From Reticulascus tulasneorum (lineage: Eukaryota; Ascomycota; Sordariomycetes; Glomerellales; Reticulascaceae), in NCBI GenBank assembly GCA_001557505.1, contig LSAX01000010.1, positions 186,001-250,000 on the forward strand: a stretch of 64,000 bases of DNA, written 5' to 3'. Positions within the stretch are counted from its first letter, which is position 1. Each line of letters starts with the position of its first letter. Under the pieces are notes generated by a model. The model had not been told where the DNA came from and searched no databases. It worked only from the letters and a program-made list of their open reading frames with translations. The position numbers and the translations under genes are program-made. Positions 1 through 64,000 of the stretch are shown here, one piece after another.

Positions 1-1224
1 TTGTCCTTTCAATTTACCCAGACGGTTCCGGGCGAGGGTTAATATCAATCATCGTCGGACCTCCGGTTTGCTGGGTTTCCTGCCGCCCCCGACCTCATAG
101 CGGGGATGATGCCACTCACGATCATGCGCTATGCTGATGGCGAACAGCAGAAGTCTTTCGGATGAGGAGGATTAACTAGCTAAATTGGGACACGCAATCA
201 TTTCTCCGACAACGAGGAAATTTAGGCGGACCCGGACTCTGCACGAGCTACTATATAGTCGGTTGGATGCTGCCGATATCAAGAGTTCTCAACTAATGAC
301 AATCAATGCTTAGCGAAGAGTGTTCCGACAAAGGTGCTCGCTTACATATGCGCACCTATAATTAGCCGTTGAGCCTCAGGGACCAGATTGTGTGGAACCC
401 TTTCGGCACCGACAAGAACTTGGCAAGCATGACAAGACTGCTAAGCATCTCCTAGCTGCGGGTAGGGATTGAAAACAACTTGGCACGCGCACACCGAAGA
501 TTACAGTACATCGTGACAAGATTTGCCCACCAAAACGGACTGACATACTTACTCTATACTCACTTGAACGTCACCCCAAAGGCATGCATAAGACTGCAGT
601 CCTTCAGATAAAACCTGCATTCTATTTGATTATCTGGGATAAGTTTCTACCTTCGGATTTGAATGGAGTAATTGACATAACTAGCCGCTACGCAAACTCG
701 TACTCGACTAGAATATCATCCATCAAAGCCTACCCGGAATTAGGTCAAAGATATAACAAAAGATAACGCGACTCAGGGAAACAAGCTTAGACGATGAGAC
801 TTCAAGAATCGAAAAAGAAGATTTCAAGGGAGAACCATGTGACGATTTCCACAGACGAGTAAAGATGTATCGCATCTCGTGTAACGCGAGGAGTAGTCAA
901 GGGGTTTTGAGACCCACTGGGAAAGAGTTTCGAAATGTGGACATTTGGTAAATGAACCAAGGACATGGGTATAACAAGAATTGAGAATGTATATCGTAAC
1001 ATTGATTTCTAGATTCAGATAGTGTTTCCGTTTCCTCCATAATAATATGGGATCGCCATTTGCTTCGTTACGTAGTGATAATTAAACATGACGGCAACCA
1101 TATCATATGTTTGAGCCTTTGGCTATAGATATTAGAAGGCAATGCTGCCAATAAGTCAAAAGCCACCTCCATATCTAGGACTCGACGGTCGCCTATACTG
1201 GCTTATCGCCAGCCTCCTCGGGTT
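1..1224. other. gene-free stretch at left edge
   Basis: I see no supportable gene here. The short open frames at 584-766 and 802-1002 have no recognisable domain, no convincing splice partners and no coherent composition. The right end is probably the 3' flank of the minus-strand gene that ends at 1225. Confidence 0.5.
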
Positions 1225-4200
1225 CTAGGCAGGAACCCGCCTACTATGTTTACGTATGATATGTTTCTCCATGATAGTCCTGCGGCTGAAGAGACGATCA
1301 CATTGAGAACAGGAAAAGAGACTGTGCGACAAATCTGGGTCGATGTGACCTCTATCGGGCGACACTGGCGGGCTAATTTTAGGTATCATTTGATTAGGCC
1401 ATGAAGATCCGGGTTTCGAGGGCGCAGATAAAGTGGCATGGGGGCGACCAGAGCTGCTGCCTTTGCCAGACGGCGGCTGTGATGTATTGGGAGGTTGGTG
1501 GAACGATGGTGGTTTCCTGCCCATGTCGCTGCCGTTCGTCATGACAGGGATTGGATTCGCTTCCAGAGGCATACTCATCGTTCCCGTTGACGAATGGGGA
1601 CTAGTGGGCGGTGGGCGAGTTGGATCATGGTGCCGATGTTGCTGTGGCGGCACGTGAGGAGATTCAGTAAAAGACCTTGGTGCTTCAAAGTGTGGCCGAG
1701 GAGCCAGAGGTACTGGGGATGTCAGGGATTTGTTCTTAGGTGCTGGCTGCTCTTGATCTGGGCACCTTGCTACCCAAAGCCCTTCTGAAATTTGCAGAGG
1801 TGGGGCCGAAGGCTGCCAATGCTGCCTCAAGGTTTCAAGGCTCGGCCGCATAGGTGTAGAGCTGGTGACGGAGTGACTATGTTCAGGTGGCTTGGGTGAA
1901 ATAGGGATTATTCCTTGTGCGTTTCCTAAGGCTTGTAAATAGATACCCCCAACCGGCTCCAATGCTGGGTTTGACACTGGGATAGATGTAACTGGGCGTT
2001 CTGGGCGAGTAGGCTCGATAAACTGGTTCAGCGAAGGTAAACTATCTGTACTTGTCTGACTTGCCGACTGGTGCGAAGTCTGGCCTGAGAAAATTCCTTG
2101 ACTTGTAGAATCCAGAGCCGTGGTGAGATTTGGAGCTCCAGAGTTGTGAATAGTACCACCTCGCTCGTTATTATCCGTTCTGATTTGGCTTGGTTGGCAA
2201 CTGTAGTCTTGCGTAGCAATATCCTGTAGCTTGAGTAGTGATTGCGCCTCTGGCGGCCTCATGATCGGCTGTACCTGGTTGAAATAGGCTCTTTGTGAGG
2301 AGACGTCCTCCTCTGTGGCTGTAGCAGCTTTGCCAGGGTTCTCGTCCTGGTTGGTAGAAACTAGAAGATCTGTTATCGCCAAGTAAGTACGGATTGCCTC
2401 GGAAGTGCGATGTACGGCTAAGGGTTCGGATGCCTGCAAGCTGGTAGTATCCTCCTGCGACGTTTCCGAATTGATCACGATGGGCGAGGAAGGCAATAGT
2501 TGCACAGACTGGCTTGACTCTATCTTGGATGCCTGAGACTGCATTCCTGGAGATTTGTTGGACAGCTAGCTCAGTTTGCAATACCGTTCTAGCTTCGGGT
2601 TGATTCTCGATCAAAGTTGTATCATCTGCCAGAGAAGTTCGCCGAGAATCCGATATTTCCTCGCCATATTCGAGTGGCAAAAGCCTTACCGCAGCCAGTG
2701 CATCGAATGCTAAAGCGGTCATGGTCTCGGAAACAGAACGTATCGCTGCGGCACTGGCACTCTGGCTGTAGAGTGATTCGACGGCAAGTTGCTCTGCTTG
2801 CTCAGACGTTCCCCACGACTGGTTTTGTGACATAAATGCCGCGGTGAAGGGGCGTCCGGCGCCAGCAATGGTTATTGTGCTATCAATGTCTATGTGCGGC
2901 TGCTCTGATGATGAGTATTCAGTGGAAGTCGTGCTGGCCGCCAAGGAAATATATGATGCGGTATCGAATCCCACTTCCATGTCATTGTCGCTTTGAATAT
3001 CCCCCTCTCTCGCATCACCTACCATCTCAACATCAAAGTCCCGAAGACTAATATGCCCACGGTCACTATCCTGTTCCAATTCCGTAACTTCTGACATGGC
3101 CACATCTTGTTGATCGTTACTCATAGCTGGACTGTCGATGCTGGCGTTTTGGTCGTAAGGGTAATGAAACTCATCATTGAAGGAGTGATCTGATTCATCG
3201 CTAGGTCTCGCAAAGGAGATCGATCGTCGTGCATCATCGACAGCTCCGGCGCCGTTCTCCTCTGTCCCACCATGGCTGCTAGGTGAAGTAGAGGCACTCA
3301 TGGTCATGTCAATAAGGACTGCTCCTTCCTGAGGACAAGCTTGACCCGCTGCTTATCGCTGGTTCGTCAGTACTAACACAGAGCGCAGATTAGGTTTCTA
3401 GTGGATAACACACCATAGGTATCTCTAGAACACGTAGGTGTATCTTGGTGCAGTGGCTTTGTACTTTTAAGTGTGCGCAACATCCCAGAGAATCTCAGCG
3501 CCACGTCATAGCCATGAACCGGCAGGTTTTCAGGATCATATTCACTGAACGGCCGGAGTTGACTCGCCGGCAACCAACCCAAGAAATCCGGGGACGGGAA
3601 TGGGAGATACCCTTCCAAGGGCATTGTCTGATCATCATCGAAGTACATAATGGGGAACTTTCGTCTATGAACATTCGGCTGTCCGTCTTTGAAGCCCTCT
3701 GCCCATCCATAGATGGCATGACTGCTCTTGTTGGATTCATAGCAAACGGGGATATGACCTTTCACGAGGTGCGTGTCGGAAATGGATCCTGATATTCCCA
3801 CTGTTTCGAGATCCCCCATAGGCAATCTGATGACAGCGTACCAACCCGTGGCAGCGCCTGAAGCGGTTCTAGAGCGCCAATATCCAATATAAGGCTTGCC
3901 TACTTCAGGATCAGGTATCCCATCAAACGACTTTAACGGTCGCTGGGTTTGTTGGGCAACTGGACTTTCCCCCGATTTGCCGCCCTTTCCGCGTCGCCCA
4001 TATGTCTTCTGCTGGGAGCGTGGATGGGAAGAAGAACCAGCTTCCTCTTGGGGACTTGTGCTTTCTTCTCGCTCCGTTCTCCGGGAATCCGTGGAAATTC
4101 TACCCCCAAGGACTTGATATCCAGCTCTCAGTGCAGCGGAAAACCTAACATTGTTCTGCACAGCTTTGCTTGCATCGCAATTAAGTACTTGAATGCCGAG

Positions 4201-5349
4201 TTTCTGGATAGCTACGGAGGTTCCTCGAACCGATTGACCATGTAATCTGCTACGGAGATGTACACCAGCCCCAAGGATTGGGTTGGACCCGAAATGTACA
4301 TCATGATCGTCGCACCGGAGAATAAACCAGTCCCCGCTGTCTTTGGGAAACTGGATGATCCTGTGCTTGTACTTGGAATGACCGTTCTGGAATACTTCAT
4401 CAAATTCGAGGGTCTTCGGCGGCTGCTTCTTCTGCCCAGATGGAGCATTCTTCTCTTTACCCGAATTCGGGTTACGAGAAGAGGACGCCCGATTGCCATC
4501 ATCCGCCGTGACTCGTTTGCGCTTTTGTGTGCGCTGATCATTACTGGGCGGAACGTCTGATGCTCGCTTTCCCTGCAGACATGCAAGTTAACTCAAGGTT
4601 GCCTGTCGGCGTTGGGGAGAGTGACTCACTCTTCCGGCCCCTTGCGGTGGGGGGGCTATCCGTTCTGTATCAGGAAGAGAGTGACTCCGGGGGCGTGCCC
4701 TAGTCGACCCGGGTTCTGGGGAAAGTCGTTTCGGTGCCTTGCGATCACGCGCCGATCGTCGGATTTGTTGTTGAACGTCTGGCTGTGGAGTCTCCGCCTC
4801 TATCGAGCTTCGTTGCAGATCATTTTCAGCCGCCGCATCGTCTTGTTGAGATGGGGAGTGTCCAGCCGCTGGCCCGGCCCCGGCCTCGGTTTCGGTTCCC
4901 GATTGATCCCTGCTTTCAGCTGCTGATCGTGGTGGCGTGCCGGGTGGGCTCTGTCGTTGTGTATCAAGGTGAGGGTCATCTCGGTTCAGAGGCTGGGGCG
5001 AGTTAGCAATCCCTGTCCAAACAGACCAGCCAAGAGGTGGAGGGCTTACATTATGCCGACGGGCGGCTTCTGCTAGTTGCCTATCCTTCTTAGCAGCCTC
5101 GTAATTGTTGCGTAGTTGTGTGATCCTATCCCGGAGTCCTTCATTCTCTCGCTGCAGTTGCTGGATTTTCTGTTCATTTCCGTCGACTTGATCCTGAAGG
5201 GCTGGCAGTTCCTGCTCGTAGGCTGACCTCGCGGCTCGCTCGTTATTAATTGTTTCCGAGACGATTCTATTGATTTCTTGATGTAATCGCGTGATTTGGG
5301 CGTAGATCCCCGCTGTAGCGGGTATGCGGTCGCGTGGATCATCTGCCAT
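1225..5349 (-). CDS. coiled-coil / C2H2 zinc-finger protein of unknown function, 5 exons, 1299 aa
   Basis: Five exons join in frame: 5349-5050, 4992-4630, 4572-3414, 3348-2585 and 2538-1225. The introns are 57, 57, 65 and 46 nt. Intron 1 (GTAAGC, branch GCTAAC) and intron 2 (GTGAGT, branch GTTAAC) are near consensus; intron 4 (GTATTG...TGCAG) is weaker but restores the frame. The start is the ATG at 5349, because the frame upstream offers only a TTG. Residues about 20-95 form a coiled coil. A basic Pro/Ser/Arg-rich linker follows. Exon 3 holds a globular region with a Cys/His-rich stretch (ILRCDDHDVHF) and a Trp/Tyr-rich module (WRSRTASGAATGWYAVIRLP). A long acidic then Pro/Ser-rich region follows, and one C2H2 finger lies at about 1272-1293 (C-x2-C-x12-H-x4-H). 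I recall similar uncharacterised proteins in other filamentous ascomycetes, but assign no function. A nuclear or DNA-binding role is inference from the finger. Exon 4 could instead start a separate gene at the ATG at 3307. Confidence 0.75.
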
Positions 5350-7136
5350 ACCGTGATAGTGGGGTAAAGTCGACAATTTGGGGAGAGCAAATCATGTCCA
5401 GACAAACAAGAGGGTCGACGTGCGATGAACCATCTTTGTGTTTAAAAGTAGGCTAGTCTCCGTCAGCTAATGAGACGGGTGGAATCATTTGAAATTCATC
5501 CAAAGCGAAAGCGAAAGACGGGAGTAGAGGAGTAGAGGAGTAGAGGAGTACTGGTAATGTGAATTCAGGAGGGCGGGTATGTGTTGTTGGTGATGAGATG
5601 TGATGACATGCATTAGGTCTGGACCAGTTATCCGGAGTGGCCATTTTGGGTATATCGTAGGGCGGGGATCTCCCAAGGCGATCTGCAACAGCAAACCAGG
5701 GTACCGGTTACGTCGCGGGCGGAAACCCAGACCACACCACAGTAACTTAAACGGCAACGACTAGCGTATCCTGCCCGACTCCATGCATGCCCATCCGATC
5801 TGTGATCCACGGTGATGTAAAATCCGGCCATAAAGGCTGGGAGCCAAACAGACTGCCAAGTGCGTGACGGTAAGATGCGGTGTACAAATGGAGTGCTTGT
5901 CGAGTGGCGTCTAGCGGGCACATCATATCCTGGTCTTCCGCCTTTCGATTTTATTGTAGGATGCTATAAACTCTTCACCTCCATTGAACAGGATGGGTAC
6001 CGACAACCCCGCCAACTAATCAATAGATGACGAAGAGGAAAGGGCGAATTAGTCTAAAGAGATTGTTAACTATGCATTTCTGTGCATTCAATGATCTCTG
6101 TCTCTCTGGCGCAGCTAGTATGATCCTGGGAGGTGACTGGCTACCCTTCCGCCAAAAGCCTTAGGACTGAGTATCTGCTACCCTCGTGGAGGGCTGGCTG
6201 CATACTTGCGTATCTCGTGCCTCGAATCGACCATTCAGATGTTTACAAGTGTATAGCAATATGCGGCTGGTGGGTTGGTAACACAGCCTTTTCCTATGGC
6301 ACGGAGGAGTAAATGCACATTGATGTATAGGGACAACTACTTGCCGCAACCAGATTAGCGACAGGTATTGGCATTGATTTGTCGGTGTTAGCCACCAGCC
6401 ATTTCTCTTGGCACTCCTAGCCTTGCCTGAAAAGTGATTGGTCCCTTCGTACCCGGTAATTGGGTATCTGTTTTGCAAATAGTTACCGCCGTTCAGGTCC
6501 ATCTCCTTCGACCTAACCGCCACCGTGCGTTCCCTCAACAGCTTCAGGTTTCTTTCGGTCTACTACGTAGTATATTGAAGTACCAACATTACAGGCTGTG
6601 ATCGGCACCGTCATATTGGATGCGCATGAACTAGCGAGAATGTTTCCGTTCCGCTGCCATGTTAGACCGCATCACTCAATAACTAGTCCTTCCGAACTTG
6701 CAGAAGTGGTCGAAGTTGGGTCACGGTTAATACAGCACCGGACCTAGCAAGAGGCCCCGACCACCGATTGACACAGCAGGTGTCAGTCGACCAAGTTCAA
6801 TTTGCTAATAACAAGACCACTGTTTCCTTCCCGGTGCATACTCTCGCTCGGTATGCCGCTGCAAATATTTCCGCCCTGACGATCCTCGTTTTCGGAGTGT
6901 TAGCTTCCAACTCTCATCTGTGAACATCGGGTCGGTGTGGACTAAGCTTGTATATTGATGTGCTTAGAGCTAGAAGACATTTTGCCAGAATTACGTGGAC
7001 AAATCGCCCGAATGAGAGACTACAAATCAATACGAAAATTTAGGGAATATAGGGAAATGTCCCGTTGCCAACACCAACTTGAGGAATCCACACATAGCCT
7101 AGACTTCGGTCTGGTATTGAATTAGAAGGAGCCACG
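5350..7136. other. intergenic region with a short tandem repeat
   Basis: No gene is supportable in this 1.8 kb. The right part lies downstream of the small secreted protein gene at 7137-7523, and the left part is the promoter side of the coiled-coil/C2H2 gene. Open frames such as 6161-6538 on the minus strand have no recognisable features. Confidence 0.5.
5522..5550. repeat. octamer tandem repeat (GAGTAGAG), about 3.6 copies
   Basis: The 8-base unit GAGTAGAG is repeated head to tail 3.6 times without mismatch. It lies about 170 bases upstream of the ATG at 5349, probably in that gene's promoter or leader. No function can be read from it. Confidence 0.85.
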
Positions 7137-7523
7137 CTAAAAGACAGACAGACTCACAGAATCGGTGGCCACGGCTGCAATGTAAGCGACACTCAGGACG
7201 ACCCCATCCTCGTTACTACCACGCTGCTTGATAGCCTACATGTCTTCGTTAGCTTTCACCGGCCGTGGAATAAGTGTCCTTGTACAGGTGGGTGGTTCAC
7301 TTACACGAGCCTTGTTAAGAGCCTGGATGGACTCTGGGGTGGCCCTGGCGACAACTGCGTTCTCTGGGACATCTTTGAGCCCAGGCTCATCGGCGTAGGC
7401 GGCCACAATGACAACCCACGGCGCGACGGGTAGCATGGCGTCCGCATTGCCTTCAGTATCCGGAGCCGGCCTGGCGAGGGCCATGGTGGCGGAGAGAACG
7501 AGGGTGGCAACGGAGAGCTTCAT
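7137..7523 (-). CDS. small secreted protein, 105 aa, two exons
   Basis: Exon 1 is 7523-7305 and exon 2 is 7235-7137. They are separated by a 69-nt intron with a perfect GTAAGT donor, an AGCTAACG branch site and an ATGTAG acceptor. The ATG at 7523 is preferred over the non-canonical upstream frame because it opens directly into a signal peptide (MKLSVATLVLSATMALA). The mature part is short, has no cysteine, and carries two hydrophobic stretches, around APWVVIVAAYADEPG and GVVLSVAYIAAVATD. The segment KARAIKQR bridges the splice junction. I do not recognise the family. It lies about 0.9 kb downstream of a minus-strand UstYa-like gene, so it is worth comparing with precursor peptides of fungal ribosomal peptide pathways, though it lacks the repeated cores those usually show. 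The C-terminus could change if there is a further intron near 7155. Confidence 0.6.
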
Positions 7524-8464
7524 TGTTGTTTGGAGTGAATGCGGTTGCTTATGCGAGAAGGGCTGGAGAGTGTAAGTAATGAAAGGCTTCTGTTTCAGAG
7601 GTTTCGGTGGTGCGTATCGGCCATTTATACTTTTGGCATTGAGCAACATTCGATACAAGTCCCTGCAGGACCTCGAATGTAGGTCTATGTCGTAACTTAG
7701 GGGCGGAGAAAATCGGTTTGTCGATCATCCACAATCTACATTCATACCTTTTCGTTGGTCTGCGAAACGATGTCAGCGTGAAGGTCAAGATCTGACAACG
7801 GTCGACTGTAACATGGATCCGCAATATCTTAGCCTCTACGGTCGTGTGACAATGTCGAGAGCTTTTAATCAACATGATGTCGATTGTTAGCTTGATCTTG
7901 TCCACTTATACGGCCGGATTCATACGCGTATCATAAAACCTATCAAACTCTAACTCCATTTTTTTTTGGGTCCGTCTTTAAGTTGCGGAAGCTCGGAGGC
8001 GCACTACAATCATTCATGGAAGGTAGATACGATAGCAACGGACGATCGCCCACAGTTGTGATCCTTCTGCAACCGTGTGACTCCAAGATACTTTCCAGGA
8101 TCGAAGTCATCGATCCCGTCAGAATTGTTTGTCAGTTACGCGTATCGACTGGCAGGAGTTTGTGGCTCAGAGGAACGCTTATGGCTCCACGAAGCTGAGC
8201 TTGTAGCATCCACTCTAATCAATTGCGCACAACTATGGATATATGATCTGACATCCCTTTAACTTCTATAGGAATGTCGCTTTCAATTTTGCCTAGGCTT
8301 TAAGCTTCAATATCTATGATCTGCGGATAATTGTCTACATGCTCCCGATCTCGTAATATGATCTACTTCTTACACGAGGTTGATGCGTAAATCATACTTT
8401 GCAACCCTTGTGCAGCACCTATCCTCGGACCAACTAATTACTTACTTCAAATATTGATAGCCAT
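7524..8464. other. intergenic region
   Basis: This 0.94 kb lies between the small secreted protein gene (its promoter side) and the 3' end of the UstYa-like gene at 8465-9382. The plus-strand frames at 7983-8262 show no domain or splice structure, and I see nothing else. Confidence 0.5.
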
Positions 8465-9382
8465 TTACGCCCAAAAGCCCCAGTACTCAGCATTCTCCTT
8501 CACGTAATCCAGGATCTTGTCAAAGTTGCGGCACGTGTGCAGCGTACTAAAGTCAGGAGTTACTTTGTTGCCCCAATCGACGTTGTTCGCAGTAATGGGC
8601 GTGACGTCTGCTGTGCACATGAGATTAATGCGAAGGATCTCAATGCAATGATCTGCGACCAGTCAGTTTCTGTACGCGTAGCGAGGGGGAGGATTTACCA
8701 AGATGTGCACGGTCAACCTTTTGCAGTTCTGGTTCTGGCTTCGAGTAGTAGTCTGGCCATGTCTTTTTCCGCAGCTCGTTCTACATGGAGCTTTAGACTT
8801 TGGACAGAAATTCGTAACATATAGGAGACTCACCAGACAATGGAGCTGATGGAACACTTCCAACAAGACTTGCACGCCCCCTGAGCCGTCTGGGAAACCT
8901 ACTGTGATGTCCGCGTCTGAGGATTTATTCAGATGTCCTAGTTCGGCTTTTTGAATCCTCAGGCTCCCCGTACCTGCGATCGAAATGCTGTCCCATGCGG
9001 CATCGAGCTCCTTGGTGGGGTGACCACGCCAAACTGAAGGGGCCAGAAACGCACCATCAAAGGTAGTTTGGTGGTATTCAACTGCGCTCATGGCCGGTGC
9101 TTGCGGCGAGGTCAGTAAGGCAGCTGTAAATAGCAAGATGGAACACTTACACCACGTAGAGAGCTTCTCCCCGCACTTTTCTAGACTGACAGTCCGTCTT
9201 CCCACCGCAAAACCTAGGCCGCTTGTCGAGATAAGGAGAGTCCCTAGGATACCAGCGAGGATCCACGACTGAATGTCACGAATGCTGAAGGCGGAACTAT
9301 TGGGGCGAGGCTCTTGTTTCTTCGCAGCTTCTGCATTATCGAAGTCATTTGGAAGCGCTGTATATTTGTTGCGCTCAAACAT
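8465..9382 (-). CDS. UstYa-like (DUF3328) oxidase-family membrane protein, 249 aa, 4 exons
   Basis: Exons 9382-9151, 9081-8834, 8780-8699 and 8652-8465 join in frame across introns of 69, 53 and 46 nt with GTAAGT, GTGAGT and GTAAAT donors. The ATG at 9382 follows a frame that starts upstream without a good initiator. One membrane helix lies at about residues 38-60, giving a short cytosolic tail and a lumenal catalytic part. The two family HxxHC motifs are intact: HQLHC near residue 155 and HLDHC near residue 186. A C-terminal LHTCRNFDKI segment, also typical, follows. DUF3328 proteins act as oxidases or cyclases in fungal ribosomal peptide and related pathways (UstYa/UstYb in ustiloxin synthesis); copper use and exact chemistry here are inference. 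A second member lies head to head at 9713, 330 bp away, so a shared promoter is likely. Confidence 0.88.
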
Positions 9383-9712
9383 TGCACCGATGGAGACTTG
9401 GAACAGGAATAGATGAGGTAACTTCGTTCTGGGAGGCCTGCGTTTTGACTCCGCACGTAGGTCTTTAAATATTGCGAGGTCACCACTGACAAGAAAGTTC
9501 TTAGGGTTACGGCATATGACTGCAGGGGGTGGGGCTGCGGCACGGAATACGAGTATCGGAGCGTCGATCAATAGTCATATACAATGGGAGCTCTGGTCTC
9601 ACGGGGCCCCAGTATATGAGGCTTAGCATTACTGTCATCTTTTTGAGACAATAACTTCCTTCAACCGCCCTGATCTCTCTGTCACCAATTCTACTACCCA
9701 TTTCATTTACAA
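9383..9712. promoter_or_regulatory. shared divergent promoter of the two UstYa-like genes
   Basis: Only 330 bp separate the start codons of the two divergently transcribed UstYa-like genes, so both promoters must lie here. I cannot pick out a specific binding site with confidence. Confidence 0.6.
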
Positions 9713-10835
9713 ATGGCTCACTCAAGAACCTCGACGCCACAAGACTGTGAAGCAGAGAGCAGCAAGGACTGGGAGGAAGATGCTTCCCTGCTGACATCAC
9801 CCAGCGTTCTTGATGCCCCTGCACCGAGAGCCCAGCGATGGATGGCGAGTTTCGTCCCGTGGCTCATCAACGCTATGCTGGTCCTGGTCATCATATACCT
9901 CGCTTCAGCTCGGTACACCGACCGCCCGGCTCGAGGCCCGGCATACTTTGACGGTGCATACTGTAAGTCCGACTGATTTTCCGAGATGCCAACACTGATG
10001 GCGTATGAGAAGCCCCGGCTGGGGAGGCAGTCGAGTATATCCCCAAAGAATTCAAGGTGGGTTTCGGCCAGGATATCTCTCCATACCAGGGATGGCCCGA
10101 CGATACAAAGGACGATCTATGGGAGCAAATGTACGCGAGTAAGTGGATTTTGGACCTTTCCGGGTTGTCACTTGCTTAATTTTCACCTAGAGGGCGTCAC
10201 GCTTCATATTAGCAATCAAGATCACGAGCGACTAGTGAGCAAATCCGAAAAGGTCCCCCTCCCCGGATACCAAGACGACTACATGGTCGGCCTGGACGTG
10301 TTCCATCAACTCCACTGCCTGGTAAGACCCAACGGACCAAAGAGGTAGGAATTGAGCTAATGGAACCAGAACCAGATTCGCATGGGATACTACCCTCGGC
10401 GATATAATACGTCCATGGTCAACCCTGACGGTACGGTAAACTTTGGTCAGTGGATGCATATAGGTATACCTCCCCTCTATAAAAGAAATGGTATTAGGTT
10501 ATTACCTCGACTAACGCCACCTACGACCTCTAGATCATTGTATTGAGTCGATCCGACAATCGATCCTCTGCCACTCAGATATTAGTGTCATCGGATTCCA
10601 GTGGCTGAAAGTGAAGATTATGGAGCCTCAACTGCGGACAGTCCACATGTGCCGCAACTTTGACAAAGTCCAGATATGGGCCTTTGACCGCTGGGTTGAC
10701 TTTACGGATAACAAACGATTGCACGTAGAAAATGGGTCAATCGTCGATTACACAGGCTGGGGACCTAACCCAGAGGAAAACGCACTTGCGGAACATATGC
10801 CGAGTAACTGGAATTATACCAAGGATGACTTGTAG
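9713..10835 (+). CDS. UstYa-like (DUF3328) oxidase-family membrane protein, 300 aa, 5 exons
   Basis: Exons 9713-9962, 10013-10138, 10191-10321, 10370-10463 and 10534-10835 join in frame across introns of 50, 52, 48 and 70 nt, with GTAAG or GTATA donors. An acidic cytosolic N-terminus precedes a membrane helix at about residues 46-66. The family landmarks follow in order: YSPAGEAVEY near residue 84, HQLHC near 164, HIDHCIES near 199, a TVHMCRNFDK segment, and a Trp-rich tail. Both HxxHC motifs are complete, so the protein looks active. DUF3328 enzymes carry out oxidative cyclisation or related steps on peptides and some other fungal metabolites. This one is longer at the C-terminus than its divergent partner at 8465-9382. 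Two family members side by side are common in ustiloxin/asperipin-type clusters. Confidence 0.9.
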
Positions 10836-12432
10836 TCAAGAAGATATTTCCAGTTGTAACCTGTTATTGTTAGATTTGGGTCCGCGTAACCACATATAAA
10901 CAACCTCTGATTAGGTCGTTTGTGCTTCATGACCTTGTAGTCCAATACTTTAGCTTAGTCGCTGACATGTACTTGAACTGGAAATAGCTAGTACGCTTAC
11001 GGACCAATGGAATATATCCACTTTGCCGCTCTCAGGGGTGATTAGTTACGAATCACGAACATCATGGTTATGAATGCAGGGGTTGTCGTCCGGCTCCTCC
11101 GGCGATGATGGAGTAATGCCGTCAGGTCTCACTGCCAAGTTGCAGATCATTTGGAAAACACCACTGTGAATGCAGTCGGTTTATGTAATCTTTAACGCTG
11201 CCTCTGCTTTGAAAGATAAAATGATACTCCTAAAATGTTCCAGGAGGTACCAAAGAGAACCCCAAACCTGAGGTTTAAATCCGCGACGAGCACGGTTCTA
11301 ATTTCCTCCTACGGGCAAGCTCTAAAGACTGAATGCAAGAGTCTAACTTTCCCTTTGACACGCCCAATATCTTCTTAATCTTGAAAGCAATATAAGCTTT
11401 AAATAGTAAAGATAGGGTTCTAAGCAGCAATAAATGGCGAGTGCAGCAGAGACAGCGGGTTTGGATAACTGACAAGACTTCAAGATGTATGTAAGGATTT
11501 TGACGGCGGAATGAAGTTTTTCAGTCGCTAGCAAGGATTCCAAACGTTTAGAAATAGCAAACAGAACAGATGCGGCGGCCCGTTCCCTGCCCTTTTAAGT
11601 TATATCCCTACATCTCCATTGACGAGACATCCTGAGTCAGAATTCTCATTAAGCGAATAGACCAACTGTGTCTCCGGTCTTGCCAGAAATGGAATGGGCT
11701 TTTGTCTAAGACAAGGCGTGGAGAGGCTGGATAACTAATATTAACAGCCATGTGAAACAGCCAACCACTGGATTGAAAAGTATAGGGGGTGGTTGAGGTA
11801 GTCATGTTTAGCGTTTCGTAACTTTAGTACACTACGTAGGCAGTCTACATCTTCATATTTTTGCAGATACGAAAGCAACGGAGCAAAGCCTACCGAAGGC
11901 AACATATTGCTATTCAGGTCCAAGCGCCTTATAACGGGACATCCGGACCTTAGCAAAGCTACATTAGCCGAGTCAATAAGTGCAATCATCCTTTGGGTAA
12001 TTTGCTGGGAATTCTCGTCCTTGCAACCCCGAGTCCTCGTATTCCTTGGAACGGGGTACAGCTGGCTTGGCTGACAAGAAAAAACCTTAACAAGTCCTTG
12101 CGTTCCTTCACCACAGCACACGCGAATCGAGGGATTGGATCCACGTTCCAGGGATACATCTGTTAGGGGCCTACTCCTCTTGCTGCCATCTTAGGCCTAG
12201 ATGGTTGGTCCAAGAGGGCATTATATATATTGAGCAGTGTTGTTGGATATTAATCGCCGCAGCATGCCAAGCTTCCTGATCTATTCTTGGTGCTGGGACA
12301 TTGCCTACTTATTATTTCGCCCTCGAACAACAATCCCGCCCTGGCACTCGAATAAATAACTACCTGTCTCCCTCAAAATCTGTGTCTACGAGTATCAAAT
12401 CGGATACTGAGCTCCTCAATTCAAGTTTCACC
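10836..12432. other. gene-poor stretch
   Basis: This 1.6 kb looks A+T-rich. Minus-strand frames at 11275-11543, 11608-11805 and 11741-12121 are open, but none carries a motif I can defend. The last 130 bases are the leader and promoter side of the cysteine-rich gene at 12433, with a TATATATA sequence near 12224-12231. Confidence 0.45.
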
Positions 12433-13080
12433 ATGATACTTCTCAATTACCTTGCCATTGTCGCCTGGGCACTTCGTGGCGCCGTTGCGAACCCAGTCCC
12501 GGAAACAGATACTCTAGCAGATGCTTTAGCAGATGCTCTAGTAGATGCTGGAATCGACGCGTGCTCGGCTGTGCAGTGCGAATCGGGTATTCAATGCAAA
12601 GTCGAAGATGGAATCGGCGTGTGCGAGAGCCCTTGCGGGCCTGTGACCTGCGGGAGAGACCAGGTCTGTTGCAACAGAAGTTGCGGCATCTGCACCAAGC
12701 GCGGAGGATTCTGTACGCAGCAAATCTGCCAGCCCACCGGTCCGAAATGTGGTGCAACGACCTGCAAGGAGGGCTTGCAGTGCTGCAACCCGAGTTGCGG
12801 CATCTGCACGAAGCCCGGCCAAGGCTGTACTAAGCAATACTGCCCACCGCCTCAGGGACCGGCATGCGGCAATACGACATGCGATGTGGGGCTCACGTGC
12901 TGCAACGATAGTTGCGGCATCTGTACAAAGCCGGGCGGATTCTGCACGCTGCAGTTCTGCACTACTCCGAAGGGTGTGCAGTGCGGTAAGACTGTTTGCC
13001 CGGTGGGTTTGGAATGTTGCAACGCTAGCTGCGGGATGTGTGTTCTGCCGGGTATGGCTTGTATACAGATTGCTTGCTGA
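12433..13080 (+). CDS. secreted cysteine-rich protein with four 8-Cys repeats, 215 aa
   Basis: This is a single exon. The ATG at 12433 is chosen over the in-frame ATG at 12301 because it starts a signal peptide (MILLNYLAIVAWALRGAVA). A short Ala/Asp/Leu repeat (ADALADALVDAG) and a four-cysteine segment follow. Then come four tandem units of about 35-40 residues, each with eight cysteines in the order C-x4-C-x5-CC-x3-C-x2-C-x6-C-x4-C. Three units share an almost identical core, SCGICTKPGGFCT or close variants; the fourth has diverged (SCGMCVLPGMAC). The even cysteine count per unit suggests four disulfides each, giving a stable extracellular or cell-wall protein. I recall similar Cys-rich repeats in other fungal secreted proteins but no assigned function. 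An effector-like or wall role is possible but unproven. Confidence 0.8.
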   Translation: MILLNYLAIVAWALRGAVANPVPETDTLADALADALVDAGIDACSAVQCESGIQCKVEDGIGVCESPCGPVTCGRDQVCCNRSCGICTKRGGFCTQQICQPTGPKCGATTCKEGLQCCNPSCGICTKPGQGCTKQYCPPPQGPACGNTTCDVGLTCCNDSCGICTKPGGFCTLQFCTTPKGVQCGKTVCPVGLECCNASCGMCVLPGMACIQIAC

Positions 13081-13389
13081 AGGATCACACACATCTGGAG
13101 TGGATAGGTGGCGAGTAGGCAACTCAACTCCCCTTGAGGCTACCGAGGGAAGCTCCAAGCCAGGAGTGCCAACCTGTCCTCAATGATGGGATACAGATGG
13201 GATGGATTCACTGGTGCTTGGCAATCTTTTTATCTAAAAGGTACTGGAGTTGGATTTGAATTCGACTATCGATCTAGTAGTACAACTTACTTGAGATCCT
13301 AGAGAATTTGTATCAACAACTTAAACTCCTGACCTAAAACTGACTTGATTCTTCGCTGAGTGACTAAAGCCTACCTCCAGTTCGTCATA
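13081..13389. other. convergent 3' intergenic region
   Basis: This 309-bp stretch lies between two genes converging on it. It should hold both polyadenylation regions. No other feature is visible. Confidence 0.5.
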
Positions 13390-14475
13390 TCACTCGGCAT
13401 TCACCATTCCCATATAATCCACATTCGGCTTCAACTTATCCTTGCTGGTATCGTCGTGGCCAGTGCGAACAACACTGCTCCTCCACGCCCTCTCCAACAT
13501 CTTGGCCTTCTCTCTTGTGATAGTTAGATTCACGGTACTCTCTGGTCTCAAAATCGCAGTCATCTTCTGTGCCCACTCCCATGGTCTAGCCTCTGCACCT
13601 GGTTGGCTATTGAAGTATTCCCATCCCATCACGCCTCCTATTTCACCATATTTTTGCCGCAGCTGAGTTATCGTTGTATTCAGCCGATCAAAGGGAACAA
13701 ACTGGGCACCGTTTGCTGGCGTCGTAATTTGACCGACCAAAATCTTCCTCGGATCCCACCCGTTCGCAACCACGGCATCAAACGCCGCCGTGCTAGCCAT
13801 GCTTCCGAACCCGTTGTAGAACTGTGCGTTGTAAAAGTCGATCGCAATCCCTGCAGCAGCTTCAAGGTCCTCGTAGTCAAAACCGCTCAGGTTTCCACCA
13901 TTTCGCAGAGCTGAAGCCACTGGTGCAAGCGTGATTATAAAATCAGCACTGAAGTCTTCGTACAGTCGGTTGACGAGGCGGGCGATTCCGTTCTGGCTCA
14001 TGCTTTGCTCGACATCAAGATCCATGCCCTCCAAGCCATATTCTATTATGACATCTCGAAGCTGGCCGTAGTAATGCTCAAATGATGCATTGTCGCCGTC
14101 CAGCGTTCGGGTGCTGAAGGAACCAGGTGCGGCACCGCCGACCATGCCAATAATTCTGACACCGGCCTCTTTGAGCACTTGTGCCTCGGCCCAGACCGTG
14201 TTGAAGTGGGCATGCCCTGGGGGATAGTCGTTGAGATGGATCTCGCCACCGAGATTAATATGAAAAGAACAGACCACAAGGTGCGTTAGTGCAATATTCT
14301 TCTCCGTGATAAGAGGGAGCATTGAGATGGGGTTGCCCGATGAGTCGTGTGTAGTCTGGTAGTAGATTACAAGTCGAGGAAGCTCGCCTACTGTGGATAT
14401 AGGATTGCTGGCTGGTCGAGCCAGGGCCAACGACACCAGCAGCGAGACAAGGGAACACAAGCCCGTCCACTTCAT
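13390..14475 (-). CDS. GH18 chitinase-like secreted protein, 361 aa
   Basis: The gene has a single exon. The ATG at 14475 begins a signal peptide (MKWTGLCSLVSLLVSLALA). The TIM-barrel GH18 landmarks follow: a first strand LPRLVIYYQTTH, the substrate-site segment GMVGGAAPG near residues 110-118, and the catalytic strand GLEGMDLDVE at 147-156. The presumed acid/base Glu is 156, and the two Asp residues just before it (152, 154) are present. The first Asp of the usual DGxDxDxE motif is replaced by Glu (149). There is no chitin-binding domain. Several NxS/T sites suggest glycosylation. Known members hydrolyse chitin or act as endo-beta-N-acetylglucosaminidases; I cannot tell which applies. It is convergent with the cysteine-rich gene and presumably extracellular. 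Confidence 0.85.
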   Translation of the reverse strand: MKWTGLCSLVSLLVSLALARPASNPISTVGELPRLVIYYQTTHDSSGNPISMLPLITEKNIALTHLVVCSFHINLGGEIHLNDYPPGHAHFNTVWAEAQVLKEAGVRIIGMVGGAAPGSFSTRTLDGDNASFEHYYGQLRDVIIEYGLEGMDLDVEQSMSQNGIARLVNRLYEDFSADFIITLAPVASALRNGGNLSGFDYEDLEAAAGIAIDFYNAQFYNGFGSMASTAAFDAVVANGWDPRKILVGQITTPANGAQFVPFDRLNTTITQLRQKYGEIGGVMGWEYFNSQPGAEARPWEWAQKMTAILRPESTVNLTITREKAKMLERAWRSSVVRTGHDDTSKDKLKPNVDYMGMVNAE

Positions 14476-16140
14476 CTTCACCTTCAGAGAAGCAAATGCA
14501 AAGGCTAGTCCAGTTCTTATATAGTAAACGTAGGGCAGCAATAGAGCCGAGTTGAACTGGAGCTCTGAGTTCTTTCAACGCCTGATTCAGCAAAGGAATC
14601 CGGCATAGCGGATGTTGTACTCTTATAGACACACGAATAGACTTGGCAGAGTTCGGTCTTCTCTCTTAAATCCATTGGATCAGTATAAGTGTCACCAGCT
14701 TGCACGCCGAGAAGGTCAAAAATTTCGAACACTGGTTATACCTTTTTGTTGCAGTATGTTTGACCCCCCATCATCGGTCGGAACCCAGTATCACGCTGCT
14801 ATCTCGTGAGAATATCCCATGATGGCAAGTCGTAGCCATGCATCCTACTTTGAACGTTGCTTTGTTGAAGAAAAATCGCCGGCCCCTTCTTCAACTGCCT
14901 CCTGACCGGTAACGTAGCAACGTGTGGAGACCCAACCCGGCAGGTAAATTTGGCTGCACCACTACGCCACAGAACCTGTCCGCGTCTGGTAGGAGCTTAG
15001 CCAAACTCCCCACGTGAGTTGGCAAGGCTCAACCTCCGAGCCATAGCCCAGGAAAACGGACCTTCCTGTTGAAGGTGTTTCTATTTGACCTTTTTGATAT
15101 CAACAGTTAGTCTGACAACGATAGTAACGTTGTAGGTCCGAGGGCTTCTGATGCTACGAGCCGCACATGATGCACGTCGGATAAAAAAAAAATTTATCGC
15201 TTATCGCATACCTAGGTGGTTTCGCGGCGTCCTTTGCGGCACAAATATGTCCGTCGTGGAAAGCCTTCTCAAACATATTCAACCAGGCGTACATGTTATG
15301 CTACTGAGGCATCCAAAGAATCGAACAAGCCATCAGCACGTGAAATCCCAAGGAGGGAGGAATAGGATGCAAACGTACCTAGATTACATTTATTAATCCC
15401 TCATTTTAGCGAGCACAAGTTGAAACACCTGTAAGGTCACTGCAAGTATAGACCGCTGGCCCCTGTAATTACACACTATGTTGTTCCGTTGATTTTACTG
15501 CCCTGTTGCAGAATGCCCTGTAAAATTGACTCGGGAGGTTGCACCGACCGCTAAAGGGTACCTAGTACAATTAAGGACTGCGACAGCTAAATAGAAGGTA
15601 GCAGACTTGTTAAATATAAAGAAGATAGTATTGAAGGACCTTTATCAGTATCATACATATGGAAAGAACAGAACATATCTGTGCTGTTACTTGCTAACAT
15701 TATTAACTCTATGCAGGCCGCTCAGCTTGCTAGGTACCTAGTTGATTGAGCATGTGGCCGAATAGCCCTTATTAGTAGCTGGTTTCTTAGCCAAAAGTTT
15801 CCACGTACACTCATTCGCCTCACGCAACGACGAAAGTAGGCGTGAATTGGACCACAGAGAATGATCGACCGATTAGAAGACAGTGGAGTGGGTTTGGTTC
15901 AAAAACGTGCAATCACATTATCATGACCTCGGACTAGCCACCCATTTGTGTGGTTTGACTGGCACATATTTACCAGGTCAAAGAAACATGTGGATGATGT
16001 TAGTTGTAAGACCTGTTTAGTTTGGTCTCACACCAGGCCCAAAGCTACCAAATTTCAGGCTATTCGGAAAGATTTAGGGTAGGATCTTGTAATATCTGGT
16101 GCTGTCTGCGGGACCGGAGACCAACTACTATCTACAGAAG
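14476..16140. other. gene-poor stretch with a perfect TAGGTACCTA palindrome
   Basis: This 1.66 kb holds the promoter of the GH18 gene at its left end and the 3' flank of the amidohydrolase at its right end. The palindrome TAGGTACCTA occurs at 15731-15740. The frame at 15151-15396 has no recognisable features. I see no gene. Confidence 0.5.
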
Positions 16141-17781
16141 TCAACTTTTCGACACCGAAAGTTGGCTTCCTATATATCCTTCTATGTTCCTGAAGTACAC
16201 ACCCTCCCTCTCCTCGTTCGTCAAAAAGCCGGCTCCTTCTATTCCATCGATTTGTCTTGCAACTAGAGGAGAGAATGGATAGTCCTAGGTGGAGATCCAA
16301 AGTCAGTTCAGTCATACAACAGATACTTGCTAATACTGTCGAACTCACAGATCCAAACAACAGCTGTGATTTAGGGACGTGTGGGAGCAAGCCCTGGACC
16401 TGAGTTGGATAGGTGGGGCCGGCACTATCGTACCAGATTCTGCGGTAATTGTCAATAAACAGAGAATTCATACCGGCCATAGGGTGACATGAATGAGCCG
16501 GAGGCTACTCACTGGGTTTTATATGCTTGTTTCGCGGCAGTCTCAAACTGTGGCGGGCCTGAGCCTAGAATACGGTCAATGACAGATGGAAACGCACCTC
16601 CGCAGTGGGAGAGAGTGTAATGAATGTTGGTGAAGTCGAACAGGGTCTGCGAGATGGTCAAGTCCATTACGGCTCGTGCGGTCTCAAAATACAACTCGCT
16701 ATAAAATCCGTAAGGTTGTGGAAGCGGACTGTCTGGGGATGATGTCAGCATCAGCACTGTAGCATCATTCACGAGTTACGAAGCACGCACCATTCAGGGT
16801 GCATTTTGGCGATCCAAGGCACAAGGGTACACACGTACCTAAGACAGAGCCGACAATGCTGCCATTCACGCGAAGAAGAGGCGGACTCGGGTGGATAAAA
16901 ATGGCGTGTGGACCGCCGAGAGATGAGTTAACGGCAGAGAAGAAGGGAGTTATGGTGGTGTTGCCAAGATAGAGACCTTCATGGTTCGTTAAAAGACCCA
17001 GACCGCGAGCGTTTAAACTGCTGAGGGCGTATTGTCCTTCTTTGATACTATTAATAGAATTAAGTTATTGAGTAACATGGAAGTCATACACAAACCAACT
17101 TACGCAGCATCGATATACGGTAGCGGCGTCACAGCAAAGAAGGATAACCGGTCTGGATAGTTCCGAACGAGCTCGGCCATATACTCGTTCAGCAGCCGAG
17201 CCACTCCTACTGACTGTGCTTCATCACCATGAAAAATAGTTGATGCTGGCGTTGAAATCGATACGATGCCATGGCCGATGCCTTGCATTAAGGTAGCATA
17301 AGTCAGTATGTCCACGATACCCATACGGCACTCAGCGACTCATGAGTTGAATGCTGGGACTATACGTACTGTGGTTAGCCATAAATTGTAAGTGACTAGT
17401 AGGGTTCCACGGTGGAAAGGTGAGGGTGCCGTATGGAGAAGACACGTTCAAGTTCCGATAGAAGTTCGGGATGATGTGGACTGTTGCTTTGTGAGCTTCA
17501 CATGATCAATCTCAGCAGAATACTAGAAGTAGGGCCTAACCATGAACATCCACCCTAGTGGCATTGGAGAAATCGAGACCGGTCGTGGTATTCCTGCTGT
17601 GACCTATGGCCTCGATAGACGCAAATGCATCATCGGCGAATGGGAGCGCCTCCAAATTAATTCCATCCGTGAGCGCATTCTGGATAATGATGGCTCGGCG
17701 TAACTGAGCCTGGCAGCTGGTCGACAAGCCCACCAGCACCAGGGTGACTACGGCGTTGATGAACGATGAAGAAGGCCACAT
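16141..17781 (-). CDS. amidohydrolase-2 family decarboxylase (6-methylsalicylate decarboxylase-like), signal peptide, 397 aa, 7 exons
   Basis: Seven exons join in frame: 17781-17541, 17480-17370, 17281-17104, 17047-16839, 16732-16513, 16439-16349 and 16284-16141. The introns are 60, 88, 56, 106, 73 and 64 nt. The first donor (GTTAGG) is unusual but restores a perfect metal motif. The metal ligands of the family are all visible: HxH in DVHVHIIP (residues 80 and 82), a His in FIHPSPP, LSHCGGAFPS (His 289) and an Asp in DYPF (351). A YDSAGPTYP segment near 324 is also characteristic. The closest known family is non-oxidative aromatic decarboxylases such as 6-methylsalicylate decarboxylase (PatG of patulin synthesis) and ACMSD-like enzymes. 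The N-terminus (residues 1-25) looks like a signal peptide, so this enzyme probably enters the secretory route. Substrate is unknown; no polyketide synthase lies in the window. Confidence 0.85.
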
Positions 17782-18658
17782 GTTTGCTGGAGTTCATAAC
17801 TTCAATATTGAGAACTAGTTGTGAACTTGGAACAGAACAATCATGTCTGTACTTGAGGAAAGGCGCAATATTTATTCCTGCAGACCGTAGTAGGCAATAA
17901 CGTCTCTCTATCTTTCCTCCTCCTGTGTCTCCTCGATTAATGTCCATTCGCAGCCGGCGCAATACTTCAAACTTGCACGAGGCCAGTATTCCTCCTCCAG
18001 AGCAACAGTTTTTGTCATCTACGCCTGTTACGACCTATCTGAATGGAGACAACGATTAATCCCAAGGCCAAGCCACAAGATGACGCACAATGCTGGGAGG
18101 GGGCACGTCGGCAAGTGGGAAGGAAGCAAATTGCTGACGTTGTCGCGTCAGCTTACGTACCAACTGGACTACCCAAATTCGACACGCAAATAAGGTCGAC
18201 TGGCAGCGGCTGAAGTTCAAAGCCAGAGCGCCAAGCCTGGATTGTTTTCCTTTTTTGGAGAGGAGAAGCATAAGCCCAGCTGCCTACATATAACCACTAC
18301 GTTAACGATTAATAGGGGTTAGGCAAACGGTATTCACTGGACTAGGACATATTGCGGTCTGCTCATTGACCAGCGAACTTTCCAGGACGACCGCATATAT
18401 CCCAGGCTTTGGGCGATTGTTTCCCCGTAAAGGTCTTCTTCTTCGTCGCAAATTCCCGATTCTGCCCCTTCATTTAATCCGCAGTAGTCTCAGTGGCGGT
18501 AAAAACATCCGCCCTGCTATTTCGGACTCTATTCAAGTCTCTCCTGCACCACCGGTGTCAAAATCGTCCACGTATGCTGTCAGCGGGATCAAGCAACAAG
18601 AGGCAGTCAATCGTTTTCTTGACTGAGACCTAATCAGGGTTGCCCCTACTACTCCGGT
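17782..18658. promoter_or_regulatory. divergent intergenic region between amidohydrolase and transcription-factor-like gene
   Basis: This 0.88 kb separates two divergent start codons, so it must carry both promoters. The open frame at 18366-18626 has no recognisable domain. I see no specific binding site I would defend. Confidence 0.5.
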
Positions 18659-20274
18659 ATGGCGTACGCACATGCTGGAAAGAAGAGGATGCCTGAAGAA
18701 GCTTCGCGCAGCTATAAATTTGTCCAAGCAAAGGATTTTGGCAAGCCAAAGGCAGCTGATCGGAAGGTCATCCGAAGCCACTGCATGCTAGGGAAGAACA
18801 GGAAGAGAAGTGGCCAGATTCCGGCTCGCGGTGCACCGTGGCCTGCGAAGTCGTCTGCTGCCTTGTCTCTTTCTAGTTCCTTGCCGTCTAACGCTGGGCA
18901 GTTCTTAAGCCCGCAGGATTGGAACTCGGAGGTTGTCGATGAGGCGGCGGAAATTACGAGCGAAAGACATGTAGCAGTAGAAAATCGGCCAACCATCCCT
19001 TCGGCACCCCCAGCGGACTTGTCACTCGTCAAGTTTGCTGGCGAGATGGACTATTTTTCACGAGAGCTACTATTTAGATGTTCGATAAGCCAGATTCCCC
19101 AACCGCCCATGAGCACATATGTCCCTAACCTTGACCCAGTCTTCAATGTCGTGAGGAATATCACCTATCCAGTCGACCTCTGCGTCAATTTCGACATTGT
19201 CAAGATCACGCAGTTCCAATGGCTCTCACAAGATCTGGCATACCTGCATTCCGTCCTACTCGCCACTTCGGCGTTACACGACTTCATGCAACAAAAGCCA
19301 CTTGCAGAGACGACTTACTTCCACATGAGGAGGACGATCGCCTTACTGAATAGACAACTGTCCAACAGCAAAATGCCACTCCAGAACTCGACATTCGCTG
19401 TTGTTTTCACACTCATTGGGGTGGCGAACACCTTCGGCGACCCTGCCGCCTCCGGAGCCCACATTGCGGGTCTCCGGCAGATGATCTGTCTCCGCGGCGG
19501 CCTCGAAGGCTTCCGAGACGACTCCAAACTGTATATCAAGATATGTCGGTAGGTTTCTTAGTTTCCATCTCTGTTCTGCATGTTGCGATCCGAGCTGATG
19601 GCAGCCCCAGTCTCGACCTTTCTTCATATCTGGATACCGGACGGCGACCTCAGTTCCTTACACAATCTGTCCCTTGGACACCTTTGTTTGATTGTCTAAA
19701 TCCACAGGCCAACACTTGTGGGCTTATTTCTCGCCACCCCGTCCTGCTGCTTGATTGCCATGCGAACCACAAACTTGCCTCCATCTTCCGAGACCTACAG
19801 CACTTCGTGGGACTAATAAACACCGCAGCTAAAGGTGATCGCCGAGTACGAGACATCGAATTCAGGGATTACTACTACTCGATCCAATATCGGCTGCTAC
19901 AGCTGCACGACGTTTTCAATGATGGTCCTGCTGAATGCTTTAGGTTGGCGATGCTAGCATTTCTCACCACCATGTTCCAGATTCCCGGGTCGAAGGCACA
20001 GTACCCGTACCTCGTGAGCAGATTCCGAGAGTGTTACACAACCGTCAAAGCCGAAATCCCCCAGCCGCAGGGTCTGAGGCTCTGGCTACTGATGGTGCGC
20101 GCCATATCCATGTATGGAGTCGACGATCCGTGGCTAAGGGAGCGCTGGCAGGCTGACGTGCCAGACTTGTTATGGCCTGAGGCGCGGCGGTGGCTCCAGG
20201 AGGTGGTGTGGATCGATACGATCCATGACGAGGCTGGTAGGCGTGTGTTTAAGGAACTGAGCAATCGATTATAG
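18659..20274 (+). CDS. fungal transcription-factor-domain (DUF3468-type) protein without a zinc cluster, 519 aa
   Basis: Exon 1 is 18659-19548 and exon 2 is 19605-20274, split by a 56-nt intron (GTAGGT donor, CGAGCTGATGGCAG end) that restores the frame through an Arg codon. Near the N-terminus, residues 21-50 carry FVQAKDFGKP and VIRSHCMLGKNRKR. This short basic start is typical of a large group of filamentous-fungal proteins with a C-terminal fungal-specific transcription factor domain. The middle and C-terminal part is helical, with LHSVLLATSALHDF and similar segments characteristic of that domain. No Zn2Cys6 cluster is visible, so it may be a co-regulator or act through a partner. It sits between the amidohydrolase and the dehydrogenase and could regulate this neighbourhood; that is inference. 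Confidence 0.8.
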
Positions 20275-20579
20275 ACCATGAGGGAGAAGACTCAGAGCTG
20301 TAATAAGCAAGCATCGTGTCTACAGTGCCTTTGCTTCAGGCGCGGCTGCAAGTTGTTTAGGCCTTCGTAAGATCCTGCAGATATTTTGGAGTTACCTAGA
20401 GTGAGTGTTCTGAACTCTCTGTGCGACCTTCAGGTATTTGAGTTACAATCAGTAGGAGTTCGCACTGAAGCGGTCATTAGACCGAGAGTCTTCATCTGAT
20501 ATATCTCTTAAAGAGGTTCTAAAAGCCCAAAAGACAATGATGAACAAAACGAAACAAAACAAATCAAATCAAAATAAAC
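20275..20579. other. convergent 3' intergenic region
   Basis: This 305-bp region lies between the converging transcription-factor-like and dehydrogenase genes. It ends in an A-rich stretch with repeated AAAC/AAAT units at about 20537-20580. It should hold both transcript ends. Confidence 0.5.
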
Positions 20580-21523
20580 TCAATCAGCCCAACGGGTCAC
20601 TCTTTCGTCAGACCAGTACAGTCCCGACTTCCCATCAATATCGTCCAGTGCTAACATTACAGGAGTCTGAGCGCCTTCATCCGGCGTCTTTGCACCCTTC
20701 CCACGTGTCATGTCCGTAATAACCCATCCTGGATGACAGGAATTCACTAAGATCTGGCTGCTTTTGTTGCTCAACTCGCGAGCAATCAACCTTGTCATTC
20801 CGATTTCCCCTGCCTTGGAGACTGCATACGCTGCACTCGGCCACCCTTCTTCCTTCTCGGCCCCCCTACCGACTGCCGCGGTGAAGTCTTCCATAAGCTT
20901 CGTGATGTCCGACACAGACTCAGCGTTAACGAAGCGGCTTCTGATGCTCGACGAGTACTTGTTCAATGCGCCACCGATGGAAGCGACATTAACGATGCGG
21001 CCATCTGGCTTCAGGAGCGGGATCCATGCCAGTGTCGCCTCGAGGGTGCCATAGTAGTTACATTTCAAGGTCTCATGAACAACATTGACATCGAATCCGT
21101 TCATTGCCACACCGGCATTGTTGATGACAAAGTCAATTCCGCCAGGGTGCTGATCCTTGAGGAATGCCGCAAAATCGCGGATGCTATCCGGCTCCGAAAT
21201 ATCCAGCTGATGATATTTGACATCAGCTACACCTCCGTCCGTCAACAACGACTTGGCGGCTTTAAGTTGCGAGTCTTCTTCAATTTCGCCAACGGCGGCC
21301 TCCCCACGGGACTTATCGCGGGCAGTGAGGTAGATCAGAATAGATCCGCTATTCAGCTGAGACTTTGGATACTGCAACGCAAGTTGCCTCACTACAAAGT
21401 AATTAGGACCTACTCGGGGTTGAGAGCTTTATCGTTCGAGCCTGAGCTAAGGATCTAGTTACCGATAGCATATCCGATGCCCTTGTTAGCACCCGTCACA
21501 ATTCCAATTCTCGCATGAGACAT
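20580..21523 (-). CDS. short-chain dehydrogenase/reductase, carbonyl reductase-like, 290 aa, 2 exons
   Basis: Exon 1 (21523-21463) encodes the cofactor-binding start, with the glycine motif TGANKGIG at residues 10-17. A 70-nt intron (GTAACT donor, TTTGTAG acceptor) leads to exon 2 (21391-20580). The joined sequence GYAIVRQLALQYP closely follows the carbonyl reductase (CBR1-type) pattern. Later landmarks are IYLTARD, the NNAG motif (FVINNAGVAM), a Ser in NVASIGG, and the catalytic YxxxK in AAYAVSKAG. CHPGWVITDM is also typical. The protein is probably a cytosolic NADPH-dependent reductase of carbonyl compounds; the natural substrate is unknown. Its start lies 527 bp from the divergent cystathionine beta-synthase gene. 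Confidence 0.9.
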
Positions 21524-22050
21524 GATGGTGTGAGTAGAAATATGCTGCTCGTGTAAAAATGAAGCTACAGTTACGAAGAAACGTATTGAAAAGCTAGAGA
21601 GCAAATCCAAGACATCAGCGACGAGTGCCTGGCAGTTGGGTAAATGGCTTACTAAGTGTTATATCGAATGCTACTCGCGCAGGTGTCGGCAGTGAGATTG
21701 GACAGGAATTTACTAATCAGGAGTCTAGTTGACACAGCTGAAGAAAATGATTACTGAATGCGCCGAAGTGATGGGGAGAGGTGCTCTCTCCCTGCCATGT
21801 GCAATGACAGCTCCATTAAGCGAAGGTGAAATCTCGGTGTACACGGAGAGTTGACAGCGGATAGCTTCGGCATTGGTGGGGTAAAATCACGCACCATTCC
21901 ACTTCTTGCTGAGGTCATCTAGGAACTTGCCACTAAGTCCATTCCGAACACCAAAAGGCGTATACTCTTTGATCAGCTAGGTGTTCAAAATAACCCAACA
22001 GACATTTTTATTATCCTAAGAAACGGCCGACCCACGAACTAATTGCAGCC
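21524..22050. promoter_or_regulatory. divergent promoter region, dehydrogenase / cystathionine beta-synthase
   Basis: The 527 bp between two divergent start codons must hold both promoters. I find no regulatory site clear enough to name. Confidence 0.5.
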
Positions 22051-23668
22051 ATGGGAGACTTCAAATCAATTCCTGCTACGAGGGTAGCGGTGACCGCCCA
22101 CTCCGCGACGGAGCTCATCGGTAATACGCCTCTGGTTCGCTTGAACAAGATCCCGCAGAGCCTAGGTATCGAATGCGAGGTGTATGCAAAGGTCGAACTT
22201 TTCAACGCTGGCGGTAGCGTCAAGGACAGAATTGCCTTGCGGATGATTGAGGAGGCGGAGAAGAGCGGACGGATCAAGCCTGGTGATACCCTGATTGAGC
22301 CTACGAGCGGCAATACGTACGTTTGAGCTGCCCAGATCTAGCGTCTCAATTGTTTTTCTAACATTGTCTTTTAGCGGAATAGGCCTGGCTCTAGTCGGCG
22401 CAATTAAGGGCTACAAGACTATTATTACGCTCCCCGAGAAGATGTCAGCCGAGAAAGTCTCTGTCCTTCGTGCCCTAGGCGCCACCATCATTCGGACTCC
22501 TACGCAGGCAGCATGGGACAGCCCCGAATCTCATATCGGTGTCGCACGCCGGCTGCAGAAGGAGATCCCCAATGCGCATATTCTTGACCAGTATGAGAAT
22601 CCCGACAACCCGCGTGCACACGAATTCGGAACAGCGGAGGAGATTTGGACGCAGACCGAGGGCAAAGTCTCTGCTGTGATTGCTGGAGCAGGAACTGGTG
22701 GCACAATTTCAGGCCTGGCAAAGGGTCTAAGGAAGCACAACAAAGACATCAAAATAATAGCTGCTGATCCGCAGGGGAGTATCCTCGCCCTGCCAGAGAG
22801 CCTGAATACCCAGCACGCAAACGAATCGTATAAAGTCGAGGGCATTGGCTATGACTTCATTCCCGAGGTCCTGGATCGCGAACTTGTAGACAAGTGGTAC
22901 AAGACTGACGATCGCGAGTCTTTTCAGCTGGCGAGGAGACTAATCGCTGAGGAGGGTCTGCTTGTTGGTGGGAGTTCGGGTTCCGCCATGGCCGCAACAA
23001 TCAGAGCTGTTAAGGATCTCGGACTGGGCAAGGGCGACACCGTGGTTGTCATCCTTCCCGACAGTATCCGCAGCTATCTATCCAAGTTCGCGGACGACGA
23101 TTGGCTGGCAGCGAACGATCTGTTGCCAGAGGTTAATGGCCTGCAAGCAGAAGTTGCAGTTGGACACAAGGCGGAATCCAACGATCCTTACGCAGGCGAG
23201 ACAATCCGCGCCTTACGGCTGAAGCCGGTCATGTCCGTTCCTGCGACCAGTCCCTGCTCCGAGGCTATCGAGATTCTGCGCGAGAAGGGCTTTGACCAGC
23301 TTCCCGTCCTGTCGAACTCGGGAGGCAGGTTGGTCGGGTTAGTCACGCTTGGCAACCTGCTTAGTTTCCTCTCGTCCGGACGTGCCTCCGGGAGCAGCCC
23401 AGTCAGCGATGTCATGTTCGACTTCGGTCATTTGGATGAGGTCGTCACGGATCCGAGAGAGGTCGGGGATCGCAAAGATGTGACGAAGAAGCGGAAGTTT
23501 GTTGAGATCACGATGGACACGCCACTGTCCACCCTCAGCAAATTCCTCGAGTGGAATAGCGCAGCTGTCGTGACGGAACGATCCGAGGGAAAGAATGTGC
23601 TAGCAAAGCCGGTCGCGGTGGTTACCAAGGTGGATCTACTGACCTGGATGGTTCAGAAGAAGCTCTAG
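22051..23668 (+). CDS. CYS4: cystathionine beta-synthase, 519 aa, 2 exons
   Basis: Exon 1 is 22051-22316 and exon 2 is 22375-23668. A 58-nt intron (GTACGT donor, TTCTAAC branch, TTTTAG acceptor) interrupts the substrate loop, and splicing restores SGNTGIGLA. The enzyme condenses serine and homocysteine to cystathionine, the first step of reverse transsulfuration, in the cytosol with PLP. The PLP-binding Lys is at residue 58 in NAGGSVKDR. The phosphate-binding glycines are in [11 protein letters not shown], and the Ser-rich GGSSGSAMA segment is present. There is no N-terminal haem-binding extension, as in yeast. The C-terminal third carries two CBS domains (from about residue 370, [20 protein letters not shown]), the regulatory part of the fungal enzyme. 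Length matches yeast Cys4 (about 507). The symbol follows yeast usage. Confidence 0.96.
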
Positions 23669-23879
23669 ATTGATGTTGACTTGGTTAGGGACGGGGCGGA
23701 ACGTGGCGTTTGGGAGCGAGATACAGGCATCAACTAGCACAGATTATTCAGGTTTGGGCATGGGTAGACTCAACATCTACAGATAGTTCAGGGCAACCTG
23801 CTCAGTTAAAATCACGAATGCATTGGATATCAGTTTGAACGATGGGAACGTGGTTGCATCTTGACCCTTCCCTTCAGCC

Positions 23880-24755
23880 TCAACCTATTCGCTCTGCTAT
23901 CCAAGCCCACCATTTGTCAACACCAGGACCGTCTCCAATAATATTGCCGCCAACGACGTCGACATCAATACCAAATTCTCGCATCTGGGCAAATGAGAAC
24001 TTGTCCGAGCCGTACTCGCCCAGCCAGTCATCATTCTCTTCAGAGCCAATCTCGTCCATGCCCACGCCCGAATCCAGTAACCCCTTGCTCCTCGACGAGC
24101 GAATGCGAGCGAGCTCAATCTCCAGATTCGACTTCACCAGCGCACCAGGCAGGGCAGTGAATAGGTCCAACTTGTTGGCCGCAATCAACACAGACACGGC
24201 AGGAGGCGCTTTCGACGACTTGTTCGACGCAGAGCGTTTCTGTAGTGCCAGCAGTACTTCGTAGAGATATGATGCTGTCGGGGCCAACGTTTCGCTTTCT
24301 CCGATTGCAGCCGCATCAACCACAAACACCACAGCCTTGACCTTAGACTCGCCAGATGACGGCACGAGTTTCCCCGTCGCGTGAGCCCGCAGCTTGCCAT
24401 GCCCCGGCGTGTCCACTATCAAGAACTTCGTGTGGGTCCCACTCGTATCCTCCTGGCTTCGGAAGCTGGCCTTTGATTTCCCATCGCTCGATACGGTAAA
24501 CTCGACGCTCTGTGGTATTTGGGTTGTGTGCGTCAGGGCAGGCGCGTTGCCGCGCTCGAAGAGGGTCAGAAGAGATGTTTTGCCTGCGCCGGATGGGCCT
24601 ATAAGGAGGACGGAGGGCAGAACCGTGTAAGGAGTCGACTTGACGACGATGATGTGGAGGAGGATCGGAGCTAGCAGTACGATGAGAACGCCGATGATAA
24701 TGACGGAGAGAGACGGCGTCATGATCATTTCGACGAAGGAGGTAAAGGTCGCCAT
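23880..24755 (-). CDS. SRP102: signal recognition particle receptor beta subunit, 291 aa
   Basis: The single-exon gene starts at the ATG at 24755. An N-terminal membrane helix (residues about 15-37) anchors a Ras-like GTPase on the cytosolic face of the endoplasmic reticulum. The G1 P-loop is GPSGAGKTS at 53-61, the G3 motif lies in VDTPGHGK, and the G4 motif is NKLD. The family recruits the alpha subunit and so docks ribosome-SRP complexes at the translocon. An acidic insertion (GMDEIGSEENDDW) sits in the C-terminal half. The C-terminus ends in WWAWIAERIG, as fungal members often do. It converges on the cystathionine beta-synthase gene, with 211 bp between stop codons. The symbol follows the yeast name. 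Confidence 0.93.
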   Translation of the reverse strand: MATFTSFVEMIMTPSLSVIIIGVLIVLLAPILLHIIVVKSTPYTVLPSVLLIGPSGAGKTSLLTLFERGNAPALTHTTQIPQSVEFTVSSDGKSKASFRSQEDTSGTHTKFLIVDTPGHGKLRAHATGKLVPSSGESKVKAVVFVVDAAAIGESETLAPTASYLYEVLLALQKRSASNKSSKAPPAVSVLIAANKLDLFTALPGALVKSNLEIELARIRSSRSKGLLDSGVGMDEIGSEENDDWLGEYGSDKFSFAQMREFGIDVDVVGGNIIGDGPGVDKWWAWIAERIG

Positions 24756-25258
24756 GGTGGAGGAGCCGCGGCGACAGCCAGCAAGACCAGTTTGCAGATG
24801 AAGCCGTTGCTATTAAGGTACCTAGATAGAGATGTTGCCGACCAGGTTGAAAACGCCACAGGAGACAATGCGCCAGATATCACCCAAGGGTCACGGTGCT
24901 AAAACGCCAGCGTTGAACACTGTGATGACCACGGTGGGTCCCAAGCTGCCCTGCCGTGTCTTCCGGATCCAATCAGGCGAGCCCAACTGCCGTGCACTGC
25001 GTAAGCGTAAGCGCAGCCTCGCTTTAGGGGGCGACAGGGCTTCGCTTCAACTGTTGAAGAGTTGATTGACCCATCCTCTTCGAGCTGAGGAAACCTTGTC
25101 GCGTGGCCTTGAGCTTTCATCTTTTCTGGCAAATTGTCCAGCTGCCAAAGCATTTTAGCTCTATAATGCCCTGTTAGCATTGGCATGCGACAATCCAAAA
25201 GCCTGTACGCGCAGACACCCCCCGCCCACATTCACGCAGCAGGAACGCTCGGGATCCC
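24756..25258. promoter_or_regulatory. divergent promoter region, SRP receptor beta / AKR1
   Basis: The 503 bp separates two divergent genes. It includes a GGTACC palindrome in AAGGTACCTA at 24815-24824. No other site is clear. Confidence 0.5.
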
Positions 25259-27718
25259 ATGGACAAGAATCTTTCAGGAGGCAGCCCTACCACGGCCGCT
25301 TCCGGCGCGCCGATCCAGCCATCTACAAAGGGCACCGCAGCTGCGCCGATGCTGAATAACGAGATGGAGCTGGGACAGCTGCCTGGCGACGCGCCGGCCG
25401 CGGACGACGATATCATGCAGATTGCGAGAATAGGCGATGTACCTGCCATGGAGAAACTGTTTGAGTCTGGAGAGAGCGATGCTACATACACAGATAACGA
25501 GGGCATCACGCCGCTACATGTTCGTGGATGCCCCCTTGCTTCCCCTTGCGTCCCCTTGCGTCCCCTTGTGTTCAGATGCCACGATTGTTTGCTGACGAAT
25601 CCTGTAGTGGGCTGCCATCAACAACCAATATGCCATGTGCAAATTCCTAATCGAACATGGCGCCGAGATAAATAGGAAAGGAGGCGAGTCCATTGCTACT
25701 CCATTACAATGGGCGGCCCAGCGATGCCACTACTACACGGTCAATCTGCTGCTCCAGCACGGGGCAGACCCTCTCATCACTGATGCCCAAGGCTACAATA
25801 CCCTCCACATCTCGACGTTCAATGGCAATGTGCTCCTGATCGTCCTCCTGCTGCACCAAGGCATCCCGGTCGACGTCCTCGACAACTTCGGCCACACCGG
25901 ACTAATGTGGTCAGCCTACAAGGGATTTCCGCAATGTGTTGACGTCTTCCTCAGATGGGGCGCGAACGTCCACGCCACGGACGAGCAGGGCTTCACGGCG
26001 CTGCACTGGGCGCTGGTCAAGGGGTCTCCAGCGTGCATACAAAAGCTGATCGAATACGGTGCGGATCGATTTGCGAAAACCGAAACAGGCAAGACGCCGT
26101 CCACCACGGCGAAGGAACTCAATACACTGGGGGCATGGCACAAGGCGCTCAAGGAGTGTGGATACGACGACGATGGGCAGCCCATAGAACCCCATTTTCC
26201 CGGGGCTTCCTACCTCCGCAAGGATAAGAGGGGTTTCGTCACGAAATTCCTCTTCTTCTGGCCGTTCCTGATTGTCTGGGCTATGATCTCCATCTTGGCC
26301 CATATGCCCATTTTCGCGAGCGTCTTCTTTGCATTGGTCGTGGGCTACGGGTTGCAATGGTGCGCTCAGCAGGTCATGGAGTTTGGGCCGGCGGACATGA
26401 GGCAATTCCACAAGACGGTGCGTTCCCACATTGTAGAGTGTAGGACAAGACATGCTGACGCTCTCGACAGCCTTGGTTGGCTGGCATTTTTGCCGGATCT
26501 CTGTTTCTCGTAGGCTTGAATTGGCTTACAACAGTGCTGCCGAGGACCACGATATCATCTTGTAAGCTGTTTGCTTCTCTTGTGGCCTTGCCCGTTGCTA
26601 ACAGGGATAGCCGCGGAGGAGCCCCACTGGTGGTTGAACTTGACATTTGGCATCCTCTACGCGCTCTGTACATATTTCTACATCTCGACCATGCGCTATG
26701 ACCCCGGCTTTGTGCCGAAGATGAACGGCATTGCCGAGCAAAAATCGGTCATCGACGAGCTGCTGAAGCTGTGGAAGTTTGACGAGTCCAACTTTTGTGT
26801 TACGTGCATGATCCGGACACCTCTTCGTAGCAAGCATTGCAAGAGGTGTCAAAAATGCGTGGCCAAGCATGACCAGTATGGACTTCCAACCTTGTCAATC
26901 TTGAGAAATTGCGCTGACAGTCTCCAGCCACTGCCCGTGGGTTAACAATTGTGTTGGTATCAACAACCATCGGCAATTCTTCCTCTACCTCATCAACCTT
27001 ACCTTGGGGATAGTAGCCTTTGACTGGCTGCTTTACTTTTGTATGTGGACTACTCTGATAGGTCAAGGCACGTCAGCTAACCGTACCGGCAGACCTCAAC
27101 GATATTTCAGCCGACGCCTCGGATAGCTGTAACATCCTCAGCCCGGGCCTCTGCAAGATCGTCAACGCCGACGCCTACACTGCTATTCTGGCTGTATGGA
27201 TCTCTCTGCAGTTGACTTGGGTGAGCATGCTCCTCTTCGTCCAGTTCGTCCAAGTGTCGCGAGCCATGACGACCTATGAGAACATGTTCGGTATCCACGA
27301 TGCCGCCCTGACCTCCGCCTTCACTTCGACCGGCACACCACTCGATCCCAATCATCCCTCGCTCGCGCCTCAAGAGCCAGCAGGTCACGCTCATAAGCAC
27401 AAGGGCGGCTGGATGCAGCAATGGGCACGCATTCTCGGAGTGGATCCTTTTATAGAGACTGTTCGGGGCCGGGGTGCCGCGACAGGCAAGAACAAGCGCA
27501 AGAAGAAGAACCCGTATTCAAGAGGCTGCATGACGAATTGCCGGGACTTTTGGTGTGACCCCGCGCCAACATTTGGTCCCCGCGAAAACGGAACCGCGCT
27601 GCTGGGTGGCGAGCAGGTGAATTACACGGCCATGTACGAGAGCCCGAGCTTAATGGATATGGGACGGGGACGACGGCGGACTGGTGGGTACGAGGCTGTG
27701 GCCGGTGAAGAAGTGTAG
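25259..27718 (+). CDS. AKR1: palmitoyltransferase Akr1 (ankyrin repeats plus DHHC), 723 aa, 6 exons
   Basis: Exons 25259-25519, 25608-26417, 26471-26561, 26605-26875, 26928-27040 and 27093-27718 join in frame across introns of 88, 53, 43, 52 and 52 nt. The N-terminal half holds about six ankyrin repeats, starting near residue 50 (the first repeat is split by intron 1: [14 protein letters not shown]). Membrane helices follow from about residue 320. The Cys-rich catalytic domain reads [18 protein letters not shown] and then DHHC at 477-480, with the Cys of the motif as the acyl acceptor. Two more membrane helices and a cytosolic Lys-rich tail follow. Akr1 attaches palmitate to cytosolic proteins at Golgi membranes and affects endocytosis and signalling in yeast. 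Length fits the family. Intron 1 is unusual: GTTCGT donor and an internal decamer repeat. Confidence 0.95.
25531..25570. repeat. four-copy decamer repeat (TCCCCTTGCG) inside AKR1 intron 1
   Basis: Four head-to-tail 10-base units occupy about half of the 88-nt intron. The two central units are identical; the first and last differ by one or two bases. It probably arose by slippage and lengthened the intron. Confidence 0.8.
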
Positions 27719-30716
27719 CGGCCTCGTCTCAGGGCTGGCCGACGATGAAAGGGGAGTTTAGCAGTGGTGTTCACCGAGGTGATGGTCTATGTGTTGAGAT
27801 GGACATACGGGACAGCGGCGTAATGGAGAGAGCGTGATTGCGGTCAGCGCATTGGGTAAAACTACGGTTACGGTGTATCAATATGATGGTTAATAATGGC
27901 TGTAGACAGTGTCGGAAAATCCAGGCACGTCTTCCTGGTCTCCTGCGTAACTCGTGTGAACATGACATCTTTCAAACACCCACTCATGGGGATCTCACTC
28001 ATCACTGCAGCCGGCTGCACGGCAGCCCAAGCGTCATAACGGAGCGACACCACACGGATGGAGCGGCAGGTTGAGCCTCAAGTTGATCGCTTTCGAAGTC
28101 CGAGTCGCCGCAATCTGACACGGCGGCCTCCTCTCGCAATCGGACGGGCAGTGCCCCACGGGTGGCTGGTGGTGGGGAACCCCCGTGGCGCAGATTGGGG
28201 CGGGATGTGCCATTGTGACCCCATCCACTCCATCCCACGGCATTGGCCGAGCTTGGTTGCGAGGCTGTGCTGGCAAGGGCAGGGCCTCCCTCATCTCCAC
28301 ACACAGAACGGGCCCGGGTACACCTCCCTTCTTTTCACTTCCCGTCGGGGTTTTGCAGTGAAAGCCTCGCACTGGAGGAGAGTTTACAGGCGTAAGACCG
28401 GAAATTACAGCGGCCTGTTGCGCCGAATTAGTGAGCAGAAGGTGAATTCCTCACCCCCCCAGCACGCTCCAATTTTGGGCCACGATCGCCCCGTGCCAAT
28501 CTCCACAACCCTAACCTGGAAGGCCAGGAAGGGGAAAATCCGCCTTACAAGGCTGGTGCGTCTTTTCGGAGATCACGAAACATCAGCACGTTCTCGACGC
28601 GTCAACCGCAGAATCCTGAAGGGCTATTTCCAGCTTACGGGGATCATGTCATGGGGGAAGGATGATTTCAACGCCTCTGATTGCACGTGTTCTCTTACGA
28701 AAGAGTTTGCGTGTTTCTGATTTTCTAAGGCAGGGCTGGCGAGGCAAACTGGAGAGTCCGTCCCTCACGCCCCCCCCCCCTCCTCCCCTATCTTGGAGTT
28801 CGGGGGCCGGGTAAGGTCCACTATAGCCCCAGAGAGGTTGCTGCTCAATCCTGGAAATTGCAGTGCGTCGGCAGCAGAGTGTCAGAACCTTGTCTGCGTG
28901 TGTAATGTTTTTTATTTCCCGCTCATCCATAATGCACACGATGTAATAGGGAGGTTGTAATGGAGGGGCGTGTGCTGGAGAGTTCAGCTGAGACGGTCCC
29001 TCTTGCGCGGCTTCCCTCTATTACTGCTCATCGCCGGCCAGCCGTGGGCAGGCGGGCGGTGTGTTAAGGGCTGTTAAGGGGGGGAATGCGTGGATGTGGA
29101 AGGATCCCGAATATTCTTCTGACCGAAGCGATGGGTGCGGTGATATGGTGACTGTCACGGGCCAATGGGATGTCTACGCAGGTAATGTTTGGGAAAAGAT
29201 GGCAGCTCCTGTATGTATGTACGTACACATGTACGTCTGCCGGCATCGCAAGTCTGGGGAAAGCTGCAATGTCATCTATGTACGAGAGGTATGGTGTATT
29301 AGTCACAGTGACCACAGCTTCCAGGCAGAAGCCGCAAGGTGAGCCTTCGGCCTGGGCAAGCTAGGTCTAGGTCAACTTCAAGGTCAGATGGATGGGCCGT
29401 TTGCCTTACTAGAGTTAGGAATCGTTCCACGCTGTGGAGGGAACTGTCATCAGAGTTCCGAATACCAACCAGTTAGCATACGGAGTAGAGGGCGGCGAGC
29501 AGGTGGCTCGTGTGAGGCGAGTGACGGACAGGACCGATGCATCTTCCCTGCACCGCCATGTATGTACATGTTCTGCATAAGAACGGCTGTCTGGTGCGAA
29601 GATCGCGGGGATGACGTTCATGACATGGAGCCTCGAATCACCGCCCTTCATCGCGCGCCTCGCATCGATTTCCTGCTGCAAGCAACACGGGAATCGTGCT
29701 GCTGTACATCCCACCTGCAAATTTGTATGGGCTGTTGGTCGACGAGAAGCTCCAGTCAGTGGAGGCTGTGAAATCGTGTGGGTTGGCGATGGTGGTGGTG
29801 GGGGGAGCATGGGGATAAACGAGTTAGAGAAGTGCACAGCCATCGCACCCGTCCGCTAACATCCGAAAGGGACGCTGTCCAGTCCCCTTACAGCGAGACT
29901 CCATGCGGGAGGAGTCAAGGAGCTGGACTGGACTGGGAAGCCGCTTCATGCACGGCAGGCAGGTCTGGGCAGGTCAGGCGAATGGCCTCAGGGAATTGGC
30001 TTTCCACTGGCTCTGGATGCTCCAGGCGTCCACTTTACTGTTGCTGCAAACCACTGCAGGAAACCTGACGCAAGCGTAAAAAGTCCTAGTTTCTAGGCAG
30101 TCAGTTCTGCAGGAAGAAGCCCTGTGAGTCAGGGCAGGGCAGGGGAGCGGAGGGGGGGGGCCGAATCGGAAGCATGTTTGGTGGATGGGAGGTGTTGGTG
30201 GGTGGATGTCTGGTGATTGGCCTCGACCTTGCATGGTTCGCTCGTTCCCGAGGGGCCTACCTGTCAAACATGTTCGCCAACCTAAATGTGTACGGAGAAG
30301 GTGGTAGATTCTGGCCGGCCTCAATGTCGCCATCTGTCAGGTTTCGTTTGCCGCGCTATTTTGGCCTCAGAGCGCCGGGCATATTCTTGCCTGCGATCAC
30401 CGTCGTGTGCCCAGAAAGACAGGCTGTGGATGAGTTTAAACATTTTACCAGCCCAGTGGCAAGTCTATTTTTGCATCACGGGGGAAAGGGCAAGGAGGGT
30501 TTCTCGGAATAGTTACTAGGTTGTTTGTTCGTTCTTTGTTTCGAAGGTTTTCCCAGATTCCTGGATGAGGGTGTGTATGTGTGTGTGGGAAGGAGTGCAT
30601 CTAACAGGGAGCAGGACGGGGAAAAAAGTGCGAGGCGGTCCAGTCAATGGGGCCTCCCTTCTGGCAAAGTCCGAAGATCATGCAAAACAAAAAAAGACTG
30701 CGCAGCGAGAGTTCGC

Positions 30717-30758
<42 letters not shown>

Positions 30759-32532
30759 CGTAGTGGTGGCAGCTGATGAGCGTTGGCAGTGACAGAAGGT
30801 TGATCGATCAAGAGGAGGGGGGAGTGGGGTGGTGAGAGTGGGAGGCGTGTGGGAGGATCAGGCGGACGGATATGCTTCTCACCTCTTACGAATAGGTGTC
30901 TTCGTAAAATCAAGGACAGTCACTGCTGCTGTGAGGTAAAAAAAAAAAAAGGTAATTAGAGAGGTAGGTAGACCTAGAAGCGTGTTGCCTGCAGAAAAGG
31001 TGAGTCCTCCATTCCTGCTTGGCTCCCTCTGGGACTCCGAATCCCTGTTGGCAGGCTTAGAGACACTCCCCTAATTAATTGAAGCAGGTATTAGAGGTAA
31101 GTTGGGAAAAGGAGGGTATGGGAACTTGGAAGGGATCATTGGGGGGGTCATCCGGGGCTCCCAGGCCTCAAGACACAGCCCTCTTTGGCTGTGAGGTACG
31201 GAGTAATTATGCCACTTAATTAGCTGCTAACCAGCAGCTCTCAGTACCTAGTAGTCCCCGTAAAGCTTGATGTTCAGTGGGACGAGGTACCTAGGTGGAA
31301 GCGCAAAAAGGCCCGCGCCTAGGTACCTTACTCTTACTATTAGGTTTGCTGACCCTGCTACAGACCCCGTCCCACCCACACACACCCCATCTGGATTATT
31401 GCGGCAATGAGGCACTGCAGATACACCCCCCCCTCCCTGTTCCCGTGTCCGTTCGAGTCCTAACTAAACCGCTTTCAGCATAATGGACATGGGCGAGTGA
31501 TTCATCGGCCACAGAGAGGCCCCTGCAGCTAACGCCTAGCTAAGAAACTCAAAGAGAGAGACAGGCAGGCAGAAACGGGAACAAAGGCCCCCCCTCAGGC
31601 CAGTGAGAGGGCTCCCTCTCTTCGTCTCGCTGTCTGGGCCCGGGCTCTTCTGTCGCTGTCTCTACCTCCGATACCTTGCCCTCTACCTCCCCGCGCGCCC
31701 CCTCGCAGGCCGGATTCCATGTAGCCCGGTGCGGTAACGTAGGTACCCCCCCTCCGTCTGTTCTTCCTCCTGTCCTGTGTGTCCTCGGTCGAAAAAAGGT
31801 CAGGCCAACCGACTTATTGGCTCCACACAAAAATAAAAATCCACCCACTCCCACCCTCTCACGCATGGGAATTGCAACGACCCGGCATCGAAATATTTTA
31901 TAAGGCAACCGGCTTCCCACAGCTTCAGTCTCCTCCCACTCCATATCTCCTCATCTGATCTCTTCTCCACTTACATTTTACACTTTGCTAAGCAGGATAC
32001 ATCTGGTCTCGTCTGGACAGCGTCATCAGTCTCTTCTTTTCTATTACCACATCTATCTTCTTATTTACCTATTCCCCCTGCTCCCCCCTCCTGCTCCCCT
32101 TGCAGGCAGACGGAAAACCCTCCTCCTTCTTTCATATATAAGGCCCATCCCCCACTTCACCGCCGCCCTTCAACCTCTCGAATGTCCTCATGTCTTTGAA
32201 GCCACTTACACGGCGAAAAAACAACTACTTCGTCTCTGACACGGCCGATTGACACACTGTCTTCGTCCAGCTTCCCATCAGCCTACATCACCAACGAGTT
32301 TGTGAACAAGCGCAAGAACCCGACCACCTCGTCGTCGTCTTCCCTTACCACACCACTACCACCACCACCACCACACCATCCCAAGAACAGCCTGAACTCC
32401 CCCTTCCGGAGTTCACCACCGCCAGCACAGAAGCTGTCCTCTCCAAAGAGAGTCCGCTTTGCGCCTCGCGTCATCCAACCTACACCACCTCCACCGCGCA
32501 ATCCGCGCCGAGATACGTTGCCAACCGACACG
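27719..32532. other. 4.8-kb gene-poor region
   Basis: No gene is supportable. Frames at 28058-28720, 29388-29771 and 30174-30512 have no domain, signal peptide or matching exons. The region contains a (CAG)13 tract, several GGTACC palindromes near 31284-31329, and homopurine or homopyrimidine runs. From about 31900 it becomes CT-rich (about 32040-32110), probably promoter and leader of the gene starting at 32533. Confidence 0.45.
30718..30756. repeat. (CAG)13 microsatellite
   Basis: Thirteen perfect CAG units lie in the long gene-poor region. The frames read through it would give polyGln, polySer or polyAla, but none belongs to a credible gene. Confidence 0.95.
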
Positions 32533-33615
32533 ATGTGTGTCAACGATATCTACACCGACATCTACCCAGATGGTCGCAAGCACGATTACTCCCGTCCCAA
32601 CCTGTGCTCTGCCTCTCGTCACGGCCAGACCTGTGAACACACCGTCGTCTACAACCACCCGCCACGCTCCATCCAGTACACCGACCCCAGCTCGCAGTTC
32701 CTCTACCCTAACCAGCTACCTCCCACTCCTCGCCAGAGCCCCCGTGCCTCGACTCCTCTTGTCTACCACTCGGGCAATGAGTCGGACCGGTCCCGCCAGA
32801 GCAACAACAGCGACAAGAAGCGCTCGTCCGGAGTCTACGTCAATGGCCAGAAGGTCCTCGACCTGAACAAGAAGCGCCATGCTCGCAACGAACGCATCGT
32901 CATCGTCGACTCTCCTCCCACGCCCCGGACACCACCGCGGCAATTCGCCATGCCCTACACCGCCCCGCCCTCGCCCAACGCCAACATCCCCCAGTTCCAG
33001 TACAACATCGTCGACGCCAGCTCCCAACGTGAATCCCTCCGCCCCGTCATCGTCGACGAGCGGCCGCGGCCCCACGTCTCCATCGAGGTGGTCGACCATA
33101 GCCACCACGGTCACCGACGGCAGCACTCCAACGAGTCTCGTCACAGCCGCAGCCCTGCGTCTGGTATGAGCGACGAGGATCGCCGCCGCCGCCGCCACGC
33201 AGAACGCGAGGACCGCCAGCGCGCCGAGGACGAAGTCCGACGGCAGAAGATTCGCGCCAAGATCGCCGCTGCCAACGATGCCATCAAGCGTCGCCCTGCG
33301 GTGCCAGTACCACACGCGCCACTACAGCGCGCATCTACCGCTCTAAACTACAAGCGCCCAGCCGTCGAGGTGGCCATGCCACTCGAGCGGTCGCGCGAGA
33401 AGGAACTCGTCGATGCGGTGCGCCAGCTCAACATCGGCGATCGCATCCTCTCCAACGCAGAACGACGCGCCCGCGAAGACCGCGAACGCGACGAGGAGGA
33501 GGCCCAGCGCCGGCGCCTGCTGGAGCGCATGATGCCGAGGCGGCGCGCGACGGTTGGCCCTGGCAGCAGGCGGCACCGCGTGCTGTACGATGATGGGCTC
33601 TATCGATGGGAGTGA
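32533..33615 (+). CDS. conserved fungal protein of unknown function, Arg-rich coiled-coil C-terminus, 360 aa
   Basis: The frame opens upstream at 32302 with a GTG, but the first ATG is at 32533. It begins a segment (MCVNDIYTDIYPDGRKH, then SRPNLCSASRHGQTCEH) that I recall as the conserved N-terminus of a filamentous-ascomycete family. That region has three Cys and several His, which could bind a metal. A Pro/Ser-rich disordered middle follows, with PPTPRTPPR and TAPPSPNA. Residues about 215-250 include a His-rich stretch, HSHHGHRRQHSNESRHSR. From about 255 the protein is very rich in Arg and Glu (EDRRRRRHAEREDRQRAEDEVRRQK) over shorter blocks and probably helical. No enzyme motif is visible and no function is assigned. 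A long leader is likely, given the 4.8 kb without genes upstream. Confidence 0.8.
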   Translation: MCVNDIYTDIYPDGRKHDYSRPNLCSASRHGQTCEHTVVYNHPPRSIQYTDPSSQFLYPNQLPPTPRQSPRASTPLVYHSGNESDRSRQSNNSDKKRSSGVYVNGQKVLDLNKKRHARNERIVIVDSPPTPRTPPRQFAMPYTAPPSPNANIPQFQYNIVDASSQRESLRPVIVDERPRPHVSIEVVDHSHHGHRRQHSNESRHSRSPASGMSDEDRRRRRHAEREDRQRAEDEVRRQKIRAKIAAANDAIKRRPAVPVPHAPLQRASTALNYKRPAVEVAMPLERSREKELVDAVRQLNIGDRILSNAERRAREDRERDEEEAQRRRLLERMMPRRRATVGPGSRRHRVLYDDGLYRWE

Positions 33616-35560
33616 GCTGCCATGTTCTCTTCTCACTTGTCCTTTTTTGAATAGCTATGCATGTATTTACAGCGCGTTTGGGTTGCCACGGTAAACTGGG
33701 ATTGGCTCGCCGGCGTAGCGAGGGGGTTCGGAAAGTGTACTATGATACCTTGATACCACCCATTGTACAAAAAACATGGGGTTATCTCCCGTTTGGAGCA
33801 TCCGGATTGGATAGATAGAAGAATCAAAAAAAGATTCCCGCTCCGAGCTACCGCGTCTCCGCTTGTCCTTGTGATCTCTCTATGCTGCATGTCTCAGACT
33901 GTCCCCGCCATCCCGCCCGCTCTCCGTTTCTCTCTGCTCTCTATACGAATGTAACACTGTGAGACGTCTGATTCATTGGGAATGGGGATGAGTCGTGGCA
34001 CGAATTCGAGTCAAGCCACCACCGAGTGTGGCACATTACAAGAGATCGGCCGCCTGCTGGCCGAATGACTGAAGATCTGGCTGCCACTGAGCATTCGCGT
34101 AGAAATCCCATCCCCCGCCATCAACCCCACTTACACCACCGGCGAGGAACACGCAGCCGCGAGCGACCCCGCAAAGAGCGCGATGTAAGGAAAGGGTGGA
34201 ATTGGCTGTGCCGAGTAGCGTAGACGCAAGCGAACGGACTGCCGCCACCGTCTAGGCTACCAGGGCTTGGCTGCCTTGCCAGAGCCTAGACCGCAATACT
34301 TCGTACCCGCCCCCGAGGATGATCTCTTATCGGCGCGACCTCACCTTACCCACTGCGTTATCAGAGGTGAGCCCGCTGCTGCCTGGGCGTGCGCTTATTC
34401 GCCACCGAGGCAGAGAGAGCCGGGTGGGTGCCTCATGGTACACCTTCCGCAGGCAGCCAGCTCCAGTGATAGGCAATAGGATTTATGTTGCTCAGCTGTG
34501 ACGGGTTTAGTTGAATCCTTCCGAGTTCGAGCGTAACTCGGAGAACCTCGTTAGGCAAGTTGAAGGTGGCTCTCTCTCGCCACATCGATATTTGGTATGG
34601 GAAACCGATGAAGAAGATGGCAATTGCCCCAGAGAGTCATCCAGCAAGCCACGATAACGCACGCTTCCCCATTCGATGCCTCGGGTGAGACACAATTAGT
34701 GAGCGCCAGATACGATGTGACGCTCCGGAGGTGAAGCGTTCCCACACACCACCTTCGGAGGGGGCTCGTCTAGATCCCGTGGTCACCTTATCCTCCCGCC
34801 GTGGACGATGCCTCCTCAAAACCGACATCGGCAGATCAGCCGAAGAGTCATAGCGGAGTGACACATTTTGTCGGTGTAAGGTAGTCGGGGTTCGCTCGGC
34901 GTGGGTTGGCGGCGGAGGGCCAGCAAGAAGTGGGGGACGTGGGAGAGAGGAGGGGGTGGCTGGAGCACAATCGAGTGTGCGGGGCATGTTTTATTTGGCG
35001 GGGTTGATTGGCGATGTTGCGCGAGGAACATGGGCAAAGACCAGGGAGGGTCAGGATAAGTCAGTGTCCGCTTCTTGCGAGTGCAAGCCCATGTGAGCGC
35101 GTCGTGCCTCGTGAAGCATTATTGCCGACACAGTGGCCTAGTCGTGATGACGTTAGTGTTCTTAGGAAGAGAAAGTGTAAAGGAGAAACTCTGATACCCC
35201 GAGTCCCTCTGCCTCCCATCTGGCAAGTTTCAAGAGGGTCTTGGGCTGCTTTACAGATGGCTAACAAAGACAAGTGTCGCAATCAGCTTATGATCACACT
35301 TCATGGATACGGGATGTCCGAGTTTACTACATCCCAGGTTGTGCTCACTGTTGTAGGCTATTCTCAGACTCAACTCAACCTTCTAGATGGGTGAGATTCG
35401 GGTTTCGGTGTACGCTTCCAATACAAGGGAACTTTCCAACAGTCATAGTTCGACCTTCAGTCGTGCGAAGCGAGTCCGTGTGAAAGATGCTCCTATTGTA
35501 CGCTTGCAGCAGCTTCTATTGGCTCTGCAATAAGTATGGAGGCTTGAGCAAGAAAACGAG
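33616..35560. other. intergenic region
   Basis: This 1.9 kb lies between the 3' ends of two converging genes. Frames at 34637-34987 (minus) and 35008-35394 (plus) lack any recognisable feature. I see nothing to annotate. Confidence 0.5.
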
Positions 35561-38086
35561 CTAAGATCGCCGAATGCTTCTCCTCCGTATCCACCTAGCG
35601 ATGCCATGGTGCCCGCTCCTGGCAGCCCAATCCGCCGCCGTAGCACCGTCCTTGTCCATTGTCCAGGTCTCGGCGCCCTTTTCAAGCAACAGACTAATGA
35701 TATCCTCATCCCCTCTCATAGCGGCCCACATTAGCAGCGTCTGCCCGTTCTTATCCTCCTTGTCGATCTCGGCCCCGTACTCAAGTAACAGCTTAATGGT
35801 GGCGTCATGCCAATCCTGGGCGGCCCATTGCAAAGGCGTCCAACCTCCCATATCCTTTGCATCAATCTCGGCGCCCTTCTCAAGTAAGAGTTTAGCAACG
35901 CTTGTGTGCCCCCTTGAAACGGCGCATAGAAGTGGTGTCTGACCCTTGTTATCTCTGACATCGACCTCGGCGCCATGTTCAAGCAGCAACTTAACGATAA
36001 CCTCATGCCCTCTCTCAGCAGCCGATCGTAGCGGCGTCCAACCGTCTGTCCCTCGTGCATCGATTTCGGCGCCCTTCTCAAGTAACATCTCTACTGTAAC
36101 CTCATGCCCGTTCTCGGCGGCCCATGATAGCTGGCTTTGGCAGTAGTCCTCGAAAGACGGCTTTTTATCAGACTGATCCGAACGTAGCATATCCAGAAAG
36201 CGGTTGGAGGCTTCCGATTCCTGTGCTGATAGCTCCCGATGTCGTAGCTCGTTGCCATTGATTTGACTGTTGATAAGGTCTACTTCTTGACCTCCATTAC
36301 CAAGTCCCTCGATCAAGTGTCTTCTCTCCTCGTGTAGTTCCCTTAGCTTTTCCTCCACTGTTGCTAGGCGTTCCTGCATTGGGCTCATATCTGTCAACTT
36401 CTCCTCCCTCTGCTGGCGTAGCTTCTCAATCTCTAGAAGCGTGGTATTGTGATATCGCCATATGTGTTCCAATTCTAGCCTCCAATGTACCAAATGCAGC
36501 TCCATGGTTGCATCGATGATGGCTGCTGGTGCGTCTGATATTACTGCTGTCCTGACAATACACATTGGTCGCGTCTTATCGGGTTCTAACGTTAGATGCA
36601 GGTTGAGAATGCCATTGCTGCTGCTCTGGTTCCCAGAATCTTCATGCCTCATCATGCCGAACCATTCCAATACATGTCTCAGAGATGTGAGCCTGGAACA
36701 TATCATTACATGGCATCGGGGTTGCGGATACGGCTCCTGTGCCCAAACCTGAAGCACCACCAAAAAGTCACGGGATCCTTCCTCTTTGTGGCGGAATCGA
36801 GCTACAACCAGCACATCATCGTCTTCTTGGTCGAGTAGCGTCTCAATCAAGGCACGCTCTTTATGCCAGCAATCGCGAGGCTCCACATCAATCAATTCTA
36901 GACCAGTTTTACCGGATTCTTGAACATGGAACCAGTACAACTGATTCGTGGCCGCAGGTTCTCTACTCTGTTGCCCGTTTCGGATACGAATGAGCTTGGC
37001 CGGAACGTCAGATGCAACGTCTGAGAGCAGAATCGAGCAGCGTCCTTCTGGTCTGACATACTCGTCGCCTAGTTCCCCGGAAGTAATACTAAGCGGGATG
37101 CCGACCACTTGCTTTTTGTCGTGTTCGGGACCGCAGTTAAGCAGACCAAATGTCTCTCCAGCTGAAGTTGTAGTCAAAGAGAGATGGACCCGAAGACTGC
37201 CACCGTACATATCAAAAGAATTCCCTGTAGGTCGATCTCGCGAAACGATCTGTCCGCAATTCGCAAAATCCGATGGAGCAGTCGCCCAAATTCTGCCAGG
37301 TACGGCATCGGCCGAAGTATTGGGGGTCGGGCGTGTCCGATCCAGACCCCATGCCAGGATGGAGTCGTCCCCAATATCTTTCATCACTTCCTCCTGCAAC
37401 CGGCGAAATGCTTTGTTACCCTCGCCATAGATCATCGACATCGTCACGCCGAATATCCCTAGGAGGCAGTATGCGATATCTTCCGGTTTCTTTGTAACCC
37501 TCCTCGAAGCCCATGCCATCCGTTGAGCCACGCTTGCATCATGTAACTCCGCTATGCCAAGTAGAAATGGAGCCGGTATGCCGGTAATCTTTTCGACCAT
37601 AGTGCACATATCTCCCTTGGTTCCTAGGCAATGCCACTCTGAATTATAGAATCGCAACTTTGTTGGGGCTAGAAGCTCCTGTAATGTCCAACCTCTCTCA
37701 AACCATCGGCTTGAGAAGAACTTGGATTTAGGATCTTTGGGGTTGTCGTCGGCCGGAACGTCTGAAAGATATGTATAGCATATAGAAGCACCTCTATACC
37801 ACTGAAACATGGAGTTGATAGCCTCGTGAAGTTCTACCGAGTTGGTCTTGTCGATGCAGCAAGTGTCTATCCAGATGTAGCTGTAACCGTCCTCTTTGGC
37901 TTGCTTGCAGCATCCCTCAAGCTTAATCGGCCGACTCCCAAATCTCCCCAAATTATCGTCCTCAACATCCCGAAAGGAGACTTCTTCGTGGTCCCTCCCC
38001 CAAGTATGTGATAATATGGCGTAAGGGGGGACTGCGTTGTAGGAGAATTCCTCCAATCTGAGTGTTCCTACATTCAGAAGACGCAT
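35561..38086 (-). CDS. HET-domain protein with coiled coil and C-terminal ankyrin repeats, 841 aa
   Basis: This is an intronless gene. The HET domain occupies the first ~150 residues and shows all its blocks: YAILSHTWG at 22-30, YSYIWIDTCCIDK at 68-80, and WFERGWTLQELLAP at 128-141, followed by a KPEDIAYCLLGIF segment. HET domains trigger cell death in heterokaryon incompatibility and in NLR-like fungal immune proteins. No NACHT or NB-ARC domain follows. Instead there is a beta-rich middle, a coiled coil at about 550-630, and about five ankyrin repeats from residue 650 (period 33). The repeats share long identical stretches (LLLEKGAEIDA), suggesting recent duplication or homogenisation. The ankyrins could sense a ligand or partner and the HET domain act as effector; that is inference from the family. 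The start at 38086 is an ATG directly before the conserved MRLLNV beginning typical of such proteins. Confidence 0.93.
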   Translation of the reverse strand: MRLLNVGTLRLEEFSYNAVPPYAILSHTWGRDHEEVSFRDVEDDNLGRFGSRPIKLEGCCKQAKEDGYSYIWIDTCCIDKTNSVELHEAINSMFQWYRGASICYTYLSDVPADDNPKDPKSKFFSSRWFERGWTLQELLAPTKLRFYNSEWHCLGTKGDMCTMVEKITGIPAPFLLGIAELHDASVAQRMAWASRRVTKKPEDIAYCLLGIFGVTMSMIYGEGNKAFRRLQEEVMKDIGDDSILAWGLDRTRPTPNTSADAVPGRIWATAPSDFANCGQIVSRDRPTGNSFDMYGGSLRVHLSLTTTSAGETFGLLNCGPEHDKKQVVGIPLSITSGELGDEYVRPEGRCSILLSDVASDVPAKLIRIRNGQQSREPAATNQLYWFHVQESGKTGLELIDVEPRDCWHKERALIETLLDQEDDDVLVVARFRHKEEGSRDFLVVLQVWAQEPYPQPRCHVMICSRLTSLRHVLEWFGMMRHEDSGNQSSSNGILNLHLTLEPDKTRPMCIVRTAVISDAPAAIIDATMELHLVHWRLELEHIWRYHNTTLLEIEKLRQQREEKLTDMSPMQERLATVEEKLRELHEERRHLIEGLGNGGQEVDLINSQINGNELRHRELSAQESEASNRFLDMLRSDQSDKKPSFEDYCQSQLSWAAENGHEVTVEMLLEKGAEIDARGTDGWTPLRSAAERGHEVIVKLLLEHGAEVDVRDNKGQTPLLCAVSRGHTSVAKLLLEKGAEIDAKDMGGWTPLQWAAQDWHDATIKLLLEYGAEIDKEDKNGQTLLMWAAMRGDEDIISLLLEKGAETWTMDKDGATAADWAARSGHHGIARWIRRRSIRRS

Positions 38087-39113
38087 CGCAAAGTCTCGCC
38101 GTGGGAATAATCGCTGACGCAGGCAGTGGAATGAGATACTGTACTAGTGCTAGGCTCGAGCAAGTGTGGAGTTTTGTATGTATTGAATGGGATGCTGTGA
38201 ACTTAGGTCCCGAATGCACTCGGTCGGTTGAGTCCAATTTCAATACTTTCATCGGCGAAGCGCCTATCGCGAACTTCACTTGTCTTGGATCAGGGAATAG
38301 CTATCTTCGCGGGTAGCTTTATTATGCATGCCAAATAAGGCCAATGTCTCAGACTAGCAAGCCTGCGCTCGACGCACGATGTTTGGGTTGCGATGCTTCG
38401 GTTGAACAGGACGTTGTTGTGCCTGAGCAGAGCTCGTCGAGCTGAACTCGGCCGGGTGGGTGATCGTGGGAGGCACACATGACCACAGCCTCGCAGCGAA
38501 AAGCCATCGGCCGCATTATCACATTGGGCGCGCTGCCCACTGATTGCGTGCTGGTTTTGCCTGAAAGGTCAGAATGGACTCTCCTGATGAAGCGGAATCT
38601 AGACACAAATGCCGATGACTCGAGTCATTTTGGCTTTTTTTACCCACCTCTCAGCAAGTACACAGAGAACTTCAGCAGAGTGATGGATGGAACTGAGGAT
38701 AGATCGGTAATTTCAGTGGAGTGGCGCCCACTAAAACAAAGTAGCCCAGGACCCCATTGAATCGTAGAGTCAGGCATGTTGAGTATGTAGACCTGAACCT
38801 CACTACATTTTAGATGGTGTGAATGCATGGCATATGAAGTAATCACGAAAACCGAATGAGAGAAGACGAGATGCAAAAAAACTTTCAGCATGTTCAAGAG
38901 CTCCTTACCAGTAATCAGAATCAATTTCGTAGTGTGGTAGTCCACGAGTCTTCCCACTGATTTCCCTCAAATTGCTGCCTCAGCCCAGGCCCCCACTTCA
39001 GCATCCTCATCTTCCCTAGAACTAGCAGACGAGGAAGAATGAATGGATCCAAGAATAGAGGAAGGCTAGATGTCGCAAAAGAAGACGAGAGTAGAAAAAA
39101 TAGGCAAAAAAGC
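38087..39113. other. intergenic region between HET gene and tRNA
   Basis: This 1.0 kb holds the promoter of the HET-ankyrin gene at its left end. Open frames at 38479-38760 and 38640-38957 show no features. The right end is A-rich and runs into the tRNA terminator. Confidence 0.5.
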
Positions 39114-39119
39114 AAAAAA
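39114..39119 (-). terminator. RNA polymerase III terminator of the tRNA-Ser gene
   Basis: On the tRNA strand a run of six T starts eight bases past the discriminator base, and a second T6 run follows shortly after. Runs of four or more T end polymerase III transcription. No such run occurs inside the tRNA gene or its intron. Confidence 0.85.
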
Positions 39120-39126
39120 GAGAAAT

Positions 39127-39261
39127 CGATGAAGGCAGGATTTGAACCTACGCGGCCGAAGCCATATGATTTCTGAAGAGCTCAGTTAGGATTGGGTTAT
39201 TGTAGTGGGTTATGATTAGAACATACCTAGTCATACCCATTAACCACTCTGGCACTTCACC
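39127..39261 (-). tRNA. tRNA-Ser (anticodon AGA) split by a 54-nt GT-AG intron inside the anticodon
   Basis: Exon 1 is 39261-39227 (35 nt) and exon 2 is 39172-39127 (46 nt), giving a mature 81-nt tRNA. The acceptor stem GGTGAAG pairs with CTTCATC (one G-T pair), and the discriminator is G, as for serine. The D stem is CCA/TGG and the anticodon stem TATGA/TCATA. The loop after removal of the insert is CTAGAAA, with U33 and anticodon AGA. The long variable arm (TGGCTTCGGCCGC), T stem GTAGG/CCTGC and T loop TTCAAAT are all standard, so the gene looks functional. The B box GGTTCAAATCC is perfect. The insert begins GTATGT, contains CCTAAC 14-15 bases before its end and closes with TTCAG. It splits the anticodon between positions 35 and 36, not at the usual 37/38. 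A cut at 37/38 would give anticodon AGG, which does not fit a serine tRNA body. Confidence 0.88.
39173..39226 (-). other. intron within the tRNA-Ser gene, spliceosomal-type signals
   Basis: The 54-nt insert has donor GTATGT, branch-like TCCTAACTG and acceptor CTTCAG, the same signals and size as the protein-gene introns in this window. Because AG occurs at both junctions, moving both boundaries two bases upstream (33/34) gives the same product, so the exact cut cannot be set from DNA alone. The insert also contains AATCATA, a near copy of the 3' anticodon-stem strand. Confidence 0.8.
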
Positions 39262-40075
39262 GTGCTATTTTCTTCGGTAATTGTAAATATGAATGTAGAT
39301 GGTCCGTGCCTGCAAGAATATGGTATGACTAATCACACTCTGACTTATTCTTCTACACCGGGCCAGAGGTGGTGCCTCCGTTAATACTATGAATCATCGA
39401 GCTTGATTAAAACGAACCACCTAATGAGGTATCACGGACGAGCTATTCTACTACAGTTGTTTGCGAAACACACTAACAAAACTTGAAAATTATGTCTTGA
39501 AATCAGTCGAACCTTTCGAACCTTGCCTCCCAAGCAAACTAAATAAAGCTTATTAACTCCACTTTAGCTGCCTCTCTGCATGGTTCTCTAATGCAAGCTC
39601 TTACTATGAGGTTCAGCCTGAAGATTTGATGCTGAAAGTGTGATTTGGGACTGGAAACAAGCTGCCTGGTTACTGAATGTTCACGATATATAACACAAAA
39701 TAACCAGATGCCGCGCGGCGATGCTGTCATCCACTGAACATATCCGCAGAACATTGAGTGAGAGCTGTCAGACTGGAGTATGGTTTGCAAATGAAAACGG
39801 AGTATCGATGTTTACTGCAATGTTGCTGAACAGCATAGGCCTTGGCTGCGAGACATGGTATCAAGCAGACATCCTTGCTGTCGACCTCGAGTGAGCCTAC
39901 GAACAGACAAGGGACAGATGCGAGGGAAAGTATTTATGGTCCTTTTCACCACATCTTGGCTGAACTTTGCTACAGGGCACTAATTCTTTCTTGGATTCTT
40001 TAGATCTTGTTGCCAGGTTCTCCAATATCAAAACGAACGGCAAGATGTAGCGGAAGAACTATTCTCTGTAGCAGA
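39262..40075. other. intergenic region
   Basis: This 0.8 kb carries the upstream flank of the tRNA and the 3' flank of the transporter gene. The minus frame at 39539-39790 has no recognisable feature. Confidence 0.5.
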
Positions 40076-41810
40076 TCAAGCAGCCACTGTCTCCCGCGCG
40101 AACCGGCTTCTCTCTTTCTTCGCCTTCTGGATCTTCAAACTCAGCTTCACGGGGTTCGCCCCCGTCGTCTCAAAGATGCTATCAATCTCCTCCAAACTTA
40201 GCTTGCTTGTCTCCGGGAAGATAAAGTAACTAGCCCCTAGTTGCACCGTATTATACGCAATATATACAACCCAGATCTTGTACCCCAACGCTGCGATACC
40301 CAAACTGATCCCATACGTATGTACGACGCCTGCTGCGGCCTGGAACATGGAAAAGAGCCCCATGCCCTTGGCTCGGAGGGGTAGGGATAAGATCTCGACA
40401 GGGTAGAGATTGTGCATGGTGGCGATAAAGGAGGCGCTGCAGATCTGAAAGCAGTAGACCCAGACAACTGTGAGAATTGCGGTTGTCTTGGAAGGACTCT
40501 CTGTGTATTTCCAGCTTGTGATGGTCACGGCGGTTTGGGCAATGATGATGCTTATCAGGCCGGCGAAGATGAGGGTCCGACGACGGAAGAAGTCAATGAT
40601 GTAAGCGCCGAACAGTGTGAAGACGAAATAAATGGCCGTCAACCCCAAGTTAATTCCAAGCTGGTCAAGGGTCGCCTTGATGCCTATGGTGTCGAGTGCT
40701 GGCGAGAGATAGTACCCGATGATACCGCCTTAACATAGTTAGCAAGCTCCCCTACGCACAGGGCGATCAAAACCTCACCTCCATTCCACTGTTGGAAGAT
40801 GGAATAAACCAACAAAACCATGGTGCGGAACCACACGGCCTTTGTGAAGAAGCCACGGAAGTCGTAGGCGGCGCGGAGACTGACTTTGCTGGTCTCAAGA
40901 GAGTCTTCGATCTGCTGGAGAATGATGGGTACAATAGGCGCATTTGGATCGTTGTGGGTTGTCATGAACTTGGCGATGACCTCACGCGCCTTTTCTTTCT
41001 TACCCTTCATGACAAGATAACGAGGCGATTCCGGACAGAACAGGTAGATTGTTAAGCACACTACGAGCGGGAAGATGCTCTGGAGGATGAATGCCGTTCT
41101 CCATTGCCAGTCTGACTCCCATTTGCTCAACCCCATCATGACTCCCGTCATGGCGAGTGAGCCAACTTGGAAGCAGGCACCAAAGATTCCGACGAGTCGG
41201 CCGCGGAGGTGAAGAGGGGCGACTTCGGCAATGTATTGCGGGGCGGTGCAGAGTGCCGTCCCGAAGCCGAGTATGAAGCGGCCGATCATGAGACACGGGA
41301 GGTTGGGGGCCAGACCTTGCATGAGAGCAGCGATGACAACGAGTGCGTTACCGAGGAAGTTGACCCCTCGACGACCAATCACATCGCTGAGGGCCAGGAA
41401 GGGTGCACCGACAAAGGTTCCGATCTGCATGAGGGCGTTGATGGTCCCGATGGTAGGACCTGTGTTCTCGAAGCCGTAATATTCGCGCCAGCGTGGGAAG
41501 GAGTTGATGCCACCCATCACACCCCAATCAATACCGTATCTAGGTCGCAGTTGTCAGATCTTTGACTAGGATAGAGGTAAGACAGAGACGGGACTTACCC
41601 AGCCTGGTTGAAGCCCATCACAAGCATGACGAGGAAGATTCGAAAGCCCGTTTTTGAGCGAAGGCTGAGCGACTCGGCCGACTGGCGCATCAAGTCCTCT
41701 TCCGTGATGCGATTCGCAACCACCTCGCTGACGTCGATGCCGAGCTTCTGGGCCTGAGCCACGTCGTCATGGTGGAAGACTTCTATTCCGCTTAGTTCCG
41801 GTGGAGCCAT
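40076..41810 (-). CDS. MFS sugar transporter (lactose permease/hexose-like), 541 aa, 3 exons
   Basis: Exons 41810-41599, 41539-40779 and 40728-40076 join in frame across introns of 59 and 50 nt (donors GTAAGT and GTGAGG, branches ATCTGACAAC and GCTAAC). The ATG at 41810 is the first in frame; upstream only a TTG is found. The protein has the twelve-helix sugar porter layout. Landmarks are GYGIDWGVMGG in helix 1, the DVIGRRG loop (GRR signature) between helices 2 and 3, PESPRYLVMKGK after helix 6, QQWNGGGIIGYY in helix 7, and PETSKLSLEEIDSIFE after helix 12. The helix 7 segment resembles fungal lactose/cellobiose permeases more than glucose carriers, but substrate cannot be read from sequence. 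It is a plasma membrane proton symporter by family. It is divergent from the GH95 fucosidase gene, suggesting joint sugar use. Confidence 0.92.
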
Positions 41811-42425
41811 CGTGATAAGTTGGCTTGACCCCAAGAATAGTCCCTATAAGCTAGAAGTTGTTTGTGGCCGACTTTTCGAGCACGGATCATGGAGGCTGAA
41901 GGATAACAGGAAACACTTCAACTCCAGAACCCCGCGACTGAAACATATATAGAGCTGCAAACGCAAAGCCCATATCTCGACTGGCATCTTATCACGGGAA
42001 CTTGAGCCGAATCCCGTCGATCGCCTGGGCAGAGCTGCATTCCCCATGATTTCTCTGTGGAGCTCTTTGAACCCCCAGTCCCCAGGTAGTTGCTATCAGA
42101 AACTAAGAAGAACCATTCATCGAAGATAATTGGACGCGCCTATAAACTTGCAGCTAGTCGATCATTCTCGGCATAATATGACCCGTAAGTAGTTGGGCTT
42201 GGGCTGTTACTACCCGCCAAGCGCCATGCACCCCACAGATTTGAAGCGGCAGTCTAATATTTTCCTCCACTTACATCCACTTCCCCAGGCCCTGTTAAGT
42301 CTGGGGATTTAACAGCCTTCAACTCTCGAAGGACCTCAAGATATCGCGCGAAGGATCCCCAACGATTAGAAACCAATACACCCGCAACCAATTGAACGAC
42401 TTTCCCCTCCTAAACTGGGGCACCA
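41811..42425. promoter_or_regulatory. divergent promoter of transporter and fucosidase with CreA-like motifs
   Basis: The 615 bp between the divergent genes contains six matches to the carbon-repressor CreA consensus SYGGRG on either strand: 42072-42077, 42080-42085, 42231-42236, 42283-42288, 42301-42306 and 42415-42420. Two pairs are close together, which is the arrangement usually needed for strong repression. This suggests glucose repression of both genes. The motif is short and degenerate, so single matches occur by chance. Confidence 0.55.
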
Positions 42426-44810
42426 ATGGTCGGCATTGCGGTGCGAGACTCCCTGAATATGGATGACGCCACCGTCCCAGACCAGCACTTGCAGCTTCAC
42501 TATGTATCCCCGGCAGCAACGTGGGCAGAAGCGCTGCCACTCGGCAACGGCCGGTTGGGTTGTATGTCGTATGGGCGAACTTCCACTGAACTCTTACAAC
42601 TTAACGAAGACTCAGTATGGTATGGTGGGCCACAAGACAGAACACCAAGAGATGCGTACCGTAATCTCCCCTTGCTTCGGCAGCTTATCCGAGACGAGAA
42701 ACACGCCGAAGCCGAAACACTGGTACGAACTGCGTTCTTTTCTTGTCCCTCGAGTATGAGGCATTACGAGCCTCTCGGACAATGTACGATCGAGTTTGGC
42801 CATGCCGAAGAACACGTAACGGACTACAGACAATGGTTGGACCTAAGTACCGCAGAGAGTATTGTTGAATATTCATGTTTAGGAGTCACATATCGACGAG
42901 AGTGTATCGCCAGCTTTCCTGACAACGTTCTGGCCGTAAGGGTAACGAGTTCGCGGGCGGTTCGCTTTGTTGTGCGATTAAACCGTACCGGCGAAATTGA
43001 ATGGGAGACCAATGAGTTCCTTGACTCCATCCAAGCGCTGGACGGACGAATTGTCATGCATGCGACACCGGGCGGCAAAGGCAGCAACCCGCTATGTGTT
43101 GTCTTGGGCGTAGCTGTCGAGGATGAAATGGGGTCAGTGGGAGCGGTCGGTAACTGCTTGGTCGTCAACTCTACCTGCTGTACAATCATAATCGGGGCAC
43201 AAACAACCTACCGTCATGAGAATGCCGGCGAAGCTGCCGCGGTGGATGTTGAGTCCGCGTTGCAACGATCTTGGCATGATCTTGTCCAGAGGCACAGGGT
43301 CGACTACGGAAGCCTATTTGGTAAAACGGGACTCAGAATGTGGCCAGATGCTTGCCATGTTCCGACCGATGAGCGCATCCAGAAGAACCGCGACCCGGGT
43401 CTAGTGGCTCTGTATGCGAATTATGGCAGATACTTATTGATATCGTCTAGTCGTGATATGCCGAAGCCGCTACCCGCCAACCTTCAAGGGATTTGGAATC
43501 CATCCTTCACGCCGCCTTGGGGCTCGAAATACACAATCAATATCAACCTTCAGATGAATTACTGGCTAGCGGCACCTTGCAGCCTCGTAGAGTGTGCCAT
43601 GCCTCTAGTGGATCTCCTGGAGCGAATGGCCGTGGAAGGCAAAAAAACAGCAAAGACAATGTACGGCTGCAACGGCTGGTGTGCGCACCACAACACGAAT
43701 ATCTGGGCAGATACCGACCCGCAGGACCGCTGGATGCCATCGACTTTATGGCCGCTGGGAGGAGTATGGATCTGTATCGATGCCATGGAGATGCTGCAAT
43801 ATCAGTATAGTCAACATGTCCATGAGCGGGTCGCTCCTGTCCTGAAAGGTTGCGTCGAGTTCCTGTTGGATTTCTTGATCCCGTCATCTTGCGGAAGGTA
43901 CCTGGTGACGAATCCCTCACTATCCCCAGAGAACACATTTGTGTCGAACTCTGGCGAGCTTGGAATCTTTTGCGAGGGCTCAGCGATTGACATGGCAATC
44001 ATTCGGATCGCCTTTGAAAAGTTCCTGTGGAGCACCTCGCTGCTTGACCCTAGTAGTTCGCTAAGAGCCCAGGTTAAGGACGCCATGTCGAAGCTGCCAG
44101 CCTTACAAGTGAATGGTGATGGACTGATCCAAGAATGGGGTTTGCACGACTATAAAGAGCATGAGCCCGGACATCGACATGTCTCTCACCTATTCGACCT
44201 CTATCCCGGCAACGGCATCACCCTGAAACAGACACCTGAGCTCTGTGCCGCAGCAAACAAAGTCCTTGCGAGACGAGCATCTCACGGCGGCGGCCATACG
44301 GGATGGAGTCGAGCATGGCTACTCAACTTGCATGCTAGGCTAGCTGATGCTGGCGGATGTCAGAATCACATGGATCTGCTCCTGGAAACATCGACGCTGC
44401 CAAACATGCTAGATAACCACCCCCCATTCCAGATTGACGGCAACTTCGGCGGTTGTGCTGGAATATTTGAATGTCTGGTACAATCTAACGATACTTTTGA
44501 GGTAACAAAACCAGGCGCACTTGAGATCCGGCTGCTACCCGCTTGTCCTAGGCATTGGTCTCGGGGAAGAGTGTCAACAGTGCGCGTGAGAGGCGGCTGG
44601 CTCGTGTCATTTAGCTGGGAGGACGGCAATATCATTGACCCTGTGGTGCTCGAAGGAACGCAGGCCAACACACCAGAGATCTGCGTCGTATATCCTGATG
44701 GTGATGCTGTGGTCATTACGGCGGGGGGTTTGTCAAGACACGAGGTGACCAAAGCCGATGACTCGCTTCACGAAGAACGAAAATACATGATAGATGCTAT
44801 AGATTCCTAA
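42426..44810 (+). CDS. GH95 alpha-L-fucosidase-like glycoside hydrolase, no signal peptide, 794 aa
   Basis: This intronless gene covers a full-length GH95 enzyme: an N-terminal beta domain (ALPLGNGRLGCMSYG near residue 36), an (alpha/alpha)6 barrel and a C-terminal beta domain. By comparison with the known AfcA mechanism, the pair of substrate-activating Asn residues lies in HHNTNIW (423 and 425). The proposed general acid Glu is about 570 (LIQEWG), followed by HRHVSHLFDLYPG. GGGHTGWSRAW and the QIDGNFGG segment (Asp about 671) are also typical. The family releases alpha-1,2-linked L-fucose; some plant and fungal members act on xyloglucan fucose or L-galactose. There is no signal peptide, so hydrolysis may occur inside the cell after import by the divergent transporter. 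The ATG at 42426 is used; the next in-frame ATG at 42459 is also possible. Confidence 0.93.
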   Translation: MVGIAVRDSLNMDDATVPDQHLQLHYVSPAATWAEALPLGNGRLGCMSYGRTSTELLQLNEDSVWYGGPQDRTPRDAYRNLPLLRQLIRDEKHAEAETLVRTAFFSCPSSMRHYEPLGQCTIEFGHAEEHVTDYRQWLDLSTAESIVEYSCLGVTYRRECIASFPDNVLAVRVTSSRAVRFVVRLNRTGEIEWETNEFLDSIQALDGRIVMHATPGGKGSNPLCVVLGVAVEDEMGSVGAVGNCLVVNSTCCTIIIGAQTTYRHENAGEAAAVDVESALQRSWHDLVQRHRVDYGSLFGKTGLRMWPDACHVPTDERIQKNRDPGLVALYANYGRYLLISSSRDMPKPLPANLQGIWNPSFTPPWGSKYTININLQMNYWLAAPCSLVECAMPLVDLLERMAVEGKKTAKTMYGCNGWCAHHNTNIWADTDPQDRWMPSTLWPLGGVWICIDAMEMLQYQYSQHVHERVAPVLKGCVEFLLDFLIPSSCGRYLVTNPSLSPENTFVSNSGELGIFCEGSAIDMAIIRIAFEKFLWSTSLLDPSSSLRAQVKDAMSKLPALQVNGDGLIQEWGLHDYKEHEPGHRHVSHLFDLYPGNGITLKQTPELCAAANKVLARRASHGGGHTGWSRAWLLNLHARLADAGGCQNHMDLLLETSTLPNMLDNHPPFQIDGNFGGCAGIFECLVQSNDTFEVTKPGALEIRLLPACPRHWSRGRVSTVRVRGGWLVSFSWEDGNIIDPVVLEGTQANTPEICVVYPDGDAVVITAGGLSRHEVTKADDSLHEERKYMIDAIDS

Positions 44811-46366
44811 AGAATGCAGCAACTTGACTTTGGGTTTATGCTGCTGGGGTGGTTGATCATGTCATAGGCCAAAAATACTTGATTAGCGTGGCGTTGGCGT
44901 CTATCTGAGAGGACGAAAGCAAGATAAGGTAGCAAGAGGAAAGACAACAAAAAAAAAACCTAAGATGCGCGTACGACTCGGGCATCTCATCTAGCATCGA
45001 GCTAGATGCACCCGCCGTCTGGATGTCCGTTGGCTTGAAACGCGGTAAATAGTGTCCCCTTTTTTGGCTAATAGATGATCGTCTCAACTCGAAGGATTCT
45101 TCAAGCTGTGCGGCATGCTCGAGCGGCGATTGGTAGCTGGCGAGAGCAATGCAATGCAGAATTAAGGGAGACTAGATAAAAGCCAGAAATAAATGGCAGA
45201 CTGATAGTCATGTAGTATCGATGTTCATGGCGGCGAATTTGGAGATGGATGGAGCTGCAGCTATGGATATTCTTGCTGCGTGATGATCTTCCGACGAAGG
45301 TCACGACATGGGGTACTCTTCTGTACTTTAGGGTAAGTGCATTGCTTCATTTTCAGCGTTTGACCGGCTGGGAGAGAAATAAACAATGAAGCTGGCGGCC
45401 GTGGACTGTATTGCATGAAGATAAAGAGTAAGGATGACTTCGCACTTGAGTGCTGTGGGTCAGGCACAGAGGTGATCGAGTGTTTGGGTACTTCTCCACC
45501 TGCAGCAACATTACGGCATAATGGCAGGGGATAAGGTACACATAGACACAGCGGCGCCACGAAGACGAAAGAGGAGGAAAATGTTTGAAAATGAGGCTGT
45601 CTGATGAATAGGTACCTACTTTGAGCTGGGAAAAAAGAACAAAGTTGTTGAGCAACGACGACGGAGAATTGATTAAGTAATTCCTAGTGTTTCGTGCCTG
45701 CAGCGTCAAGCGTCAAAGGGGTTGCCCGTGGTAGCAGCTAGTCCCAAAACGGAAAGGTCTCCCCATGCCAGCAAAGGGAGCGACCGGGGGGAGCCACAGC
45801 AACCATCAAATCAAAGCCAATCAATGAACCGTCAACAGAAATAATCGCCTTACCTAAGTGAGATAGGTATGTATACATCCCATCACGTTGTCACCTCCCT
45901 CCCCTCTCCTCCGCCGCCACTTCGAACAACGACGACGACGACGACAACAACATCGACACCGGTAAGTCAGGTAAGTACGGCGACACTCACAACGACGGCA
46001 AAGACGACGACAGCCTCACACCACGGACCCTTCCGACATCCATAACCCTATCGCCCATTTTATTTACTCCCTTGCGACAAACCGAAATCTTGATTTTGGT
46101 ACGAAACTCCCTATCCGCAATTTCCCCCCAATGCCGACCAGAGAGCCAAACCCAGCTGACAGCAACAAAGGAAATCGCAGCCTTTAGCCCTTTTCCGAAT
46201 CTCTCACGATCTTTCTTTACAACACTGCCACCTGGAGAGGCTTCTTCTCTACGGTTCTCTCCGCGCGCCGCTTCTGCTGTTCGAAAAGGCGACCAGCATA
46301 CATCCTCCACCCACTGAGTTTCACATGCGACTCCAGCCCGAACACGAGATTGTGTGAACACCCGTC
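44811..46366. other. intergenic region
   Basis: No gene is supportable in this 1.56 kb. TAGGTACCTA occurs at 45609-45618. A (GAC)n-like stretch lies at about 45929-45945. The right end is the promoter and leader of the NudE gene. Confidence 0.5.
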
Positions 46367-48289
46367 ATGGCTGAGCCACCATCATCGCCTCCGAGCGAAA
46401 ATGCCACCCCCGAAGATGCCCTGGCCTGGTACAAGTCGCAATATGTACAGCTAGAGAATGAACTGCTCGAATTCAGGGAGTCGAGCAAGGAGCTAGAAGC
46501 AGAGCTGGAGAAGGACATCGATCAAGCTGAGAAAAGGGAACAGGCCCTTCGGGAGAAAGCCGAAAACCTCGACTTCGAGGTAGAAGAGTGGAAGGTACGT
46601 CGTCCGAGATGCGATACCACCATGTTCACATGCTTCGCATCATCCGTGCCTCAAATCGGGAGTCGCTGACCATGTCGTGTGCAGAGAAAATACAAGGAAT
46701 CCAAGAGCGAAGCTAGTTCGGCGCAGAACGCGCTGGAGAGGGAAATTACTACGCTGCGCGATTCGAACAGGACCTTGCAGATGAAACTGCGTGATATCGA
46801 GGTTGCCAACGATGACTTTGAGCGGCAAGCCCGAAACACGACATCATCGCTCGAGGATATCGAATCCAAATACAATGTTGCCATCGAGCGCGCAGTGATG
46901 ATGGAGGAGGAGATGAAATTGGGCGAGCAGGAACGCGAGAAATTGCGAATCGAGACGCAGCGACTGCGCGAGGAGCTCGGCGATCTCAAGATCGAGGCCG
47001 AGCTGCTCCAGGACAAAATCAAAAAGCAAGAAGCGCGGCACCTGTCCAGCATCTCGACGGACCTATCGCTCCTCGAATCTCCCACCTTTGACAAGAACGT
47101 CGAGAACTCTCCAGACTCTACCGCGAGCTCTCCTCTCGTCTCGACCCCACCTGGCGCCGCGGATCTTCTTCCAGGGCCCAAGAAGTCACGCATTCACGAC
47201 CCTCCATCTCCTCCCATGTCCGACGTATCTGCCCCACTTCCAAAGAAGCCAACAGCGAGGACCACAAAGACACCAGCAGCCAAGACGCCTGCTGCGCCGA
47301 CCACGCGTAAATCACGCCTCCCGTCCGCCGACCACAGCATCACACCGAAGCCAAGGTCGTTCAACACATCAACCACCACCAGACCACCGGGCGCCCGTGT
47401 GGCAACCACGACGCCATCTACCCGCACACCTGCTCCTCGACCCGCCCCTCGCTCGACCTCGCAAAAAATCCCCGCCTCCAACTCCCTCACGCACATTCGT
47501 TCCCTCACCGCCCAAATGCAACGCCTGGAAGCAAGAGTGCAGTCTGCTCGCTCCAAGCTTCCAGCTCCGGTCAACACGCCTCCCCGAGCGTCTCCTCGAT
47601 CTTCTGTTCACGGAACCCACACTATGCCTTCGACGGTGACGATTCGGTCTCGCAAGCGCACAGTTGGCTCTACTGCCTCGGTATCAATGATGGGAGACGA
47701 GACCACACCGACAAACCCGCAATCACAATACCAGCCGTTATCGAGCACGTCGACGATAACCTCAAAACACGTACCACGACTTAGCACGTCGGGAGTGAGC
47801 CGCTTATCGTTTGGCCCACTTCCAAACCGGAACCCGGGGGGGCTGGATTCCGATACATCAATGTCCCGACCAAGTTCACGAGCTAGCATCTCGTCGTTCG
47901 CCAGACCCGCAAGCCGGACAGAAATGGTCCCACCGCCCCGCCCTATGAGTCGTACAAGCCTATCTGGCACGCGAACGCCACTAGGTCGGCCACGGAGCTC
48001 TTTGGGAGGTAGCATGCACGGCCACTCGGCCAGCATGAGTAGAATAGACATGGATGAGCTCGACGAGGATGCGGGCGAATTCAGGACGCCCAGCAGGCGG
48101 GGCACATACTCAAAGTTCGAGCTGGAAGGGATCGCACCCACCAGCGCGATCCCGATGCCAAGCAATCGCCGGCAGAGTGGAGGAGGGGCGGCTACGGGAC
48201 GGAGGACGAGCAGTGGAGCCAGCTTGAGGGATCCTGCAAAGCCTGCAGCGGGCTCGAGGACACTGACGGAAGTGGAAGAGACTTACTGA
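46367..48289 (+). CDS. nudE: nuclear distribution protein NudE, 610 aa, 2 exons
   Basis: Exon 1 is 46367-46594 and exon 2 is 46685-48289, separated by a 90-nt intron (GTACGT...GTGCAG) that keeps the frame through EVEEWK|RKYKESK. The N-terminal 200 residues form the long parallel coiled coil of the NudE/NDEL1 family, with [19 protein letters not shown] at the start and [19 protein letters not shown]. This part binds LIS1 (NudF) and dynein intermediate chain. The rest is Ser/Pro/Thr-rich and disordered, with repeated basic TPxxRxP segments typical of fungal NudE C-termini. The protein promotes dynein-driven nuclear migration along hyphal microtubules and hyphal growth. Length agrees with Aspergillus NudE (about 590). 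Confidence 0.93.
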
Positions 48290-51283
48290 TACTGGCGGGA
48301 GACGTGGAGGAATGGGTTTAAGGAGGGGCTTCAATTGATACCACGGAGGAGATGGAATGGCATTGTGCTTATTATTACATTTATTCTGCTGCATGGCCGG
48401 TCGGCGCCGTGAGCGGCTTGTTTGGTCTTTGATGGAGTCTACATGTTGAATTCGGGATAGCATGGTCTCGCATTGCGGCTTGATTATGAGCGGGACGGGT
48501 GGTGGGGGGGGGCATCATGGATCAGTGGCTTGTTGTCTTTGAGTATACCCGTCTAAATACAGGATCTTACTTTGCATTGGACAAACTGGTTCTTCGTGAA
48601 TACCCCGGCGGCGACTGTATAATAATCGTGTAGCCAGTCGCTCTCATCGGCTCCCAGTAAACGGCAGCCGCAGCTACCACTGAAGACCGTCCGAAGCATG
48701 GGTCTCGGATCTCAAATTTTACCTGGCCAAGCCAAGACTCCGTAAGGACCGGAGCACGGTTCTGTGAGGAGCTTAGCTGAGACGCAAGGCAGGCGAGCTG
48801 GCTACACACTCGGGCCCTAATAAGGCAGTAGACTAGAGGGTGGAGAGACGTGGCTAGGTCTTACAATGCATCCAACCACGACCGAACACCGTTCTCCGTG
48901 TCACATCTCGGAGATGATGTCAGAGCAGCATACTAAATTTGGGGCAAGCCCGCCCGGGTAAGAGGAGGCAGACGGGTCATCTATCGATCGACTCGGGACG
49001 CCAGCTGCGAGATTACGCGCAGGTTGGATCCAGCTGTAATACCGACCAAGTGACGTGATATGATCGCTCGTTAGAGATGGAGACGGGACGAAGCAGTAGT
49101 AATTCTCGGTCTTTTGCTCGCTGGCCAAGGTACATACTTATTGGCCGTCATTTAGGGTATCTACAGTACTAAAGGTGAATTGGTTGTTCGAGCCGAGGAG
49201 GTGGCGCGGGTTAGGAGTGTTTCCCAACGATAGGTCGAACGGAAGTCCGCTTGACATGCCGTTTGTTCCTCTGATCTGACAGGTCCCCTCGACACTCGTC
49301 AGTGTCCCGAGGCCTGATACACGACTAACCAAGGCAAGGGCCAATGGAGGCAGTCCACGGCGCTGAGGCTGGCAACTTTTCGGCGACGCAAAGGAGCGCG
49401 GAGCGGCCCTGGGTGGTACAGGTTTGGTGAGGCTGGCGCTCCGATGGCACCCACATTTTCGAGGTGGTTCCGAAGCTAGACGGACAAGATGTTGGGGATC
49501 TGCGGGTGGAGATTTTCTGCTGGGTCTCAACCCACAGGGGGGTGGTGGTGGGCCGGGGGTCAGAAATAGGTAAGGTACCTACATACATCCATACATACGT
49601 ACCTTTAATTACCTTACACTGCATTGAGTTACAAACGGCATACCTACGGATAACTCAACCCAGAACCGAGGGCGCTCGGACCAGGTGTCTGTTCCCCTGC
49701 TGGGCGGGCCTATTCGTACCTTAGCTTTCTAGTCCCTTGATTTGCCGTATGGTGGGACCCGGCTTGGAGAACCCCCCCAACAATTGGGGTACATTGGTGA
49801 AGACACTCGATTCTCGCCATTTCTGGCACTTACCAGTGCTGTTTGTTAGAGTCGAAACAATGGAAGATATGTCGGGCGGGTTCCTCGGCTGGCTAAGAAT
49901 ACCTGTAGTGTCTGGGGCCGCGATTGGGCGTGGCTTTTTAGATTCCTGGGAGGAGTTGGGAGGTTCCTTTCGGCGATGTGTTGACGTCTCCAGACGGAGA
50001 CTAGGCTCGTTTGGGCTGCTCAGGCAAGGAATGCTTAAAAAAAATAAAAGGTGTTGAGAATAAATTCTGCCGGGTCCCTTGACCAGATAGCACCTTGACC
50101 GCCTTGGATGCCACCCACGCTGCAGGTACCTTTGGCATCCGTTTGGCCTGGTGGCACTTCGTGGCATGCCATGGCAGAAAGAGAGGACGATGCGAGCTTG
50201 ATGATGGGGTGGAATGGATTTTGTAAAGCGGCAGTCGGCTAGTCACTATATAGAAGATGGACGATCTCGGTATCGGTCTTCACTGCCTGCGGACATGACT
50301 CGAAAAGAATGGCGTGGGTAGTCGATTCGGACGAAATGGGAGGACGCTTTGGAACTCAATATCTTCGGTGAAGCGAGCCCGTCCCCCGAAGCCTGCATCT
50401 GCCAACCCGCCCCCCCCGGGCACGCGCGAACCGAAGATGGAAACCCCATGAAGCATGCCCAAAACCAGTGAGAGCATCCCCGGTTTGGTACAAAGTATCC
50501 AGCAAGTAGATAAAGTGCTTGGGCTGCGCAGTGACGTTTGATTGAGGAACAGATACGGCGCTAGGAAACATGGGGAGCAACCATCTCAGACCAAAACTGC
50601 CTTACTACGAACTGTGATGAGCGACCGAGGCGCGTGTACCGATGCCATTGTCGGGAATACTTCCCCAACAGCCCCGGCCAGTGGTTGAGGCCCGGCCCCA
50701 AAATACAATGAATGGAGATCCTGGGATGGCAAGCTGGGCTGGGGCTGGGGAGAATGGAACATGGACATTGGGAGAGGGCATGGACGATATGCACCCCCCC
50801 GTCCGTTGCCCGTCGGAGGACCTGGCCGCGGTTTGCTCTAGCGAGATTTATATCATCACGTCCCACTACGGCTTCTGACTTTTATTTGTTTAAATTTTTT
50901 TTGGGTTTGTTTTTGGCCTACTTTACTCCGCCGAAGGAAGTGAGACCTGTGAGGCGTCGATCCGGTCTAGGGAATTTTTCCAGTGAACCCCAATCTTTTC
51001 CTCACCCCCCCCATCCCCAATCTCTCCCCCCCAATCCACCCATCCCCATAGATCGACGGAACTACTTACGTATAACCGACCCGGCCGATCTCGTGTCCTC
51101 CTCCCCCTTCCTCTTCTTCATCCCTTCTCCCTCTCTACAGCTTCCAAACCTCTCACCTTTCTCCTCTGTCTCTCTCTCCCCTCTCCCCCAAGACATTGAT
51201 ACCTGTCCTTCGCAAAGGGACACTGAGACGAGAAGAAGCATCTAGAAGACGAGTGGCAGTGAATCAAGCTACTGTCGTTCCTG
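48290..51283. other. 3-kb intergenic region upstream of acetyl-CoA carboxylase
   Basis: Short frames such as 49721-50167 and 50712-51245 lack defensible features. The palindrome-containing AAGGTACCTA lies at 49572-49581. From about 50880 the plus strand turns T-rich, then strongly CT-rich (51000-51190), a common mark of fungal promoters and transcription starts. I read this as the promoter and first leader exon of the carboxylase gene. Confidence 0.5.
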
Positions 51284-51418
51284 GTATGTCCGGCACCTAC
51301 TCTGCATCGCACTCCCTAGTATTCCTGCACGATTGGTGCTCTCCCACCCTCATGCATCCATTCGCCAGATGCGCCAGGAATGACGAAAACACCGACTGAC
51401 AAACTTATCTTCTTTCAG
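51284..51418 (+). other. putative intron in the 5' leader of acetyl-CoA carboxylase
   Basis: GTATGT at 51284, CGACTGACAAAC near 51393-51404 and TTTCAG ending at 51418 make a well-formed 135-nt intron in the untranslated leader, 236 bases before the start codon. No protein frame depends on it, so it rests on consensus alone. Confidence 0.55.
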
Positions 51419-51654
51419 CGGAAACTCTCTCCTCCACCGAACCCCTCTGTGCCTATACCCCGAAATCCAAAGTAAGAGAGCAATTGCAGAAACGTTGAGT
51501 CCTGCACGAAAAAAACTCCGCCAGCGGGTCGAACTCCGAGCATTGACCACTCTCTTGCCAGACTCTTACAGGCTCCTCGAGAGCTCCCAGCACCCCCAAT
51601 TCATGACGACCGAGACCTCCGTTCCTGCGTCTTCGACGAGATAGACTCGCAATC

Positions 51655-54600
51655 ATGACCGAAATCACAAACGGGGCCGCCAACGGCTCTGGCCGAGTCA
51701 TCCCTCACACCAACGGCAAGGCGACTTACGCCGAGAAGAACAAGGTGGCCGCTCACTTCATTGGAGGCAACAAGCTTGCAAACGCTCCTGCCTCCAAGGT
51801 TAAAGACTTTGTCGCCCAGAATGACGGTCACACTGTCATTACAAACGTACGTCTACACATTGGGAGCACGAGAAGATGGCTGAAATGCGGCTGCTAACGT
51901 TTGTCCTTGCAGGTCCTGATCGCCAACAACGGTATCGCAGCCGTCAAGGAGATCCGATCGGTGCGAAAATGGGCATACGAGACGTTCGGCGACGAGAAGG
52001 CCATCCAGTTTACTGTGATGGCCACCCCTGAGGATCTGGCTGCCAACGCAGATTACATCCGAATGGCCGACCACTACGTCGAGGTTCCCGGCGGCACGAA
52101 CAACCACAATTATGCCAACGTTGAGCTGATTGTGGATGTCGCCGAGCGGATGAACGTCCACGCCGTCTGGGCGGGATGGTAAGCCAATTTCTCAAATTGC
52201 TAAGGCGGCGTAGAAGCCAAACAGACTAACACCATGTGCGACAGGGGCCACGCTTCCGAGAACCCCAAGCTGCCCGAATCGCTTGCAGCTTCCCCCAAGA
52301 AGATCGTCTTCATTGGACCCCCAGGCTCCGCTATGCGCTCCCTGGGTGACAAGATCTCGTCTACAATCGTTGCGCAGCACGCCAAGGTGCCTTGCATCCC
52401 GTGGTCTGGTACCGGCGTTGCCGATGTAGATATTGACAGCAAGGGAATTGTCACTGTCGCCGACAACACTTACGCCAAGGGATGCGTAAAGTCGTGGCAG
52501 GAAGGTCTCGAGAAGGCCAAGCAGATTGGCTTCCCGGTCATGATCAAGGCCTCGGAGGGTGGCGGTGGCAAGGGCATTCGAAAAGCCATCACCGAGAACG
52601 GCTTCGAGGCGCTGTACAAGGCCGCTGCGAACGAGATTCCCGGCTCGCCCATCTTCATCATGAAGTTGGCTGGCAATGCGAGGCATTTGGAGGTCCAGCT
52701 GCTTGCTGACCAGTACGGCAACAATATCTCCCTCTTCGGCAGAGATTGCTCCGTTCAGCGAAGACATCAAAAGATTATCGAGGAGGCTCCGGTCACCATC
52801 GCCAAGTCTGAGACCTTCAGGGCCATGGAAGACGCGGCTGTCCGACTGGGCAGACTCGTCGGATATGTGTCCGCTGGTACCGTCGAGTACCTCTACTCTC
52901 ACTCCGATGACAAGTTCTACTTCCTCGAGTTGAACCCCCGTCTGCAAGTCGAGCATCCCACCACCGAGATGGTCAGCGGTGTCAATCTCCCTGCCGCCCA
53001 GCTCCAGATTGCCATGGGTATTCCCCTGCACAGGATCCGTGATATTCGACTCTTGTACGGTGTTGATCCCAAGACGTCGACGGAGATTGACTTTGAGTTT
53101 AAGGATGAGGGCAGCAAGAAGACGCAGCGCCGACCAACACCAAAGGGTCACACCACCGCCTGCAGAATCACCTCCGAAGATCCCGGTGAGGGCTTCAAGC
53201 CTTCCAATGGTGTCATGCACGATCTGAACTTCAGATCCAGCTCCAACGTCTGGGGTTACTTCTCCGTGAGCACGGCCAGTAGTATCCACAGTTTCTCCGA
53301 CTCGCAGTTCGGTCACATCTTCGCCTATGGTGAGAACCGATCTGCATCGCGGAAACACATGGTCATTGCCCTGAAGGAGCTGAGTATTCGAGGTGACTTC
53401 CGAACGACTGTCGAGTACCTTATCAAGCTCCTCGAGACGGAAGCCTTCGAGGACAACACCATCACAACTGGCTGGCTCGATGAGCTCATCACCAACAAGC
53501 TGACGGCAGAACGACCGGATCCAATGCTTGCAGTCGTTTCCGGAGCCACCACCAAGGCTCATCTAGCGAGCGAAGCATGCCTGGCCGAGTACCGGGCTGG
53601 CCTCGAAAAGGGTCAGGTTCCTTCCAAAGAGATTCTGAAGACCGTCTTTACTGTCGACTTCATTTACGAAGGGTATCGATACAAGTTCACCGCTACCCGC
53701 GCCAGCGTCGACAGCTACCATCTGTTTATCAATGGTTCCAAGTGTTCCGTCGGCGTCCGTGTTCTCAGCGATGGCGGTCTCCTCATTCTTCTGGATGGCC
53801 GAAGCCACAGCGTCTACTGGAAGGAGGAAGTCGGTGCCACCCGACTCTCCGTTGACGGCAAGACCTGCCTGCTCGAGCAGGAGAACGATCCTACGCAGCT
53901 GCGAACACCCAGCCCTGGTAAGCTCGTCAAGTATGCCGTCGAGAACGGCGAGCATGTCAAGGCTGGCCAGACCTACGCAGAAGTGGAGGTCATGAAGATG
54001 TACATGCCCCTGGTCACTCAGGAAGATGGTATTGTTCAGCTCATCAAGCAGCCCGGAGCCACGCTCGAGGCGGGTGACATTCTTGGCATACTCGCCCTGG
54101 ATGACCCCAGCCGCGTGAAGCAGGCCCAGCCGTTCATTGGCCAGCTTCCCACCTATGGCGAGCCGGTTGTCATTGGCAAGAAGCCCGTCCAGCGCTTCTC
54201 CGTTCTCTCCAACATTCTCAAGAACATTCTCCTCGGTTATGACAACTCCGTCATCATGGCCACCACCCTCAAGGAGCTCATGGAGGTGCTCCGAGATCCC
54301 GATCTGCCATACAGCGAGTGGAACGCACAGTTCGCCGCCCTGCATGCGCGCATGCCGCAGAAGCTGGACGCTCAGCTCACGCAAATCGTCGATCGTGCCA
54401 AATCCAGACACGTTGACTTCCCTGCAAAGACGCTCGCCAAGACGCTGCAAAAGTTCATTGAAGATCACGTCGCAACTGCAGACGCCGACATGCTGAAGGC
54501 GACCCTCGCCCCTCTCAGCGACGTTCTCGCATCGTATGCCGACGGCCAGAAGGTCCACGAGCTCAACATCATGAAGGGGCTTTTGGAGATGTACGCGGAT

Positions 54601-57600
54601 GTCGAGCGGCTCTTCATGGGTCACAGACAGCAAGAAGACAGTGTCATCCTGACCCTCCGTGACCAGAACAAGGAGGATATCTCCAAGGTTGTCCAGACAG
54701 TTCTGTCTCACAGCCGAGTCGGGCCGAAGAACGCTTTGGTTCTCGCAATCCTCGAGGAGTACCGGCCAAATAAGCCCAATGTGGGCAACATTGGCAAGTA
54801 CCTGCGCGACACTCTGCGCATGCTGGCCGAGCTTCAGTCATCCCGTGCTACTGCCAAGGTATCACTGAAGGCAAGGGAAATCATGATCCAGTGCTCTCTT
54901 CCCTCGCTCGAGGAGCGAACTGCCCAGATGGAGCACATCCTCCGCTCCTCCGTAGTCGAGTCGCGGTATGGTGAGACTGGTTGGGACCACAGACAGCCCA
55001 ACCTTGACGTCATCAAGGAGCTCGTTGACTCCAAATACACCGTCTTCGATGTCCTGACCATCTTCTTCGGAAACGAGGATCCGTGGGTCTCCCTCGCTGC
55101 CCTTGAGGTGTACATCAGACGAGCATACCGTGCATACACATTGAAGGGCATCGAGTACCACGACGATGAGACAGACACACCCGTGTTCTGCAGTTGGGAT
55201 TTCTCGCTGAGGAAGATCGGCCACAGCGAGTTTGGTCTCCCGGCCCAGTCAGCCGCACCCTCTTCGCCCGCAACCCCTAGCGGCCAGTTCGACTTCAAGC
55301 GTGTCGCCTCCATCAGCGACATGTCGTACCTGTCCCACAGGTGGGAAGATGAACCGAACCGCAAGGGTGTTATTGTTCCCTGCAAGTATCTCGACGACGC
55401 CGAGGAGCTGATCGCGAAAGCGCTCGAGACTCTCACACCTATGAGGCGGAAGCGGAGCGGCCCCGGCCTCATCCCTGACCTCACCGGCAAGCGAAAGCCC
55501 GTGGCTTCTCAGAAGGAGGACGACGAGCTATCCGCTGTTCTCAACGTCGCAGTCAGAGATGCGGAGGCCCTCAACGACAAAGAGATGCTCGGCCGAATTA
55601 TGCCCATTGTCGAGCAGTTCAAGGAGGAGCTTCTGTCGCGTGGTGTCCGACGTCTCACATTCATCTGTGGCCATAACGATGGGTCATATCCCGGATATTA
55701 CACTTTCCGTGGACCTCAGTACATTGAGGACGACAGCATTCGTCACAGCGAGCCCGCTCTTGCCTTCCAGCTTGAACTGCAGAGGCTGTCCAAGTTCCAC
55801 ATCAAGCCCGTCTTCACTGAGAACAAGAACATCCACGTGTACGAGGGTATCGGTAAGGCTGTCGAGACCGATAAGCGGTACTTTACCCGCGCCGTCATCC
55901 GACCTGGTCGTCTCCGAGATGAGATCCCCACCGCTGAGTACCTGATCTCCGAAGCCGATCGTGTCATTAACGACATCTTCGATGCCCTGGAGATCATTGG
56001 CAACAACAACTCCGATCTCAACCAGATCTTCATCAACTTCACGCCTGTCTTCGCGCTTCAGCCTGAGGAGGTCGAGCACAGTCTTCAGGGTTTCTTGGAC
56101 CGCTTCGGTGCCCGCGCCTGGAGGCTCCGTGTTGCCCAGGTCGAGATTCGCATCATCTGCACGGACCCGATCAACAACTCGCCTTACCCCATGCGCGTCA
56201 TCATTACCAACACCTCAGGATACGTCGTCGATGTGGACTTGTATGCCGAGAGAAAGTCCGAGAAGGCCGAATGGGTCTTCCACAGCATCGGTGGTACCAA
56301 AGAGAAGGGTCCCATGCATCTCCTACCTGTCTCGACGCCATATGTCACCAAGAACTCTCTGCAACCCAAGCGATACAAGGCCCATCTCATGGGCACTCAG
56401 TACGTCTACGATTTCCCAGAGCTCTTCCGACAGGCGATCCAGAACAGCTGGACCAAGGCTGTCCAGAAGCACCCCGTCATGGCGAACCAGCAACCGAAGC
56501 AAGGCGAGTGTGTATCGTACACTGAGCTTGTTCTTGACGACAAGGACAACCTGGACGAGGTCAACCGCGAACCCGGCACCAACAGCTGCGGCATGGTTGG
56601 ATGGATATTCAAGGCCATGACGCCGGAGTATCCTAACGGCCGAAGGTTCATTGTCGTCGCCAACGATATCACTTACAAGATCGGTTCGTTCGGTCCCAAG
56701 GAAGACAACTTCTTCTACAAGTGCACGGAGATGGCCAGGCGGTTGGGTATCCCCCGCATCTACCTCTCTGCCAATTCTGGTGCACGTCTCGGCCTTGCCG
56801 ACGAGCTCATGCCTCACTTCAAGGTCGCATGGAACGATCCTAGCAAGCAGGATGCCGGCTTCAAGTACTTGTACCTGGACGACGATGCTACGAAGCGCTT
56901 TGCCAAGGAGGTCATCACCGAAGAAGTCACCGAGGATGGTGAGAAGCGCAACAAGATCACCACCATCATCGGCTCCGAGGATGGTCTAGGTGTGGAGTGC
57001 CTGAGAGGCTCCGGCCTCATCGCCGGAGCCACCAGCAGGGCGTACAACGACATCTTCACCGTCACACTGGTGACGTGCCGCTCTGTCGGTAAGTGCATCC
57101 CAGATGCTACAGCTATGAAAGTAAGCTAACAAACATAGGTATCGGCGCGTACCTCGTCCGTCTGGGTCAGCGTGCTGTCCAGATTGAGGGTCAGCCCATC
57201 ATTCTGACCGGTGCTCCTGCGTTAAACAACGTTCTCGGTCGCGAGATCTATACCTCTAACCTGCAGCTCGGTGGCACACAGATCATGTACCGCAATGGTG
57301 TCTCACACATGACCGCCAACGACGACTTCGCTGGTGTGTCCAAGATTGTCGAGTGGATGTCGTTCGTTCCCAAGGAGCGCAACAGCCCCGTTCCCATCAG
57401 CCCTAGCGCCGATAGCTGGGAACGTGACGTTGTGTACACGCCGCCCCAGAAGCAGGCTTTCGATGTGCGATGGATGATCGGTGGTAAGCCATCCGAGGAT
57501 GGATCCGCTTTCGAGCCCGGTTTCTTTGATAAGGACTCGTTCGTGGAGACCCTCGGTGGCTGGGCCAGGACTGTGGTTGTTGGTCGCGCTCGCCTCGGCG

Positions 57601-58679
57601 GCATTCCAATGGGTGTTATTGCCGTCGAGTCCCGAACGGTCGAGAACATCACCCCCGCCGATCCCGCCAACCCTGACTCGATCGAGCAAGTCACCAATGA
57701 AGCTGGTGGTGTCTGGTATCCCAACTCCGCCTTCAAGACCGCGCAGGCCATCAATGACTTCAACAACGGCGAGCAGCTGCCGCTCATGATCCTTGCCAAC
57801 TGGCGAGGCTTCTCCGGCGGTCAGCGCGACATGTACAACGAGGTTCTCAAGTACGGTTCGTTCATTGTCGATGCTCTCGTCAAATACGAGCAGCCCATCT
57901 TTGTGTACATTCCGCCCTTCGGTGAGCTCCGTGGTGGATCGTGGGTCGTCGTTGACCCCACCATCAATCCTACCGCTATGGAGATGTATGCCGATGTCGA
58001 GGCGCGAGGTGGTGTCCTTGAGCCCGAGGGTATCGTCGGCATCAAGTACCGCAAGGACAAGCAGCTCGAGACCATGGCCCGCCTGGATCCCGCCTATGCT
58101 TCGCTCAAGAAGCAGATGGCCGCCAATCCGGACATGCCAAAGGAGCAGGCCGACGCTCTCAAGAAGAAGATGAGCATCCGCGAGAAACAGCTCCTGCCGG
58201 TTTACTCTCAGATCTCCATCCAGTTCGCCGATCTGCACGACCGCGCCGGCCGCATGAAGGCCAAGGGCGTTATTCGCGACGCTCTCGAGTGGCGCAGCTC
58301 CCGTCGCTTCTTCTACTGGCGTCTTCGCCGACGTCTCAATGAGGAGTACATCCTGCGCCGCATGGCTACCACCATCTTGTCGACCACACCTGGTGCTACC
58401 AAGACACCAGAGGTACGCCAGCGACACTTGCATCTCCTAGAGTCCTGGTCTGCCATCGTCAACTTCGACAACAACGATCGCGAGGTCGCTGAGTGGTACG
58501 AGAAGAACCGAAAGATGGTTTCCGAGAGAGTCGACGCTCTCAAGGCGGAAAACCTCGGCGCAGAGCTGAGCGCCATCTTGCGATCGAACAAGACGGCGGG
58601 CATGAAGGGAGTGCGCGACGTCCTGAGGACGATGCCGGTCGAGGAGCGGGATCAGATGCTCAAGTTCCTGCGCGAGTAG
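51655..58679 (+). CDS. ACC1: acetyl-CoA carboxylase, 2280 aa, 4 exons
   Basis: Exons 51655-51846, 51913-52178, 52245-57088 and 57139-58679 join in frame across introns of 66, 66 and 50 nt with near-consensus sites. The product is the cytosolic multidomain enzyme that makes malonyl-CoA from acetyl-CoA, bicarbonate and ATP, the committed step of fatty acid synthesis. The biotin carboxylase domain comes first ([45 protein letters not shown]). The biotin carrier follows, with the biotinylated Lys at about 737 in EVMKM (the family more often has AMKM or VMKM; yeast Lys735). A central regulatory region comes next. The carboxyltransferase domain ends the protein ([58 protein letters not shown]). Length matches fungal enzymes (about 2230-2290). 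No internal break is seen. Confidence 0.97.
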
Positions 58680-59892
58680 GCGGCTTGGAGGCATCGTATA
58701 AAATAGCATACTTTCTTTCTCCTTATTGTTTTGTTAGAATTGCGCTTGGAGCCGGTGTTCTCGGTTCTTTAGATGTTTTCGTCTCCCTATTACTATATTG
58801 TAACAGATTGGGCTTTTGTGTCGCTGGTATACAGGGTGTCAAGATAGTGGATGTTATGACTCGATTTACTTAGACTAGCGAATGGAATCTTCTCTAAGCC
58901 TTACGTCCTCGGTAGAATAAAAGTCCCCGTGTTTGCCGTCCAGCAGAATGGTACATACGTCTAGCCATGTTCCATCTTGACATATATTTGTCGTCTTGGT
59001 TTTGAAGTTAATGTCGTATCCAAATGTTGCGGGACTACAGCGATGAGTTGCATATATCTAGGCCGCCAGCTCACAACTTATGGGAGACTGGATTAGCTCC
59101 AATAGTTCTTAGAAGATGAAATCATGCATCAATCATGGACAGACAAGAGAGTTTAACGCATGTAGGAGAGAAAACACGGTTGGGGCTCTAAACCGGCTAC
59201 GGAATGGGGTGCCTCCTTTCTGTCAAGCATCGCTCAGGACTTGAACATTTGCAGATTGCTCTGTCCGGGTGGCTTGCAGCTTACGGCTTTAAGGAACTTT
59301 CTCTGGCACCGCATAATCTGCTATGAAATGAAAGTAAACAATGCTTATGCCGTTTCTAGACCAAGAGCATGGATAATCTTGCTCTAGTTGCCTCCCTGCC
59401 CACATCGCACGAGAAGTGACGCTTAGTGACGAGGGACACCCCTTGCCGACCGCTGCATATCTGGCAAGCCAAAATTGCGTGCATCCTGTCGACATGAACG
59501 ACTTTGCGTTGTACGTTATCGGCTCAGGAGGCTTTCTAGGCAGCAGCAGCAGCAGGAGCAGCAGCAGACGTGATACTGCGCAGGGCGTTGAAGAGGACAG
59601 GCTCATGAACGTGCGTGGGGGTTGCGGCGTCGGCGGCCCAGGAGCGGGTCTTGGGCGCCGAGCCGCACGAGCCGCAAACGTGATAGAGTCGGTAGACCGG
59701 CCGACAGCGCCGAGAGGGTTGAAGAGATCATCGTGCAGGCTAATGACGTCTAGAATACAAACGTGTCACGTGGTAAGCAGCCGGTAGGACCTAAGGAGAC
59801 GACCCTCTTCGCTTTTGCCACCCAGCCGCATGTGACTCTCGTATCATCGGCTCTCCATATCCCCCTTCTGTGCTTCAAGGCGCGTCTGTTTC
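58680..59892. other. intergenic region with a CAG-type repeat
   Basis: This 1.2 kb lies between two genes whose 3' ends converge. A short imperfect CAG tract lies at 59541-59567. Frames on both strands at about 59289-59787 lack defensible features. Confidence 0.5.
59541..59567. repeat. imperfect (CAG)9 microsatellite
   Basis: Five CAG, one GAG and three CAG units follow one another. It is smaller than the (CAG)13 tract near 30.7 kb. Confidence 0.85.
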
Positions 59893-61719
59893 TCAGAACC
59901 TGAGATGCACTCGGTAATATCCATCTGATCCCGGTTGCCCGAAAATTAGGATATAATTGGTCCAGGGATCAGGAAAGAATTCGACGTATTGATTATGCTG
60001 CCCAGTGTGAAATACGCGGACGAGAATATAGATGTTATCCATGTTATCGTTGTACATTTGCATCTGTTATCTATTAGTGTGAAGCCAAGAAATATCGATC
60101 TCGCTCGACCTTACCATTCGTGCTTGATTTGGGCTCACCAATATCGGCGCGTTGCGGCCGCCGGTAGTGGCTTTTACTTCGAGGTGGTAAGTGATTCTCT
60201 CGAACCGGGACTTTAGCTGCACCCCAGCCTTCTCAAGCGCCTTCCGCATCTTACCAGAATCATCCTTGTAGGTAAAATCAGCAAAGTCTCCCTCATGTTC
60301 TCTGAAAGGCGGATGGGAGCCCTTCCAGTCTCTTAGCCCGCTGGTCCAATTCTCGTAAGACCATCCGGCGATTCTGTTTTCGAGCCAAGTATACATCTGC
60401 CATCCAAAATTAGTGATGAAGGATGCAGAGAATCTGAGTACACACATAGTACTCTCCGGAATACCCAATTTCCTTGTTTCTTTCATCTTCCCATACGAGT
60501 GGACCAAGGGGTATGGGCTCGAGTCTGGGGGGCTCAGGTCTGGGGGGCTCGGGTTTGGTCTTTGTGCCCCTGGGGCTCGCACAACATCGAGCTATCGCAG
60601 TAAATAAAAAGCTCAGTGCCACCCCGACGAACAGTACTATGAAGCCCAGTTCCCCGAGTTCACCAGTGTCAACTATGCCATGCACGCCGTAGTTCATAGA
60701 CAGCACTGCGAGCGTGCCGGCCCCGATGGTTATCAAGCCGCTGACGAAGGATAGAATGTAAGGCAGTCTGCTCGAAGAGTGACGCAGAACTAGGTGGACC
60801 AAAGGAATGATGAGATCAAAGAGGATGGCAAGAATGGCTAAAGCTGCACTACTTTTACTCAGGGCTGCAAATTTAGCTTCATTATCGCGGAGTATCGAGG
60901 GGCTAATATGTTCCAGCGCGACAGCCCAGGAGGAGGTGATACTTTTGACCAGCTGTTCCTGGTCACTGCCGATGCGATCCCTCAGCGAATCCTCCAGAAT
61001 GGCTATGAGATTGTTTGTCGGTGGGAAACTGCGTCGACAACGCGTTTCATCTTTCGTCTCGTATACATCGCATATGCCTGTACAGCAGGTATAGGGTTAG
61101 CCTACCAGATCACGACAAAGCTTTGCAAGGTGCGGCGAGCACACGACAAGGATATCAACAGTACCTGACATCCCCCAGTACCAGTACGTGGGTAGGCCAG
61201 GGTGTAGAAGCTCGGCTGCATTACGGGTGTTGTTAAACGCGAGCTTCTGCAATGCATCTACCAGCAGAGTCAGGTTGACTCGGTAAATGCCGAGGTCTTT
61301 GGTGGACGGCGATATGCACCCAAGCAGAAACACAAAATTTGCAACGAGGCTCACTGTTCGCTGTTAGCGGTCTCTTGGCGGCTATCTAAACGGTTTGATC
61401 TTCCAAGAATGGAAATATGTCTATCAAGGACAGAGAGGCCTAGAAGATATAGAGGGATCAGCGCCATATTTATAACTTACACGTGCAGCCAAGGAGTATC
61501 AATAACCAGGAGAACGCCATAGAAACCGATAACCTGAAGGACCCTGCGAAACCAACACTTCCAGATCCAATAGGCTGCCGCAACACTGTCCTGGCTCTGG
61601 GGTACGGCACCTACTAATAAAGCCGAACAAGTAGTACGCTGAGACAAACGGGTCTCGCAAGACGGAAAGAAAGTAGGACCTTTGCACCGACAAAAAGAGT
61701 GTGTGGCAGAAATTGGCAT
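59893..61719 (-). CDS. multi-pass membrane protein with a NOV_C/DUF3883-like C-terminal domain, about 502 aa, 5 exons
   Basis: The 3' part is well supported: exons 61349-61165, 61077-60446, 60396-60115 and 60063-59893 join in frame across introns of 87, 49 and 51 nt (donors GTACTG, GTGTGT, GTAAGG). The 5' exon 61719-61481 is tentative; its 131-nt intron needs a TGAG acceptor after a GCTAAC branch. Several hydrophobic helices occur: near the start (VIGFYGVLLVIDTP, LVANFVFLLGCI), and in the middle (SAALAILAILFDLIIPLV, ILSFVSGLITIGAGTL, LGFIVLFVGVALSFLF). A Pro/Glu-rich linker follows. The C-terminal ~150 residues hold YHLEVKATTGG (Glu 425, Lys 427) and then SPNQARMMQMYNDN and IYILVRVF. That order resembles the NOV_C/DUF3883 domain, which has a PD-(D/E)xK nuclease-like fold. 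Function is unknown. Confidence 0.65.
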
Positions 61720-62539
61720 GTCCGAATCGACGAGAGGTGAGCCTTAATTTATGCTTGTGCGACATCGTGAGGATGCGCTTGTCGTGTAAATCAAATCTCA
61801 TCCAAGTCCCCAGAATAGCTTCTGCCCCTTTTGATCTGACACTATGTCCTGATCGTCTAGCTCCGCCAGCGAACCAGAACGGGCCTGTAATTGCTACCGC
61901 CTGCAAACGACCTTCAATCTTAAGACCACGAACGAGTGACTAATTTAAGCTAAGGTTACGCGAATTTGGACCGTCGTTGAACCCAGAATGGCGTTCGGCA
62001 GCGCTTAACTTCCGTGTCCTGATTTGCTTACCAAGGATGCGCTCAGGCCACGACCGAAAACGGACTGAGCTATGGCATCCACGACAAAACGCTAGCGGCT
62101 GGTGGCTGCTAGGATATTGTTTACCGCCGGGGCATCAGAGGGAGCTGCCATCTCCTTTGCTGGCAACCGTCGAGTTCTGCGGACTATGCGCGAGTAGGAT
62201 TTACTACCTGACGTCGTGCTCTTGAACTCGACATATTTGCTCCACCTTAACTGTTTGGGATGTTAATCTTATTGCCGCCGGTTGACTAGTGCTGTGCACG
62301 TTATCTAGCTTAAGAGATACCTTGGCACAAGACCTGCAATACAGGACAGAGATGATCCATACTAGATGGCCTACCGCCGCTCGGTAGCGAGAGTGGCATG
62401 TGGGTGTGACAAACGCAGACATGCTTGCCATTCAATCAGTCATTAATGCGATAATATACAGGCAGGTTCACTATCAAATACCTAGCTCGTCTCGATTACC
62501 ACCCATCTCTATCAAGCTTGCTTCCAACTAGCCAGATGC
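61720..62539. other. intergenic region
   Basis: This 0.8 kb lies between the two minus-strand membrane-protein genes. No gene is supportable; the left end may still contain a 5' exon of the upstream membrane gene. Confidence 0.45.
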
Positions 62540-62938
62540 TTAAGAACTTGGACCTTGAGTCACACCAGCGAGCCCCAGGGCGGCGATAGCGCCAGAGCTT
62601 AAAAGTCGAAATAGGCCCATCGACCTGAGACCCTCTTTCCAGAGCAGAATGAAATCGATGAGGCCGAGGTAACCACCCGTAACGACCAGGAATGTGTCAA
62701 GCACGTCGTACTGGCGTCGCGAGTAGAAGATGAACATTAGGATGCCGAGACAGGCGGTCCGGGCGTTTCCGACATGCCAGACGGGCCACGTCTCTGGGAC
62801 ATCGGCGATCCGAGCTGGCAGGCCGTAGTGCAGAAGGACGCTGCGGGTGCCGCCGATGAGAGGCCAAACGGTGCCCCAGCATTGCGCGCCGGCAGCAAAG
62901 AGTGCGGGGATGTGGCGGTATTGGAAATCCCGAAACAT
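62540..62938 (-). CDS. small integral membrane protein, DUF4267-like, 132 aa
   Basis: The single-exon gene starts at the ATG at 62938. The protein has about four hydrophobic segments and reads FRDFQYRHIPALFAAGAQC, then WPVWHVGNARTACLGILMF, YDVLDTFLVVTGGYLGLID and a hydrophobic Ala/Gly-rich end. The order AARTACLGI-x-YD-LDT-x-GG-x-G-ID matches the four-helix DUF4267 family of fungal and bacterial membrane proteins as I recall it. No enzymatic motif is visible and the role is unknown. Confidence 0.78.
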   Translation of the reverse strand: MFRDFQYRHIPALFAAGAQCWGTVWPLIGGTRSVLLHYGLPARIADVPETWPVWHVGNARTACLGILMFIFYSRRQYDVLDTFLVVTGGYLGLIDFILLWKEGLRSMGLFRLLSSGAIAALGLAGVTQGPSS

Positions 62939-63457
62939 GATGTGTCAGAGTGACCGCTGTACCTTGCGTGAGTGTGTGTGTCTATCAGGGTGATAAGATA
63001 GTCGCGAGATGCATCGGAGAATGGGCAGCCCAGTTATAGTAGATGAGGTAAGTATTAGCCACATGGGAATGAGCTTGAGGGAGAACAAAAAGGGCTGGAA
63101 AGACAGCTTTTAGGCAGGATTTGCTTTTTGTGGGGCTCTAGGTGTGTGTGGAAAGGAATAAAAAGGGGCAGTAATCCTGCCTCTTTAACTTAGTTAGTTC
63201 TAAGAACGGATAGCTTGATACGCGTATAGAACTGCTAACCAGCTAGCCAAGCAACCAACCGGCTTACTCATAGTTTCACCGAGTCAAGAGGAGGCAATCA
63301 GTGAGTCCGGTACATAATTAGATGCTAATAAACCAGAGTACAGGCTAGGTGGAGGTTAGCAAAAGAAAGCATACCAAACTCCATAATTGAGATGAACGAC
63401 ATTATATACAAAAAGCCTAGTTCCTCTTACAACGCAGCCAAAACTTGCCAAATTCTT
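62939..63457. other. intergenic region
   Basis: This 0.5 kb lies between the DUF4267-like gene (promoter side) and the 3' end of the partial protease gene. A short GT-rich run (TGAGTGTGTGTG) occurs at 62967-62978. Nothing else is visible. Confidence 0.5.
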
Positions 63458-64000
63458 TTAGTGAGGTACCTGATAGCCAATACCAGTATTCGGCAGGCTA
63501 CTATCAAGGACTCTCACAATGGGACTAAGCCATGATTCCCAGTGGTCCAGATTCGTGACGTTGCCACCCCATTTCAGGACCGAGAACAAAACGCGGTAAT
63601 CTCCAACCGAAGTAGGAGCAGTGCCGCCATCATCTTCCCAGTACGGGTCGTTTGATACCACCCGCATATCCTCCCAGTTAATAAATCCCAGGTATGGCCT
63701 CCAGGGGTTGGCCCCATTGATCAGACCAAATGTTGGCGAAACACCATCCTCCATGACATATCTATATGTCTCGTTTGTCAAAAGGTAATCCCACTTTACC
63801 GAAGTATCATATCCATAGTAGGTTGGGACGAATGTGGTATTCGCTGAGAACACTTCCGCCCGCAAATCCTTTGTGGGCTGCAGAACGTTAAACAACGGCC
63901 CGACCTCCCATTCCCTAATGATGATGAATTTTTTATCAAGTGTCATGATTCCGGAACCGTTGTAGTAAGTAAAATTTCCCTCCTCGGTATCATGCTCCCA
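63458..64000 (-). CDS. C-terminal part of a subtilisin-like serine protease (partial)
   Basis: The frame is open from the window edge at 64000 to the stop at 63458; the start of the gene lies outside. The 180 residues present form the end of a long secreted subtilase (S8, minor extracellular protease Vpr-type of filamentous fungi): a beta-sandwich (Fn3-like) domain with NxT glycosylation sites, GDYRVLFSVLKWGGNVTN and ESWLSPIVRVL near the end. That closing pattern, a strand with GDYR, an Asn-Leu turn and W-x-SP-x-x, is typical of these proteases as I recall them. The catalytic Asp, His and Ser are not in the window, so activity cannot be judged. Confidence 0.65.
   Translation of the reverse strand, partial: WEHDTEEGNFTYYNGSGIMTLDKKFIIIREWEVGPLFNVLQPTKDLRAEVFSANTTFVPTYYGYDTSVKWDYLLTNETYRYVMEDGVSPTFGLINGANPWRPYLGFINWEDMRVVSNDPYWEDDGGTAPTSVGDYRVLFSVLKWGGNVTNLDHWESWLSPIVRVLDSSLPNTGIGYQVPH

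Follow-up and report, generated by a model that had tools for sequence, protein, structure and literature searches.

The window that we analyzed, 64,000 nt of Reticulascus tulasneorum DNA (C3:186001-250000 of a 42.8 Mb genome in 35 contigs), carries a tRNA-Ser(AGA) gene flanked by two long open reading frames on the same strand (Table 1). An acetyl-CoA carboxylase from the window (residues 600-1500 searched) finds its best named matches among Sordariomycetes, including Colletotrichum, Fusarium and Verticillium, with identities of about 79-81%; a fucosidase search added nothing to this placement. A sequence-only reading had proposed that a tRNA-Ser cloverleaf forms once 54 nt are removed between positions 35 and 36, and the Rfam tRNA model, ARAGORN and the stem pairs all agree with this. 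Unspliced, the gene is spanned end to end by RF00005 (41.2 bits, E 2.7e-05), with the insert placed in the anticodon loop. When introns are allowed, ARAGORN calls tRNA-Ser(aga) with a 54-nt intron. Using a cloverleaf script, we find that every stem of the spliced molecule is paired throughout (acceptor 7/7, D 3/3, anticodon 5/5, T 5/5) and that it has a 13-nt variable arm and the discriminator G73; its 7-nt anticodon loop reads CUAGAAA. We also built two covariance models and applied them to the window and to the loci retrieved from the genome. A small serine model built here gives Ser(AGA) 82.2 bits, a score that is not independent because the spliced Ser(AGA) is one of the model's four training rows. 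Two folding results count against this reading: the RNAfold minimum of the spliced sequence is not a cloverleaf, and in the unspliced RNA exon 1 preferentially pairs with the intron to form a hairpin, partly through a repeated AATCATA. This motif is present twice, in the intron (39217-39211) and in exon 2 (39171-39165), and the intron can therefore mimic the 3' side of the anticodon arm.

Table 1. Parts of the tRNA-Ser(AGA) locus, in window positions, and spliceosome-type inserts of the 13 other interrupted tRNA genes (contig coordinates begin with C)
Feature	Position	Strand	Basis
tRNA-Ser(AGA) gene	39261-39127	minus	sequence; Rfam RF00005; ARAGORN
Exon 1, 35 nt, positions 1-35 (acceptor 5' strand, D arm, anticodon stem 5' strand, C32 U33 A34 G35)	39227..39261	-	sequence, RF00005, cloverleaf script
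54-nt spliceosome-type intron, inside anticodon (35/36)	39173..39226	-	sequence, structure, splice signals
5' splice site GTATGT	39221..39226	-	sequence
Branch-site-like CTAAC, 13 nt after branch A	39185..39189	-	intron signal tabulation
3' splice site TTCAG	39173..39177	-	sequence
Exon 2, 46 nt, from A36 A37 A38 (anticodon stem 3' strand, 13-nt variable arm, T arm, acceptor 3' strand, discriminator G73)	39127..39172	-	sequence, RF00005
A box TGCCAGAGTGG, intact; assigned by the A-box consensus	39244..39254	-	read from sequence
B box GGTTCAAATCC, intact	39138..39148	-	sequence; matched by B-box + T-run pattern
Pair of T6 runs a short way downstream, resembling a Pol III terminator	39106..39119	-	sequence, B-box + T-run pattern
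Arg(ACG), insert in D loop			
Lys(CTT), two genes, insert in D loop of each			
Leu(AAG), first gene, insert in D loop			
Leu(AAG), second gene, insert 26/27			
Ile(AAT), insert in D loop			
Leu(TAG), insert in D loop			
Leu(CAG), L160, D-arm insert ATAAGT...ACTAACT...CCAC (AT-AC) and 11-nt 37/38 intron	C17:3563600-3564050		
Thr(TGT), insert 29/30			
Arg(TCT), insert 34/35			
Asp(GTC), insert 50/51			
Lys(TTT), insert in variable loop			
Pro(CGG), L129 with L161, GT-AG inserts in the D loop, at 34/35 and at 50/51, plus a 37/38 intron of 24 nt, making four introns for a 72-nt tRNA	C2:1348725-1349049		

The insert starts with GTATGT, contains CCTAACT with 13 nt following the branch A, and ends in TTCAG. 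These signals had been likened to those of local protein-gene introns, and the five protein-gene introns of the window do have similar ends, branch sites and lengths (50-66 nt, GT.NG, CTAAC or CTGAC, AG). We located those five from homologous proteins and picked their splice sites by eye; an ORF-joining finder had yielded nothing and then noise. The proposed junction needs one refinement. Registers 33/34, 34/35 and 35/36 all give the identical serine product, and only 35/36 has GT-AG ends. Four removals within 8 nt are equal on structure, exactly one of which has the donor-branch-acceptor pattern. Mononucleotide shuffles of the insert produced this pattern in 0 of 400 cases, and dinucleotide shuffles with the identical-product registers produced it in 71 of 20,000. 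The best reading of the locus is a functional tRNA-Ser(AGA) gene with what appears to be a spliceosome-type intron inside its anticodon.

The sequence-only reading had also raised the prospect of several intact tRNA-Ser(AGA) copies elsewhere, and our pattern and DNA searches of the genome found none. Used as a DNA query, the Ser precursor matches only itself (E up to 10), and a genome pattern for an intron-free serine tRNA with GACT has no match. The pattern TAGAAA...GGTTC has 15 matches in the genome, none of them a tRNA (all 15 by cmscan at the gathering threshold, four also by eye and by a permissive scan), and among the nine matches to a 5'-half pattern the window locus is the only tRNA. 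A T-arm variant pattern gave 51 matches: 14 were retrieved for their plausible spacing and contain no tRNA, and the remaining 37 comprise 14 organellar matches and 23 judged by spacing alone. With one mismatch allowed, a Ser/Leu A-box pattern has 64 matches including the window gene, namely 13 organellar, three known Ser genes, one inside a retrieved locus, 18 that we retrieved and 29 nuclear ones left unretrieved; the 18 yielded Leu and Ser(GCT) genes, with no Ser(AGA) among them. The window locus is the only Ser(AGA) gene detected in the genome by these searches, whose pattern matches were retrieved in part and which could miss intron-free copies whose T arm is unusual or that lack a T5 run, above all copies of genes other than Ser(AGA). 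Other serine genes in the genome include an intron-free Ser(TGA); Ser(CGA) and one Ser(GCT), both with a short 37/38 intron; and a second, uninterrupted Ser(GCT). UCU and UCC account for 127 of the 327 serine codons in five coding pieces of the window (4306 codons).

We then surveyed the genome with a pattern that combines a B box (GGTTCRANNCC) with a nearby T5 run and so misses genes that lack either or have a broken B box. It has 148 matches, as against 10 in a reversed control, or 89 against 9 after removal of most duplicates; that no intron lies in a B box is a bias of this search, because the survey needed the B box intact. Contigs C8-C11, C13, C14, C24 and C26-C31, which are small and have repeated tRNA sets, are presumably organellar and were set aside. 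Contigs C8, C10 and C26-C31 share their tRNA sets, several of which lie on both strands of a single contig; an organelle genome would look like this if its assembly had produced inverted repeats. By hand count, the matches listed include 47 nuclear loci that combine a B box with a T run: 32 resolved tRNA genes, two tRNA-like loci and 13 loci judged not to be tRNA. The last have no ARAGORN call and no Rfam match at E 0.1; some of them may hide split tRNAs, because the heavily split Pro(CGG) gene (L129) is also missed by ARAGORN and Rfam. A genome family search with RF00005 scored 63 of 1362 candidates, mostly organellar, and provides no inventory. The pattern CTAAC...YAG...B box has nine genome matches, as against 20 in the reversed control, and the three retrieved were the window Ser gene, Arg(ACG) with its D-loop insert and one non-tRNA.

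The two tRNA-like loci are L124 (C1:1596277-1596557), which has a 37.5-bit Rfam tRNA match, and L152 (C32:574843-575123); the middle of each defies structure assignment. L136 and L100, the latter outside the 47, were counted as tRNA on the ARAGORN call, and our cloverleaf script has no single-intron solution for either. ARAGORN reads L136 (C12:1518702-1518982) as Gly(CCC) with a 104-nt C-rich insert at 37/38, the ends of which look able to pair with each other. L127, L151 and L156, and likewise L140, L146 and L154, form two three-member families of similar loci with B boxes and T runs and no Rfam match, perhaps new Pol III RNAs or SINE-like elements. Filamentous ascomycetes are expected to have a larger nuclear tRNA set than the one seen here, which looks small: in the 32 resolved nuclear genes, no anticodon is present more than twice, and five are present twice.

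Spliceosome-type inserts are present in 14 of the 32 resolved genes, which puts the number in the genome at 14 or more. These genes contain 16 such inserts of 52-60 nt, 15 with GT-AG ends and one with AT-AC ends, and three of the 16 split the anticodon. The others lie in the D arm, at 26/27, at 29/30, in the variable loop and in the T stem. A 37/38 intron is also found in 11 of the 14; the 18 resolved genes without a spliceosome-type insert comprise 12 with a 37/38 intron and six with none. Once the inserts are removed, the acceptor (7/7), anticodon (5/5) and T (5/5) stems are fully paired in all 14 genes, and the D stem has 3/3 pairs in 13 and 2/3 in Lys(TTT), where the anticodon stem was counted in the two-intron reading. 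In Arg(TCT), at 34/35 of Pro(CGG) and in Lys(TTT), one long 37/38 insert ties on structure score. We prefer two introns there on three grounds: the bodies of Arg(TCT) and Pro(CGG) are similar to Arg(TCG) and Pro(TGG), which this genome also has; a normal variable loop results for Lys(TTT); and none of the splice signals is missing. The boundaries of the D-loop inserts were picked with the help of the motif, because the length of the D loop is flexible. For Leu(CAG), structure alone leaves a single solution, the one with AT-AC ends.

For each GT-AG insert, we varied position and length by up to 8 nt and collected every removal that, judged by structure only, is no worse than the chosen one, which left 2-145 options per insert. 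Exactly one option carries the full splice pattern (GT[AG]NG, a branch-like YTRAY and AG) in each of the 15. Mononucleotide shuffles gave the pattern in 0 of 400 cases for 12 of the inserts; for the other three, Arg(TCT), the first Leu(AAG) gene and Pro 34/35, they gave it in 1, 2 and 5 of 400, respectively. The 5' ends read GTA[ACT]G in 15 of the 16 inserts and ATAAGT in the other, and every one of the 16 contains a YTRAY whose A is followed by 10-14 nt. Spliceosomal removal of the Ser insert had been called conceivable; 13 further tRNA genes with the same signals make that reading look stronger.

We consider it highly probable that the only detected Ser(AGA) gene has its anticodon split by a 54-nt spliceosomal intron, that the spliceosome removes it from a likely Pol III precursor, and that the gene is one instance of a genome-wide pattern. 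The sequence shows the gene structure, the splice signals, their recurrence in other tRNA genes, and exons that stayed the same beside introns that diverged in one gene pair, and our searches turned up no further Ser(AGA); transcription, spliceosomal removal and the order of the two splicing reactions are what we infer. The Ser precursor would most likely be made by RNA polymerase III, with A box, B box and T run all present. The spliceosome would recognize GTATGT, CCTAACT and TTCAG, the intron would leave as a lariat, and the joining of AG to A would restore the anticodon AGA, with A36, A37 and A38 in place. The 37/38 introns, 23 of which are tabulated here and 11 of which lie in the same genes, would be left to the usual tRNA endonuclease and ligase. 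It counts against this reading that Pol III transcripts are not usual spliceosome substrates. Transcripts of other polymerases than Pol II can nonetheless be substrates, because yeast spliced lichen spliceosomal introns out of engineered Pol I rRNA transcripts, as described in passages of PMC8527467.

In a variant of the same explanation, RNA polymerase II would make the precursors, splicing would proceed as for an mRNA, and the tRNA would then be trimmed out. The spliceosome normally acts on Pol II transcripts, a point that part of PMC8527467 makes, and the two long reading frames on either side of the window gene run in its direction. Set against this are the intact A and B boxes of the window gene and the T runs 3' of the surveyed genes, which are in keeping with Pol III, with the reservation that the survey itself required a B box and a T run; we hold the Pol II variant to be improbable, with a small chance of being right. 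T runs within the introns do not help here: none of the 16 contains a run of five or more, 1.2 were expected, and with a probability of 0.27 for finding none, we regard their absence as uninformative about Pol III.

The inserts might instead be non-canonical introns that the tRNA endonuclease cuts, with a GT-AG appearance that is coincidental or arose as a by-product. Many tRNA genes here have canonical 37/38 introns, and non-canonical tRNA introns are described for archaea, a red alga and nucleomorphs in parts of PMC4090602 and PMC3978253, including endonuclease-type introns in Cyanidioschyzon and ectopic introns in nucleomorphs. The two intron classes are unlike in length, in their ends and in bulge-helix-bulge pairing. 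The 23 tabulated 37/38 introns, a set that leaves out the 104-nt 37/38 insert of Gly(CCC) at L136, are 9-26 nt long; none begins with GT, one ends with AG, and none has GT...AG or CTAAC. On a bulge-helix-bulge-like score of our own design, the 16 spliceosome-type inserts average 4.28, which is the level of random pairs (4.25), and two of them reach 5.5 (the first Lys(CTT) gene and the Pro D loop). The 22 canonical junctions scored average 5.61, with 16 of 22 at 5.5 or above, and these values can only have been lowered, because at a few junctions the nearest exon bases are still intron. The Ser junction scores 4.5 against a random mean of 4.25, so the bulge-helix-bulge that had been named as contrary evidence does not stand out there. 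Together with the single structure-compatible removal per GT-AG insert that has donor, branch and acceptor, this leaves endonuclease cleavage of the inserts very unlikely. We dropped ARAGORN as a test of junctions: it returns the expected anticodon for 14 of 14 genes with both intron classes removed and for 12 of 14 with the 37/38 intron kept, and it also called tRNA in 69 of 112 deliberately shifted removals.

A marginally weaker proposal is that the interrupted genes are dead or decaying copies and that other genes supply the tRNAs. Our survey would favor such a view to the extent that it was limited to tRNAs whose GGTTCRANNCC is intact and that have a T5 run close by. Decay is hard to reconcile with the paired stems of all 14 genes, the T runs just downstream of the genes, the lack of any intact Ser(AGA) in the searches above, and the Lys(CTT) pair. 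The mature sequences of these two genes are identical over 73 nt, despite D-loop introns with 47 of 62 columns in agreement (the mean for shuffled sequences is 50%) and 37/38 introns and 5' flanks that agree in 14 of 26 and 37 of 68, respectively. The two Leu(AAG) genes are identical in 73 of 83 columns; changes in their anticodon stems match across the two strands, and their inserts are at different positions. We found no support for a repeated element as the origin of the introns: in 120 intron pairs compared, clear likeness is confined to the Lys(CTT) pair, and the Ser precursor has no genome match besides itself.

Least credible of all is a Ser gene cut at 37/38 by the endonuclease, which would yield a serine tRNA with the anticodon AGG and put serine at proline codons: such a 54-nt canonical insert fits structurally (24.7 versus 26.5 for 35/36) and ARAGORN with introns fixed at 37/38 returns Pro(agg), in line with what the sequence-only reading had derived for this cut, but it leaves U37 where the 13 other mature sequences all have A or G, while the 35/36 junction restores the AGA-A-A loop and carries all three splice signals. 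The catalytic core of a group I or group II intron takes hundreds of nucleotides; for an insert of 54 nt, in a window whose sole gathering-threshold Rfam match is the tRNA, we judged self-splicing unlikely.

With introns fixed at 37/38, ARAGORN calls six of the 14 loci, five of them with an anticodon that differs from our reading, and 7 of the 13 loci other than Ser(AGA) pass the threshold of the Rfam tRNA model when unspliced. As described in part of PMC8450103, tRNAscan-SE 2.0 checks for non-canonical introns in candidates of its archaeal search model; we therefore predict that fungal genes of this kind may be missed or misassigned. An annotation blind spot for tRNA genes with such introns is likely.

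Beyond the single locus, it is probable, if somewhat less so than the reading of the Ser gene, that tRNA production in this fungus takes two unrelated machines. The spliceosome would serve at least 14 nuclear tRNA genes, with up to three of its introns in one 72-nt tRNA, three of 16 splitting anticodons and one of the AT-AC type, and the endonuclease would act at 37/38; the decoding of UCU, UCC and other codons would then depend on mRNA splicing of Pol III transcripts. If this holds, the spliceosome can process Pol III tRNA precursors, translation capacity is coupled to mRNA splicing, and the genome offers many natural substrates for asking what confines the spliceosome to Pol II transcripts.

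To our knowledge, all known tRNA introns are either removed by an endonuclease or self-splicing. Canonical 37/38 introns resemble the inserts described here in that they interrupt nuclear tRNA genes, and both occur together in most of the interrupted genes; unlike the inserts, those tabulated here are short, lack GT...AG ends and CTAAC, and have more junction pairing. Some fungi have spliceosomal introns in their U6 snRNA genes, and these share with the present case a Pol III gene with a spliceosomal intron; they differ in that U6 is itself a spliceosome component and that single genes are concerned, as opposed to a large part of the tRNA set.

The ectopic introns of Cyanidioschyzon merolae and of cryptophyte nucleomorphs likewise sit at non-canonical positions, several to a tRNA gene, but passages of PMC4090602 and PMC3978253 describe them as having a bulge-helix-bulge or, in Guillardia, as being 3-24 nt long with an unknown route of removal, and do not describe GT-AG ends. 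The sequence-only reading had held that nuclear tRNA introns lie at 37/38 and are cut by the endonuclease. The first part is too narrow, as other positions are known from the red-algal nucleus and from nucleomorphs (PMC4090602, in part); the second fares better, in that those cases are endonuclease-type or unexplained and not GT-AG. In the open-licence PMC papers searched, we found no report of spliceosomal introns in tRNA genes. Also close in kind are the spliceosomal introns that lichen-forming and other ascomycetes have in their nuclear rRNA genes (Bhattacharya et al., 2000, cited in a passage of PMC8527467). Like the inserts here, these are short, spliceosomal and located in a structural RNA that Pol II does not make, and the spliceosome is assumed to excise them. 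They differ in concerning rRNA and Pol I, not tRNA, a word absent from the main text of PMC8527467, and in occurring alongside many degenerate group I introns. The intron type itself looks to be a known one, and what appears to be new is its place in tRNA genes, at this scale.
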